From: Limnanthes douglasii subsp. nivea
Lineage: Eukaryota > Streptophyta > Magnoliopsida > Brassicales > Limnanthaceae
Direction: 5' to 3'
DNA length: 64,000 nt
NCBI GenBank assembly: GCA_036936605.1
Contig: JAUPFV010000005.1
Coordinates: forward strand, 56,192,742-56,256,741
A program made the position numbers and the translations under genes. Shown here one piece after another: positions 1 through 64,000 of this stretch. The first letter of the stretch is position 1, and every line of letters begins with the position of its first letter. The notes below the pieces were generated by a model. It was not told the origin of the DNA and made no database searches. It saw only the letters and a list, made by a program, of their open reading frames with translations.

Positions 1-900
1 ATATTACTAAACTTAAATAAACATACATATTAAATATAATGTCAAAATTTCATCTTATTTACGTACCTTCAAACAAACTTAAATTATTTCATTAAAAACA
101 TAAACTTTTAATTATATTACTTTATTGTTATAGTTAATTAATACAATTCTAAGTAAAATATTTAAATATTTTTTTAATATACAAATGCATTAATTTTAAA
201 AAGAGAATAAAAACTGTTGATTACAATTTTCTTGGCCATAAATCTGTAGCGAATATCATAGAGAATGCAGTTAGATACCGTCTATAGACCACAGAGCCAA
301 CGACTCTTGCATTTAGTTTTATCCAAATATGACATACTATAATACAGAAGCAGACAAACGAAAAATGGTCAACACAATTCTTCCTAAGTTTCCAAGAGTT
401 GACCACGAAAAGCACATTAGGTCAATCCGTACTTGGAAGGAGAAACCCAAAATTTTGGCTGAAAAGTGCCGAGATGTTGCGAGAAATTTCATTAGAAAAA
501 AAATATCATTTATGGATTCTGTAAAATTATTGCAAGAACATAGTCGAGGGTAGGGGTGTATAATCCCCAACACATGAGCTTGTCCCGTGTGGAAATATTA
601 CCAAAAAATAACAAGTCATAAGATAATTGAGTGACGATGAATATTATATTTATTCTACATGAGACCAACCCATCCTAAATAGAGAGCACACTAGTGTATG
701 GTATGATAAGTTTCTTTGATGGTAAACTTATTATTTTACGTCCTTAAGATCCAACAGTAGATGTGTTCATGGTTTGCAGATTGAGGAGGAAGCTCACAAA
801 TGAGATTGTCAAGAATCTGAAGGTTAATATGATCGGTTCTACAAGTAAAAGATCATTTGCCCTTATTGATGATACATAAAACAATTAGATTACTGTTAAG
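1..900. other. AT-rich intergenic DNA, no gene recognised
   Basis: Very AT-rich at the start. A 74-codon ORF at 329-553 (+) and its antisense shadows show no recognisable domain, no promoter signals and no repeat structure that I can support. Nothing further is called. Confidence 0.5.
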
Positions 901-3340
901 TATAGATCACGAGTAATATTTATCCTAAATCGGGTGACAATAGAGGTAGGAACCAGTCACGAAACGCATCAGAGAGAGTTAGATTCCCCGTCTCCCACCA
1001 AACCTTTGTATAAATTAATAGCAAGTGACATGAGGCAAATGATATTTCTTCGTGCACATGAAAATGATAAGCCAAAAGGTTCTTTTTTTGCAATTTTAAT
1101 CCAATCACACTAAGGTTATAATTGTTTTTTCCAAGTAACAATAAACTACAAGTGTTTAGAGACTATCGTCTGATTCCAGATATTTAAATATAGTGTCAAA
1201 CAACCTCTCTCAAATGTTAGCAAAATAAAATTTGACAACGTGACCTTTGCACCTGAGATTTGCATCTCGTGACCAGAACAAAGGAAATGAAAAAGGGATT
1301 GTGCAAGATTTTTCAGTATCCTGATAGTGAAGATGAAAACGAAAGAGCAGTAAACTTTCAACATAAAAAACATACTTCATTAACTAGAGTTTCCCAATGT
1401 GTCAGAGATATTTTGATGTCCAAACCCTGATAGAGGGAGGTAACTTTATCAGTAAGGGGTTTCGTACTCCCCAAAAAATAATTTATTAGTGATAAAGAGA
1501 ACACCAAGGTAACAACATGTAGTGTTGTGATATCATAACCTAGAATGTTAATTGTGGAATCCCACAAATTCGTTCTATCACTAGAAAGAAAGATGTGCCT
1601 TTTATGACGGCTGCCTTGGAGGTCCAAAAAAGGTAAAATTCATTAAAACTTCACTAATTAACTTTAGAGAATGGGTGTGAGTCAAAAATAAGATTATAAG
1701 AGCGTCTGCAAAGTAAAGATTAATGATTTTAAGATGGTGGCACTTTTATTGGAATTTGTAATTTTTATCGTAATTTCTTTATTTAAGAAAACTAGATCAT
1801 ACTTTCATAATAAGAACTAATATAAAAAATTTATCTTTGTGCCTTATACTCTTTCATCCATGGAAAGAGATGAGGTGGATCTGCATAGAAGCGAGTGGAG
1901 ATCCACTAGATGATCCATGATATCATTTTGTCTTAGAATTCCATAACCAGTAGGATGTCGATGATAAAGTTCTAATGAACATTATTAGAGGCCTTCATAA
2001 GGTATATTTACGATTAGTTTGGTAGCTCTTAAGAAGTTCATGAGATAGAAGGTTGTTGTCATAGCTACTTTGGCTAGAGATATTGTCGATTGCGATTTAT
2101 CAATAAGAGAAGGTAAGAGATTTTTAATTCTATTGGTATGCATTAAGTTGTAGTTAATATTGCAACATATAATTGGTCTGAAGTCCATTGTTGAGGAAAG
2201 GGTGTCAAACTTTAAAATGAGGGAATTCTGATCTTTATTCCAAGAAATGTTAAGTAAATACCACTAATTTCCAAAATAGTCTATGAGGTTTTTGAAAAAT
2301 TCAGAGTTGTATATATTTGGTCCCGAGGCTTTATTGTTATCAATACTAAATATGGAAATTTTAATTACCACATTTATAACAGAGCATATCATATTGGTTT
2401 TATTTATAGGGTTGAGTTTATATTATTGAGGTTTGTGACACGAGAAAGCCCTAGGTATCCCGGTTTGCGATGAAAACCGGGGAGGTTAGAGAAATATTTG
2501 ATGTAATCATTTTCCACTTCTAAAAGGGTACTGATCGGAATCCCAATGTTTTTGTTTTGAAGAAACTCTTGTTGCGAGTGATATAATTTTTTAATTAAAG
2601 AAGAAGTGGGTATTACGGTCTCCATGTTTAAGCCCAAATAATTGTTATTTAAAAAAACAATTTGTCATCCCGAAGAGTAAAACTAAAAGATTTGAAGACT
2701 TCAATTTCACCAAACTCAAGTTTTGGTTTAAAGGGTCATTGAAGAGTTTAGTTTAGAAACTGAGAAGGTCATTTTTAAAAAAAACAAAGACACATATACT
2801 GATATCACTAAAATCATAACAATTAAGGTCGTGGAGGTCCTTTTAGAGGAGAGTCAAATTAGTAGTAATAATGGACAATGAGTGCTTGCGATATGAAAGT
2901 TCCGACTTATGGAACTGGTGTTAGTAAAGTTGGGATGCACATATCACATATTAAAAAACATAATAATTTTTTGATACAAGGTTGAGGGGTACCCATATTA
3001 ATAATTATGATGGTGTGGTGTGGAAGGGGCCATCTTATTCATTGTTAACTAAAACACAATCAACTTTGAAGGAAATGAGGTTGCATGGTTGTTTATTAGA
3101 CTAGAAGTATTAAAAACTAGTAGAATATAGATCGTTGAGTTTATAGTGAAAGCTGTAGTTATTAAATTCCTTATTGGAGGATTTCTAGAGGTCAAAGGAT
3201 CGCAGCTTATCCTTCGACTTAAAAATATAATTGAAGTCATTGAAGACGATCTAAGGGCTATCTCAACTGGGGCAAGAAATGTAAATTGGGTCTGAACATA
3301 AGGGGATACAGCCACAGGCCTCGTTGAAGGCATAAATAAC
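900..3340 (-). mobile_element. Decayed L1-type LINE ORF2 (endonuclease to RT C-terminus)
   Basis: Read on the minus strand, successive broken frames follow the order of a plant L1 ORF2. Around 3080 an endonuclease-like piece (VDCVLVNNE) is seen. At 2637-2404 is the linker between endonuclease and RT (NKNIGIPISTLLEVENDYIKYFSNLPG pattern of the 'E..Y.KYF.LLG' type). At 2188-1985 is the RT start (DFRPIICCNINYN, then NRIKNLLPSLIDKSQS). At 1627-1358 is the part beyond the catalytic loop (PLTDKV, LTHWETLVNEV), and at 1373-1146 the C-terminal region (FLCSGHEMQISGAKV, then LNIWNQTIVSKHL). The catalytic FADD box was not found. Many stops and frameshifts make it non-functional. Outer ends and target duplications were not found, so the limits are approximate. 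Confidence 0.72.
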
Positions 3341-3698
3341 AGACAAGAGGAAATATGTAGGGGAGTTAAGACATTTTATGTTGCAATTTAGGAATTGAGG
3401 AGATAATAAAAAAATCATAAAGAGAAAGCACACTCATATTTTAGGCGATCCAAAATCTACTTAAAAGGTGGAAAGAATATATAGTTTTAAAGTTCCAAAA
3501 TATGACCATTATTTTTATAATTTATTACACGTTAGGCACATATATCTAGTTTCTATAAAATAAATAGGGATACATCATTGTTAAGAATTAATTTAAAAAT
3601 ATATTTTGGTTGTATCGGGTCATTTAACCTATGAACATTCCAAGAAACAATTATCATTTATGAAGAAGACTTATAGTGAGGTCTACATTCAGACCTCT

Positions 3699-4154
3699 TT
3701 ATATGGTCCACGTGATAACTGGTGTTGTGGTACCTTTAGGAACAAGTTTTATATGGATGGTTCTAACAGTAATAGAGATATGAGACCATGATAGCAATAT
3801 GACATATATGTTTAACCTTAGAATTTCTTTCACTAGAATCGTTAAATAAACCAAGAATATTATATCGGGTTTATCAACGTCACTTGATTGTCCAAACAAT
3901 TCACAAATACCATCATGCACTTTTGATTGGATAATTGGATGCATTAACATCATTGTTAGGATCCACTCAATTAAAACTACTGAAGTGTTTGTTCTTCTAA
4001 TTATCATTTTTTTAAACAATAACCATATCGGATTCAGATAAATGAACACGACAATGAAGAGAAAGGAAAACATTAACAAAACCCCAATATATACCTTCGA
4101 CGAAAGAAGTGAAGGATAAGCTAGTAAGATTTGAGCTAAACTAATTGTTGACAT
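3699..4154 (-). pseudogene. Cytochrome P450 fragment, CYP78A-like
   Basis: A 151-codon frame whose residues about 55-151 resemble the I-helix to beta-sheet part of plant CYP78A monooxygenases. It has LIEWILTMMLMHP after a degenerate oxygen-binding helix, QSKVHDGICELFGQS, VDKPDIIFLVYLTILVKEIL (the KEILRL box carrying the ExxR motif, seen as KEILRLN), then LLSWSHISIT and LVPKGTT. In the family these are followed by the PERF region and the haem-binding cysteine loop. Here the frame stops right after TTTPVITWTI and no haem loop is found, so it cannot make a working enzyme. The sequence upstream of the I-helix does not look like a P450. It is either a decayed gene copy or a fragment captured by a transposon. 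The family is fairly sure; the subfamily is my reading of the motif wording. Confidence 0.68.
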
Positions 4155-4639
4155 TTGATTGGATATCTGGATTAAATATCATCCTTGCTAAAAAAATTAT
4201 TAAATAGGTTCGTATAAATATCATTTCCCAAAAAATAATAAAAACATTGAAATTGGATAATTTACCGGACCATCAAGTGAAAGCAAAACAACAATGAAAA
4301 TCGGTATATAGTTTCGAGAGAGGAAGAGAAAGAGATGTGACGGGGTATGATTTAGGGATGGAAGGGTTAGTAAAACTAAAAAGCTTATGCATGTAAATAA
4401 CACGACCATGACCCATTCTCCATTTACATAGAAAAAAAGATCTTATAAAGTGGGTAGTTTTGGTGGAGAAATCAACAAAATGTCTTATCAAATTACCTCT
4501 CGGTGAGACCATTTATTTAAAAACCTACCAAACGAATTAGTCATTTGATCAAAATTGAATGGTTCCGATTCATTATAGGTTTTTTTACTGTGCATAATAT
4601 AAAGAGAGAATACACCACATAACCAAAAGTAATGGAAAT

Positions 4640-4860
4640 CATCAGTGATAACTATTGGGCTCGATGCGAGTCACATATCAAAGACGAATGAGACAATGAG
4701 AAACATTGTGCTAGCGCACAAAGGTTTGTAAGACAAGACACACCAACACAAATGAAAATCCGTGGTGGCCATTGCGGTCACGGTGCAAGTCACGTAACAT
4801 AGAGAAGGAAAAAAGAAACATGGTTGTGGTGCACTAGGGTTTGTAATGTTATACTAGAGA
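4640..4860. repeat. Imperfect tandem duplication, about 130 bp
   Basis: Two adjacent segments share the order 'cg(r)tgc(g/a)agtcac ... gagaaacat(t/g)gtg ... gcac(a/t)a(a/g)GGTTTGTAA'. The first copy is around 4665-4730 and the second around 4780-4840. They look like a diverged head-to-tail duplication. No coding potential is seen. Confidence 0.4.
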
Positions 4861-6740
4861 GACTTTACTTTTAGAGAGAGAACATTAACGTGACACAAGA
4901 AAACTTTACTTTAGTATGTCATAGTAATATATTCTATTAGGTTTGATAATTAAGTATTTTAATACTTACCATTATTCGATAATATTTGTATGTTTGTAGA
5001 AATCCACAACACACTCTATAACATATTATATGAATTTTATTTGACACACATTTATTTGTCTCATAACGACTCTTAATCCTAAATCCAACCTTTTTGAATA
5101 TTATTTATATGATTAGTATGTCCATTTGGAATTCATATTCATACATACATATATATATATATATATAACCAATCAATTTACTTAATCATAATTATAACGA
5201 TTACTATTTGATTTATCTTTTGCCTCTGCATTTAAATTTTTATACATAAAATAAGATACATTATGCTTTCAATTTTAATTTTACAATAGTGTAAAACTTA
5301 TCATATTTTGTCAAAACGTTTAACACTAGTAACTTTAAACCAATATTTACTTGTGACAAAACAAGGATGGTTTATCTTTGACTTCATTCTAGATTATAGA
5401 CGTATGCTTATCCTTTTAATAACTATTTTCCTATAAATTTAAACTCTCATAAATGAGTATACCATTTTAAAATTCTTTTAGATATGATTCTTAGATTCTT
5501 TTATTTACTTTAGAAACACGTATACTTAATTTTATTAATAGTTTCATGATTTATAACTTCTATCCAGTAATGACCATCATTGTCATCTCATATAAAACTA
5601 ATGTTGATGTGTATTTTAGAACCTCTTTGTCTAACGACTTATTATTATCTATTAGAAATTCGGTATCTGAGTGGTTATTATAGTTAAACTTAAATAACAC
5701 CATCAGTAAAGTTCTTATTTTCAAAGTTTTAGCCACATATTTGTAGATATTGAATATAAAAATGCTCGAGGTACCAACTTGCTAAAATGATATGGTAAGT
5801 TCATAATAAAATATGTATATGACACCAATATGATTTCTCTTAAATATTTTGTCTTATATATTTATGTTTTCGCATAATATGTCTAGACTTTCCATTGTAG
5901 ATATTTTTGTAGGCTATACATAATGTTTTTTTATTATCATAATATAGTTGGATTATTATTTTTTCTTAGAGAATTGTATCGTAATTTCATCAATATGTCT
6001 CTCGGCTATTTTACTTCTTTTCATTTAATAGTGAAGACTATGAACTCCGTTTAATATTCGAGTGAAATATACATGTTTATTTTGTTGAAACTTAAAAATA
6101 ATGATATTTTTAAATGTAAACACTCACTTCGTATTCGATTTGTTATATGATAGACTAGTGATCCATCAAACATAAGTACATCCCTCAAGTACCCTAGAAA
6201 ATTGAATATTAAATACACTTTTTTTTAATCTTTTCAAGTATCCAATAACCCTTCAAATACACTCTACTTGTTGAACTTGAAGCAAAATATTCATCCATAC
6301 ACATAAAACCGCATACATGACTTTTTATAACATTATCATATTCCAATTAAGCAACCACTCATTCATGATTTGTTCTAATTTTATACTTTGATAAAATTAT
6401 ATATTTGCGTGAAATTTTATATATGACTTATGAATCCTTACAATTGCGAAATAAATGAATTATATTGGTATATAATTGTATTGTTAATACATCAAGTATA
6501 AATTTCATATATATATATATAGAGAGAGCTATAAACAACACAAAAAATGGTGGAATACCTATGTTAAATGATAATATAAATACATAAAAACAATATTCAT
6601 TGACTATATATACTAATATCCTCTCTCAAACTTGTGATAATATAGTGAGAAACATTAAGAGTTTTCTAAATTAGAACTTATGTGTGCCTTTGTGAAGAAA
6701 TTTGAAAGTTACCTTCAAACTTCAATAAAACAATTAATTA
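4861..6740. other. AT-rich non-coding stretch with AT microsatellites
   Basis: No gene recognised. It holds a (TA)n run at about 5147-5166 and a mixed (TA)n(GA)n run at about 6510-6527. Short fragments around 6600-6720 vaguely resemble the end of a copia-type retrotransposon on the minus strand, but not well enough to annotate. Confidence 0.5.
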
Positions 6741-6744
6741 ATTT

Positions 6745-7300
6745 TAGAGTGGTCATTCAGTGGGGTGAACCAGACAATCAAACTAGGCCACCCAATGCCC
6801 TTTATAGGTATGCCACTTAACTGAGCTACCAGTCTAGCAGCCACTACTCAAATCCCATAATAGGTAGATCGCTCAACTGAGCGATCCAACCTAGCAAGCC
6901 AAACTGCCTAAGTCCTATTAAAGGAAGTTTGCTCAATTGAGTGATCTGACTTAGCAAGACAAATAACTCAATGCCCTTTATAAGTAGGTCATTGAGTTGA
7001 ACGATCCATACAAATAACCCTAAATAATTAGGGCCCGTTACAGACATGTGAGTCAGTTGAACGTCTCAATATATGAGCCAAACTACCTAAGGCCTGGTAT
7101 AGGTAGGTCGCTCAACAAGTGACCCAACCTAGCAAGACATATTACCTAAAACTCATTAAAAATAATTTGACCAACTAACCTACCTAACCTAGCAGACAAG
7201 AAACCAAATCTTTATTCATAGGCACACTGGTAAGCTAAACAACTCAGCCTAGCAAGTAAAGTTGTCATACCTGGCCCGGAAGGAGATTGTGCTACCAACC
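6745..7300. repeat. Minisatellite, about nine 60-bp units
   Basis: Units recur about every 60 bp and are recognised by 'TAGGTAGGTCGCTCAACTGA', then 'CCAACCTAGCAAG', then 'CTAA..CC..TTATA'. Clear units start near 6802, 6860, 6920, 6980, 7040, 7100 and 7159, with diverged units at both ends. Because 60 is a multiple of three, one minus-strand frame stays open over about three units and reads as 20-residue repeats. I regard that as a by-product, not a gene. Tandem arrays like this are common in the untranslated parts of plant LTR retrotransposons, but no LTR was found around this one. Confidence 0.75.
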
Positions 7301-8400
7301 AACCTGATTGAGACATATTAACACCTAAGTTCTTGCTTGCAATGAAGTTTATATACTGAGCAACTCTTCATCAGCTGAGCAAACTTTTAGGGTATCCTTT
7401 CCTACTAACGACTTGTCCATCCATGGATCAAATGCCATGGACTTAGCGAACCAGGCTCGCGTTATTCAAGAATATCACCCTTCTAGCGTTGGAATAATGG
7501 TATGTGGTATGTACCTGATACAATATGGAAGTCGTACATGACACTGTAAAAATCAACAAGGGCGTCTGAAAAAACGGAAGGAATAAAAGACATATGACCT
7601 AGGACAGTATACTTAAAAACTACTTTAAAATGAGAATATTTAGTAGAAAGTATGTAAGTGAAAATCTAGAGTGAATAGGGAAAAACAAAGTATCACTCAA
7701 AGTATCAAATAATTTCAAGTGTTCTTATTACCAATGTGTATTGTTCTTACTTTATAATTAGTTCACAATACATACCTAGACAACAAGACAAACCGATAAG
7801 CTGCAGACATATATTTCATCATCATATGAGACCAAACTATTATCTAAAGAACTGTCATCCTCATTTGGTACATATAAATTCCAATGATATTTTAACTTTG
7901 GTGTAGTGCACATTCAAATCAAGATATGAAAGTCTAGAAATCTTGAGAGCATTTTTTAGAAAAATTAAATTGTTTCAGATTTTTACCTCTCCGTAACTTA
8001 CAATGTTACCATTTATGACAAATAAATTATCTCAATAAAATAAAAACAAGAAATTACATCTTGATCATGCCGAATATCATTGGAGTTGAATGATTCATTA
8101 AGACTGATATATCATACTCTCTTAAAACATTTTCATAATGTACTAGGTTCCTCTTTAGAGTAATAATAACGAAATCTTTTTGGTATAATCATTAAAATGT
8201 ATCCCGAAACACTTTTTTCATTTGAGATGATCGATTTAAATAGTTATGACTAAAAAATTTATATATTATTTTTATTAAAAAGGTCATATAATATGTCGTT
8301 ATTACTTTTTTTAAAGATAAAAGAAAAAATTATTATAATGAAAGACCCAATCAAAAGGTTAACAAAGATAAATGACTAAAACCTAAACCAATTTATTTTA
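7301..8400. other. Non-coding stretch, nothing recognised
   Basis: No ORF with recognisable content, no terminal repeats and no target duplications were seen. The first 300 bp may be debris of the element that carried the 60-bp array. Confidence 0.4.
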
Positions 8401-9320
8401 GTTGAAGCGACGCCAAAGAAAATTTTAATTTCCCTCCACCTGAAGCAAGACTAGAGAGAGCAGCCCTCTAGTAATTGATGATGTTCAGTTTCAGCTCCCA
8501 TTTTTATTAGAGAAGAGATTCCAATCTCTTCAATTGATTTGGAAAAGTCTATAAAACTAGGTATAAGGAGCTCGAGATTGTGCTTCATCCGATATCGATT
8601 GTCATCTGTATCTTCATTGAATCTCGTTGAATTTGGTTCCAACTAGCATGAAGCATCCTTCTCTCTTTTGAGCATCACTTTTCAGCATAGAGAAGTCTTT
8701 ATCATCTTCTACTACTTGGTCTTCCCTTCTACTTCCATCCTCAAAGAAACAGAGAGTAACAAATAGCTATTGATGCAGCTCTTGTTCAAGATTTCCTGAA
8801 AATCAGAGAAGGTAAGTCATTACTCGACTCTAATATAGCCTATCTGAAGGCTTTCCAAGAATGTGATTGCTTCTAACTGAGGTGGAGCTTTGAGTTTTTT
8901 GTAATCGATTTTCATTTTACATCTCAGAGTCCATCGAGCCAGCCAGTGTGTTGCTCGCTTTTGCTCTTTGAAGATGTGATGAAGAATCATGTTATTAGTT
9001 AATAGAGATATTATGGTATGAAGAATTGGTTCTAAATGATTAGGATAATGTCCGGTCGAAATGAGAGATACTAAGATTTCAGAGTCTGTATCAATGTCTA
9101 TTTCCCTTAATCCTTTGATCTTGCATATTAGTAGGCCGTCATGGAGAGCTCGGGCTTCTTCTTTAATAGGAGAGAGCATTCCATAGTTGTTCTCATAACC
9201 ATAAACAATAGTCCCCTGAATATCTCAAATGACAGCTGCTCCGCTTGACTCTCCGGATGCAAAACAGTAAACATCAGAGTTGAGCCCGTAATTACCAAAA
9301 AAATGGAAAAATCCAAAAAA
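8400..9320 (-). mobile_element. LINE remnant: ORF2 RNase H domain and 3' tail
   Basis: The minus strand encodes an RNase H-like domain of the type found at the C-terminus of plant LINE ORF2. It contains a glycine-rich GESSGAAVI start, one stop codon (probably a former Arg codon CGA, now TGA), DIQGTIVYGYEN, then EEARALHDGLLICK (catalytic Glu), IDIDTDSEILV (catalytic Asp), and a C-terminal THWLARW ... ITFLESLQIGYI. The frame from 9179 to 8820 is open. The same C-terminal wording (SDWIAKW ... FLEGLGLGYI) occurs in the LINE at 36-40.7 kb, so both belong to the RNase H-bearing LINE group. No RT lies upstream, so this is a strongly 5'-truncated insertion. The 3' tail below 8820 is non-coding, and its end is not defined. 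Confidence 0.72.
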
Positions 9321-10500
9321 AATAAATTACTTTCTTCTTCGGCTTCAGATAAAACAATAAATAAAAAATTATACTAAACTAAAAACACTACTGCAAATCG
9401 AAAAAAGATAAAACGTATAAGTAGTAAAAAAAAACTGCTGTCAATTTCTAGTACCAATTCATAACAATACAGGTTAATATTTTATATATATTTTCAAATA
9501 AAATAAGATTGCGTAAACAGAACTCGTGAATTCATTATATTTGAATGTTTATTTAATTATGTTACCTAATACATCATCAAATTTACTACTTTATCAAAAT
9601 TTGAATTATAAACAAAGTAACCCGCGAATCTAAATATATAATATACTAGTTCTAAGCAACGAATAATCTAATGCTTCTACTTTCAACGCTCACGCCACTG
9701 CATTTCCCATTTTCAATTGACATTATAAAACTACCTACGATTCTTATCTTGAATTAAACCAAATAGTAATATATATTAGAAAAGCTTTTCGAATTATCAA
9801 GAAAAAAGAATCGGTCAAGTAGTACGGTATCAGGAATAATTGATACAAAATTGCGATCAATATTGTTTTGGGTCCATGTTCGTTGTTTCTGCTTCCATCT
9901 TAAGCTTGTGATCGCTATCACTTTATCCCCTACCAAATTGGATATTATTTTCTTTCTTTTAGTTCAACATATGTTTTTTTTCCATTTAAGGTGATCTCGA
10001 TTTTCCAGTACCACCACTAGTGTCATTACTTTCTATATTTAAAAGCACTGCTTTCCAAAATTATTATAGAAAACAGAAAGAATATTTTTACAATATTAAT
10101 ATAAATTAACCGCACAAGTGAAGAATATTTTGATCGAAAATTTTAAGAATATAAATATATTTTAAAAAGGGACAAGGTTAGAAATTAAACACATTTTTAT
10201 AAATTTTATACTAGTGGATTTTATATCGTTTTTATATATTTTTCATCTAATTTTGGACAAATTTATCCCTTTAAGAAAACCTAGGTATAAAAGGCTTTGA
10301 TATATATTTTTTTAGTTTTCGTTAGGCATACACTGTGGAAAATAGGGTTTTTAGGTTTCGTTTTTAAAAGTTCGATTTTTGCATGATTTTAGGTGTTGTT
10401 TTGTTAGATTAGTGTTGTATTGTTGTTAGTTATGTTAGGACCTTTGTTTTTGTGTTTGATTTTGTTGCAAATGACCGTGTATTGATAATATTAAGATTTT
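9321..10500. other. AT-rich intergenic DNA, no gene recognised
   Basis: No coding region is supported. A 60-codon minus frame near 9754-9936 has no recognisable content. A weak match to a MULE terminus (GAAAACCTAGGTATAAAAGG) at about 10277-10297 could be the left end of the PMD/Ulp1 region, but no matching target duplication was found. Confidence 0.4.
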
Positions 10501-10504
10501 GGAT

Positions 10505-10680
10505 CTCGGTATGAGCTGGACGCACGATCGTGCGACCAGGATGATAGTTTGTCGCATATAACGAGGTTGGTAGTTTATTCGCATGCGACAGACATACTTA
10601 CCTTGTCGCATGTGACAGATAACTTAAGTTGTCTCATGCCACAAACATACTTAAGTTGTCTCATGCGACAGTTATACTTA
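10505..10680. repeat. GTCGC/GCGAC motif cluster upstream of the PMD gene
   Basis: About 175 bp contain at least seven copies or near-copies of a (T)GTCGCATGCGACA-type word: CGATCGTGCGACC, TTGTCGCATATAACG, TTCGCATGCGACAGACATAC, TTGTCGCATGTGACAG, TTGTCTCATGCCACAAACATAC and TTGTCTCATGCGACAG. Several are spaced about 30 bp apart and include TACTTA(A/C) linkers. The same word recurs in the array 3' of the gene, so the gene is bracketed by it. Confidence 0.75.
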
Positions 10681-10732
10681 CAACTCTTTTTTTCTTTCAC
10701 TAATATCTATTACTTTTATGTTGTTTTACAGG

Positions 10733-12716
10733 ATGGATCGTATCAAGAGCACCGTGAAAAATTCGTTTAAGAAGGGGCAAGCACGGGTGCTCGAGGCGCG
10801 ATTGGCACGTGAGGCAGAGGAAGTTAATGTTTCCCCTGAGCATGTGGAGGCACATCCCACCGAGGGACAAACTCCTGGTACTCGGACGAAACGACACCTC
10901 CGTCGACATCCAAGTGACGATGAGATTCGTATGGTTGCCGGTAGCACCAGTCCAGGTTCGTCTTCGCATGCACCTGACCTTTTGTACGTTGATGGCGAAG
11001 CAGATGCACCGGATGGACCGGAGGATATGGAGGGGCCGGAGTGGTGGGAGGCACCGGAGGGATCACATGCACGTTATGAGGACGATGCAGACGCACCCGA
11101 GGCCGAGGATCACGAGTTCTTGTCGGTGATGCCACACGTCCCGACTCTCTATCTCGATTACTCCCAACACGAGGCGTTTAGTGTCTACCACGGAGATGTA
11201 AGTTTTAATTCTCTAACTTTAATATATAATTTATTTATTATTTTATCAGGAACTAACGTGTTTGATACATATTGCAGGATATGGTCTCCTTGCGAGGCTT
11301 CACCATGTACGATAGTCTTCGTAGATGGGACTTCCAAAAGCAGAGCAGGGTACGAGAGAAAGTGATGAAGACTATATTTGGCCCTCTCGACGACACACTC
11401 TTCCGCTGGCAGACCAACCTCCATTTGGTTGAGGCATTCCTCTAGCGATGGCATGAGGAGACTTCTTCATTTTATTTTTCGTTCGGAGAGATGACTGTGA
11501 CTTTGGATGACATCCACGTCATCACTGGATTATCGGTCACAGGTATGGATTTTGATGTATTAGCATTCGACTCCGAGATTGAGCGGAGCAAGACTTATGC
11601 TAGCATGCTAGGTGTACAACAAGTAGATTTGAATAAAAATCTTAGGAATGCTAGTAAGGTGAATCTTGGTTGGTTGCGCAATACATTTACGGGTGACAAA
11701 TATAGTGATAGTAAGATCACACATGAGAGAGTAGATCATGCCACCCGTGCCTACATAATATTCTTGTTAGGTACCATCATTTGTGCCAACAAAACCGGCA
11801 ATAACATTCCTGTAGATTACCTCCAGTTCATGAACCAGTACCAGGGTATGAATAGGTTCAATTGGGGTCAGTTGGTATTAGCATAGTTGTACAACTCCCT
11901 TAGTCAGGGATCTTTGCATGGTACGGGGGGCATTTGCGGGTTCATAGGGATGCTCGAGGCGTGGATATTTTCCCACTTCATTCACTTTTGGGCTCTAATG
12001 TTTAGCGATTTTCAGCTAGTTATGCCCCATATGTGCCGACATGCGCCACAAAAGATCGACATTTCACAGGATGTGTGTAGGGATTTGAGACATGCACTAT
12101 TGACGTACACGGAGTCATATTTAAGTAATATTTGTTAATTGTAACGTTACGCATTTTTACTAATATAATTGTCTAACTTGTTAACTTATTTATTTACAGG
12201 TCATTTTTCTTCCCTACATGTACGTACGGGACTATCATCCATCCGAGAACGTTAGTTGGGTTGAGTTGACGCTTAAGGAGTTCGAAATCATTATTCCATA
12301 CTAGTGTGATCGTGTCACTTGACAGATGGGCTTTACACAGCTCATTCCGAAAGATATACGTCCTCCTACATCCAAAAAAGCAGGAAAGAACACTGCTAAC
12401 AGATACGTTTGGGATACTCACTTGTGGCGGGATTGAGAGTACCATCGTTACATCCCAGTTGGACCGGCGTACCATGGTGGGGGAGAGAGTAGCGATGCGA
12501 TGTACTAAGTTTGGGTGAAGAAGAAGCTATGGTATATCGTCAGTAGCTCTGGTCCAGCTGGAGGTCATCAGCTGCAACCATAGGGTGGTGTTGACTACAC
12601 AGGATACGACCAGATCGCACAGTATGCTCCATCCATACTGACGCTGGAGTATGACGATCTATTACAGATCGCCCTTCACATGTGCAGGATTGTTGAGCGA
12701 TACAAACATCATTGAT
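10733..12716 (+). pseudogene. Plant mobile domain (PMD, MAIN/MAIL-type) gene of a transposon, broken
   Basis: Exon 1 (10733-11197) starts MDRIKSTVKNSFKKGQ and encodes an acidic, low-complexity leader. A GT-AG intron (11198-11277) follows. Exon 2 (11278-12124) encodes the plant mobile domain: FTMYDSLRRWDF, HLVEAFL, then the hallmark TVTLDDIHVITGLSVTG, NLGWLRNTF, RAYIIFLLGTIIC and WGQLVLA. Exon 3 (from 12200) continues with VIFLPYMYVRDY, then QMGFTQLIPKDIRPP, and ends in EYDDLLQIALHMCRIVERY. PMD proteins occur as silencing-related host proteins (MAIN, MAIL1) and as passengers in transposons. The motif clusters on both sides argue for a transposon gene here. In-frame stops at 11443-11445 (TAG), 11884-11886 (TAG, probably from Trp TGG) and 12302-12304 (TAG), plus others in exon 3, make it a pseudogene. 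Its orientation is convergent with the Ulp1-type gene at 14.7-18.3 kb. Confidence 0.8.
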
Positions 12717-12944
12717 TCAGATCACAACATGGTGTTTTTAATATCTCGTTATATCATATGTTAGACTATTCTAGATTATCATTCAATTTTGTAATCGTAT
12801 AACTTTATGACAACATTTATTGTATTTCTTTCTTTGTTTTTACATTGCATTCTCAATTTTATTTGAACAACGTAGTTAAAAACGCAGTTATAAAATGTAG
12901 TTAAAAACGTATGTGAAAAACCTAGTAAATAACATGGTTGAAAG

Positions 12945-13020
12945 TAACCCCTCTAAAAGTTACTCCCTCCAAAATAACTCCCTCCAAAAGTAACTCCCTC
13001 CAGAATATTTCACGCCATTG
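12945..13020. repeat. Short tandem repeat, about 16-17 bp unit
   Basis: Four to five successive copies of TAACTCCCTCCAAAA, some with an extra AG, lie between the PMD gene and the next small reading frame. No function can be inferred. Confidence 0.7.
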
Positions 13021-13112
13021 TGACAATTTCCCTATATAAATGATCTATTAGAAGTCTTACAAGATACCAAAAAAGCATTCAGAAACAACTAAAAAACAAA
13101 ACATATTACTAT

Positions 13113-13462
13113 ATGGAGTTCAATGTCGATGAAAACTACCAAATGCTTCAGGAATCCAAATGTGAGATAGGGGAAGATACCAGTGATGCGTTTTTGAACG
13201 GGTTTTATGTATGATGTACTTCAGTTACGGACATGCTGGAACAAGAGAACTTGTTATGCGCAGTCGTGACCAAATCAAAAACAGGTACCTATTTTGCCAA
13301 CCGCTACGACGTTTACTCTTCTTGCCATTTAAAATTAAGCAAGAAGCGGCCGCTGTCTGGACATAACTTTCGTAGACTATATCACAAGGGATATGATGGC
13401 GTATCTTGAGGGAAAAAGGGGATGAGTGGGACGATAACATGGGATACGACTTTGAAGAATGA
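13113..13462 (+). pseudogene. Small broken gene downstream of the PMD gene
   Basis: A TATA-like CTATATAAATG at about 13032 is followed by an ATG at 13113 and a frame starting MEFNVDENYQMLQESKCEIG, which stops after about 34 codons. Further on in another frame, a coherent acidic end (MMAYLEGKRGDEWDDNMGYDFEE) precedes a TGA near 13460. I read this as one small acidic gene broken by frameshifts, placed between the PMD gene and the 92-bp array. I do not recognise the protein. Confidence 0.35.
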
Positions 13463-13759
13463 ATAATCTTATTTTTTTGGCGTTGTTCGATTAATCTTTA
13501 TGTTTTTATGTTTTAATTTGTCTTTATGTCTCTATGTTTTTGCGTTTTTATCCATGTTTTTATGTTTTAATTAGTCTTTATGTTTCGTTACAATGTTGTT
13601 CAATTAATTAAGAGTCATATATTTTTAAAGTTCAAATGTCTCACTTTTTATGCATTTATATGTGCACATACTTTAATTAATCATCTCTAGTAGTGAAATT
13701 AAGGACAAAATTTAATAAAAAACAATACGAGTGAAATGTCCAAAAGACCATCGCAATAA

Positions 13760-14126
13760 GTCTGTGCGACGCAAGCTCTCTTTTTGAAAAAACACAACCA
13801 AATGATTTGCATTGCGTCGCACGCGACGTATTCAAAAGAGCATCGCAATTAGGCAGTGTGACGCAAGCTCTTTGTTTAACAAAGCACAACCAAATGGTTT
13901 GTCATGCGTCGCACGCGACATGTTTAAAAGAGCGTCGAAATAAGGCCATGTGACGCAAGCTCTCTTTCTGACAAAACACAGCCAAATGTTTTGCATTGTG
14001 TCGCATATGACGGATGAACACAAAGTCGCAATTAGGCCTTGCGACGCAAGCTCTCTGTATGACAAAACACTGTCAAATGTTTTGCCTTCTGTCGCATGCG
14101 ACTAGTACAACTTAGGGCCGCACGCG
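13760..14126. repeat. Four 92-bp tandem repeats carrying GTCGCACGCGAC motifs
   Basis: Units start at 13760, 13852, 13944 and 14035, giving periods of 92, 92 and 91 bp. Each holds, in order, 'GTGCGACGCAAGCTCTCTTT', 'AAACACAACCAAATG(G)TTTG', 'GCGTCGCACGCGAC' and 'AAAGAGC(A/G)TCGCAATTAGG'. The palindromic core GTCGCACGCGAC is the same word family as the cluster upstream of the PMD gene. Minus-strand frames through the array only reflect the repeat. Confidence 0.88.
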
Positions 14127-14721
14127 AAATGTCTAATATGTGCTTGCACGCGACGCGTTTAATTAAACATTATTACTCGAAAAGATTATTAATTGAACAA
14201 AAACTAACATCATACAAAATTACATCAACTATTTCACAAAATTATATCAAGTGTTCAACAAAATTTCTTCAAATGTTGTACAAAATCATTTCAAATGTCG
14301 TCTCTTGTCAAATTGGTTACATGTGGTTTTTCGTTCAAGTTCATTTTCCTAGGTGGCATTATTTGTGTAAATTTGTTGAACCAACGGTAGTACGGATGCG
14401 CCAATTGACTCGCTTTTTCGGTTGCGTAAGCACCCCAGCAAGGGTATAATGGAGGCAATGGTCCATCGCTTAGACGAAAATTATCTTTATTGTTTGAAAA
14501 TGGTCAAATAAATGACCATTTTTTATAATGTAATTTAAAATTATTGAATAACAGATTTCGTAACACAACTTAATTTTTATTTTTAAATTAACTTAATAGA
14601 AAATAATATAAAACATAAAACATTTATTTTTTAAAAATTATTAATAAATGTTTGTTAATAATTTATATGTTAGAATATTAATCGAATAGAGTGATTAAAT
14701 TAAAGATTGTGTACAAAGTAC

Positions 14722-17700
14722 CTAATTATCATCTAGGCTTGGTAGATCAAAACATGCACCTTCCTCTTGAGCTATGGGTTGTGCTTCTTCTACTATTTCT
14801 GTCCAGGTTAATACTTCCGCCTTTCTGGTAAGTTGCGCATTTGTTTTGGTTTATGCCTCTTGTGGAAGTTTATGCGGGTCTTCTATTTGGAAGGTCTGGC
14901 TTCTGTTTTTTACGTTGTTTTATAGGTATATGTTGTCCTTCAGCTTCTGCTGATGGTTTTCTAGGACATACCTTACACAGTCAACGTTAAAATTTACATC
15001 TATAATCATGTTCACTATTACAAATGAACAACATGCATTATCAACATGCGATTGTTATAATAAACTAGTATACATACGTGCGATTTGTAGGCCATCTTCG
15101 AGGTATTGTATTTGAAAATAACATATCATGCGATTTAGGACATATTACTAATGACCTGATTCTTGTATTAATTCAAAGGCTAAAAAGAACTGTTAGTCCT
15201 TCATGTTTACCATTTGTATCAACATAGTCCCTTTCGTTCACTTCTGTATAAAACTCATCCCTTTCATTTTAAAAATTTGCACGATTAGTTCCTCCGCATA
15301 TTCCGGGGGACCGAAAGTGATATAAAACTTGGGATTTGGAGACCAAAAGTGATTCAAAACTTAGAATTTAAGTGCCACGTATGACTTTTTAAATGGTTTA
15401 TATGTGCGGGGGACTATATTTGCAAACTTTTAAAACGAAGGGGATGAGTTTTATGCAGAAGTAAACGAAAGGGACTATGTCAATACAAGTGGTAAACATG
15501 GAGGGCTAACAGTGTTTTTTACCCTAATTCAAACATGCATTTGCAAGCTATGTTTGCCATTGTGATTGTAAGCAAACTAATATGGAAACTATACTAATAT
15601 AGAAGTAGGTTACTTTCTTAATTGCGCTTTATAAGTAAAAAAAACTATCTTACGGAAGCACTTGTGCGATTTAAATGTAATCAACATCCTGAAGTGCCTA
15701 GGATAAGTATGAAAACAACAACTGCAAAATTAAAACACCAACATCTCGAAAATTCACAAAAAAAACAACATCCCGAGTATTAAAATACCAACCCGAATGA
15801 CTACCATCCACAATAAAAAATATATTAAAAAACAACATCCCCAAATTAAAAACACCAACAACTTAAAAACCTACATAAAATGACTTTGTAAAGTGATACC
15901 TAAAACATAATCCTAAAATGATCGATACCTAAAACATACAAAACATAATCCTTTGGCTACGTCTCAGATTGTGTCATACTAACATCGTCAGCTCCATTAT
16001 CGGATGTATCTTCAGCTTTCTTAAACAATTTGTTTGCTTCATCCTCTGTATGTTATGTTGTGTCCTCTGCTGTAAAACCCTCTACATAATTTTCATCCAA
16101 ATCCAATAGTTTTGTATCTCATTATGTCTTATCTATATTGCCTTCAACATCTTTAATTTTGAAACCATGTTATCTTGAAACATATACTATATTTTTGGGA
16201 ACCTCATCAACTGTTTTGGGTACCTCCACCACTTTTTCTGGTTGCTCTCCATCAAAAGAACAGAAGGGCAGTGCACAAGCCTTATCAATTGTTTCCTTAA
16301 CAGCTTCATCGTTTTTCTCTTGTTCTTCAAGCTTAGAAGTCAAAGCTGCTAGCTCTCTTTAGAGATCTTGAATCTGTGGAAAAGGTCATGCTCATATAAA
16401 AGCCAACCTTATACATTACTTACTTGTCTCTCTTTTCGTGCCAACAAAATTTTAAGACGTTTATTCTACACTGAGTACATGTATTTACCACTTCTTTTCT
16501 TCTTACTATCTTCCACTCTCTACAATAGAAAGGAACTACCACACCCCTTGTAAATTGTCGTCTTCTTTGTTCGAAGACTAGAACTTGGTTTTGTTGTGCT
16601 ACCACCAGTAAAATATCTCATGTGTTTTAGCTTCGTTTTTTTGGTGTACTTTTTTGTGTTTCCAACCACCCCCGTAGTGGTAATTCATAGTCATCTGCTG
16701 CGCCACCATAATTCGGTGTGGGTGATGGCTCACTTGATTTGGGTTCTGTGGTTGGAGGTTATCTATTACGCTTTCTTCTTTTGGTTATTCTTGTGGCAAT
16801 CAATTTTTTCCGTTTGTTTGACCTTCATTCATGACTCACTCGTAAACCTTCAAAGCTTCCCCCATGCTTACTGCAGTCAAATGCTATCTTTTTAGCCTCA
16901 GTAAACGTTATCTCGCTTTCCATAACCTACATATTCATTAACATCATATCACGAGGTTTGTTTGGAATACACAAGTTGTGATTCATTTACAACACAATAG
17001 TTGAATTTTGTTTGTAATACATTGGTCGCGATTGCAGTATATATAACACCATGCGATTTTAGTTGTACAAACAAATCACATTAGAGACTTACTCGTTCTC
17101 ATCAACTTGTTAAAAAAATACTATGCGATTTATTCATGCACGTACATGCGAGATACATGAGACATGTATGATGTATGAACACAATATATACATGAACATA
17201 ATATATACATGAACACAATATATAAATGATGCGATTTTCCAATAAAAACACATACATGTACCTAGAAGTTGATAACCCATAATAAAAAGAAACAGGATAA
17301 AAAACACAAAATCCTTACTTCAACACATAATGACAAGGACAACAACTACAACCAGACTAGATACGATGTACTAAGAGAACCCTAACTAAGAACAAACCTA
17401 GAACAAACCTAGAACAAAACATTTACCGACAAAAATTGCAGACCTCACTTTAACAAACATATACTAGCAGAACCCTAACCAAGAAAAAAACAAGATCAAA
17501 ACCCATATGTTGTTGCGTATTATTACGATTTGAGCAATGCCACTTACAATTACAAATTCATGCACACTTACATATTAACTACAGGCAACTATTTGAAACT
17601 TCTGACCATCATGACTACAATAATTAACTATTAACAACACATATTTTTTACCTCATTCTCATGCAGCGTGCACATCATTTTAATCATCGGCATGGTTGAT

Positions 17701-18345
17701 TCGTTGCACTCAAGCCCCCACCATTTATAACACCTACGTATCATGTCAGGCTTTGCCATAACAGTTCCTAAATTAGTGTGCACCATGATGAAGGGCTGCA
17801 ACAAACATAGACATTATAATGTCACCGCAAATAAGTTCAACTTACATATCAATGTATGGATTCATACTCACAAATAAAATAGCAACGCGGCCAATAAACG
17901 AGACAGGTGTCGAATTTTTTTTGTCCGCTTTTCCTAGCCCTTGGACTCAAAAAATATTTTTACATCAATTTAGAATCGTTCTCATCCGTGTCGGTGAATC
18001 GACCTATGAATGCTCATGTTTTGTTCACATGTATTGGCTTTGTGCCGTGTTTAAGCGCAAAGATGGCTTTCGCATCTTTTGTAGTCAATTTTACCAGCTT
18101 CGATCCTATTCTAAATGTCTTGTCCTTTACAGAATACGTCGTCACAATCTCCTCTATCAGCTTATAAAACTTCTTCATTGGTAAGTCTTTGTTTCGTAGA
18201 TCGAGCTGCTTTCAAAAAATATAGAAAGGAGTTTCCTTCGCCGTCTCAATATGTTCAACAGTTATTATGTTTTTCTTGAGTACGTTCAAAATACTAACTA
18301 ACCCATACCTGTAAAAGACCCTTTAGCCTTTATTTCACCTGCAAC
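14722..18345 (-). pseudogene. Decayed Ulp1-type MULE passenger gene (N-terminal part recognisable)
   Basis: Minus-strand pieces follow the same exon order as the protease gene in the large MULE (52782 down to 47707). Near 18330-17890 is an N-terminal exon with NVLKKNIITVEHIETAKETP, KFYKLIEEIVTTYS, FRIGSKLVKLTTKDAKAIF and ALKHGTK. It matches KFYSIIQYLVERFS ... FHIGSKFVKLTEDDVKVIF ... GMKHGTE of the other copy. At 16900-16590 is a basic segment (SNKRKK, RITKRRKR) and PSPTPNYGG. At 16380-15960 is a coiled-coil start (RELAALTSKLEEQEKN) followed by an acidic stretch. The last frame ends at about 14722 with EIVEEAQPIAQEEG and a TAG. Several in-frame stops occur (for example after HVNKT). The catalytic Ulp1 His/Cys exons are not visible, so either the 3' part is missing or it has diverged. 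A MITE sits in it at 15178-15524. Confidence 0.72.
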
Positions 18346-18840
18346 AAACAAATGTGACTGCTTAATTCACAGTTACAAATGCATTAGTAACATACAAATC
18401 GCATTAGTGATTTACTCGTTCTTCATCAACTTGCTAAAAATACTATACGATCTATTCATCAATGAACCCACATACAGCCGAGATACATGTACACAACATA
18501 TACATGATGCGGTTTTGCCATAATGACAAATACAACAACCACAACCAAGAACAAATAATGACAACTACAACAATTACAACCAACAGTAGATAATGACAAC
18601 TACTTCAACTATAACACCATGCGATTTTAGTTGAACACCACTACAAGAAAACCAAGTGATTGTAGTTGAACTAAAATATCTAATTAACGATTTACTCGTT
18701 CTCTATCAACTTGCTAAAAATACTATGCAATTTACTCGTTCTCCATCAACTTACTAAAAATACTATGCGATTTATTCATCAATGAACCCACATAAATGCC
18801 AGATACATGTACACTACATATACATGATGCAATTTTCCAA
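15040..18840. repeat. Dispersed ATGCGATTT motif family in the Ulp1-type MULE
   Basis: At least a dozen copies lie in non-coding DNA between gene pieces: about 15043 (ATGCGATTG), 15079 (GTGCGATTT), 15128 (ATGCGATTT), 15667 (GTGCGATTT), 17053, 17133, 17230, 18504 (ATGCGGTTT), 18620 and 18763, with decayed forms (ATGCAATTT) at 18725 and 18828. Some lie in a longer repeated context: 'AAAATACTATGCGATTTATT', then CAC(A)TA..TGCGAGATACATG..., then ATACATGATGCGATTTTCCA. Repeats of this context at 17120-17250, 18430-18510 and 18710-18840 show that the whole block was duplicated. Confidence 0.75.
15178..15524. mobile_element. Non-autonomous MITE (MULE-like), 347 bp, with perfect TSD
   Basis: The left end starts GGCTAAAAAGAACTGTTAG. 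The reverse complement of the right end starts GGGTAAAAAACACTGTTAG. The inverted repeats extend about 115 bp on each side through shared words such as CATGTTTACCA, ACATAGTCCCTTTCGTT and AAAACTCATCCC. Both ends are flanked by the 9-bp duplication TAATTCAAA (15169-15177 and 15525-15533). The 9-bp duplication and long inverted repeats fit a Mutator-type foldback MITE. It has no coding capacity. The perfect duplication argues for a fairly recent insertion. Confidence 0.9.
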
Positions 18841-19534
18841 TAAAACACATGCACGTACCCAGAAGTCGATAACCCATAATCAACAAACAAGATAAAAAAA
18901 CATTTAATGCTTACTTCAATGGATAATGGCGACTACAACAACCACAATCAGACTAGAGACGGCGTACTAGTAGACCCTAACCAAGAACAAACCAAGTACA
19001 AAACACTTATCGACGATATAACTTCAAACCAGTAAATACCCCAACCTAAAGTTCACTTTAACAAAAATTGCAGACCTTAACACTCAAGGACTAAATCATC
19101 ACACAAATTATCTAAATTAACTAAGCAAAATTCAGTTTACACGTACTTTTACTAGAGTTTCTATCGATAAAAAGATTATCGTCGTTCACCGATTAGCGAC
19201 CACAAATGCTTTGTAGGGGTTGCCGGAGGTGCTACGCCTGAAGTTACTTCTTGCCGGTGACTTTCCTCGATCGCCGGATTACGAACGGGGTTTAGAGTTT
19301 TGGTAACTTTAGTTTACAAAGACTCTTGGTATTGTGCATAGAGTAGAGTGTTTTGTGGAGGGAAAAAATACCAAAAATCTAGGTAAAAAACTCTCAAAAA
19401 AATTATTCACAACCTAATTGACCCTAATTATAGTACATGATCATTTTTATCCATATTTTATGGTTGGTTACCGATTGATAGTACCCTATTTTAGGTATTT
19501 AAACTTCAAAAATGTATTTTCCAATAGTTTTCTC

Positions 19535-21400
19535 TGTTTAATATATGAGATTCAAAAGTTATACCAACTGTTTGGATTTTGATATATAATAAAAAAGAAG
19601 TTAAAATAAAATTTTAAATTCAATTAAATTCTAAAAATTGTATCCCATTTTTAAGAGTTACTAACATTCCAACTTTTGTTTCAAAACCCATGATTAAGTC
19701 AAAGCCCTAATTAGTTCACTTTCACTACCTCAATCCTTTTCAAAATTATATCGATTCGTTAAATTTTAGTCTTTCGATAAATTTGATTTGTATGAAAGTA
19801 CAATGACCAACATTAACACCCGCTTCGAATATTAATCTCATTTTGAACTATTTCTAAAATACATTAACTATGTAAAAGGTTATCTTAACGAAATTGAAAA
19901 AATATATTTACAAAACTTGTGCTTGAAGTTATTCTTTTTGTTTTTTTCGACCAAAGTAAATCTATTTTGTTTGTGATTGGTGAATAAAATGGACAAATAA
20001 TAATATGAAATGTCCTAATCAAGTAGTCTTTTTACGAAATAGAGGTGTTTAATTGGACAGCTGAAGCTGAGTTCAGTTCAGAGAATAGATGCAAAGAAAA
20101 GAAGAAAGATTGAAGCGACAGAAATATTCATTTGCTATCCACCCAGACCAATTATGTAACCAATCACTTCTCTCTCTCCTCTTCAAGACGGGCCGTATTT
20201 ACTTTACTGCAAAGTATAGATTCTACACCAATTATGTGTGGAACCAGCTTTGTTGCGAATACGAAGGGACCGCGAACCAGAGACCATCTGATTCAGATTA
20301 ATTCGTTGTTATCCCCAGTATCCAAATTTTAATCTAACTTTGCGTTGGATTTGGGTCGAAATGGTTTGTAATGATGTATAAATATATAATATATAATGCA
20401 GTACATAATATAATTTTAAAAATACTGTTAAACTAACCAAACTGAATCGCACGTTTTTATCGGTTTTGGTCTCGTTAATTCAAAACTGGACCGATAACCA
20501 TCCTAGACCCGATAATTACGAGATAGATGAATACCTACGCAACCGTTTTCAATCTAGACAATTAAAATAAATAAATAAATACATATTTAATAAATTATTT
20601 GTTCAAAATAAAACTCTCCATTGTATTTTTCTAATGTGATATCTATAAATATTGTATATTGTTTCTTTTGGAGGCAATATTTGCGTATCGGTATGACAAT
20701 TTGTTATATCTTGATTGTATATTTTTTAACCAATTTATTTTATCGTATTTTTTTTGTATTTTCATGAATTTTTTATTTTTGTTGGAATAATTAAAATTGA
20801 TAAAAATATTCAATTTCCAAACTATGAATCAAAACTATCAAATTGTTTATTTATATATTAAGTTTGATTAACTTGTTTTATATATTTTCTAATTTACTTT
20901 ATTTTGTTGGTGTGTTTTTAGGTTTATCCTACACGTTTTTTTTAAATTGATTATTTTCCTATTAGGGATCTCCTCAGATTAACCAAACATGTTTAGATCA
21001 CTATATTCTCTTATAAGTATTTAGGCGACCCAATTTGGGTAATATCTATCTCTATTATATACTTTATATGTTTTTAGTTTAATTTTTTACTTTGTCTTAC
21101 CTTGTACAAGACTACTTCAACTAATTTGGAAAAATTCATTCTCAAAGCTCAAACGGTAAGTCATCAAAAAAATGGGACCTACATCACCCATCGGTCATCA
21201 AATTTTAGAAAAATACAAAATGTGTGTGGGTATATTTCATTTTAAAAAGTACATGAATAACACGAAAATTTATTGTTTTATTTGAATTTTGTAAAGATGA
21301 GTAGGCTACCATAATGTATAAATAATATTTGGTGAACCTACTACTCTATTCCTAATCCTAATGCACAATCCCTTAATAATTTTTAAACCAACCTACCATT
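19535..21400. other. Non-coding AT-rich stretch
   Basis: No gene supported. A 70-codon frame at 20089-20301 has no recognisable content. A segment at about 20430-20510 is rich in CGGTTT/AACCG words (for example ATCGGTTTTGGTCTCG and ACTGGACCGATAACC), similar in style to 53860-54270. Confidence 0.45.
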
Positions 21401-21699
21401 TTATACCAAATATCCAGATTGTTATTCCATTCCCCTTATTCACACTTCAAGGGTTAAGATTTTCATTGGAGTTCAAATTAAACATTCACCAATAACAGTA
21501 AAAGAAATCCAAAACATAGAATTTATTGTTCAGCAAATCTATGTGTTATCTGATGTTATTAACAACACTCTAAAAGTTTCTAAAACTTCCCAACAAGTTA
21601 CTTCTCGATTCACAAATCCTTGGTTTCAATCAAAGCAAACGCGTATAATATGCGGGGTGTGTTTGGTTTTAAAGAGTGCTTGTGCTAATCTAGAAGGTT

Positions 21700-24600
21700 A
21701 TTGTTTTTCTTTAAATCTTGTACGGTAAGCAAGCTATCATTGTGTTTGAAGGTTGTACTTGGAATTTTAGTAAATTTCTCATTGTGTTAAATAAGTGGGC
21801 GCTTATGGCTTCCATGACCAAAGACCTGATGTATGGGTAAAAATATTTAATCTCCCTCAAAAGCTTTTACCTCTAAAAATCTCAGTTATATCGATAATGA
21901 TATTAGGATCCATAAGTACGTCGATTAACAACCAGAGAATAAAGTTAAGCTTAGGTTTGCACATGAATGTACTGTTATTAGGTTTGTTATTAGGTTTGGT
22001 GATATAATCTAAAATGAGCTTTAAATAAGATGCTTGCTAGATCGATCACGTTACGGTTGTAATATAAGGGTGTACCCTCTTATAGCGGTAACTGTGATAT
22101 ATTCTGCCATGCTATATCGTTATCACCCTTCCCAACCAATCTTCGATAGTGGGAGATTTTAATATTAGAATTGGGAAAGAGATTTAACTATACTGCATCA
22201 TCGTGCATGAGAACCATAATGAGATTGAGGGCTCAACTCTGGATACCTACGATTATAGATCTAAACAAATAATAATTGGGTCATTAGAAGTGGTCATTTT
22301 AACTATTGATATATCTCATCTGTTAGCCAACAAAAATGCACTGCCTCAGGTGGTTCTTTCGAATCTGACCTAAGCATAGAGATTGAATGTGCGACCGTCA
22401 AAGAAGAAGAGAAATCCTTCTTTTACGTTCATGCCCAAATTTTGGAAAAGATAGATGTAAGTAAATAAGATGTCAAGGTGGATATAGTCCTTAACAACCT
22501 ATGAGTCATGCATCCTGTTGTAACTTTTTAAATGTTTATTACATCTTGGAATTTTAGTGGGTTAAATGACCTAATACAAAAAATGATGTTGATTTTATTT
22601 TTCGCAATAAAGTATCCCTTATTTGTATTGGAAACCGGGACGAGGGATCAAGGAAATAGGGCCATTATCATTTATATGGTCATATTATGGCACTTTAGCA
22701 TAAACCACGACTCTTGCTCTTTTGGCATGATCTGGATTATCTAGAACTTTAGTATCCTAACGATCTTTGTCCTTAATTTGACTATATAATATTTTTAATG
22801 TAAACTTAATTTCTTAACCTCTTATAATGTATGATGCTTGATGGGCACCTACGTGTTCAACAAGATGGTTGATACAGTTTCACTTTGGTTGGACCTTAGT
22901 GATATAAATGAGACAACATTTGATATCCCTTGGGGAGTTTAATGATATCTGTAAGCCAAAGTACTGTATTGGTTACAGTGTTATTAGAACTCACTAATTG
23001 ATGACTTTAACTAATGTTGTTACCATAATGAACTCTGTGATTTACATACCACGAGTTACTAGATTTCATGCTCTAATAAACATCATGATAACCATATCAC
23101 GTTCAAATTGATCGTATCCTAGTCAGCATAATTATGATGACTATTACCTTATGTCGTTTTCTCATTATTCTCACCCGTTTACATCAAACCACACCACCGC
23201 CACCCTTAATTTGGGACCTATTTGGCCTAAATATTAAAATGTTCATCAAGTTATTCATATGGTAATCCTATTGTGACTTAAAGAGTATTATGTCGACTAG
23301 TTAAAATTTACCCAATTTTAATTTGGGTATGCATATCATGTATAATATCCTTAAGTAGTAGAAATAAATTTGCATTAGAAACTCGCAGAGGTTTAACTAT
23401 TTTTTTTGTGTTATCTTTGCCCACGACGACCTGGTTTTTGCATAATCTAGACTTTTAGTTGATATTTTTTACCCTAGTCTTGTGATTGGAGAGATACAAG
23501 CCTTATCTGATTTTATTTTCCTCAGCATGGCTAAGGATTATTTCTGTAAACAAAAACCTTGATAAGTCTTGCTCAAACTGGGTGACTGTAACACAATATT
23601 GTTTTTATCAATAACATTTAGAATAACCTTACCATTTTATATTATGGGTTTGTCAAGGTTTTTATGAACTAGTTCTCCAATCTGTTAGAACATAAAATTA
23701 ATTAAGGTTTTGAGGGGTTTGCACATGTAATCATTATGATCAATATCAAAGGTCCAAACTTTCAATAAGGCCAACATGACTAGCTCCGTGATCAACACCA
23801 AAATTAAAAATATTTTTAAATATTGACAATAATAAATTCTCGGGTTCAGATAACTTCAATTCTGTTTTTTTTAAATCCTCGTGGAACATTGTTGGTAACA
23901 ACTTATTTAATAATGTTCATATATTCTTTGAGTCGTTGTATCTTGACCAATCTTGTACTAAAAAATTGATTGCTCTCATTCTAAAATCTGATACTTTCTC
24001 TTTTGTAATGGACTTCAGACTCACCGCCTATTGTTTCGTCATTTACAGTCATCTCTAAGATAATGGCCAATAGAACTAAAGAATATGCTTTTTATCTTAT
24101 TGACTAGTCTTAGTCGATATTTGTAACCAATTAGAATATATCCGAAAACATCTTATATCTCAAAAGTTTCTGAGGGGTTACACATAAGAACCTAAGATGA
24201 CCCTTAAAATTAATCTTATGAAAGCGTTTAACAGTGTGAGACATAATCTCATTCTTGAATATTAATTGCTATGATATGTTTGAACCAAATAATCCCATAG
24301 ATTATTTAATGCCTATCTAACTCCACACCTATAGTGTAAAATGGAGATCCCATGATATTATTTTGGAACGGATACGCATTCGTCAAAGAGATCCATTATC
24401 CTCGTTTTGTTTTGTTTTTGTTATACAAGTCCTCTCGACTATTCTAAAAAAACATTAATGATATAAAGTTTAGATTTCACTCAACGTGTCATAACCTTAA
24501 AACTGTAAACCTTTACTTTGCAAACTTTCTTATTATATTTTAAGGGTATTAATCCCTTATTTTGATTATAGATGGCATGACTGCATTTTATAACCTTTCA

Positions 24601-25224
24601 GACCTCCAAATAAGCCCTAGGAATAGTCATATTTTCTTGTTTAGAATTAATAAATCACTTAAATATGATATCATTTTTAATGGTGCTAGTCGGCTTCCTC
24701 ATGATAGATCGAGTAACTTTCAAAGTCACAACTAATTTTGTGAATTAACAGATTCTATCCACGCTTCCCCTCCGCCAAGTGGAATCACTCCAAATTTCCT
24801 TACGAGATTCCCAATAGCGAAAGTGGAAATTTTATTATCAAACACACCTACCATTTCATTTGTAGGTATGTTCCCTACATCGAGTGGGCTGGATTGGTAT
24901 GACATAAATACAATATATTTCATCATGCTTTTATTTTTTGTTTTGTGATCCTGCAAGTGGTCTACTCGGGGTATGTTTATTAGTTAGAGACTAAACACTT
25001 CTATGATCCCCGCCGATTGTGTGTTATGTAGTAACAATCAAGAAATATATAAATATCGCAGCATATCGGATGATACGTGTTCCAAGTTTGTCTTTGTTCA
25101 TTATTTCCTCGATTTTTTAGATGGGTCCATGGTGTTGGCGGATGTCACATTTGGTATGTTTGCTTCAATGCAGTGACATATCATGTTTGGTTGTAGCAAC
25201 CTCTAGAATTTTCGGTACCCTGTC
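21700..25224 (+). mobile_element. Decayed LINE (+): ORF1 and ORF2 remnants, cut by an LTR element
   Basis: Broken plus-strand frames follow a plant LINE. Near 21800-21960 is the DUF4283-type ORF1 core (DVWVKIFNLPQKLLPLKIS, then NNQRIKLSLG). At 22532-22744 is the endonuclease start (ITSWNFSGLNDLIQK, LFVLETGTR). Around 24480-24680 is the RT catalytic-loop region (FHSTCHNLKTVNLYFANFLI, in which the FADD box has decayed, then ISPRNSHIFLFRINKS). Near 24740-25170 is the zinc-binding RVT C-terminus (HASPPPSG, PADCVLCSNNQEIYKYR, VFVHYFLDF). There are many stops. The LTR retrotransposon at 25230 has the duplication GTTGG at its two edges. The LINE therefore probably continued at 35094, although I recognise no coding sequence there. 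Confidence 0.68.
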
Positions 25225-25229
25225 GTTGG

Positions 25230-25622
25230 TGATGAATTCATATAATTCTTAGTTATTAATATTGTTAAAATTATGTTCGTATGGGAGTATCTTTAGAGAG
25301 AAATGCTGAATCAGTAGAGAGAAATAGACCAAAATAATAGATATAACAATTATTCACTAATCAATGGAACATTTTTCCCAAAAAGGGAATGTCTTTTATA
25401 TAGTACATGAAGTAGGTTTTGAATTTACATATTTAGCATCTCATATGTGGATCTTCTCATCTCACTTCTTTACTATTTATAAACAAGTTTACTAGTTATT
25501 ACATACGATCCACTCAACCTTTATGTTTGCTTCAGTTTAGTCTTTGACATTTAATCACATCCATTTAAACTTTTATTCATCATATTAAAGCTTATTCTTC
25601 ACCATTTTTTCTCCTCTTATGA
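25230..25622 (-). repeat. 3' LTR of the gypsy element
   Basis: It is about 393 bp and ends in TG...(T)GA on the plus strand, against TG...CA in its partner. Shared words with the other LTR include TTCTTAGTTATTAAT, GGGAATGTCTTTTATATAGT, TTTACTATTTATAAACAAGT and TTCATCATATTAAAG. A TATA-like TTTTATATAGTACATGA lies in the middle. Next to its inner edge the minus strand has a purine-rich run (ACTGAGGGGATAC, about 25624-25636) that can serve as polypurine tract. Confidence 0.9.
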
Positions 25623-25866
25623 GTATCCCCTCAGTCCTTGCGAATATACTTGAGAAAGGACTGATTTGTAGAGATAAACCTTTCTACTTCCTGAGCCCTC
25701 TCAGATTTTTCTTCCTCTGGATTTTCTTGTAGGTAGGCTCTCCAACGCTACCTTTGGTCGAATTACTTCTCTGTAGGCTTAAATTATTTTTATGGGATCC
25801 TCATATTATTGCTTTCTTGGCTCCCATCAGATTATTACTCTTCTCATACTTTCTTAGACCCGTAAA

Positions 25867-28490
25867 ATGAGTTGTTTTCCCAACAGATCTTCCTCGGATA
25901 TTCCTTCCAGCGGTGTACCTAGCGTGATATTTTTGCAGCACTCCCTAGATTACTCTTGCTTTAAACCTTCATCGGACAACTTGGTCACTCGTATTTCTTG
26001 GGCAGATCTTTTCACAAAGCTTAATCGAATTAATATTTACCGTAGGTGCTTCTTCAGATTCATAACATTACCATTAGTAATGATGACCTCATTCTCGCCC
26101 ATCATTCAATTTAATTGGAATGTGCTCTTCTATCTGTTAATGTGTCATGTAATATTTTAGACTAATGACATCATTTCTGACCACGTGTCGGTTACTTCCT
26201 AACACATGCCAACATGACTTCTAGAATTGTTTGTGAAGAAAACAACATGTCAAAGATATTTTGACACTTCCCAAGACTTATACGCGTCGAGTCATCACTT
26301 AAAGTCGTTGCTTATCGAAAAAGACTCTTCAACTTATTTGGGCCCTCACACCCTTAGAAGCTTATACCCCTCTATAATTCCTGCCTTCATTCATAGATTC
26401 ACGTTTGCGCATATTTACTAAGCTCAACAAAGTTAGGAAAATCTTGTTTTAGAGAGATAAATAACTTCTCCAACTAAAATCTTTTCCAGACCTTTCATGC
26501 CTAAAGAGTTTGTAGATCTTGAAAGATAAAACAACTTTGGAGGCGGTTCAATATCTCAAACAGGGCTGAAGAACGGAGATCTGCCAACATCAGAGAGCTC
26601 CTCACTCCTTTAGAAATTTTTCAAATAACATTTTGCGATAATTTCTCTCCTCTCATGACGCGCTTTTATATGTCAAGAGCTTCAGGTAGCCATTCTTTAT
26701 CTATTCTACTTACTATTCACCCCCTATCGGTCAATTTTATTTTGAACATAATAAAGGTGACCTTTCCACTTCCAAAGATGTTTACAAATTGTTTCCATTT
26801 CTTCTGATCGGTGGTGATAAAGAGAAACTTGCTAAAACAAGTAAAGAAGATCGGTCTAAAAGAAAGAAATCTCTAGAGCCAACTAAATGGTCCAATAAAA
26901 TTAAAATCGCACTTTCTGTTACAATCCCCCAAATAACTCCACAAAGTACCCCTCAAACTACCCCTGAGGTTAGTCCTCAAAAGCCCATTTCAAGGAATAT
27001 TCGACCATGTAAATTCTTGAAGTCCATTCTAGAAATTCAAGAGAAATGTCTGGTTGGCGAGTCAGATAGTGATCAAGGGATAAATGACATGATTCCAGTA
27101 GAAGCTCAGCCTATTCAGGATATGCCGGCATTAAACCCCTATCTAGACCTTCTATACCAGGTCGAGAATCTTCTTCTCCTCCCCTTGATATTATGACCAC
27201 TTCTACTACTCACCAATGAGTAACTTCTAAGGTGAAGAAGAGCAAGAAAAAGAAGAAACATACTTCAAATTTGCCTTCGAATATAGAAGATATCTTAAGA
27301 AATAATCTTCACGAAGCTGAGGCTAAACACTTGTTCATACTCTATAAGATAAATTACAAGTATTTCCACCAGTCCGAGGAGGTGAAAATAAAGGAATTTG
27401 TGGGAGATTCTTGACAACATTACAATTTGGCTCCCTACTATTGGAGAAACACCAATGTTTGTTCATGATCACGAACTGATTCTCTATATAAAAATCATGA
27501 ACTAAGGTCTTCTCCTTCCTCTTGACCCTGTAGAATATTTTCATCTGATTGAACTTTTCCTGTCCCAAGCTGGCCCCAACATGTGGTATACCCTCATGGC
27601 GTGCATTATGGCTTCTATGATCGCTTAGATTGGATTCTCAAGGGAGGAGATTATTGGACTCTCAGGTGTGGCTAAGAACTCTCACTATCTTTTTTATTCT
27701 CTAGGTTTTGGAAGACAATATAAAGTTGTGAAGGATTTCTTAGAAGCTGATAAAAAATAGATACAATAATTCATTTTTGTTTTTGGGCGGTGGGAGACCG
27801 GGTTGGAGCATTCCGAGTAAATGCCCCATCAGTTGAATTTAAAATAGATCGGGCGAGGTATTTATGTCCATACTTATTTTATCTTGTTTGTTCAAGTCAT
27901 TCAATCTAAAACATTTTCTTGTGGACAGCTATGAAGGGGATTGTCAAACCGTTTGTGGACCAATTTAAATCCACGAATAAAATATTTACACAATTGAGCT
28001 TCTGGACAGGTACCAACTGGAACTATAAGTTCCATAGATGTTTCACTCCCTCGAATTTGGTTAGAAAGCATCTTTGAAGGTGTGATCCATGTTAAGTGAA
28101 ACCACTGAAGTAATTTATGGTATCCCTCTTGGAAGACGCAGTATTTAAGCGTTTAGAAGGCTTGCACAACCTTGTTTATATTCCCACAAGAGTTAGGGCT
28201 CTTAGTCATCAGGATGCTGAAAAATTTGATGATAAGGAGAATAATACCAATGGTGACGATGATTCGGAGGCTGAAATCCGGGAAGGTTAAAAAACTGAAG
28301 TCCGAGAAGAATAACAAGTTGAAACCCGAGAAGAACAACATGTTGATAATAACCGTTAATCTGTAGTTTAAGGGAGACCAGTATGAGTTTCTTTGGAGGA
28401 TAAATTTACTTCCAGCGACTCAGAAAGTTCTTCATCTGGCTCTGGTTCCTCTGAAGATAGTAAAGAAGTTGTCGCTTCTGAATAAAATTA
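25867..28490 (+). pseudogene. Antisense-ORF region of the gypsy element
   Basis: Between integrase and the 3' LTR the longest sensible frames run opposite to the pol genes. 25867-26160 starts MSCFPNRSSSDIPSSG. 26789-27196 encodes a Lys-rich then Pro/Thr-rich stretch (KEDRSKRKKS, then ITPQSTPQTTPEVSPQ). Further pieces run to about 28490 and end in an acidic, Ser-rich tail (SDSESSSSGSGSSEDSK-like). Tat-lineage gypsy elements are known to carry such antisense ORFs of uncertain role in this position. The frame is broken repeatedly. I assign no function. Confidence 0.5.
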
Positions 28491-28659
28491 AGGTTTATTA
28501 TTTTTCGTATTGAATTTAATCTTTTTGTGTAACTTCTGCTTACTAATCATATTTTGGTGCCCCTGGTTTCACTTTTGTTGAACTTTCGTGTTTGTACAAC
28601 ATACTTTGTATTGTGAAAGTTCTTAATAAGGAATTTTTTCGGTTATGTATTATCCCTTA

Positions 28660-29160
28660 CTCCAAAAAAAATTCATGTGAAAATACTTTATACCTGTCTT
28701 TTGTAAAACACTCATACTTTTCACCCAAACCTTTTCATATGAAAACATTATTATATCTAAAAAATACTCATATTGTTTCCAAACCTTTTCATATGAAAAT
28801 GTTTTACACTTATATTTTTCAAATAAACTCAGATTATTTTTCCAAAGTTTTTTCACATGAAAATGTTTTACCCTTAACTTTTGTTAAAGATACTCACATT
28901 CTTCTTCCAAAGTTTTTCACATGAAAAAGAAAATTGTTGACCAACATTTCTTGGTAGACCCTAGTAATTCAAAAAGATGAACATTATATTCCAACATTCC
29001 TTGGGAGATCTTTCTTGTTAAAAAAAAGAATATTATAGTCCAAAGGCTTTTCATTGTAAGGCTTTTCTAGTTCAAAATGATGGACATTATCATCCAACAT
29101 TATTTGTAAGACCTCTCCATTTCAAAAGGATGAACATTGTAGAAGTTATTTTAAGGTGGC
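28660..29160. repeat. Two tandem arrays in the gypsy 3' region
   Basis: From about 28670 to 28935, units of 55-65 bp are marked by 'CCAAA(C/G)(C/T)TTTTCA(T/C)ATGAAAA'. Five copies are seen, at about 28672, 28726, 28782, 28843 and 28908. From about 28940 to 29135 a second array has units of about 65 bp marked by 'CCAACATT(C/T)CTTGG(T/G)AGA' and 'TTCAAAA(A/G)GATGAACATTAT'. Such arrays are typical of the 3' untranslated region of Tat-lineage elements. Confidence 0.8.
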
Positions 29161-29592
29161 AAATAAATATTATATATAAGTCGGCTATTAGGACACCTTA
29201 TTAAAAACCTTCGTGCACCGCTAGGGTAGGAAAGAGTATGCCACTGATACTTGCATAAGTTCTTAATAAATATTTACAAATTTACATATTCATTCTAAAT
29301 ATAACTTGAAATGTTCAATATTCCATGGGTGAAGAAGATCCCTTCATTCCTTATATTTGAGTCGATATGTTCCCAGCTTGACTTTTTTCGTTACCGTGTA
29401 TGAATCTTCCTAATTAGGAGCTAACTTACCAAACCGTATTTATTTTGTATGAAAATATACCTTCCTAAAAAATATATCCCCTTATTTGAATTCTCGTCTT
29501 TTGACCTTTGAATCATATCGAATTATCATCAAAGTCTAACAGTGTAGAGAATTCTGTTGTGCCATTCTTCTTTTTTCTTCTACCAAATCTAA

Positions 29593-30160
29593 CTATGTGC
29601 GCTTTCCTTTATCATTTTTCTCATCGGAGTATTCGTTGAGCCTATACGAGGGGATAATTATCTCGGACGGAACCACTGTATCCATTCCATAAACCAGCCC
29701 GATCAGTGATTCTTGTGTTGTGGTCCAAGAAGTGGTTATGTAAGCCCATAAAACTTCTTGTAGATAACCCCACCACTTTCCATCCTTACCTTCCAAGTTC
29801 TTTTTTAGGCCATCCAAAACTGTTTGATTGGTAACCTCGACTTGGCCATTCACTTGGAGATGGAAATGTCTCGAGAAGCACTGCTATATTCCTTTAGAAG
29901 TACAAAAGGCTTTCATTTATTTGTTATCAAATTGTGGTCCATTGTCCATCATTATTTTCCTCGGAACCCCAAAACGATAAGAGATATGGGAAACAATAAA
30001 TTTGATCACATTCTTAGCTTTTGTTCATGCTAATGGTTCAACTTCCACCCACTTAGAAAAATAATCCACTGCGACGATTATCGTATGTCGTCCTCCTGAT
30101 GCCATTGGTAATGGTCTTACTAAGTCAATACCCATCGGTCAAATGGTAGTGATTCAGATA
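29593..30160 (-). pseudogene. Gypsy integrase remnant
   Basis: The minus strand reads GIDLVRPLPMASGG and IIVAVDYFSKWVEVEPLA (first catalytic Asp), then FGVPRKIMMDNGPQFDNK (second Asp in DNGPQFD), then NGQVEVTNQTVLDGLKK (catalytic Glu), KWWGYLQEVLWAY and SLIGLVYGMDTVVPSEI. This is the DDE core and following region of a Ty3/gypsy integrase, which inserts the cDNA into the genome. The frame is broken between these motifs. The open piece 29853-29593 covers the last part. Confidence 0.85.
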
Positions 30161-30630
30161 TTGACTTAAGAGGCAGACTTGGTGCATGGATTGTGTTACC
30201 AAATATCTGGCAGGTGTCACTTTTCTGAACTAATTCCTTGGCATCCAAGGAGAGTGTAAGCTAAGAATATCCTTCAAGAAGAACTCTTTGTATCAGCGTT
30301 TTGTACCCGCAATGCATTGATCCTTTCCCAGCATGTACCTTTGATGGTATCATCTGCGATTCATTCTCTCATTAACATCAAAATAAAGGCCGACTAAAAG
30401 ATATTTTATATAGTATATCTTCGAGGATAACATAACCGTATGCCTTAAATCGTATTCTTTTAGCCATCACCTTTTCAATTGGTAATACATCGTTCACCAA
30501 AAAATCTTTAATCTCACTCCTCTAATCTTTTGTCGTGCTTGTAGAAATTTGGAAAGCTTCAACAAACCCTTCAACTACTTCGGAACCCCCTTAATATAGA
30601 AGGATTTTTTTGTGTAATAATCTAAGGGTA

Positions 30631-31134
30631 CTACTCAGAATAAGAAAACGTTTCCAAAAAATCAGGTACTGAATTTCCAACCATATGAACATGTTGGTAC
30701 CTGATGCCTTTAAAAGCCAATGTTAAAGCCGTCAACGCCCTCAAATACTTCACTAATGGAAAACATGTTCGTACGATGATAGAGTGTAACTGAAAATAAG
30801 GTCTCATTTTTCGCGCAGCAGTGACTAATGCAAGGGCTAATTTTTCTAACATTAAATACCGCTTCTCAGCATGTAGAAGACTTTTGATCACATAATATAC
30901 TGGTCTTAAAGAGTTATCTTCCTCTTAGATTAAAACAACTCTTACAACATAATTTGATACTACCAAGTAGACATATAACTCTTCTCCCGAATTTGGCTTT
31001 TTCAAGAATTCTGGCGAAGAAATATACTCTTTGATATGATGAAAAACCTCTGAGCATTCTTGGGTCCAGAGAAAACAATTTTCTATTCTTAGCACCTGGA
31101 AAAAAGGAGCATACTTATCCGAATATTGTGACAT
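30631..31134 (-). pseudogene. Gypsy RNase H remnant
   Basis: 31134-30925 encodes the RT-RNase H connection and the RNase H start (FLWTQECSEVFHHIKEYIS, then ELYVYLVVSNYVVRVVLI). In active copies the connection is followed by a LYVSVS..AVSAVL-type motif. 30891-30631 continues with SLLHAEKRYLMLEKLALALV (catalytic Glu context), PYFQLHSIIVRT and YLRALTA. A stop lies between the two frames. The domain would degrade the RNA strand during reverse transcription. Confidence 0.8.
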
Positions 31135-31199
31135 GAATATGTGCTGCCAATCTTCTTATTAGGATTTGTACCTCTTTGATCGTTTTAGGTGGTGCCATA

Positions 31200-31620
31200 G
31201 TGCTAGGGCCTTTAGCTATACCGGAACAGCTTCTATGACACGCTCATTGATTATATACCCTAGGAACTTTCCGGATCTTACCCCGAATGTAAATTTTTAT
31301 GGATTCAACTTTAAATTTATCTTTGTCAATTTAGAAAAAGTTTCTTCTAAGTCTTCCAAATGGTTCTCATCCATTGCACTCTTGACTAACATGTCATCGA
31401 TATACACTTCAACGTTTCTCCCAATTTGAGTCTCAAAAGATTTATTTACTAAGCGCTGGTAAGTTGCTCCAACATTCTTCAACCCAAACGACATTAACTT
31501 ATAACAATGTAAACCTCTTCCGGTGATGAAAGTAGTACTCTCCTGATCGTTTGGGTCCATTCGAATCAGATTATATTCGACTTAAGCATCCATGAAAGAG
31601 AGTAGTCAAATTCTGGAGGT
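31200..31620 (-). pseudogene. Gypsy reverse transcriptase remnant
   Basis: The open piece 31560-31297 reads MDPNDQESTTFITGRGLHCY, then MSFGLKNVGATYQRLVNKSF and VEVYIDDMLVKSA, with the intact YIDD catalytic box and EDLEETFSKLTKINLKLNP after it. This is the palm region of a Ty3/gypsy RT. The fingers lie upstream (31900-31600) in broken frames (VCVDFTDLNK-like wording near 31690). The catalytic box is intact even though flanking frames are broken. Confidence 0.9.
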
Positions 31621-32128
31621 GGAATCAACTATATGATCAATTCTTGGTACAAGAAAAGTATCTTTGTGACAAGATTTGTTTAGATCAGTGAAATCCACAC
31701 ACATTTTCCATTTTCCATTCTTCTCCTTTACTAGGACCGGATTAGTAGTCTATAAAGAATATTGTAACTCACGTATGTGACCCACTTTAATCAAATGATC
31801 TACCTCTGTCATAATAGCTTCACACTTTTCTTGAGAAAAGATCTTCTCTTTTGGATTATTGGATAAATACTACTTTGTACTACCAACTTATGAAAAATAA
31901 TATCTACAGGGTCCCCCATGATATCCTCTGTACACCATGCATAGTGTTGTGCCGTTTTTTAGGCTTTTAACCAGAGAAAAAACATGGTACTAGAAACTTT
32001 CGACTGGGACCATGAGTCCAGAGGCTTCCCTTGGATCATCTACGGGATCGTACCCTTGAGGGAAGCCCCCACTAATTTCTATTCTTTCTTCGATTCACCC
32101 TATTGATCTGTTTAAAGGCTAAAACTAT

Positions 32129-32560
32129 TCAATAACACTCTCTTGCCATCTTTGGACTACTTCTAACTGTTCCTACATTGATTCCCATAACATATTTTAA
32201 ACATTGATAAACGGTTGGCGATAAATCATGCATTTTACACAACCAAAACCTTCCAAAGATAGCATTATAAGATGTCATGGAATCTACCACAATGAACAAG
32301 ATTGTGACTACCTTCTTGAACGGTCCCCAAACCATCTCGACTCTCCCCTCGAATTATCCTACTACCTCAGGTGTAGCCCAAGTAAATCCTACTATCATCC
32401 GTTTCGATCGTAGAATTGTCGGTGGATTTTTTATCTGGCTATAAATAGTCATTAACATAATGTTGGCCGAGCTGCCAAAATCGATCAGAATTTTTCGTAT
32501 CTCGTTTCCAACTATCTCTGCTACGATAATACCGGATCGTCATGTAGACCAGCTACATCT
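32129..32560 (-). pseudogene. Gypsy aspartic protease remnant
   Basis: At about 32520-32420 the minus strand reads EIRKILIDFGSSANIM, the protease active-site loop. Phe stands next to the catalytic Asp where this branch usually has Gly. At 32335-32129 it reads TSYNAIFGRFWLCKMHDLSPTVYQCLKYV and ends in ARECY, matching the C-terminal part of Tat-lineage proteases (SAYNAILGRPWLH..., YHQCLKF). Stops separate the parts. Confidence 0.8.
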
Positions 32561-33550
32561 TACATATCATCATCTTCAAAACAGAGTATTGGAGATGGAC
32601 TTCTATACAAATGTGGTGAAACGCATGCTTCCAATTGAGTTTCTAGACTACCAATATGTCTCGTGCAAGAATAATTTGATATTTCTGCAACAATATCTCC
32701 TCCAAAAATTGTTAGTGATTGAAAAAATGCACATAATTTACTAACCTTTCCTCTCACTATCGGCTATTCCACTATATTTATGTTGTTTCTGCCCGGTTTT
32801 CGATCTAAGTACTCAATGGAGGTATCGAACGCATCAATAAATTCTTCATCAACTGTTTTTGATATTATTAAACATCATCTTTTTTTGGACCAACTTATTT
32901 CTTTGTTGAAACTGAAGAATTCTGCTTCACAAATGCAGTCAACTTCCCATTTTCAATCAAGTATTATATCTCTTTTTTCAATGCCACACAATCCTTCGTA
33001 TCGTGCCCGATATCCTCGTAATACCGAAAATATTTATTTTTTCTGTTCTCCCTTGGAGTGTGCATTGGAAATGGTTTTCAAAAATATAAGTGCAGACGTG
33101 TTTTCACAGAGATAGTCGCCACAAACTCAGTCAATTCGGCAAAATAAGCGGGTCAGATCCATTTGTTTGACATGGGTCAGACATATTGATGAACGTTTAC
33201 CACTGGTGCATATTCTTTCACTCTTGAAGGTGCATGACTTTTAACTTGAACAAGTGCTTGAGGTCAGACCATATTTACCGGTTGTGATACTTGTTGTCCG
33301 ATATTTATTGGTGGTGAATTTCTTTTAATCATTCTTGGATCTTAGTATAATTGATTCGGATTGAACTGTAACATTGACTCTAACTCTAATGCCCTCGTCT
33401 CTTCTATCAAAATTATTTATTCTATCTGGTCTAGTGATCTAAACGTCATAGCTTGTGTTTCAGCAGCATTATCCTTTATTACCCAAGGGAGCAGACCCAT
33501 TCAAAAATCAGCTAGAGTCACTTTGTCCTCACAGAATTCCATGTCTGTTT

Positions 33551-33862
33551 TTACTTGGATAAAATGTTTTGTATATATTTGAAATTTTCCCCCATATTTT
33601 GCCCGCAATAGATTATCGTATCTCTATTCCCATAGAAACTTTTGCTTCCCAAAAAATGATGGCAAAACACGCTCCTAGACATGTCAAAATTATTGATACA
33701 AACTTGAGGCAAACAATTATACCATTTTGATGAAGCATTCTTGAAAGTTTGAGAAAATGTCCTACACAACAGTTTATTATCATCATTGTAAGTAATCATG
33801 AAATTTTTGAAATTTTCCAGCTTAGATATATCACACCACTTCGGAAGATGACTAGAAAACAT
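33551..33862 (-). pseudogene. Gypsy gag remnant
   Basis: A 103-codon open piece contains MFSSHLPKWCDISKLENFKN, LLCRTFSQTFKNASSKWYNCLP and FDMSRSVFCHHFLGSKSF. This fits the retrotransposon gag capsid pattern (L.R.F...L...A..WY..L), in the expected place upstream of the protease. More gag-like but broken sequence runs up to about 34600, including Arg/Lys/Glu-rich pieces. Confidence 0.75.
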
Positions 33863-34691
33863 TTCCGGGGAGAATGGAGATGATCTTCAATTATGACCCA
33901 CCTTATACGCACTTCCCCATGGACCTTCATTCACTATTGCATATAAACCTTAATCGGATGGAAATATCAATTGATTACTCACACGGTACTCATGGTTATG
34001 GATACCAGACTGAATTTGGATACAAGGAGTTATATGTTCTCGTCGAGTTACATTCACACCTTTATCGGGCTCTTTAGACTTTTTTTTATTTCTATGATCT
34101 TACTTTCCCTTCCTCGAACCCTTTGCTCTCTGAGCAGCTCGATGAGCATCTCTATGTATCCTCGAATCTCTTTTCTCGTAATTTTTTTATGTCGAGTATC
34201 ATTTTCTGAGGAAAAAGATTCATCGGAGCTATAAGACAAATATTCATTGGATTATGTTGACTCGTAGCGTTGTCCATATCTTGCTCTTCTTTTAGAAGAA
34301 TTACAACTTTTTCTTTGACGCTTCTCCTCAGACCGAGAAACATTTTGCATTTGGTATGCTTCTATTGTCCGTTCTCGTCGGACCTTGGACTTGATTCTTC
34401 GGGAATTGATTATCGCTTTCTTTTCTGCGTTTTGAACCTCTCAATATCTTCCAATAATTATTTCGTCAGGCTACCAAGACAGATTCTTTAAGTAGCTCTT
34501 CAGCATATCGATCGTTATTTTTTCCTTCGTTTGTTACTTGTTCCTCGATTATGAGATCCCCAGATGAATCTCCAATCACATGGGTTTCTGATCAGCATCT
34601 AGCTCTCCACAGACTTCTGTCTCCATTGCTCTTACAATGTTTTTAGATTAATATTATGGTTTTGGGACAACGATTCCGAGTACAAATGGCC

Positions 34692-34709
34692 TTCCCACAA
34701 ATGACGCCA
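34692..34709 (-). promoter_or_regulatory. Primer-binding site of the gypsy element
   Basis: One base inside the 5' LTR, the minus strand reads TGGCGTCATTTGTGGGAA. It is close to TGGCGCCGTCTGTGGGAA, the tRNA primer-binding sequence usual in Tat-branch gypsy elements. It fixes the inner LTR edge and the minus-strand orientation. Confidence 0.82.
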
Positions 34710-34710
34710 C

Positions 34711-35088
34711 TGGTAAATTCAAATATTTCTTAGTTATTAATCCTATTAAAACTATGTTCGTATGAGAGATACTGAATCAGTAGAGAGAGAAAAAGATCAA
34801 AATAATAAACGTAACAATCATTCATTAATCATTGGACCCTTTCTCTAAAAAGGGAATGTCTTTTATATAGTACATGAGGTAGGTTTCAAATTTACATATT
34901 TACCCTCTCATAAGTGGTCTTCTCATCTCATTCTTTACTATTTATAAACAAGTTCACTAGTTATCACATATGACCCCCTCAACCATTATATTTTCTTTAG
35001 GTTAGTGCTTGACATTTAATCACATCAATTTAAACCTTTTATTCATCATATTAAAGTTCGTTTTTCACCATATTTTTTCCCCTTATCA
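34711..35088 (-). repeat. 5' LTR of the gypsy element
   Basis: It is about 378 bp, TG...CA on the plus strand, and homologous to 25230-25622. Outer neighbour GTTGG (35089-35093) is the target duplication. Confidence 0.9.
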
Positions 35089-35093
35089 GTTGG

Positions 35094-35990
35094 TATATTT
35101 GGTATCACACTTATACTTTATAACTTTTATTATATTTTTTGAAACTGAAGTGGTTTGGTCTACTTTATTTGTGTGACATTTGTTTTAAATTTTTATTTAC
35201 ACTTTTTTAGATTTGTTTTCCACCAACTTGTATCATTGAAACTATAATTTTTAGGTTTGGTTATGGGGTTTTATTGTTATTGCATATATATGATATTTTT
35301 CAGCTAAAATGTTATTTTATTTTTGTTGTATAAATTTAAAAAGATTTAACTATAACAAATCGAATTTTGTAAATTTTCACATATTTAATTTTATGTCTTC
35401 TGTCTGAATATACATTTGATTATGTATGGACATCGATTTTACTATTTATTATTATTTTCATTATATATATGGCAATCGCGAAACTTTATTTATTAATTGC
35501 AAAAGATACACAGAAAATAGGGCTTGAAACAATTCATTTATTTTCTAAGCCCAAGTCCTAAAGTAAAGCTATGCCCAACGGATTAAAACTCGCTTATACT
35601 CACAATTACTCAGAACAATTCACAAATCATCACGAAAGTCATCATGAAAGCAGCTCAATTCCTTCGAAATTCAATACCCTCTGAAACTGATACTTATCAT
35701 CACCATCTTGAAGAAATTAGCATATAAAGAAGGACGCAGACATAGATAATCAAGAGAGAGGGAGAAACTAAGTCCACCAGCTTGAAAACAGAGGTATGTA
35801 GGTTTCTTGGAGGAATTAACAGAGGTACATGCCTCTAAAAAAAGCAGTAATCCGATTCATGGATTGCAACATGCAAAGACGATCAGACTTCGAGCTCACA
35901 AAAATTCCTCTTCATGCAGCACCAGACTCTTCAACAGAGCATAGCGAAGAAGAGGCCACCAACGAGCCAATTCGAACCAGCAATGGAAAA
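35094..35990. other. Non-coding stretch between gypsy element and LINE
   Basis: It probably holds the 3' remainder of the plus-strand LINE just after 35093, and the 3' untranslated tail of the minus-strand LINE from about 35990 down to roughly 35500. No ORF is supported and the junction between the two was not found. Confidence 0.4.
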
Positions 35991-35997
35991 GCCCCAA

Positions 35998-37043
35998 TTA
36001 AACCCTAAATCGGCTTGAAGGAAGGCAACCAATCAACTGCATGCAATCAATACTATCGATATAACCCAAACCAAGTCCTTCAAGAAAGACGATCGATAAC
36101 AGTTCATTAGGAGTAGAATTTTGGATGAATTCCTGAGTCTCATTACAGGAAAACATCCACTTCGCTATCCAGTCCGATGCTTGGTTCTGGATATGCGAGA
36201 TATGCTTAAACGACATCTTGGAGTGGAAGATTTTTTTGTAAATGTCGATGAGCGGCTCAGTATTCTAGTATTCATACTCTTTCGAGACCATGTTGACGAG
36301 CAGAAAGCTATCTGTTTCGACGTCAACATTCACCCAGCCTCTTCTGTAGCAAATCAGAAGACCTTCCATAAGGACACGAGTTTCAGCAAGCAGAGGATTC
36401 ATCCTGCCAAATTTAAATCCAGACCCAGTAACAATGTCCCCCTCACTGTTTCTGACAATGACGCCTCCAATCGTTTCACCGGTGTGCGAGTAAGCCTCGT
36501 TTACATTCGGCTTGAGTCGATCACTCTCAGGGGCCTTCATTTGAAGTAAGTTATTTTTTTCTTTCTGGACTCAATCGACTGACATCCCAAACTGATTCCT
36601 GCATTTAAGGAATTTGACCAGTGTTTACTGGTCAGGAAGTTAGAGTAGTCAATTCCTCTAATAACTTTAATTATCTTATCTATAGTATTTTGAACAGAAT
36701 CGTGGAAGCCTTTAAATTTGGGAGAGTTTCTACTCTTCCAAATGTACCAATAGATTATTTGAGGCACCATCTGAGTGATATGGAAATTATTGTTAGAGTG
36801 CCAAAACCACACTCTAATAATATGAGTGACAGTCATATAACACCATATTCTGATGTTAAATAAGAAACTGAAATAGTTCCAAATTTTCCAGGAATAGCAA
36901 CACTTCACAAAGAGATGATTCTTCTCTTCAGAACTGTTGCAGAACTGACACTTAGACACAATTACTAAATGTCTACGTCGTAAAACATCATTTGTGGAAA
37001 TAAAGTTATTAATAAGCTTCCAGCATAAAAAAGAATACTTCAT
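35998..37043 (-). pseudogene. LINE zinc-binding RVT C-terminus and RNase H
   Basis: 37043-36537 includes LINNFISTNDVLRRRHLVIV, SKCQFCNSSEEKNHLFVKCC (a CxxC...HxxxxC zinc-binding pattern) and WKIWNYF. 36540-35998 is RNase H: GETIGGVIVRNSEGDIVTG, AETRVLMEGLLICY (Glu), VNVDVETDSFLLVNMV (Asp), then a TAG at 36265-36267 (probably former Trp TGG), and after it in the same frame SFKHISHIQNQASDWIAKW and FLEGLGLGYI. Apart from that stop the RNase H frame is intact. Confidence 0.85.
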
Positions 37044-37413
37044 GGGGATTTTAATGCTCCAAATTTTCTGAAAAAGGCTAGAGTTATTATGCTTTATCCT
37101 AATTATATCCCAAGTTAATTTGGTATTGAATTTGAGATTAGTCGAAAGCTTCCAATTGATAATGTCTTATTTGTCAGTAATTTTGAGACTTTTAATCTGG
37201 TTTATTTTGTCACAGGAAAGAAAAGAATTGAGGCAAGCATAATCCCACTAGTTGTCCTTCCAAAAGGTCTTCACAGGAGCTTCAATGTACCAGTTATTTA
37301 TAGCAAAGGGAGTCCCATCATGCGAGTTATCGAGCCAGAAATCGACGTTACCCTTTCCCAACAGCCAACTGATGTTGGAATCAACAAGGTGTCTAATTTC
37401 AGTAAGTCTTTTT

Positions 37414-38723
37414 TCACGTTATAGAATCTGTGCTTTTACACTTAGCTTTAATAGGATGAGAGTTAGAACAATAAATACTATGTAAAATCTTATACCAGAG
37501 ACAAGACTTTTGTCTGAAAATAAACCAGATCTTTTGAGAGAAGGCAGCTTGGATATCTTTTAAAGCTTTGATGTTCAAGACACCTTCCTCAAAAGGCTTG
37601 CAAACATAACTCAAAGTGGACCAATGAAATGCGGTATCATTGAATTTAGATCTCCACAAAAACCTGTTAAAAGTAGTCTCTAAAATACTAATATTAGAAT
37701 TAGGAAGCCTATTATTCAGCATCTAGTAGTAAGATATAGGAAGAAGAACAAAAGTAATGAGAGTCAATCTCCCCCCAAATGAGAGATACTTAGAATCCCA
37801 AACATTAATTTTATCTCTGACCTTTTCCAGAAGAGGTTTGAAATTGGCTCATTTGTTATTGTTGCAGAGCGTGATCCCCAAGTAAGAAAAGGGAAGATTG
37901 TCTATAGAGTAACAAGTTTTGATCTTCAAAATGTTACTTCTAGCAGAAGTCATTCTGTGAGAGATAATAAGTCTTGTTTTTTCTTTGTTGATCACTTGGC
38001 CCGAAATTAACTGATATTTTTCCAAATACTTGCTTAACAGATCAATAGAAGAGCTTTTGTTATTAGAAAAAATAAGAATATCATCTGCAAAAACTAAGCA
38101 GGGAATAAGCAGGTTAGTTCTAGTAGCATATAACATCTTATTGTTTTCCATTTGTAAATTATATGACCCTCTGATGAAAACTTCCTCAGCAAGGATAAAG
38201 AGACTTGGAGATAAATGATCTCTTTGTCTCAAACCCTTGTTCTGATGGAAATAACCAATAACAGCACCATTGGTTAAAATAGATATGTTAACACCAGTAA
38301 TAAGCTTATTAATAAGATTAATGAACTCATTAGAAAACTAAAATTGGACAGAACCTTTAGGATGAAAGAGTGGGGCATTCTATCGAAATCCTTAGACATA
38401 TCCAATTGAATAATAACATTACCACTCTTGGGCTTTCTATTGATATCATGAATCATTTTTTTTGCTATCAATATGTTTTCGTGTATGAGTTTGTCCTTCA
38501 CAAAATCACCTTGATAGCAAGAGATAATCTTAAGAAAAATCTTACCTAACCTGGTGTTAATGAGATTAGAGAAAATCTTATTAAATAAAGAACAAATGCT
38601 GATAGTCATATAATTGGACCAACCAGTAGGATTAGGAATTTTAGGAATAAGACAGGTTCTAGTGGAAAATATACCATAGGGAACACTTTCCCCTTTAAGA
38701 AAATAATTGAAAGCCTTGCACAA
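37414..38723 (-). pseudogene. LINE reverse transcriptase domain
   Basis: 38723-38274 covers RTCLIPKIPNPTGWSNYMTI, NTRLGKIFLKIISCYQGDF and IIQLDMSKDFDRM, with the first catalytic Asp in the LDMSKDFDR box. 38232-37849 covers LRQRDHLSPSLFIL, LLIPCLVFADDILIFSNNKS (intact FADD box) and LPFSYLGITL. 37722-37414 holds the thumb-side part (FNRFLWRSKF, WSTLSYVCKPFEEGVLNIKAL). A frameshift separates the first two frames around 38230-38290. Confidence 0.9.
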
Positions 38724-39438
38724 ATCATCATTAATTATCTACCAACAATGCTTAAAGAAATGTAAATCAAAACCATCGATGCCCACAACGCTATCATTAT
38801 TCATATTTTTATGATACTTAAGATTTCATCTTTGTTAGTAGCAGCCATAAGAGCATCATTATCATACTCAGAAACAATCATAGGGATATTGTAAAGCATA
38901 TGATCATTTATATTAACACTTTCATCCTCCTTATTTAAAAAACAATTAGTATTGAGAGAATTTTAAAAAACCTTTCTGTAGATTTACCTATATCTTCAGG
39001 ATTGTAAAGCCAGGTATGATCCTCTTTAATACTGGTAATAACATTCCTTTTTTTTCTTGTTTGCATAGGCATGCAATTTTTTTGTATTCCCATCACCATT
39101 TTTGAGCCAGTCATTGTTAGTTTCCTGCTTCCAATATGTGTCATCGTCCCTAAGAGCTTTAAGATAGAGATTGTTAGCTTTAGAAAGAGCCTCCTTATCT
39201 CTCTAGAATAAATTTCTTCACATTTAGTCACCTCCTCAGCAGTAGCCTTGACCTTACTGAAAATATTACCATAATGATTTTTATTCCAGTTCTTAAGACA
39301 GGCTTTAAGCCTTCTTAATTTATACCAGAAGATAAAATTGTTATCCTCGTTGATATTCAATTCCCAGTTACTCTGAATAACACTTAGAAATGAGCTATTA
39401 TTAGTCCACGCATTTAGAAATTTAAATCTTTTTTTACA

Positions 39439-40116
39439 TTAGCTATTGGATTTTATTTGAGCAGTCACTAGTAGTGGGGCATGGTCAGAACACATTCTGA
39501 TCATGTGCTTAACCTGGATACCAAAATATTCAAACCATTTCTCATTAACCATAGATCTGTCAAGCCTTTTCCAACGAGAGACTCTGCACCAAGTGTATCT
39601 AGAACCCAAATAGCCAGCATCTTCAAGCCCACAACATCTAATCATGTCATTAAAGTCCTCTTTGCTGATATGATCACTAGTGATGCAGCCCAATTGATCA
39701 TCAGAAGATGTGATAGCATTGTAATCCCCCGCAGTAATCCAAGCCTTGCTATTAGTAGATATAGTTTTCATGTTCTCCTAAGGATCCTTCATTTTCATCC
39801 TTAGGTTATTATCATAAACAGAAGTAAACAAGAAACTATCTCTAACATGAGGATACTTAACACTCATATGAACACACTGATCAAAATCATCCATAATCTC
39901 AATAATAACATCAAATGACCAGAAGATCCAGATTCTATTAGTTATGTTGAAATAAAAGTTTTGAAACCCCAAATTATTAGCTATAATAGAGATATTATCA
40001 GAGTTAGACATAGCCTCTTGAATAGCCAATTTTTTTATTTTTTCCAACTGAATTATAGAATTAAGTCTACGTAAAGAAGGATTGTTATTAATACATCTTA
40101 TGTTCCAACTTATCAT
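39439..40116 (-). pseudogene. LINE AP endonuclease domain
   Basis: It opens MISWNIRCINNNPSLRRLN (the SWN.RG start of APE-type nucleases) and IKKLAIQEAMS (the catalytic Glu region, usually QET), with one stop near 39778. Then come AWITAGDYNAITSSDD (catalytic GD.N), GLEDAGYLGSRYTWCR, RLDRSMVNEKWF and CSDHAPLLV (catalytic SDH). It would nick target DNA to prime reverse transcription. The single stop (DP-stop-ENMK) probably replaced a Trp codon. Confidence 0.88.
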
Positions 40117-40631
40117 TCTAATAATTTAGATAAGGATCGTTGGTGTTGTTTGCTCCCACTTATCTTTAGGGAGTTAATGATCAACTTATGTTGCCTATTG
40201 TCTTTCTTGGATGATTTGATTTTGTTGTTAAGGATTGTGTTGAAATCTTGATCAGTATTGTCTCTTTTTTCAGTAAGGGTGATATTGCAGCTGCTAATAA
40301 TTCTACAAGCAGGGGATGCCACTTCTTCTTCAATATGACTCGAATGAGAGTAATTTTCCAGTTTTTTCAAAGTATCGATTATTTCCATATTATCTATGTC
40401 TTCATTTCTTTTGTTATCATTAAGATTAGGGTGTGTTTGACTAAACTGATGTCCATTGGAATCGGTTTTAGTGTTGTTTCCAACAACAATAGACTTTATT
40501 TTTCTTCTATATACCTTAAGAAAGCTTTGTATTTGCTGACTACTTGTAGCCTTCTGTTTCAGATGATCTGTGTGGCTTTTCACCTCTTGATCATCATTGG
40601 TATGACCAACAGCAGATGGTAACTCCTTCCC

Positions 40632-40735
40632 TGTACCATTGTCTTCTTTTTTTTTTCTTTTTTTAAGCAAAATAAATGAAATTTCAGAAATTAAATATTT
40701 TACAAAAGACGGTCCTTTGTACCATTGTCTTCTTT
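40632..40735 (-). mobile_element. 68-bp truncated retro-insertion with 18-bp target duplication
   Basis: The 18-bp word TGTACCATTGTCTTCTTT occurs at 40632-40649 and 40718-40735. The 68 bp between them, read on the minus strand, end in an A-rich tail (about 18 nt of A with one or two G) after TTTATTTTGCTTA. An A-tailed insert with a long target duplication indicates target-primed reverse transcription. It interrupts ORF1 of the host LINE, where EDNGT is consequently encoded twice. I do not know its source element. Confidence 0.78.
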
Positions 40736-41606
40736 GTTCTTGCTCACATCTTTATTTTTTTATTGATTCTTTATGTTTATTTTGCAGGCAGATTCATTAT
40801 ACCCAATATGAAAACATGTATTGCAGTAGACATGTACATTTTTGTAACTAATTGGGATCCATCATCCATCATTGGATATGTACCAAACGGCCACATAACA
40901 CAATTTTGATTATTTATTTAATATTTTTAATAAACATATGTATAATAGTTTTGATATAAGAGATCCATGCATAAAAAGACCAAATACCACAAATAAACCA
41001 AACACCCAATATAAAAAAGAATGTGATTAAATTCGTTTTCATTATATATTTTTCTATTCCCAATTTTCCATAATGAAAAGAACAAAGCATATAAACTATT
41101 CATTAAAGAATCTGAAGATACTTACAAGTTGTACACCAAAATTCCAATCTTTATTTTATTTTATCTTTGTTTTCGGTTATAGTGATATCTTTGGCATAAT
41201 CTATCAATTTATATACTATCCTTATCCGATAGGAGATATCGAAACTTGCGAACCATAAAAATCATACAATTATACTAACAGCGATAATACACAAATGAGA
41301 AAAAAAGTACTACATGACATGACATGATTCTGAAAGTACTATTCCTTCAATTTAGTGATGCATTTATGTAGCAACCAGCAATAAGCATAAAATTAGCAAT
41401 AAGCATAAAATTAAAAAAGGATGAAGGATGAAGGATGAGTCACCAGAGTAGAGTAGTCACTTGTTTCCGGTACTGATTGAATTTATTTGTGTCAAAATGA
41501 TTTTGTTTCCTTAGTGATCACTTATGGTTGTTTTTTTTTTACAAATTCTTAGCACAATAAAAAAATCCTGACAAAAGAATTAATCAAAATATTGTTTTAA
41601 TACATA
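40736..41606. other. Non-coding gap before the large MULE
   Basis: No gene recognised. A small direct duplication of AGCAATAAGCATAAAATT is seen at about 41380-41415, followed by repeated GATGAAG. Confidence 0.45.
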
Positions 41607-41615
41607 TTAATTTTA

Positions 41616-41720
41616 GGGAAATTGTATTTAAAGTACCCACTCAACTATTCAATTGTCATCTAGTACCCAAGGTTTGATCAATTGTTACTTAATATCCAAC
41701 TCAACTATCTAATTGTCACT
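41616..41720. repeat. Left terminal inverted repeat of the MULE
   Basis: It starts GGGAAATTG and pairs imperfectly with 53711-53811. The best block is TAAA(G)TACCCACTCAA(C/G)TAT. The G(G/A)GAAA start is usual for Mutator-type termini. Confidence 0.85.
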
Positions 41721-41764
41721 TACTACCTAATATTATTTTAATACCCTAACTACCCTTAACCCAC

Positions 41765-41772
41765 TATATAAG
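41765..41772 (+). promoter_or_regulatory. TATA box for the transposase, just inside the left TIR
   Basis: CTATATAAG lies about 150 bp inside the left end. The right end carries the mirror CTATATATAC at 53690-53697. A matching TATA at the same depth in each end fits inward-facing promoters in or next to the TIRs, as in Mutator. Confidence 0.55.
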
Positions 41773-42405
41773 CATAATTTTATGTTTTCTTTCTATTTTT
41801 TCTAGCTTTTTGAAGATTTGAATTTGTTAGCCGCTCTAACCACCTAACCCACGAACCACCACGAAGCACGGTTGAAAGCACAATTCCGATGATCGGAGTG
41901 TTCAGAAGGTCTATTTATTTATGTAGTTTGTGGTGTAAAATCTATCTAACCACTGTCTTCTACGTACAGGAACTGATCGTACTTTTACATTTCGCATGAT
42001 AGGATGCGAACTGTGTAGAACTCTAAAGTATTGCATTTTCAAACCAATATCAACACGTTTTTAGTTACCTTTACGTTTCGATGCTAGGATGCGAACTATA
42101 TGAAACTCTAAAGTATTGCTTTTTTAAACGAATACCATGAATGTTAGTTACTTTTACGTTTTGCATGCTAGGATGCGAACTGTCTAGAACTTTTTTTAGT
42201 ATTGTATTTCGAAACAAATATCATGACTTTTTTTTAGTTGATTTACAAACAACTCTCAGGAGAGGATGCGCATTGTACACAGTTCGCAACTTATAGATAT
42301 ACACAAATCGCAAGATAAGATGCGATATGTATGATGCAATAATAAATAGTTTGCACTTTATTTTTGGGATTAATAACTAATAGCTTGTTCGATGCAGGGT
42401 AAGGT

Positions 42406-45056
42406 ATGTCCAAATCACGAGTTTGTATTTTTAAATATGGTCACCAAACCGCAATTGTGCCTTTCACGGAGTTTGAAAGCTTTCAAAGTATCCAAGCTTA
42501 TGTGGAGAACACATGGGAAGAGCTTGTCACATGTGACTACCTAATTACCTACTCCTGCGGGGATCACAATAATTGTTTCTTTAATAACCATAAGGATTTT
42601 GTTGGCTTGGTGTTACATCTTGATTTGAAGCGTTTAAAACGTGTTAGTTTTCTCATAGAACAACACGTCTTCGATAAGGGTTCTGGTCATAAGTGTTCTG
42701 GTGAAAAAAGTTCTGGTGATAAGAGCTTTGGTGGTAAGGATTGTGGTGTAAAGCGTAAAAAGCGTAGCTTGAGTATGGGAGTACCATCTTATGATCAACT
42801 AGTTAGCGGGGAGAGTAGTAACGGTTTAGTTAATTTTGATCAGAGAAAAAAACAACTTGCTACTGCTGGTTGGGCTGATGCTATTACAGGAGTGGGTCAA
42901 GCTTTTGAAGAAGGTGCTGCAGGTCTCAGGTTATCTTTGTGCAAGTTTGCTTTAGAGCATGGTTTTGCTTTCAAATACCTGCACAACACAGCAACCAAGA
43001 TCACTGCTTATTGTGAAAATAAGTTCACAAGCGGGTGCAAATGGAGGCTTTATGCATCTATTGATTCCAGCACCGGCTTGATGATGATCAAGAAGTATGT
43101 TCCGCACCATACTTACAGTCCTGTTTTCTCCCAGAAGCATAAGCGGCACAAATATTTGACATCAGATTTGATTGCAGAGGAAATTCAGGATTCTCTCCGG
43201 ACCTGCCATTCGTTGACAGCCAAACCCATACAATCGACTGTCAAACAAGATTACGGTCTTGAAATCTCTTACCGTTTGTCATGGAATGCTTTAGAGAAGG
43301 CTAGGAGGGGAGTTTTCGGAGATAGTTCAAGTTCTTTTAGTTTACTAAGCGGATACTTCAAACGTTTGAAGAGCCGGGATATTACTTCAGACTGCCAGTT
43401 GGAGTTATCAGCTGGAAACCGTTTCAAACGTTATTTTATAGCATTCGATTCGTCCCTTCAGGGTTTTCATTCATGCCTTCCAATGTTGTTTGTCAATGGA
43501 ACCCACTTATATGGCAAGTATAAGGGTACCTTGCTTACTGACGTAGCAAAGGACGACAACAAGGGTTAGTTACATTTAACTAGTTAATCTGAATGTATTA
43601 TGATGTTTTGTTTGAAATTTTTGTGCAACAGTTCACATCCTATATTTGCACACCATTGTGATGAAATCTTGATATTTGAGAACGATTCGCATCCGAGGCT
43701 ACGAATAAGGTAGTGTTGTTTAGGTAATGACATTTCACAATAGAGGATGCGAATTAGGCGATGAAATTTTGGGCGACAGTTCGCATCCTTTATATGCACA
43801 CCATTGTTGTTGAAATCCTGATATTTCAGGACGATTCGTATTCGAGGCTGCGAATTGATCAGTGTTTGAAACTGTGATTAATTCGCAGCTTATGCTTGGA
43901 CACAATTCGCAGCGTGCATTTTGAGAGCAACTCTCAGGACAACATGCGAACTATTTACATTTTTTAAACGTTTGAGTACTGTTGTAGTGTTCATTTGATC
44001 TACCTTTTTCCAAGACTATTCCCTGTTGCTGTTGGTATAGTTAGCATTGAAGATTGGGACAATTGGATGTGGTTTTTAGGGTGTTTGAAACCATATTTGT
44101 TGGATCGCCAGATCACATTTATTTCAAACCGTCATTCTGGTATCGTTAATGCTGTTTCTGTTTTGTATCCAAACTGCTATCATACGTACTGTTATTTCCA
44201 TCTCATGCAGAATCTGAAAGCAAAACTGGACCATACTAACAGAGACTATAAAAAAAAGATGCTGAGTTTCTTCCATCGTCTTGCTTATGCTCCCTGTCGA
44301 GAGATTTTTAAAGATATACTAATAGTTTTTCTATGTGAAGGTGGTGACAGAATGAGTGATTTTCTTGCAACTTTACCCCCGGAAAAGTATGCGCAGGCTT
44401 ACGTAAAAGGGAAACGATACGGCTCTATGGCTTCTACTGCAGCAGAATCGTTTAACAATCAGATCAAAAAATATTGTGGCCTACCGATTGTTGAGTTTAT
44501 TGACTGGATTAAAGTCTTGCTTATAAATCAAGTTTCACGAAGATACGAAGAGGGTCTCAGCTGGAGTACTTATTTGGTCCCCGAGTATGAGAAGAAGCTA
44601 AAGCAGAATGTTTACATGTGCCGAAATTGGGTAGTAAGTAAGTCATCATTCGCAATGTTTGAAGGCTTTTCAAATCCTGTGGCTGTTGTTAATCTGTTGG
44701 ATTTCATATGTTCTTGCGGATCATGGCAACAAGAGTGTTTTCCATGTCCTCACGCTTTAGCGGCAATACAGTATACTGACCAAGATCCCTTTACCGTAAT
44801 AGAGCCCTTCTTTACGGTTAAGAATTACGGGGAAAGTTACTCTTTCAGCATACCAGCTATAACAGATTTCGGGGAAGGGTCCAGCGCTAACGATCCTTCG
44901 TTTGTTGAAGTTCTGCCTCCGAACGTTAAGAAACGCTCCCGAAGGCTTAAGAAAAAACGAATCCCATCTAGAGGAGAAATCTCAACCAAGCAGTTGAGGT
45001 GTGGCCGTTGTTCGAAATCAGACCATAATAGGAGGACTTGTGATGTTCCAGTTTAA
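42406..45056 (+). pseudogene. MULE (MuDR-type) transposase, two exons, catalytically dead
   Basis: Exon 1 (ATG 42406 to about 43564, about 386 codons) has an N-terminal domain (VCIFKYGHQTAIVPFTEFES), a Gly/Ser/Lys linker and a MuDR-type DNA-binding domain (FALEHGFAFKYLHN, CENKFTSGCKWRLYASI, HHTYSPVF). It then starts the MULE catalytic domain (LPMLFVNGTHLYGKYKGTLL). Exon 2 (about 44015-45056) continues LFPVAVGIVSIEDWDNWMWF, ITFISNRHSGIVNAV, NCYHTYCYFHLMQNL (C..H motif) and STAAESFNNQIKKY (Glu). It has a SWIM zinc finger (CSCGSWQQECFPCPHAL) and a C-terminal zinc knuckle (CGRCSKSDHNRRTC). The first catalytic Asp (normally VDGTHL) is Asn at 43495-43497 and the second (normally SDRH) is Asn at 44127-44129. 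With the obvious GT (43565) and AG (44013-44014) the exon phases do not join. It cannot be an active transposase, though both long frames are still open. Confidence 0.9.
43565..44014 (+). other. Transposase intron, motif-rich
   Basis: About 450 bp separate the two catalytic-domain exons. The donor candidate is AAGG|GTTAGT and the acceptor candidate is TTTTTCCAAG|ACTATTCC. Joining them leaves the reading frame one base short, as if a G had been lost from the G run at the donor. The intron holds nine or so TTCGCA/TGCGAA words. Confidence 0.6.
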
Positions 45057-45808
45057 GCACAATTTTTTTACAGTTGTTTGTTCATGTACACATTTTTTTT
45101 TTGTTTTTATTACAGTAAAGGAATGCTAAGTGTTTTGAGTTGCATGCAACTCACATCTAGTATTGCGAATTGTGTACAATATGTTGATATCATGTTGCAA
45201 ACATCTATCAGGGTTCCATGCAATTTGTGTGAAATTTCACCAGGATGCGTATCGTTAGTAAAATCATATCAAACAACTATCAGTATTTATGCTGCGAATT
45301 GTGTTGAGCTCTAACGTAATGCTTTTTCAAACAAATATCAGGACTCTTATTTGCTTACGATTCGCATGCTATGTTGCGAATTATGACCAGAACAAGACTT
45401 TTTACTTAACTACAGATCGCATGGTATGCTGCGAATTATGACCAGAACAGATATCAGGACTTCTGGCTGCTTGTGTAAAGAGATATGATGCAAATGGAGA
45501 ACAACCAGAAGTCTTGATATTTGCTCACATGCTAAGCTGCAAAACGTGCTTTCATTAAAATACCAGGACTTTCAGTGGGTTGCAAATCGCATGGTATGCT
45601 GCGAATTGCATGGAAATCAGTAATATTGATAAACAAGTAATATATCAGGTTACAATGCGAATTATTTGCAAGTGGTAATTGGATGCGAATCGTATATATT
45701 GATAAACAAGTAATATTCATGCACTAACAATTGTTCACACAAATCACTACAACGTATTAGTGTTTGTTAGTTCCATTCCAAAAAAGCAAACAACAAAAGC
45801 TAACTCTA

Positions 45809-47064
45809 TCAATCATCAATAGAGGATTCTTCACCATCTTTCTCCTCTGCGTGCTGATCATCAACCTTTTCATTTTCCTCTTCCTCTTTGTTATCTACGT
45901 CCATCATGTATACATTTTTTGTCTTTGATGGACCGACTTCGCCGTCCCTCTTCCTTTTGTTGTTTGGAACCTCTACCGTCTGAGGTGGAACCTCTGCTGG
46001 CTGAGGTATTGTTAGGTGCGACCAAAAGTCCCACATCCCACATCGGTTAAACATAGGAAGAAAGATCAGTATATAAGTTAAGAATACATCTCCATTAGTG
46101 TGAGGCCTTTTGGAAGTGGACCAAAAGCAAAGTCGTGCGGGCCAGTGGGCCCAAAGCGGACAATATCACACTATTGTGGAGATCAGAGTATTCTTACTTA
46201 TATACAAAAGCGGAATATACTGACTCAATATTCCCTACAAATGGTATCAGAGCACCAGGCCCAGACAGAATCTTGCCAGGAGTTATACTCAAGGTGATGG
46301 TGATTGATCTGCTGGATAGATGGAGCGCCAGATGGCTCATCAAGCAGGTGGCTTGATCAAGGAGCGACGCAGATTCATCTATAGATGAAGTACCTGGATA
46401 GCTCATCAAGCAGGTGGCTTGATCAAGGAGCGGCATAGTGTCATCTGATAGTGAGCAGATAGATTCGCCTTAAAACGCTCTAGAGTTCAGGTATCTCTCC
46501 ACCTGAATAGGGTAGGCAGATGGAAGTCAATTGAGAGGAGGCTAGAGTGGTACTTTGTTCGAGATGAGGATTGTTAGGTGCGACCAAAAGTCCCACATCC
46601 CACATTGGTTAAACATGGGAAGAAAGATCAGTATATAAGTTAAGAATACATCTCCATTAGTGTGAGGCCTTTTGGAAGTGGACCAAAAGCAAAGTCGTGC
46701 GGGCCAGTGGGCCCAAAGCGGACAATATCACACTATTGTGGAGATCGGAGTATTCTTACTTATATACAAAAGCGGAATATACTGACCCAATATTCCCTAC
46801 AGGTATAACAGCAACCATTGGAACCTCTTCTGGCTGAGGTTCATCAGCAACCATTGGAACCACTTCCATTAGTTGAGAGTCAACAGAGAAATAGTCATCA
46901 TATATGTTTAAATGTAGGACATATACTGAGCTGTTTGGTGGTGCTGCTGGAATGATCAAGTCATCACTCTAGTTAACGGTTAAGGATGACCAGGAGTCAC
47001 CTAGAGAACCAAGTGAACCAGAGTATGAGTATGTGGTGGTGGTTGTGGTGGTAGAAAAAGACAT
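45809..47064 (-). pseudogene. Third MULE gene: small acidic protein, split by a TRIM
   Basis: Minus-strand ATG at 47062-47064. The N-terminus is a Thr/Ser/Tyr-rich MSFSTTTTTTTYSYSG. An in-frame TAG stands at 46969-46971 (probably former CAG). The frame then runs PAAPPNSSVYVLHLNIYDDY and short repeats of the (E/Q)VVPMVADEPQPEEVPMVA type. At this point the 792-bp TRIM interrupts it. Past the TRIM the same frame continues with a QPAEVPPQTVEVP repeat, a basic NNKRKRDGEVGPSKTK (possible nuclear signal) and a very acidic end (DNKEEEENEKVDD...), with TGA at 45809-45811. Leaving out the TRIM and one 5-bp duplication gives exactly 153 codons including the stop, so the gene was in frame at this point before insertion. 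It lies tail-on between transposase and protease genes. I do not recognise the protein. Confidence 0.62.
46005..46806. mobile_element. TRIM (miniature LTR retrotransposon), 792 bp
   Basis: Two 230-bp LTRs (46010-46239 and 46572-46801), each TGTTAGG...CCCTACA, differ by four transitions only. The 5-bp duplication GGTAT stands at 46005-46009 and 46802-46806. The internal 332 bp start two bases after the LTR with the initiator-tRNA-Met primer-binding site TGGTATCAGAGC (46242-46253) and end with a purine-rich GAGATGAGGA (46561-46570). There is no coding capacity. The LTR start GACCAAAAGTCCCACATCCC has the TCCCACAT wording common in plant TRIMs. The internal part holds a 34-bp direct repeat (copies begin near 46332 and 46397). 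It is inserted in the third MULE gene, with its own strand (+) opposite to that gene. Confidence 0.95.
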
Positions 47065-47706
47065 GACTGTTTGAATTTAGAGAACAAGAGGTGTTTTAAA
47101 AAAAATATAGAGTTTGTTTTAAAATTAGCCTCTGGTTACTAGTGTTATTTATAGGGAAAGGAGGAAGTCTGAGCTTATGAGGTGGTATGGCTATATTAAT
47201 CATTACATAGCCTCCATGTCCAATCAGCAATTAATGGGCTCTGGACCTCTAGTGATTAGATTGTTTTTTGCGTGCTCAATGCTGGTTAACGTTTACCAAG
47301 GCATACAATATAGCATGTTCGTATTCTTGAACGATATATTTTGAATTATTTATTTTATACCAGACGTTGATGCGAACTGTTTGTTAATGTGATATACCAG
47401 GAGTTGCTACGAACTGTTTAGTGATAATTAAGCATCTATCAGGTTAGGATGCAAATTGTTTGGTGAGGATCCTCTTTTAAGATATACCAAGGATTGTTGC
47501 GAAATATTTTGGTGGGAATTGTTCGAATATTAACTAACCATTATATATCAGCTTATCATGCGACCTATTTGATAATAAATATGGGAATTGCACATTTCTG
47601 AAATTTGAAAAAGTCTATGTACAGCAAAAAATACTGTAAATGTATGCACACCAAAAAATTACAATCAATGTATTTACACCAAAAAACCATAATATTTTAC
47701 TTCGAA

Positions 47707-48563
47707 TCACCCGTACTTCACGGCTTCTCTGTCATTTAAGAAAAAATCAAACATTTTTGCTCTGAAGGCAGTGACCATATCTTCAGCGTATTTTGTCTGC
47801 ACATATCCATGATGGATAATATCTCTGGCGTATTTGACGACAAAAATACCACAGTCCAGGGTGCCACGTTTTTGTTGTGGAATTTTTCTTTCATTTTTCA
47901 CCTTCCACCCTGTCTTTGAAGTAGGTAGGAATCTTTTATCCAGTAAATAGTTGATCTTGTTATAATAATTAGTGTTAGGAATAACCACAAAAACTTAAAT
48001 AGTTGTTGTCACACAATTCGCATCGTAGGCTGCGATTTGTGTGACAACCAATCCAACATGTACATGTCAAGCGATTCGCAACCTAGGGTGCGAATTGTTT
48101 GGTATCTAATCTATTTTGTCTGCAAGCATTTCGCAGCCTATTTTTCGAAATATGCATCATCCAAAACGATTCGCATCCTAGGTTGTGAAGTCTTTTATGG
48201 ATACACTGCGAACTGCAACTGATTTGCTCACATTTCACAGCATATCTCGATCACAGTTCGCAACATGTATTGAATATGCATAATTAAAAATGTGTTTAAA
48301 CGTATGTGAATAGCTGGGAATATTACCAGTTTGATAGGTGTCCTTGTGGTGTGGTCTATCGCATTCAGTTTAGACAGAAGTGGGTTGTACTTTGTTATCG
48401 ACCTGCCGTCGACGTCAATGATGAGCAACGTCCAATGGTTTATCTGGTCCTTTGTCTCGATGCATATTGGAATGATGATGATGATGGGGTTTTCGGACTC
48501 TTTGCTAAAAGCTACGTCCACCAATTTTGTTACTTTCCAGCCTGATTCAAATTGATGATGCAT
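47707..48563 (-). other. Ulp1 peptidase C48 catalytic exons
   Basis: These two exons are separated by a motif-rich intron (about 47990-48240). The first carries VTKLVDVAFSKESENPII, then HWTLLIIDVDGRSITKYNPL. The second carries WKVKNERKIPQQKRGTLDCG, with Gln and Cys in the usual Q...DCG arrangement, and ends REAVKYG before a TGA at 47707-47709. His, Gln and Cys of the catalytic set are kept; only the Asp is replaced by Asn. Confidence 0.8.
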
Positions 48564-49789
48564 CCAAGATAGAGTACATTACGATGAGAACATTTTATGA
48601 AACTTTGAAATTTACCTTAGCTAAACTTACCGTAGTCATGCCCGAAATCATTACGGTGTCATGTGACACTCCTTCAACTTTTTGGCATGGAACTTTGAAG
48701 TCTGCTTCTTCAAGCATCTTTCGAATCCAACTGTCCACAACCTAAGAAAGGAGTTGTTTATTTATGTTAAATATACAAGACCTGTTTGAAACATTAAAAA
48801 GAGAATTGGTTGACAATTGGATACCTTTACGTCCAGTTCCAATTCTAAAGATAGCGCCATCGCATCACTCTTTTGCACTCTAATTCCGTATGTAAATTTG
48901 GACTATGGTAACTGCCATACGACTGGATCAGGGGTGTCACTCTCGTAGGCTTTAACTAACTGTATTTTGTGGTATTCTCCGACATCGATACGGTCAGTTA
49001 CTTTTGTTTTCTTTGGCCAGTCGTTGTAGTTTACTTTTGGCGGTTCCCGTTCTTTTATAATTATCTCTTCCTCCTCCTCTTCTACTGGAGGCTGTGTTGG
49101 TGTCAGTAGATTAAAATTTGGCTCCTCTGTCTCTTTACTTGACTCGAGCTAAATAACAAAAATCAAAAGAGTGTGTCTGTCATTATATTTTTAACGATCC
49201 CAAACAGCTCGCATGCTAACATACGAACTGTTTGGTTCTAGCTGAATACATTTCAGAGTATCTATCAGGATAGCATGTGAACTGTTCGAGGTTCCACTAA
49301 ACAGTTCGTATGCTACCCTGATATGTAACATTTAAAAGAGATCCATAGCCCTTACCACATGGTCAGCGACAACCAATGCTGTTGACTTGTTCGGCATAGG
49401 ATTTGGATCGTGTTGGCAGAGATCATTAAAGTCATCCTCCGACATGTTCTCCAAAGACCTTTGTATTACACAATCGTAATATACATTATCAATTTCATTT
49501 AAAAATATCTGTGAAACTTGAGTATAAATACCATCAACAAAAGCATCAGGTAAACCTACTGTGTTATAGTTTGACTCTGGAGCTTGCAGTTGATTTGTTA
49601 CTGGTGCTACAATTTCACGTTGGCTTAGCAATTCTGACTTTGCGCACACCACCGTTGGTCTTTGAGGTGCATCTCCATATGTGGTGTTGTCTTCTAAGGA
49701 TGGTCCTTCCTGGCTGAGTAGTTCCATCTTCTCACAGAGATGGACATGTTCTGACTCTTGCGGGGCTATCTCTTGTGTTAGCCTTTCTC

Positions 49790-50055
49790 TCTTTGCCAAG
49801 GTTATTTGTTGTTGCTGTTGTTGTTCATGTTGTTCTTGTTGCTGTTGTTGTTGAAATTGTTGCTGTTGCTGTTGTTGTTGTTGTTGGTGTTGTTGTTGTT
49901 GTTGGTATTGTTGTTGGTGTTGAACTTGTTGTTGTTGCTGGTGTTCGTGTTGAACTTGTTGTTGCTGTTGTTGTTGTTGGTTTGGTTGTTGTTGTTGTTG
50001 TTGGTGGTGTTGAACTTGTTGTTGTTGCTGCTATTGTTGTTGTTGTCTGTCAGTC
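49790..50055 (-). repeat. CAA/CAG repeat coding a polyglutamine tract
   Basis: About 250 bp of (TTG/CTG)n on the plus strand encode, in the frame of the downstream protease exon, roughly 80 residues of Gln with interspersed His, Val and Glu. The frame reaches ITLAKRERLTQEIAP directly. One codon in the tract is TAG (50031-50033) between CAA and CAG codons, probably a former CAG. The plus-strand Val/Leu-rich ORFs here are shadows of the repeat. Confidence 0.85.
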
Positions 50056-53000
50056 TCCTATTTCATACAAATTCCAATATAAAAAGGTGGAAGGGTTAAG
50101 CATACTATAATCATAGTTGCGAACGATTCGCATGCTGACCTGATATTTGTTTGGTCCATCTCAAACAAATCACAGCTCAGCATGTGAATTGTAAAATAAC
50201 CAACCAACTAGAGTAAAACACAATTCGCAATATACGATGCGAATTGTTCGGCCATGACTACACAACAATCCTGATATTTGTTTGATATCATCATATCACG
50301 TGATGCATTGTTTGAATATGTATTCAACTAGAAAACCCCGCTGACAGTTTTAAATAGATACACTGACTTTGTTTGAATATTTATACAACAGTAAATATTA
50401 TTATAGAAACAGTTTCATCACAACAAATAAATAAGATATTTGAATCTTAGTGAATTTTTGATCCACTTACATCTTCTAGGCTGTCTGGTTCTGCCACTTC
50501 TTTCTCACGATCTTCTGTCTCCTTTGCATGTGAAGTACGAGTTGTTTGTCATTCAGAGAAGACTCATTTTTTTCTTTCTCCGTCTGTGTCTCTGTGGTGT
50601 CCATCTCTGTGGACACCAACAAATATTCTTGCATCCTTGCAGATGGTACCGATATGGGTGAATGGTTCCCATCATCATCCCTCTCTTCTGGAAGTACTCC
50701 ATCAGCATCGTGCTGATCAACATCAGACACAGATGCCTGCAATTCAGTGGATGCTGCTCTATCTGGAAATGCTGGTACCTTCTCAACTACTGGGCTTCCA
50801 ATCTGGAAAATTGGCTGAGATATAGCATTGTGGAGTTGTTGTGCTTCAAGATCCGCTATCTTCCGTTTCAATTCTTCTAGCTGAAAAAATGATAGTAGAC
50901 GTTTTATAAACATATTAAGTGCTGATTATAGAGATTATTTAAGGCTCATTTTATACTTACTTCTCTGGCATGTTTTTCTATCTTTCTCTCGTACTTGTTC
51001 TTGTCGGCATATGTCTTCAAACGCTTTGATTCAGCAACAATTGCAGACTTATTTGGAGTAGGTGCTCTGCGTTTGAGGACAAAATTACCGGTTGTTTCAC
51101 TCATACTGTTTGTGCCCTCGTCGTCAGGCTCCTGCCTGGATGTACCGATCGGTTGTGGTGGAACCGTTTGCTTGGGGAGTCTTGGTGGTGGAATCGTTGG
51201 CTTGGGGAGTCTTGGTTGTTCGGGTCTGGGAGATATCACCTAATTCGTTTCTTTCTGTTTTTGTGATGCTCGTCTCCTTGGTTTTGGGGTTGTGCTTTTC
51301 TTCCTCTTCCTTGGTCTTTCTTTCGGTGAAATAGATTCCTCATCTGCATCTCCACTATCTACTCGTTTTCTGAAATCTTCGCTTTATGCCTCGGTAAGTT
51401 GTAGTGGACCTTCGCAAACCTACCAACAGAGGCACATGTAAGTAAATAGATGCAAGCGAGTTGTTTTGAAAGTATGAGGGTGTAGACAAACAAATTGGTT
51501 TTTACAAACAGTTCGCATTATATGATACGAATTATGTGAAATTCCATCCATGTTAGATTGCAAACAACTCACATGCTGAGCTGCGAATTGTGTGTAAACA
51601 ATATGCTGCGAACTGTGGGGAAACAATGAGCTGCGAACTCAGTATTCATCTCAGGCTGCGAAATGATTGATACATTGTTCTAATATAACACCAATCAAAA
51701 CGCATGACATGCTGCGAACTGTTTGCAACCCCAATTCAATATCTATATAAAGCTCATACCTGATAATCTTTCAGGTTGGGTATTTTAATAAGCAGCGCCA
51801 CGATTGTTGCTTGGCACTCTAATCCCAACCATTTGAAAAACCTTGGTATCAAGGTTGGCTTCGCTACCTCGAGGCCGATTGTTGTGTGGTCCATGAAGAA
51901 AAGCTGCATGGGGACAAGTTTTATCATCAAGATACTCTGTACATAACTAATTTTTATACTGAATAGATCAATCTTACAATTAGAAGGGCGACGCAGCCGA
52001 CGAATCTATCAGGTTTTTCGATTGCTAAGCAACTCATGATAGACTTTCGAAGCTTGTACAGTATTGATCCAGACCAGTCGTAATTGTTTATTTTGCTGAG
52101 GTCAGCAACATAATAAACCGTGCTCCAACCCAGGATATCTCAAGATACGGAGTAGAATAGGGTGGAGCACAAAAACAGTATCAACAGCCTCGCAACGTCT
52201 TCCAACTCATGCTCCCCCCCTTCGCTTATGGCTTTTTCTATACCTGCATGTAAAACCAACGACAACAGGCTATGTTAGAAAATTACATCATCCTTCTTTA
52301 TAAGATGAAGTCGATTTTACACAGACCTTTATAATGGCATTCGCTATTGTTTTAGTATTAGTCGGTGCTACTTTCCTGCCAATTTTACCCATGAAGTATT
52401 TCTTCATCATCCTCGATTCGTCCTCCTCGTCGGGCGCGTATTTGTTGTGAAATGCTCCGGTTTTCGTTAACCGCATTTTCTCCGTGCCATGCTTCATTCC
52501 GAATATGACCTTCACATCGTCTTCGGTTAGCTTTACAAACTTTGAGCCAATATGGAAGGCGTCTCTATCAACAGAGAACCTCTCAACAAGATACTGAATG
52601 ATCGAGTAGAATTTATTCTTTGGTAGCTCTGCCTCATTATGGATGTTGAAATCCATTTTCAAAAGCATGTAGAAGGGTGTGTTTCTTGCAGCTTCAATGT
52701 GGGCACATGTAATACGGTTCTCTTTAAGAAACTTCAGAAGGATCACCAACCCTGATCTGTAATAGCTTGGTTTTGTTGTCATACTTCATGCACAAACACA
52801 AATCAGTTGGAGTGTCACACACGTCGCATCACAAGCTGCGAACTTCATATGCATCAATTAAAGTGTCACATGATTCGCATGACAAGCTGCGAATTTCCTA
52901 TATATCAGTAAAGTATTTACAAGCAATTCGCAGGCTGGCCTGCCAATTGTTTGTAAATACAAGCTGCGAAATGCATGGCATAAACATTCAATCAAGCTGC

Positions 53001-53689
53001 GAATTGCTAATATAAACCAATATCCAGCTCCGAATTGTTTGCATACTAGGTGATGAAGATGCGAACTGTACTACGGCGCACACGTCCAGCCTGCGAACTG
53101 TTCTATTTTTTACATGAACGTTGCAGGGAACTGGGAAATATCGAAACAACACCAAAATCAACAATCAACTACCTAATGCACATCTAACATACATCATAGT
53201 TCTCAGGAAAGTGTTAACATTACATGCAACCAAACTTCTACCCTGCGTTCGACGATAAACCCAGAAACTGACAAACTATCGTCACTAAATACTTCATTCC
53301 GGTATAAAAAGCAACGCCGATCGTGAAATAACAGAAAATAGTGGTTCGAAGTCATCAAAAATGCAAAAAAATACACTTTCCACGATAATGCTTACATGTT
53401 TACTTCTAAACACTGTACTATTCACCGGTCGGAGACGACTTGACAACAAATTTGTCGAACAGAAGGTGGTTACTCGTTGAACTGAGTAAAAGACGACGAC
53501 CAGTGCGATTGCGTTGAAGGTGCGAACGACGACTGATTTCGAACGGTGAGAAGCTGTAGGGGTTTTGGGTTCGTGAGAGAGAGTATCACGAAGTCGAACG
53601 GTTTCTGGTGGTTTCTAAAATTAGACGTGTTTGGGTTTGTTTAGGGTGATGGGAAGTGAGAAAAAAGTGGATATGAAGTGAAAAATGGG

Positions 53690-53697
53690 TATATATA
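53690..53697 (-). promoter_or_regulatory. TATA box for the protease gene, near the right TIR
   Basis: The minus strand reads GACTATATATACCC about 115-120 bp inside the right end, mirroring the left TATA. The first recognised protease exon starts about 900 bp further on, so a leader with introns is likely. That leader (52790-53110) is motif-rich. Confidence 0.5.
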
Positions 53698-53710
53698 GTC
53701 GATGGGTAAT

Positions 53711-53811
53711 TTTGTCCAATTTTTTACTCGAGGGACTAAATAACACTATCCAAAATTTGGATACTACTGGGTAATTAGATACTTGAGTGGGTATTTACCG
53801 GTAGTTTTCTC
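53711..53811. repeat. Right terminal inverted repeat of the MULE
   Basis: Pairs with 41616-41720 as described there. It is closer in sequence to the isolated MULE end at 19534 (GAGAAAACTA..GG.AAATAC) than to its own left end. Confidence 0.85.
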
Positions 53812-53820
53812 TTAATTTTA

Positions 53821-54480
53821 GTAAAACTGTCACGGTTTTGGAAAATAGAAAATATAGTAACCGAATAAATAAAAACAGGATCGAGAACCGGACCAAATTT
53901 TAAAAGTTTGGTTCGCAGTTTTATTTTAAAAATCGAAACTGATAAAAAATAAAAAAATAAATATTTTAAAACTAAACCAATTAAACTGATAAATCGGTAT
54001 ATTCGATTTGAAACTGAACCAATAAAACTAATAAATTAATAAAACTACGGAACCAAACCGGTAAAATTGATAAATTAATAGAACCATCAAAACTAATAAA
54101 ACTTTATTGTTTTTTTTATAATTATAATTTATTTATTATAGATTATTTTACAAAAATATAAGATTAACTTAAATTTTATAATTGAAATTATAATTCGATT
54201 AAAACTAGACCCAACCGAAACCGAACAAGATCCAACAGAAATTAAGCTTAGCTATCCGGTCCGTTACGTCAAAACCGGACAAACCCTAAGTCCTACATTT
54301 TAATGGCTGTTTCGTTACAAATATCCAAGTCTGGTAACCGGGATTCTGAGCTGGAGTGCAATAAAGCAGTAAATGTAAATAGAGTAAATCGAGAGATGGG
54401 TCCCATACAGTAGAGATAGAGCCTCTCGAAAATCCTACAAATACCCAACTCATACCTCTTCTTCCTCTCATTCATACCTT
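53821..54480. other. Spacer between the MULE and the FAF-like gene, CCGGTT-rich
   Basis: About 53860-54270 is crowded with AACCG/CGGTT words (GAACCGGACC, AACCAAACCGG, ACCCAACCGAAACCGAAC, AAAACCGGAC) separated by AT-rich DNA. It resembles simple repeat debris seen near many plant genes. The following 200 bp should hold the FAF-like promoter. TTATATACA at about 54499-54507 is a possible TATA box and the pyrimidine-rich stretch at 54455-54500 may surround the start site. Confidence 0.45.
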
Positions 54481-54549
54481 CTTCTCTATCTTCTACACTT
54501 ATATACAGTACTATATTGTTGACTCTGTTCAAGTTCGTTTTATTTTCAG

Positions 54550-54761
54550 GTAACTTCTAAGTTTCTTCTATCTATCTCAATAACTTTAGGTTATGGTATC
54601 TACCTTCATACGTTTAAATTATCTCTTCATTCACTTAATGCAAAAACAGAGCAACTTATTTCCAAAAACAGAGCTACTTAAAGGTTTTAGACTCTGTGTT
54701 TCAATTTATTTTCTTTTCGTTTGGTGGGTATCTTATAGGAGATAATGTTTCTTATATTCAG
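54550..54761 (+). other. Putative 5'-UTR intron of the FAF-like gene
   Basis: The donor TTTCAG|GTAACT and acceptor TATATTCAG|GGTACT enclose 212 AT-rich bases just upstream of the start codon. Leader introns of this size are common in plant genes. This is inferred from splice-site wording only. Confidence 0.5.
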
Positions 54762-54802
54762 GGTACTTTTATTGTGACCGAACCTTCCTTTTGATCCAAA
54801 AC

Positions 54803-56185
54803 ATGTCTGGTTATGTGAACAAGGGTTTTGTGTTATCTTCGTCTGTAAAGATGGAGGAGGAAGAGAAAATGGCTATGGAAAAACAGGGGATGGTCTCCAT
54901 ACTTGTACCTGATTCGAACCAGTCACCTACTGGAACAGCAGTCTCACTAAGAAGGACTTTATCAGCTGACATGTCTTCAAAAAAATGGATGTCTCGGAAT
55001 GATTTCTCTCCCATGAAGAAGATTGTTCCTTCTGAAGAATCTAAGGTTGAAGACAGTGGATCCAAATCAAGCCTCGAAATCTGGGACATTATTCAAGAAG
55101 ACAAGAACAAGAAGAACAGAGACCTTGATCGTCCAGCGCAACTTGATATATGGAGTTGTATTCTGTCCAATAAGAAACAAGAAGAGGACACTACTATTTA
55201 TGTTCCTCCTCCGGTCGTTAAGAGAGCAAGTTCGTTGAACGAGAAAAGTCTCCAAATATGCACTGAGAGCCTTGGATCCGAGACTGGGTCTGAAGGGTTC
55301 ACGTCGTACCCGCATGCGGATGTAGAGGAAGAAAAAGAAGTCGACCACGAAGCACATAAGCAATACGAAGAAATTGCGAAACAGAATTACTTGGCTGTCA
55401 AGAAAACTACTACTCAACGGTCTTTCCCTCCAGCGATACCTTCTCTTTCGGGTCAAGATGGAGGTTCTTTGAAAATGAGGACTTGTCGTGACAACGGACG
55501 GTTCGTTCTGGAAGCTGTTTCCGTCCCTTCGCAAAACAATTTCCGCGCTCAACGCCAAGATGGTCGCCTTGTTCTAACATTTACTGAGTCGGATGTTCAA
55601 GATCAGGAAGAGGAAGAGAAGGAAGAACAAAAAACCAATGTTCTAGATGAGCTAGAGGAGGAGTTCGAGAGTTTCGAAGAAGAGAGAACAAGCGAGGACG
55701 AAGACGAAGAAAACGAAGAAAAAGAAACAAAAGAAGATTACTATCTTCAAATGCATCGACCAACAAAGTTAACAAATGGTTCCATAAACGTCCACCGATT
55801 AGCCTTATTAACCAAAAAGCCTATCCAGGTACCTTACAATTTCAACAAGACCGTAAAAGAATGCGACACCGACCTTATAGAGATCGTAGAATCGCCAACT
55901 CTCGCAATATCTCTGCCACCACGGTCGCAAATGGTTAAGTTGATGGATAACACACCACCAGTCATCACCACCGTAGGAAGCTTCAACGCTTACGATTACT
56001 ACTGGAGGCCGAAGTCAATGATGATCCCTAGTAAAACCTTCCAATTCACAACCCTTAAGAACAACAATAACGGCAATAAGGAGGAGCCAGAAGAGCTGAT
56101 AGTGTCAAGGGTGCCTTTTGTGAAAGGTTGCAATGAGCAAAGGAGGTCACTTTTGTTTTGGGAACCATATTGCATTGCCACTTGA
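54803..56185 (+). CDS. FANTASTIC FOUR (FAF)-like protein, 460 residues
   Basis: A single open exon from ATG 54803 (MSGYVNKGFVLSSSVKMEEE) to TGA. An upstream in-frame TTG at 54791 is not a likely start. The FAF domain lies at about residues 204-257: RSFPPAIPSLSGQDGGSLKM, RDNGRFVLEAVSVPSQNN and FRAQRQDGRLVLTF. N-terminal of it are LEIWDIIQ and LDIWSCILSNKK, short motifs shared by FAF-like members. After it comes a very acidic, Glu-rich stretch (about residues 262-310), then a less conserved C-terminus. FAF proteins are plant-specific; the Arabidopsis FAF1-4 proteins act in shoot meristem size control through the WUSCHEL/CLAVATA circuit. The longer 'FAF-like, chloroplastic' group, which this length and motif set fit best, has no settled role. 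Frame, start and domain are intact and codon use differs from the decayed transposons around it, so I take it as a working host gene. Confidence 0.92.
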   Translation: MSGYVNKGFVLSSSVKMEEEEKMAMEKQGMVSILVPDSNQSPTGTAVSLRRTLSADMSSKKWMSRNDFSPMKKIVPSEESKVEDSGSKSSLEIWDIIQEDKNKKNRDLDRPAQLDIWSCILSNKKQEEDTTIYVPPPVVKRASSLNEKSLQICTESLGSETGSEGFTSYPHADVEEEKEVDHEAHKQYEEIAKQNYLAVKKTTTQRSFPPAIPSLSGQDGGSLKMRTCRDNGRFVLEAVSVPSQNNFRAQRQDGRLVLTFTESDVQDQEEEEKEEQKTNVLDELEEEFESFEEERTSEDEDEENEEKETKEDYYLQMHRPTKLTNGSINVHRLALLTKKPIQVPYNFNKTVKECDTDLIEIVESPTLAISLPPRSQMVKLMDNTPPVITTVGSFNAYDYYWRPKSMMIPSKTFQFTTLKNNNNGNKEEPEELIVSRVPFVKGCNEQRRSLLFWEPYCIAT

Positions 56186-57650
56186 TGCCAAGTTTAACCA
56201 CCATCATAACCAATCATATTATTATTATCACCATCATCATCATCACTAATATTATTACCTATCTTTTATATTTCTCTACTTTTTGTTTTTCCATTTTTCA
56301 GTTTTTAAAAAAGTGAAGGTGTAGCAAATAAATCAACCGGAAGGGGAGAGATTCGTGAGATGAGCGAGAGAGAGAGAGAGTACTTTATCTCTACTTATTG
56401 TATATATTAATATGATTCTATTTCTATGGTATTTTAAGTTGTTAAAGTAGAAGCTTCAACGCTTATGCTATTGTTCTCTTATATAGTATACAATTGAATT
56501 AGTCTTGAATTGTTGTGGTCTATAAAATTAGACATGAAATTCGAGGAGGACCAAGTTAAAGATGAGCTATACTGGTCTTTGTCTATCTTCTGTGGTTACG
56601 CGAAAGCACGAGATTGAGATGGATTTCAAGCATGGCTGGATATAGTCGTCAGCAAATTCTAAGAGAAAGCTTTCGTTCAAACCGATATGATCAGAACAAA
56701 GACAAAATACATCAAAACTACCAAACTCTACAGAGTTATTTATATCTTTTTTTAATAAACAAGACCCCAAAATTATTAGTGATGGTTGTAGATCTTGTAT
56801 ATTATTACAAAAATAAAATTAAAAATTAGACGCAGGAAAAAATAAAATATAGGTTAATATTCAAAAAATATATTTATTAGTAATAATTTTTTTTTATAGA
56901 ATTATAAATTATCATCTAATATTTTTCCAATATAAACAGATTATATTTGTTTCCATAATATACGGATTATATCGATTTAGATACTATTCAGTTAATTGGT
57001 ATGAAATTAAATCTGGGTATCCAAGTGTTTATATCGTGTTCTTGTTTTTATCAATTTTAATGCTTAAGGTTTAATTTCGCCCACTGAACGAAACCTCTAA
57101 TTATAAAATAGGTTATATATTTTGGTTTTACAAAAATATATTATCCGTGACGATGGGTTTATAGATGAAATAGAAAATATTTTTAATTTTAAGTTAAATA
57201 TAAAAATTATATGATACTAACTTTTTTTTTATTATCAGAGTTTTCTAATAATCTCAAGTTTTTTAAGCACGACTGTTTTTGTGTCGAAGCGAAGCCCCTG
57301 CATTGTATCTTTTCTTCTATGGTCATTTCTGGCTGCTTGCCAGAATCTTATAAAAAAAGATATATGAAGCAAAGATCCTCCATACAAGAAAACAATCAAC
57401 AATCATCATTAATCTGCTCTTAATAATCAAACCAAAAATTTTACGGAGAACCACCAAAACAGAGTAATCACATACTCAGAGTTTCATATTCTTCAACAAT
57501 CCATACGACATCAAAATGTAACAAAATAAGATGCTACATCAATCACAAAATCATACGTAGATCTCTTTAAGCATCCATTCAAACCCAATAAATTCTTTTC
57601 ATGAAAAAATTCAACAAAAAATGATCACATATCACTCGAATTCTCAAAAC
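56186..57650. other. FAF-like 3' region and non-coding DNA
   Basis: The first few hundred bases hold (CAT/CAC)n at about 56228-56248 and a (GA)n run at about 56361-56378, probably in the 3' untranslated region. The rest is AT-rich with no supported gene. 57200-57650 may be the 5' leader of the LINE fragment that follows. Confidence 0.45.
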
Positions 57651-57659
57651 ACGACAATG

Positions 57660-58650
57660 ACAAGCTTATCGCCACATCAAGATTCATTCTGATTGGAAAG
57701 TTCGCAATAGGTATTCCTAAATAACAATTGCTAACAAAATTTCTAAATGATCGCAGGTTTACAGGTGACTACAATGTCTCAAACTGGGACGCTCATTATA
57801 TCTTGATTGAATTCACGTTTAAAGAATACATCTACAAAACTTTGGATCATAAACATGTCGACTGGTGGTCAAGTTACAACGAGAGTTCTACAAAGGAATC
57901 CATCATTCAACCTGAAAATTGAAAGTCCAATAACACCAGTTTTGATGAGAATCGCAACAGCCTCAGAGTATTTATACAATGTCTCAATTATCCAGACCAT
58001 TGCAACTACAATAGGCCATCATATCAAGACCTAGGTTCCAGATATAAATATAGCCCTATACAATGCATGGTATGCCTGGATAGAACTGGATCTCACTAAG
58101 AACTTCAACATCGTGCATAGGTTGGTTTTGGAGACAATGAGGGTTGTTTGTTAGAGATAAGCTACAAGAACCTCCCTCAATATTGTAAATTGTGTAAACA
58201 CTTAGGCCATGGTCAATATATATGCAAGAAACATCCAACTAATTATAAGGAATTGGAAGAAAAAATATACCTATAAATCAGAAGTCCAAAGAGCCAGCAT
58301 CTTAACAATATAGCCTCATAATGTCATGTCAATAATCATTAAGCCCCATCAAGATATCAACATTCATAGTCATGAAGAAATCAGCTTAAAACAGAAAAAG
58401 GATCAGATTAGAAAATCTCCCTCTTATCATATCTTAACTAAAAATTCTAATAACCATCCTCAAATTACTAACAAAATAAGCAAATTAAAGTTATTGAAAC
58501 CAAAATCAGTTCTGAACATAAGGATCCTATTGTCAATGATGAAAATGTTATTGAAACCATCAAATATCTAGACTATGACTACAATTTATCTCCCTTTTAC
58601 GAATAATGAAAACCTTTCATCTATAATCACACACCCAACCAAAATAACAT
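57660..58650 (+). mobile_element. Decayed LINE ORF1 (DUF4283 and zinc knuckle)
   Basis: Two frames overlap. 57728-57922 reads RRFTGDYNVSNWDAHYILIE and FTFKEYI. 57807-58034 continues the homology after a frameshift with RNPSFNLKIESPITPVLMRI and NVSIIQTIATTIGHHIKT, the DUF4283 pattern of plant LINE and copia-like ORF1/gag proteins. At 58170-58245 is YCKLCKHLGHGQYICKKHP, a CCHC zinc knuckle. A Lys-rich tail follows to about 58570. No endonuclease or RT follows, so only ORF1 remains. Stops and frameshifts make it non-functional. Confidence 0.7.
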
Positions 58651-60100
58651 AGGAAGTTTACGTGAAACTCATATAATAAAGAGAAAAGAGATTGATACAA
58701 GCTTCTAAAACTTTTTCAACGAAAGACTTAAACAAGCGAGAAAAAAAACGTTCTTTAGTTATCAAGCCTCTGCAAATTTCACAACCCAAAAGAGCTACCC
58801 TTATATGCATTTCATGATAACAAGGCTCTGTTGTTTACCTTGGTTATACTATCTTCAAAGCAATTATTAATAACAATATTTGCTTGTTCCATAATTAACC
58901 AAATGTTACTAACATCTTCTGTTTATAGCTTCATTTTACCAACACTTCTTCTACATTGATCCAATTACTTGATAAAGAAGCATCGATTGATGAAATAGAT
59001 CAAATCAGTAGCTTATCCAGAGATTAGGTTGCAAGGTAGTAATATATTTTTTAATTTATAATACTATTATATTTATCAGATTTTTTAGATTATATCAAAT
59101 GATATTTGGTTTCTTTTGAGGAGAAGAAAATTCAAATATTGAATGATTTGATGGAGCATAGGAAGATCGCCTCTTTTTATGAATCAGGTAAGATCTTCTA
59201 TTCATCCATATTACTTTTGTTGTCAAATCGTTTGATTCATTTGCCTCTCCAAACACATATTTCTGCTTTTGCTGTCTGATATCATATTCTTTAGATTTTG
59301 ATTCGAGTAAAAATATTTCACATTCCAGTATGTAAAGTGAAAGTAATCCTTATTTATTTTGTAAATCCAGTAAACTCTTTTAGTATCTTCTTTTTAAAAT
59401 AAATTTTCTAAACCTGATACTAGACCAAATTCTTTCTGAGGTTTAGATTAAACCAGGATATTTGCATCTTCAAGTTCGGAGATCTATCCTTGCTTCCTGA
59501 TTCCATTTCCTCTTATTTCTTTATGATCTATCTTACATTTAGATAACCTATGTTACCATCTAAGATAGTAGATGAAAAACAAACTCTTTCTCAGATTTGA
59601 GTTTTGCGGGTGAAGTAGTCAAACTACATATGTTCTCTTTGAACGGGGTTCCCTGCGCATGAAACCACTAGAGACACAGTGATATTGATGAATTTATATA
59701 TGTAGTGAGAATATCCAATCTCTGGTTATGTATGGTAAAAGAGGAGGAGGTTGATGTGGCTGTTAGATGTATTGTTGTAAAGGCTAGGGTTTCAGTTTGT
59801 CTACAAAACTGATTCAATTGATATGTTTTAAATACAGTTAGGTTGATTTTCAAAGGGCTTGCAGCTCTTGTAATATTCTATAAGAACATTTAAAAAACAT
59901 ATTTGTGATGACAGGTTTAATCGTGAAGTACAATTTTGTTTTACTTGCAAACCATATTATTGATTACATGTCTAAATGTAATACGAGTGCAAAATATTTT
60001 TTTAATTGCAAAATTTATATTTACTTAACTTGTGAAAACATGTTTTTATAAACGTGTGAAATATAATATTGTTTTAGTTGCGAAAATCAAATCATGAAAT
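58651..60100. other. Non-coding stretch, nothing recognised
   Basis: AT-rich. No domain, terminal repeat or tRNA-like sequence found. The segment at 59880-60100 has loose repeats of (A/G)TTG(C/T)(A/G)AA with A-rich spacers that lead into the triplicated unit at 60105. Confidence 0.4.
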
Positions 60101-60104
60101 TACT

Positions 60105-60304
60105 TTTATTTTAGTTATTAAATATAGAATTGTTTGAGTTGCAAAAATTAGGTTTACTTTTTTTTTCAGAGGGAACCCGCAGCTGCTACTCGTTATTTTA
60201 GTTATTAAATATAGAATTGTTTGAGTTGCAAAAATTAGGTTTACGCTACTCGTTATTTTAGCTATTAAATATAGAATTGTTTGAGTTGCAAAAATTAGGT
60301 TTAC
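60105..60304. repeat. Three copies of a 53-bp unit, with a SINE tail fragment between
   Basis: Units at 60105-60157, 60192-60244 and 60252-60304 share TATTTTAG(T/C)TATTAAATAT, AGAATTGTTTGAGTTGCAAA and AATTAGGTTTAC. Between the first and second is a 30-bp piece (TTTTTTTTTCAGAGGGAACC, CGCAGCTGCTAC) that is a near copy of the SINE 3' end found after the third. Copies two and three are spaced exactly 60 bp and both start GCTACTCGTTATT. The flanking DNA and SINE tail were evidently duplicated together. Confidence 0.85.
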
Positions 60305-60510
60305 TTTTTTTTCCGGAGGGAACCCACAGCTGCTACCAAACGAGTGCGCAAACCCTTAGTTTGACGTAATAGTCTGAAAACCAACGCCAGAAGGTAAACC
60401 ACACAAGGTGACAGGCCCAGCCAATAAAGTGTATGTAGAGAGACTCGAACTCACGACCTTTATTCACAAGCATGCCTTACTCAACCAACTCGGCTACCCC
60501 CTTGGGCACA
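60305..60510 (-). mobile_element. tRNA-derived SINE, about 200 bp
   Basis: On the minus strand from 60510: GCCCAAGGGGGTAGCCGAGT then TGG..., with a box A TAGCCGAGTTGG (60485-60496) and a box B GAGTTCGAGTCTC (60440-60452), the internal RNA polymerase III promoter of tRNAs and tRNA-derived SINEs. The body continues through CTGGGCCTGTCACC and ends TGGGTTCCCTCCGGAAAAAA, an A tail (T run 60305-60312 on plus). The head resembles a Leu- or Ser-type tRNA, but it does not fold as a complete tRNA, so it is not called as a tRNA gene. Target duplications were not found. Confidence 0.85.
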
Positions 60511-61540
60511 ATTTTTTTTTGTTATTATTTTTTGTTTATGTTTTTTTTGTAGTTATGCAATGTCGTCAAATGTGGTGGTTATTTGTTTTCCTAAAAGTGA
60601 CCAAATAACAATTTATCCACTTACTATTTTTGAAAATATTAAAGGTATGATGAGTTTCGCATCAAGAAACGAGGATCTGTTGGTTAGAGGTTGTTTTGGA
60701 TTTAAATGTTGGGAGAAACTATCATTGTTCAGCTGAGGTAACAACTGATATATAATTAAACGAACCTACAAAATAGCGATTTAATTATAATATACAAGAC
60801 GAGCAACAAATAAAATAAAGTGTAATAAAATCAAGCACAGAAGACAATATTTAACATGATTTGGATTGTGAAGAATCCTACATCTAATGGCAACATAGAC
60901 TATTTTATATATAATTAGATTTTATATAGAGTCTCAAATACAAAGAAATCACTCTTTATAACAAACGATGAAGTGATTAATAGTTACCTCTCTTCAATGT
61001 TTATCTTTCACCTCACTTATCTGTCAAAAAATATATAGTTATTTCACTTTTTAAGAAAAATATTTAGCTCACATAATCACATCACATATTGCATAACAAT
61101 ATATTCTTTTATTTATAGGTATAAAGAAACCCTATTTAATATAGGAAACCTCATAAATAGTAAGTTCTAATTAATATTGAAGACCCAATTAATATATACA
61201 ATCTAATTAATATACGAAAACTAGAATATAGATCCAATTAATTGAATACTCCACTTTAGTTCATCTGTAGTGCTATGGTCCAGCTCGCTGCGGACTAGTG
61301 TGCTTCAGAATAGCATGCGTTGGCTCAAGAATACCTCATTCAACACAAAGGTCACCAATCTTCCATAACGCGTCCCATCCCTTAAGATAAAAAAACGTGT
61401 CTACAACTAAGTCATGGCTCAAGCTTCAAAGAGTTTCAATAGTATTTTCTTGATACATGTAACGAAATATTTGACTAAGCTCATGTATTGATGAGTTACT
61501 TATAGCCTACACCTAACAATTCTCCATGTAGGCTTCTAGC
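60511..61540. other. Non-coding stretch, possible LTR part of the copia remnant
   Basis: No gene. Near 61510-61530 the minus strand reads ACATGGAGAATTGTTAGGTG. This looks like a polypurine tract followed by an LTR start (TGTTAGG), which would put the copia 3' LTR between roughly 60.7 and 61.52 kb. Its other end was not found. Confidence 0.4.
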
Positions 61541-61544
61541 AAGT

Positions 61545-62382
61545 CTAATATCCGTTACATCGAATTTTATACTCTTTAGAGACCAACTCATTTGCATCCG
61601 AGACTTGCACCAGTGTTATGCAGTCCGCGATCTTTGAAATCGGTAATAACTTGGCTAGATAATATGAAATGCTAGAAATATTAGCCACATTTGCTTGATC
61701 ATTCTTAACCATGTCTTGGATGAATTGCATCTTAATGTCTACATGCTTAGTTTGCTCATTGAACTTTGGATTTCTCATCAAATGAATAGTACTAGTATTA
61801 TCATAACATAACCATATCTTGCTCCATATCATTGAGTTCACTCAACAATCTCTGTAGCCAAATAACTTCCTTCATGGCTTTTGTAGCACCCATATACTTG
61901 GATAATGTACACGATATCACAACGACCTTCTGTATACAAAACTTCCAGCTAACAACTCTTCCAAGCTCAATAAATATATAACATGAAGTAGACTTCCTTG
62001 TGTCGAGGCATCCTGCATAATCAAAGTTCATATACCTTCTTAAAACTATATTACCTCTATCATTCTGATTATAACACAATCCTACATCAACCGAGCCCTT
62101 CAAGTATCTCATGAGCCAATTGCGTGCACGTTAATATGCTTCGGCGGACCTAACATGAATATGCTAAAAATTTATAGCGTACGAAAAATCAGATTTTGTG
62201 CAAACCATATCATACATAATGATACCAATAATATTGGATAAAGATATCTCGAACGTGTAGTTCTTATCTTCTGCTTCGCTTGATGCTTGAGTGGCGTTGC
62301 GTTTCAACCGATGAGAGTGACAACTAATTTTTGTTCGGATATCAAGAACTTCCTTAGGATCTTCTGTATATATTCTTCTCAA
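61545..62382 (-). pseudogene. Ty1/copia RT C-terminus and RNase H remnant
   Basis: 62382-62164 holds the end of RT (SLSNIIGIIMYDMVCTKSDF, the usual VGSLMYAMVCTRPD wording). 62112-61801 reads MRYLKGSVDVGLCYNQND, FDYAGCLDTRKSTSCYIF (RNase H Asp), VVSWKFCIQKVVVISCTLSK and AMKEVIWLQRLL. 61841-61545 reads LCYDNTSTIHLMRNPKFNEQ (the YCDN.SAI motif), TKHVDIKMQFIQDMV and ADCITLVQ. Together they are the final third of a copia pol. Gag, protease, integrase and the RT core are not seen upstream, so it is truncated. Frames are interrupted. Confidence 0.88.
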
Positions 62383-62499
62383 GATAAGAATAAATACCCA
62401 TCCGGATTGTTCCTCTTGATCTTAATACCAATTATTTTTTTAGACTCCTGGTGGGATAAAAATCACATGAATCGAAAGAACCGTGGAAGTTTGGGTAAA

Positions 62500-64000
62500 T
62501 AAAGACTTGCGATTAAATATTGTAAGAATTTGAAACTATAGAATGAAGAACACTTGTGTTTTATTGATAATATGGATTACAAAGCATAATCTATTATTAT
62601 TGTTATACGTTTTCTTTCTAATTTTCACCTACCTTACCAATTATACATTCACTCCATACATCACAATCTCGATTTGGTGAAGTCTTAAGTTGTTGGCTCC
62701 TTATTGACGCATTTTTTTTTATCTTCCTAGAAAAGTTTTTGGACGAAGGTACGTCTTTCAGAGCACTCTTTTTTGTACAATATTAGACCGTGCTATCGTA
62801 CGTTGTCAGACAAGATTCCCATATGTCTTGATGGTAATCGACGGGGAGATGAGTGATAGAGGCTAAGTGTTTGTGGATTCATAATCGTCGAGGTATCAAT
62901 CATGAGTTCATGGAGAAATCTCCGCTGAGAACAAAGAGGGTTCCTTATTGCGTGATAGACTTTGGCTAACTTGGCCAAGCTAGGTCAACCTTGGCCTTAA
63001 GCGACCGTGTGTCTGCCAAGCTTACCAACTTTGACCTTAAGCGATCAGGTGGTCGCTTATGACCAACTAGCTAAGATGGGCTAGCTTTGGCCTTCGTGTT
63101 TGGTCGGGTTTCTTTCTTAAGTCAAAATTTGTGATTCGGTCTAGATTAACTCACTTCTGACTCATTTGTGCAATATTACCTCTAATATATCCTTCATTCC
63201 AAATTCTCCTTTTAACCAAGTCTTTATTGCATCAATCTTCCTCCATATTTTTATTTTTGTACGTGATAATTCAATTTTTTTAGCTTCATCACCCTTAACA
63301 CTTTAAGATATTAATTTAGTCTCATCAAATCATTAGATTTATTCATTTTTCTTTAGAAAAGTTCTTAGATTTCAAACCTTGTACGTTAACCGAATCCTGA
63401 GATTCATGTTTTTTGTTTAGCAGAATCTTTAGATTCACTATTATTTTAGTCTCATCTTTAGATTCATCTCATTTTCTCTAGCTGCATATTTAGATTAACT
63501 CATCTGTATGATTGAGCTCTCTCACTCTTGAAATGATAAAAAAAATTGTGTTGTTTTTGTTAAAGAATGCAAGGTAGAATCTATTTTGACAAACAAGATG
63601 TGTATGAGAGTTTTATATGAATCAAGTCCAAATGACTGTTTAATTATTTTGATTGGAAAGCCCAATTTTTATTTAAGTTTAGCTCATGAACCTCAACAAT
63701 ATTAACTTGTAGCTCTTAAATCTACTGCACATTGATGCTCGTCTTATATTCCTAATATGCATTCAATTTTTCAAAAAATAATAAGAATAATTTTCATAGT
63801 AGCATAGTATATGTTGCAAATCCATTTTATAAATACTAAACCTCGTATCGTCCAACAAGAGTTATAGGTTCAAAGTCTTGGAAGATCTAATTTTATTTAA
63901 TTATTTCTTCTTCAGTCCACCTTTTTTTTTCTGTACAGTCTATTAGTTTTCATCACAACTTGGTCAGATTGATGATATAAACCTCTATCTTAGAAAAACA
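62500..64000. other. Non-coding end of the window
   Basis: No gene recognised. 62950-63095 has short repeats of TTGGCC(A/T) and CCTTAAGCGA(C/T)C. 63270-63510 is rich in TTTAGATTCA(T/C) words, a weak low-complexity repeat. Confidence 0.4.

Follow-up and report, generated by a model that had tools for sequence, protein, structure and literature searches.

What do the many copies of a short word, TTCGCA, and its reverse complement, TGCGAA, do in the non-coding DNA of a large Mutator-like element (MULE), and what could bind them? The 64-kb stretch of DNA analysed here (the window) contains 65 of these words, 50 of them within the element and 49 between positions 41980 and 53115. A preliminary description had proposed that they saturate the element's non-coding DNA and may be the target of a self-recognition system. 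The main features of the element are as follows:

41616..53811, strand not assigned: MULE of 12,196 bp, ends and TSD read from the sequence
42407..45056, + strand: transposase gene, exons about 42407-43566 and 44017-45056
45811..47066, - strand: small acidic ORF, interrupted by the TRIM insert
46014..46805, strand not assigned: nested TRIM-like element, 792 nt, without the motif
47710..52779, - strand: Ulp1-carrying gene, about 10 exons, which encodes a polyQ tract and has a 30-bp repeat in its coding sequence

The element and its genes

MULE transposase domains together with a 9-bp TSD identify the element as Mutator-like. The TSD was read from the sequence as TTAATTTTA, with a match that continues over the next G, and perfect 9-bp TSDs are found in the relatives c4, c13 and c15. 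The element has degenerate TIRs (local score of 56 over about 90 bp, where 300 shuffles reach 46 at most). Four Pfam families, PF03108, PF10551, PF00872 and PF04434, exceed the cut-off in the transposase, which is 30% identical to an olive MULE transposase and for which a protein search gave 10 plant proteins among 7992 scored candidates.

Exon borders were set by hand from frames and splice signals. The minus-strand gene encodes an Ulp1 C48 domain (PF02902, E 1.9e-10 with the C-terminal exons joined) antisense to the transposase, as in KIU-carrying MULEs, and has tandem repeats within its exons. In the window this gene carries in-frame stops, and by hand-set exon frames each of the 13 copies in which two or more exons aligned has stops or frame gaps. 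Pfam scans of its joined exons, taken from the window copy and from two relatives and limited by broken genes and hand-joining, found neither DUF1985 nor DUF287 in the N-terminal part, DUF3867 being the sole match and below the cut-off. A single-sequence hhalign comparison of the N-terminal part with PMD pieces is no better than shuffles, protein searches with the gene product gave no match, and the predicted structure of the first exon is unusable (mean pLDDT 38). The small acidic ORF has no Pfam family above the cut-off. The TRIM that interrupts it, whose LTRs agree at 227 of 231 aligned positions, is absent from 7 of 10 compared copies, whose alignment crosses the insertion site unbroken. 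A search against viral contigs gave no match.

A rigid palindromic unit in the non-coding DNA

With coding and non-coding DNA separated by a hand-made exon mask, the 5415 nt of the element that are non-coding contain TTCGCA/TGCGAA 48 times (8.86/kb), the 5990 nt of exons twice (0.33/kb) and the 51,803 nt of flanks 15 times (0.29/kb). The saturation of the non-coding DNA, well above background, is thus as first described, while the proposed depletion from exons is not seen, two words against 2.5 expected being chance level. TTCGCA/TGCGAA is the top enriched 6-mer of the non-coding part (48 against 2.8 expected, -log10 P 40.7), and the best 6-mer in each of eight flank segments of equal size reaches a -log10 P of at most 8.0. 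For two other MULE transposases, the downstream 2 kb contain 0 and 1 TGCGAA. The observed/expected ratio of CpG is 1.49 in the motif against 0.68 outside, which may just mirror the motif's own CG.

The words form part of AACAATTCGCA-N8-TGCGAATTGTT, a palindromic unit about 30 bp long in which the 8-bp spacer is rigid. Inverted pairing of the words had been noticed, with arms of 6-7 bp and a loop of 6-8 nt; the pairing holds, but the arms extend to 10-13 bp and the loop is 8 bp. The arm start offset is fixed at 14 bp, where 22 of 48 sites have a partner matching at 5 or more of 6 positions, and elsewhere in the upstream range of 6 to 35 no offset gives a partner for more than one site. Additional near-matches lie 9 bp downstream of five of the 48 sites. 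The length of the spacer is constant while its letters differ, with 26 different spacers, by hand count, among the 50 places listed. For the one spelling of the dyad that was counted, the host genome has 2530 instances of the perfect 28-bp core with its 8-bp spacer, 22 with a 9-bp spacer and 2 with a 7-bp spacer, and the backwards control of each version occurs 0 times. Orientation bias is weak, the stronger arm being on the plus strand in 25 units, on the minus strand in 10 and equal in 7 (P 0.017), and exact words are divided 31 to 19 (P 0.12). Because the units were chosen by a score model, the conservation of dyad columns is partly by construction, and the offset, unit spacing, divergence and genome-wide counts are more independent tests.

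In the window copy, 42 units are spread over all nine non-coding blocks longer than 200 bp, with 3-9 units in each, and the six blocks shorter than 100 bp have none. The dyad arrays, to which no strand is assigned, are:

41986..42331: transposase leader, 5 units, 4 at a stricter threshold (6-10 in relatives)
43681..43955: transposase intron, 6 units
45145..45694: 3' of the transposase, 9 units
47389..47569: interval separating the small ORF from the Ulp1 gene, 4 units
48012..48194: Ulp1-gene intron, 4 units
49203..49329: Ulp1-gene intron, 3 units
50122..50248: Ulp1-gene intron, 3 units
51507..51723: Ulp1-gene intron, 4 units
52818..53102: Ulp1-gene leader, 4 units and single half-sites

Spacing between units is often about 55 bp: 13 of 41 intervals measure 51-58 bp against 3.7 expected, a number reached in none of 5000 random placements. 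For 10.5-bp helical phasing the value is 0.25, from 70 non-independent distances. Units lie deep in introns, as far as about 6 kb from either end, and are absent from the outer 370 bp on the left and 709 bp on the right, where there is one lone word at 53521. The nine separate blocks speak against one simple tandem array, which had been named as a refuting explanation, though local tandem duplications do contribute (three copies of 85 bp in the leader, two each of 148 bp and 51 bp, and 2.4 of 25 bp). In addition, 29 of 3444 linker comparisons, some of them between blocks, are over threshold against 3.4 by chance.

Family copies and constraint on the half-site cores

At least 39 copies exist besides that in the window, and 15 of these were analysed. 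Eight were used for full-length counts; c1, c5, c7, c8, c9, c14 and c15 were omitted from them, being truncated, rearranged or short or because both ends were not found, and were kept in the divergence counts wherever aligned. The motif is kept in all eight, with 40-49 dyad units in each and 0 in the flanks. The motif-bearing repeats grow and shrink between copies, as seen in local duplications and in the number of leader units (4 to 10 among nine copies counted). The nine loci compared around perfect dyads also belong to this MULE family, all of them aligning to the element; they are a non-random sample from the early part of one contig, four having been delimited by the search and five picked by hand.

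The half-site cores are under evolutionary constraint. Among the 15 copies the core/linker divergence ratio is 0.57 (0.44-0.72), with cores below linkers in all four base classes. In nine more distant loci, with the ascertained dyads masked, the ratio is 0.48 (0.36-0.60) and the cores are lower in eight; in the ninth, L053, with 17 core positions, they diverge faster than the linkers. Slower divergence is limited to the cores, since the whole 30-bp dyad is not slower than linkers among copies (845/13,822, 6.1%, against 5.6%) and variation is highest at the spacer and outer positions. Across 28 positions of the unit, divergence tends to be lower where information content is higher (Spearman -0.40, P 0.037, with base composition not removed). 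Motif CpGs are not protected from decay, at 10.7% against 10.6% and 10.3% for other CpGs, so they were not kept unmethylated in these copies. As for the proposed self-recognition target, a self-specific, constrained, non-coding and putative binding array is well supported from the sequence, because there are 2530 dyads genome-wide, the sampled loci all lie in the family, and the cores are conserved over the linkers.

What may bind the array

A palindrome with a fixed spacer leads to an exact prediction, that of a dimer on two half-sites. We propose that the dyads are dispersed sites to which a dimeric protein of the MULE family's own making binds, most likely the product of the Ulp1-carrying minus-strand gene, and that the outcome would be a removal of silencing like that by VANC or KIU; the probability of this reading is in our view about one half. 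With many sites in long introns, leaders and spacers, the factor would coat and recognise its own family only and, once bound, would strip silencing marks, in the manner of VANC/KIU proteins on VANDALs.

The VANC21 and VANC6 motifs of the Arabidopsis elements VANDAL21 and VANDAL6 lie in non-coding repeats that expand and contract (Hosaka 2017, PMC5735166). The motifs are YAGTATTAY and AGTTGTCC/AGTTGTAC, that of VANC21 being arrayed in one orientation; VANC carries DUF1985/DUF287, and VANDAL TIRs are absent or degenerate (PMC5735166). The present MULE is similar in having a short motif enriched in one or related MULE families, dense in the family's own non-coding DNA, at background level or missing both from exons and from the surrounding DNA, and borne on repeats with turnover between copies. 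It differs in its Ulp1 and in its palindrome with a fixed 8-bp spacer, as opposed to a same-orientation array, and neither DUF was found within the limits of the Pfam scans. That these domains were not found and that the Ulp1 gene copies are broken count against an Ulp1/VANC-type reading, as do, for the VANC type, the palindromic unit and the ordinary decay of motif CpGs. It is plausible that the array serves VANC-like anti-silencing.

Ulp1-carrying VANC genes (KIU) recognise non-coding motifs of KIU-carrying VANDALs and hypomethylate them, according to an excerpt of a 2026 review (PMC13317346). KIU (Kaonashi; Sasaki 2022 via the same excerpt of PMC13317346) shares with the present element an Ulp1 gene antisense to the transposase and family-specific non-coding motifs, a likeness by description and not by motif letters, while KIU VANDALs are non-TIR MULEs. 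TIR-bearing MULEs of melon and grapevine also carry Ulp1, in either orientation to the transposase, and the part of PMC2528002 that describes them includes no non-coding motif array. Likewise, TIR-bearing MULEs with accessory PMD/DUF genes group with VANDALs in Brassicaceae, and a motif array is not part of their description in the excerpted text of PMC6446971. The preliminary description knew of no such system in an Ulp1-carrying MULE. Judging from these partial sources, self-recognition by Ulp1-carrying VANDALs (PMC13317346) and Ulp1 in TIR-MULEs (PMC2528002) are already described, and the new part is the palindromic rigid-spacer array in a TIR-MULE, of which we found no description in the literature searched; a search on the motif words gave no relevant title among the matches listed. 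It is possible, if doubtful, that this TIR-MULE family of at least 40 close copies built an anti-silencing code of its own from rigid 30-bp palindromes, a dimer and a DNA-binding domain other than DUF1985/DUF287, in which case sequence-specific self-recognition arose, or was reworked, independently of the fold known from VANC.

In En/Spm, a CACTA element, the subterminal repeats are bound by TnpA, so that a protein of the element has numerous short sites, with a link to demethylation. The dyads could similarly be bound by the transposase, through its DBD_Tnp_Mut and SWIM domains, for transposition and/or a demethylation like that reported for MURA at the TIRs of MuDR. The presence of DBD_Tnp_Mut is consistent with this, as is the MURA-induced TIR hypomethylation cited in an excerpt of PMC10398659, but we think it unlikely, as the outer 370 and 709 bp, the expected sites of a MULE transposase, are without units, and the units, internal where those of TnpA are subterminal, reach deep introns. 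It is also rather unlikely that the dyads are host transcription factor sites used by the element as a promoter or enhancer: two arrays lie in the leaders of both main genes, but others fill long introns and 3' regions, and the nine perfect-dyad loci, a small sample, are all in the MULE family, unlike a site common to host genes. A functionless minisatellite, spread by unequal crossing over and slippage, would explain the local tandem duplications and the excess of similar linkers; it is nevertheless improbable, since linkers between blocks mostly look random where dyads persist (partly by construction of the unit set), spacer length is kept though its letters vary, and cores diverge only 0.5-0.6 times as fast as linkers. 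Hairpins of RNA or cruciform DNA, with a role in splicing, for instance, or in giving rise to small RNAs, would suit palindromic and often intronic units but are rejected as highly improbable, because the arms show no covariation (7.50 of 13 Watson-Crick pairs against 7.51 in shuffles) and thus look like protein half-sites, and because several units, in which the partner of a TTCGCA-type arm is TATCA or TACCA, could not form a good hairpin.

In Arabidopsis, the targets of self-specific anti-silencing have been demonstrated for VANDALs. What appears to be a target array of that kind is present here in an abundant family of a plant genome of 1.78 Gb; its geometry is unusually clear, and signs of selection are legible from sequence alone. 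If the proposed anti-silencing is true, such systems operate in TIR-MULEs as well, and this may help to explain the continued abundance of a large element.

The element and its motif-rich non-coding DNA

The preliminary description had proposed a 12.2-kb MULE whose non-coding DNA is saturated with TTCGCA/TGCGAA words. The element is real, with a TSD at both ends and both transposase and Ulp1 domains:

41616-53811, MULE, TSD TTAATTTTA at both ends, degenerate TIRs
+ strand, transposase of the MULE, with DBD, MULE and SWIM domains
minus strand, Ulp1 (C48) gene of the MULE (PF02902, E 1.9e-10)

The TIRs have a local score of 56, against a maximum of 46 among 300 shuffles. The protein encoded by the Ulp1 gene contains a basic stretch and a polyQ tract, and part of its coding sequence is tandemly repeated. 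The window copy of this gene contains stops, and of the copies in which more than one exon aligned, all 13 show stops or frame gaps. A TRIM-like nested element (46014-46805, 792 nt; LTRs identical at 227/231 positions) interrupts a small ORF of the window copy, and is missing from 7 of 10 copies, those aligning straight across its site. About 1 kb off the element's right end lies a FANTASTIC FOUR-type open reading frame (54746-56185; PF11250, E 3.6e-19), and a reverse-transcriptase zinc-binding piece at 36537-37166 (PF13966, E 9.6e-17) is probably a LINE-like remnant.

Coding and non-coding counts were defined by our hand-made exon mask. TTCGCA/TGCGAA is found 48 times across the element's 5415 nt of non-coding DNA, 15 times in 51,803 nt of flank and not at all in the 792-nt TRIM. 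It is the top 6-mer of the non-coding element DNA (-log10 P 40.7), the best 6-mer of eight equal-size flank segments reaching at most 8.0; the proposed saturation is confirmed. The suggestion that the words are almost absent from exons stands in so far as they are few there (2 in 5990 nt), but this is the chance level (2.5 expected), indicating that the words were gained in the non-coding DNA and not purged from the exons.

A palindromic unit with a fixed spacer

In a scan of each of the 48 non-coding sites for inverted partners at all offsets from 6 to 35, 22 sites had a partner matching at least 5/6 at 14 bp upstream, while any other upstream offset gave at most one; at 9 bp downstream there were five. 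Seventeen distinct dyads combine one exact arm with a partner of at least 5/6 (binomial P 1e-29). With a half-site model, the non-coding element DNA yields 42 units, of which 36 have the canonical 8-bp spacer; exons yield none and the 51.8 kb of flank three weak ones. The inverted pairing noted in the preliminary description is confirmed, mostly at one fixed offset. The consensus from the first unit set is AACAATTCGCATCCTAGGATGCGAATTGTT. In some units the arm opposite the standard one is of another type, TATCA or TACCA, with the register unchanged. TATCAGG/CCTGATA words (12 in the element vs 6 in the flanks; for example at 43817, 45336, 45452, 50270 and 51759) are partly such alternative arms and partly free within the linkers between units.

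Each of the nine non-coding blocks longer than 200 bp holds three to nine units and the six shorter than 100 bp hold none. At the element's ends, the terminal 370 bp on the left and 709 bp on the right, TIRs included, have no unit and one lone word only. Neighbouring units are spaced 51-58 bp apart in 13/41 intervals, compared with 3.7 expected under random placement within blocks (0/5000). The stronger arm is in + orientation in 25 units, - in 10 and equal in 7 (P 0.017); for exact words the orientation is 31 vs 19 (P 0.12).

A hairpin reading of the dyads is rejected: arms pair within the same unit (7.50/13) no better than with the arms of other units (7.51 +/- 0.20). Each arm is held to the consensus independently, as expected of two protein half-sites.

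Elsewhere in the window a second TCGCA-type palindrome set (TGTCGCATGCGACA) occurs at 10579-10680 and 13741-14102, with 27-bp x3.8 and 92-bp x3.9 tandems. Between both tracts is a Plant mobile domain (PMD) ORF (11446-11883; PF10536, E 1.7e-24; DUF1985, E 4e-4, below cut-off). Over 9.0-15.5 kb no 6-mer ranks above GTCGCA (-log10 P 7.7), and this region may be a further element that has a motif of its own.

Relatives and constraint in the host genome

A search of the 1.78 Gb host genome with the second transposase exon gave at least 40 scored matches, the 39 besides the window copy being 93-94% identical. Fifteen of these relatives were fetched, and units were counted in the eight full-length ones with both ends found. 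All eight carry the motif. At a stricter threshold they have 40-49 units each, against 40 in the window copy, and their flanks, approximately 25 kb in all, contain no unit and the 6-mer alone at 0 to 1.4 per kb. Perfect 9-bp TSDs flank copies c4, c13 and c15. The leader array ranges from four units in the window copy to ten in c11, variation resembling the gain and loss reported for VANC targets in Hosaka 2017.

The perfect dyad ACAATTCGCA-N8-TGCGAATTGT occurs 2530 times genome-wide, compared with 22 for a 9-bp and 2 for a 7-bp spacer, and the backwards control is absent for 7-, 8- and 9-bp spacers. By hand count, 50 listed matches of the 2530 include 26 different spacers, so the spacer letters drift while the length is kept. 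All nine loci examined around listed perfect dyads (L048-L056) can be aligned with the element, in some cases at 75-80%. On host contig C1, three perfect dyads exactly 957 bp apart (G000:C1:24599148-24601089, partly in L056) suggest a tandem duplication inside a relative. A distant transposase query detects many other MULE transposases in the host genome; TGCGAA counts in the 2 kb downstream of two of these are 0 and 1, and no comparable motif is present there. On C1, two matches to this query fall within the listed stretch and lie more than 250 kb from any listed perfect dyad, a weak observation as the one close family copy there, C1:21874826, also has none within 150 kb.

In the 15 copies, departures from the family majority affect 170/5013 (3.4%) of non-CpG core cells vs 899/15,172 (5.9%) of linker cells; the ratio is 0.57 (bootstrap 0.44-0.72), with cores below linkers for all four bases. 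Taken as a whole, the 30-bp dyad diverges no more slowly than the linkers (6.1% vs 5.6%), the most variable dyad positions being the spacer and outer ones. At the nine distant loci the values are 7.7% for cores, 15.6% for linkers and 9.1% for coding DNA; with the ascertained perfect dyads masked, 43/546 core vs 409/2470 linker positions differ (ratio 0.48, 0.36-0.60), cores being lower in 8/9 loci and higher in L053 (17 positions). For L048 the differences are 6% in cores, 23% in linkers and 14% in coding DNA. Motif CpGs decay as fast as others, both among copies (10.7% vs 10.6% and 10.3%) and over the distant loci (14.3% vs 13.3%). This fits methylation of the motif CpGs in these copies and lends no support to present local hypomethylation of the motif.

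Candidate binder and relation to VANC systems

The Ulp1-gene product may be the binder of the dyads. Like VANC proteins, whose variable regions contain repeats, it carries a coding tandem repeat. Against this role, neither DUF1985 nor DUF287 was reported for the joined Ulp1-gene exons of the window copy and two relatives, in hhalign the N-terminal part of the product matched PMD pieces no better than shuffles did, and the gene has the stops and frame gaps noted above.

The preliminary description knew of no self-recognition system in a TIR-bearing, Ulp1-carrying MULE. Components of such a system have precedents: VANC21 and VANC6 are described in Hosaka 2017 (PMC5735166) and Sasaki 2023; Ulp1-carrying VANC genes act likewise on their own VANDALs according to a 2026 review (PMC13317346), whose statement rests on its reference 61, taken to be Sasaki 2022; Ulp1 is known in TIR-MULEs of melon and grapevine (PMC2528002); and the VANDAL clade includes TIR-bearing members (PMC6446971). 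What stands is narrower, in that among the titles and abstract openings listed from the open literature, 15 of 1,416 in one search, none reports a TIR-MULE with a palindromic array of fixed spacing. That a putative palindromic binding array with constrained cores marks one MULE family is, at the level of sequence, a solid observation. A VANC-like function is the best available prediction for this array.
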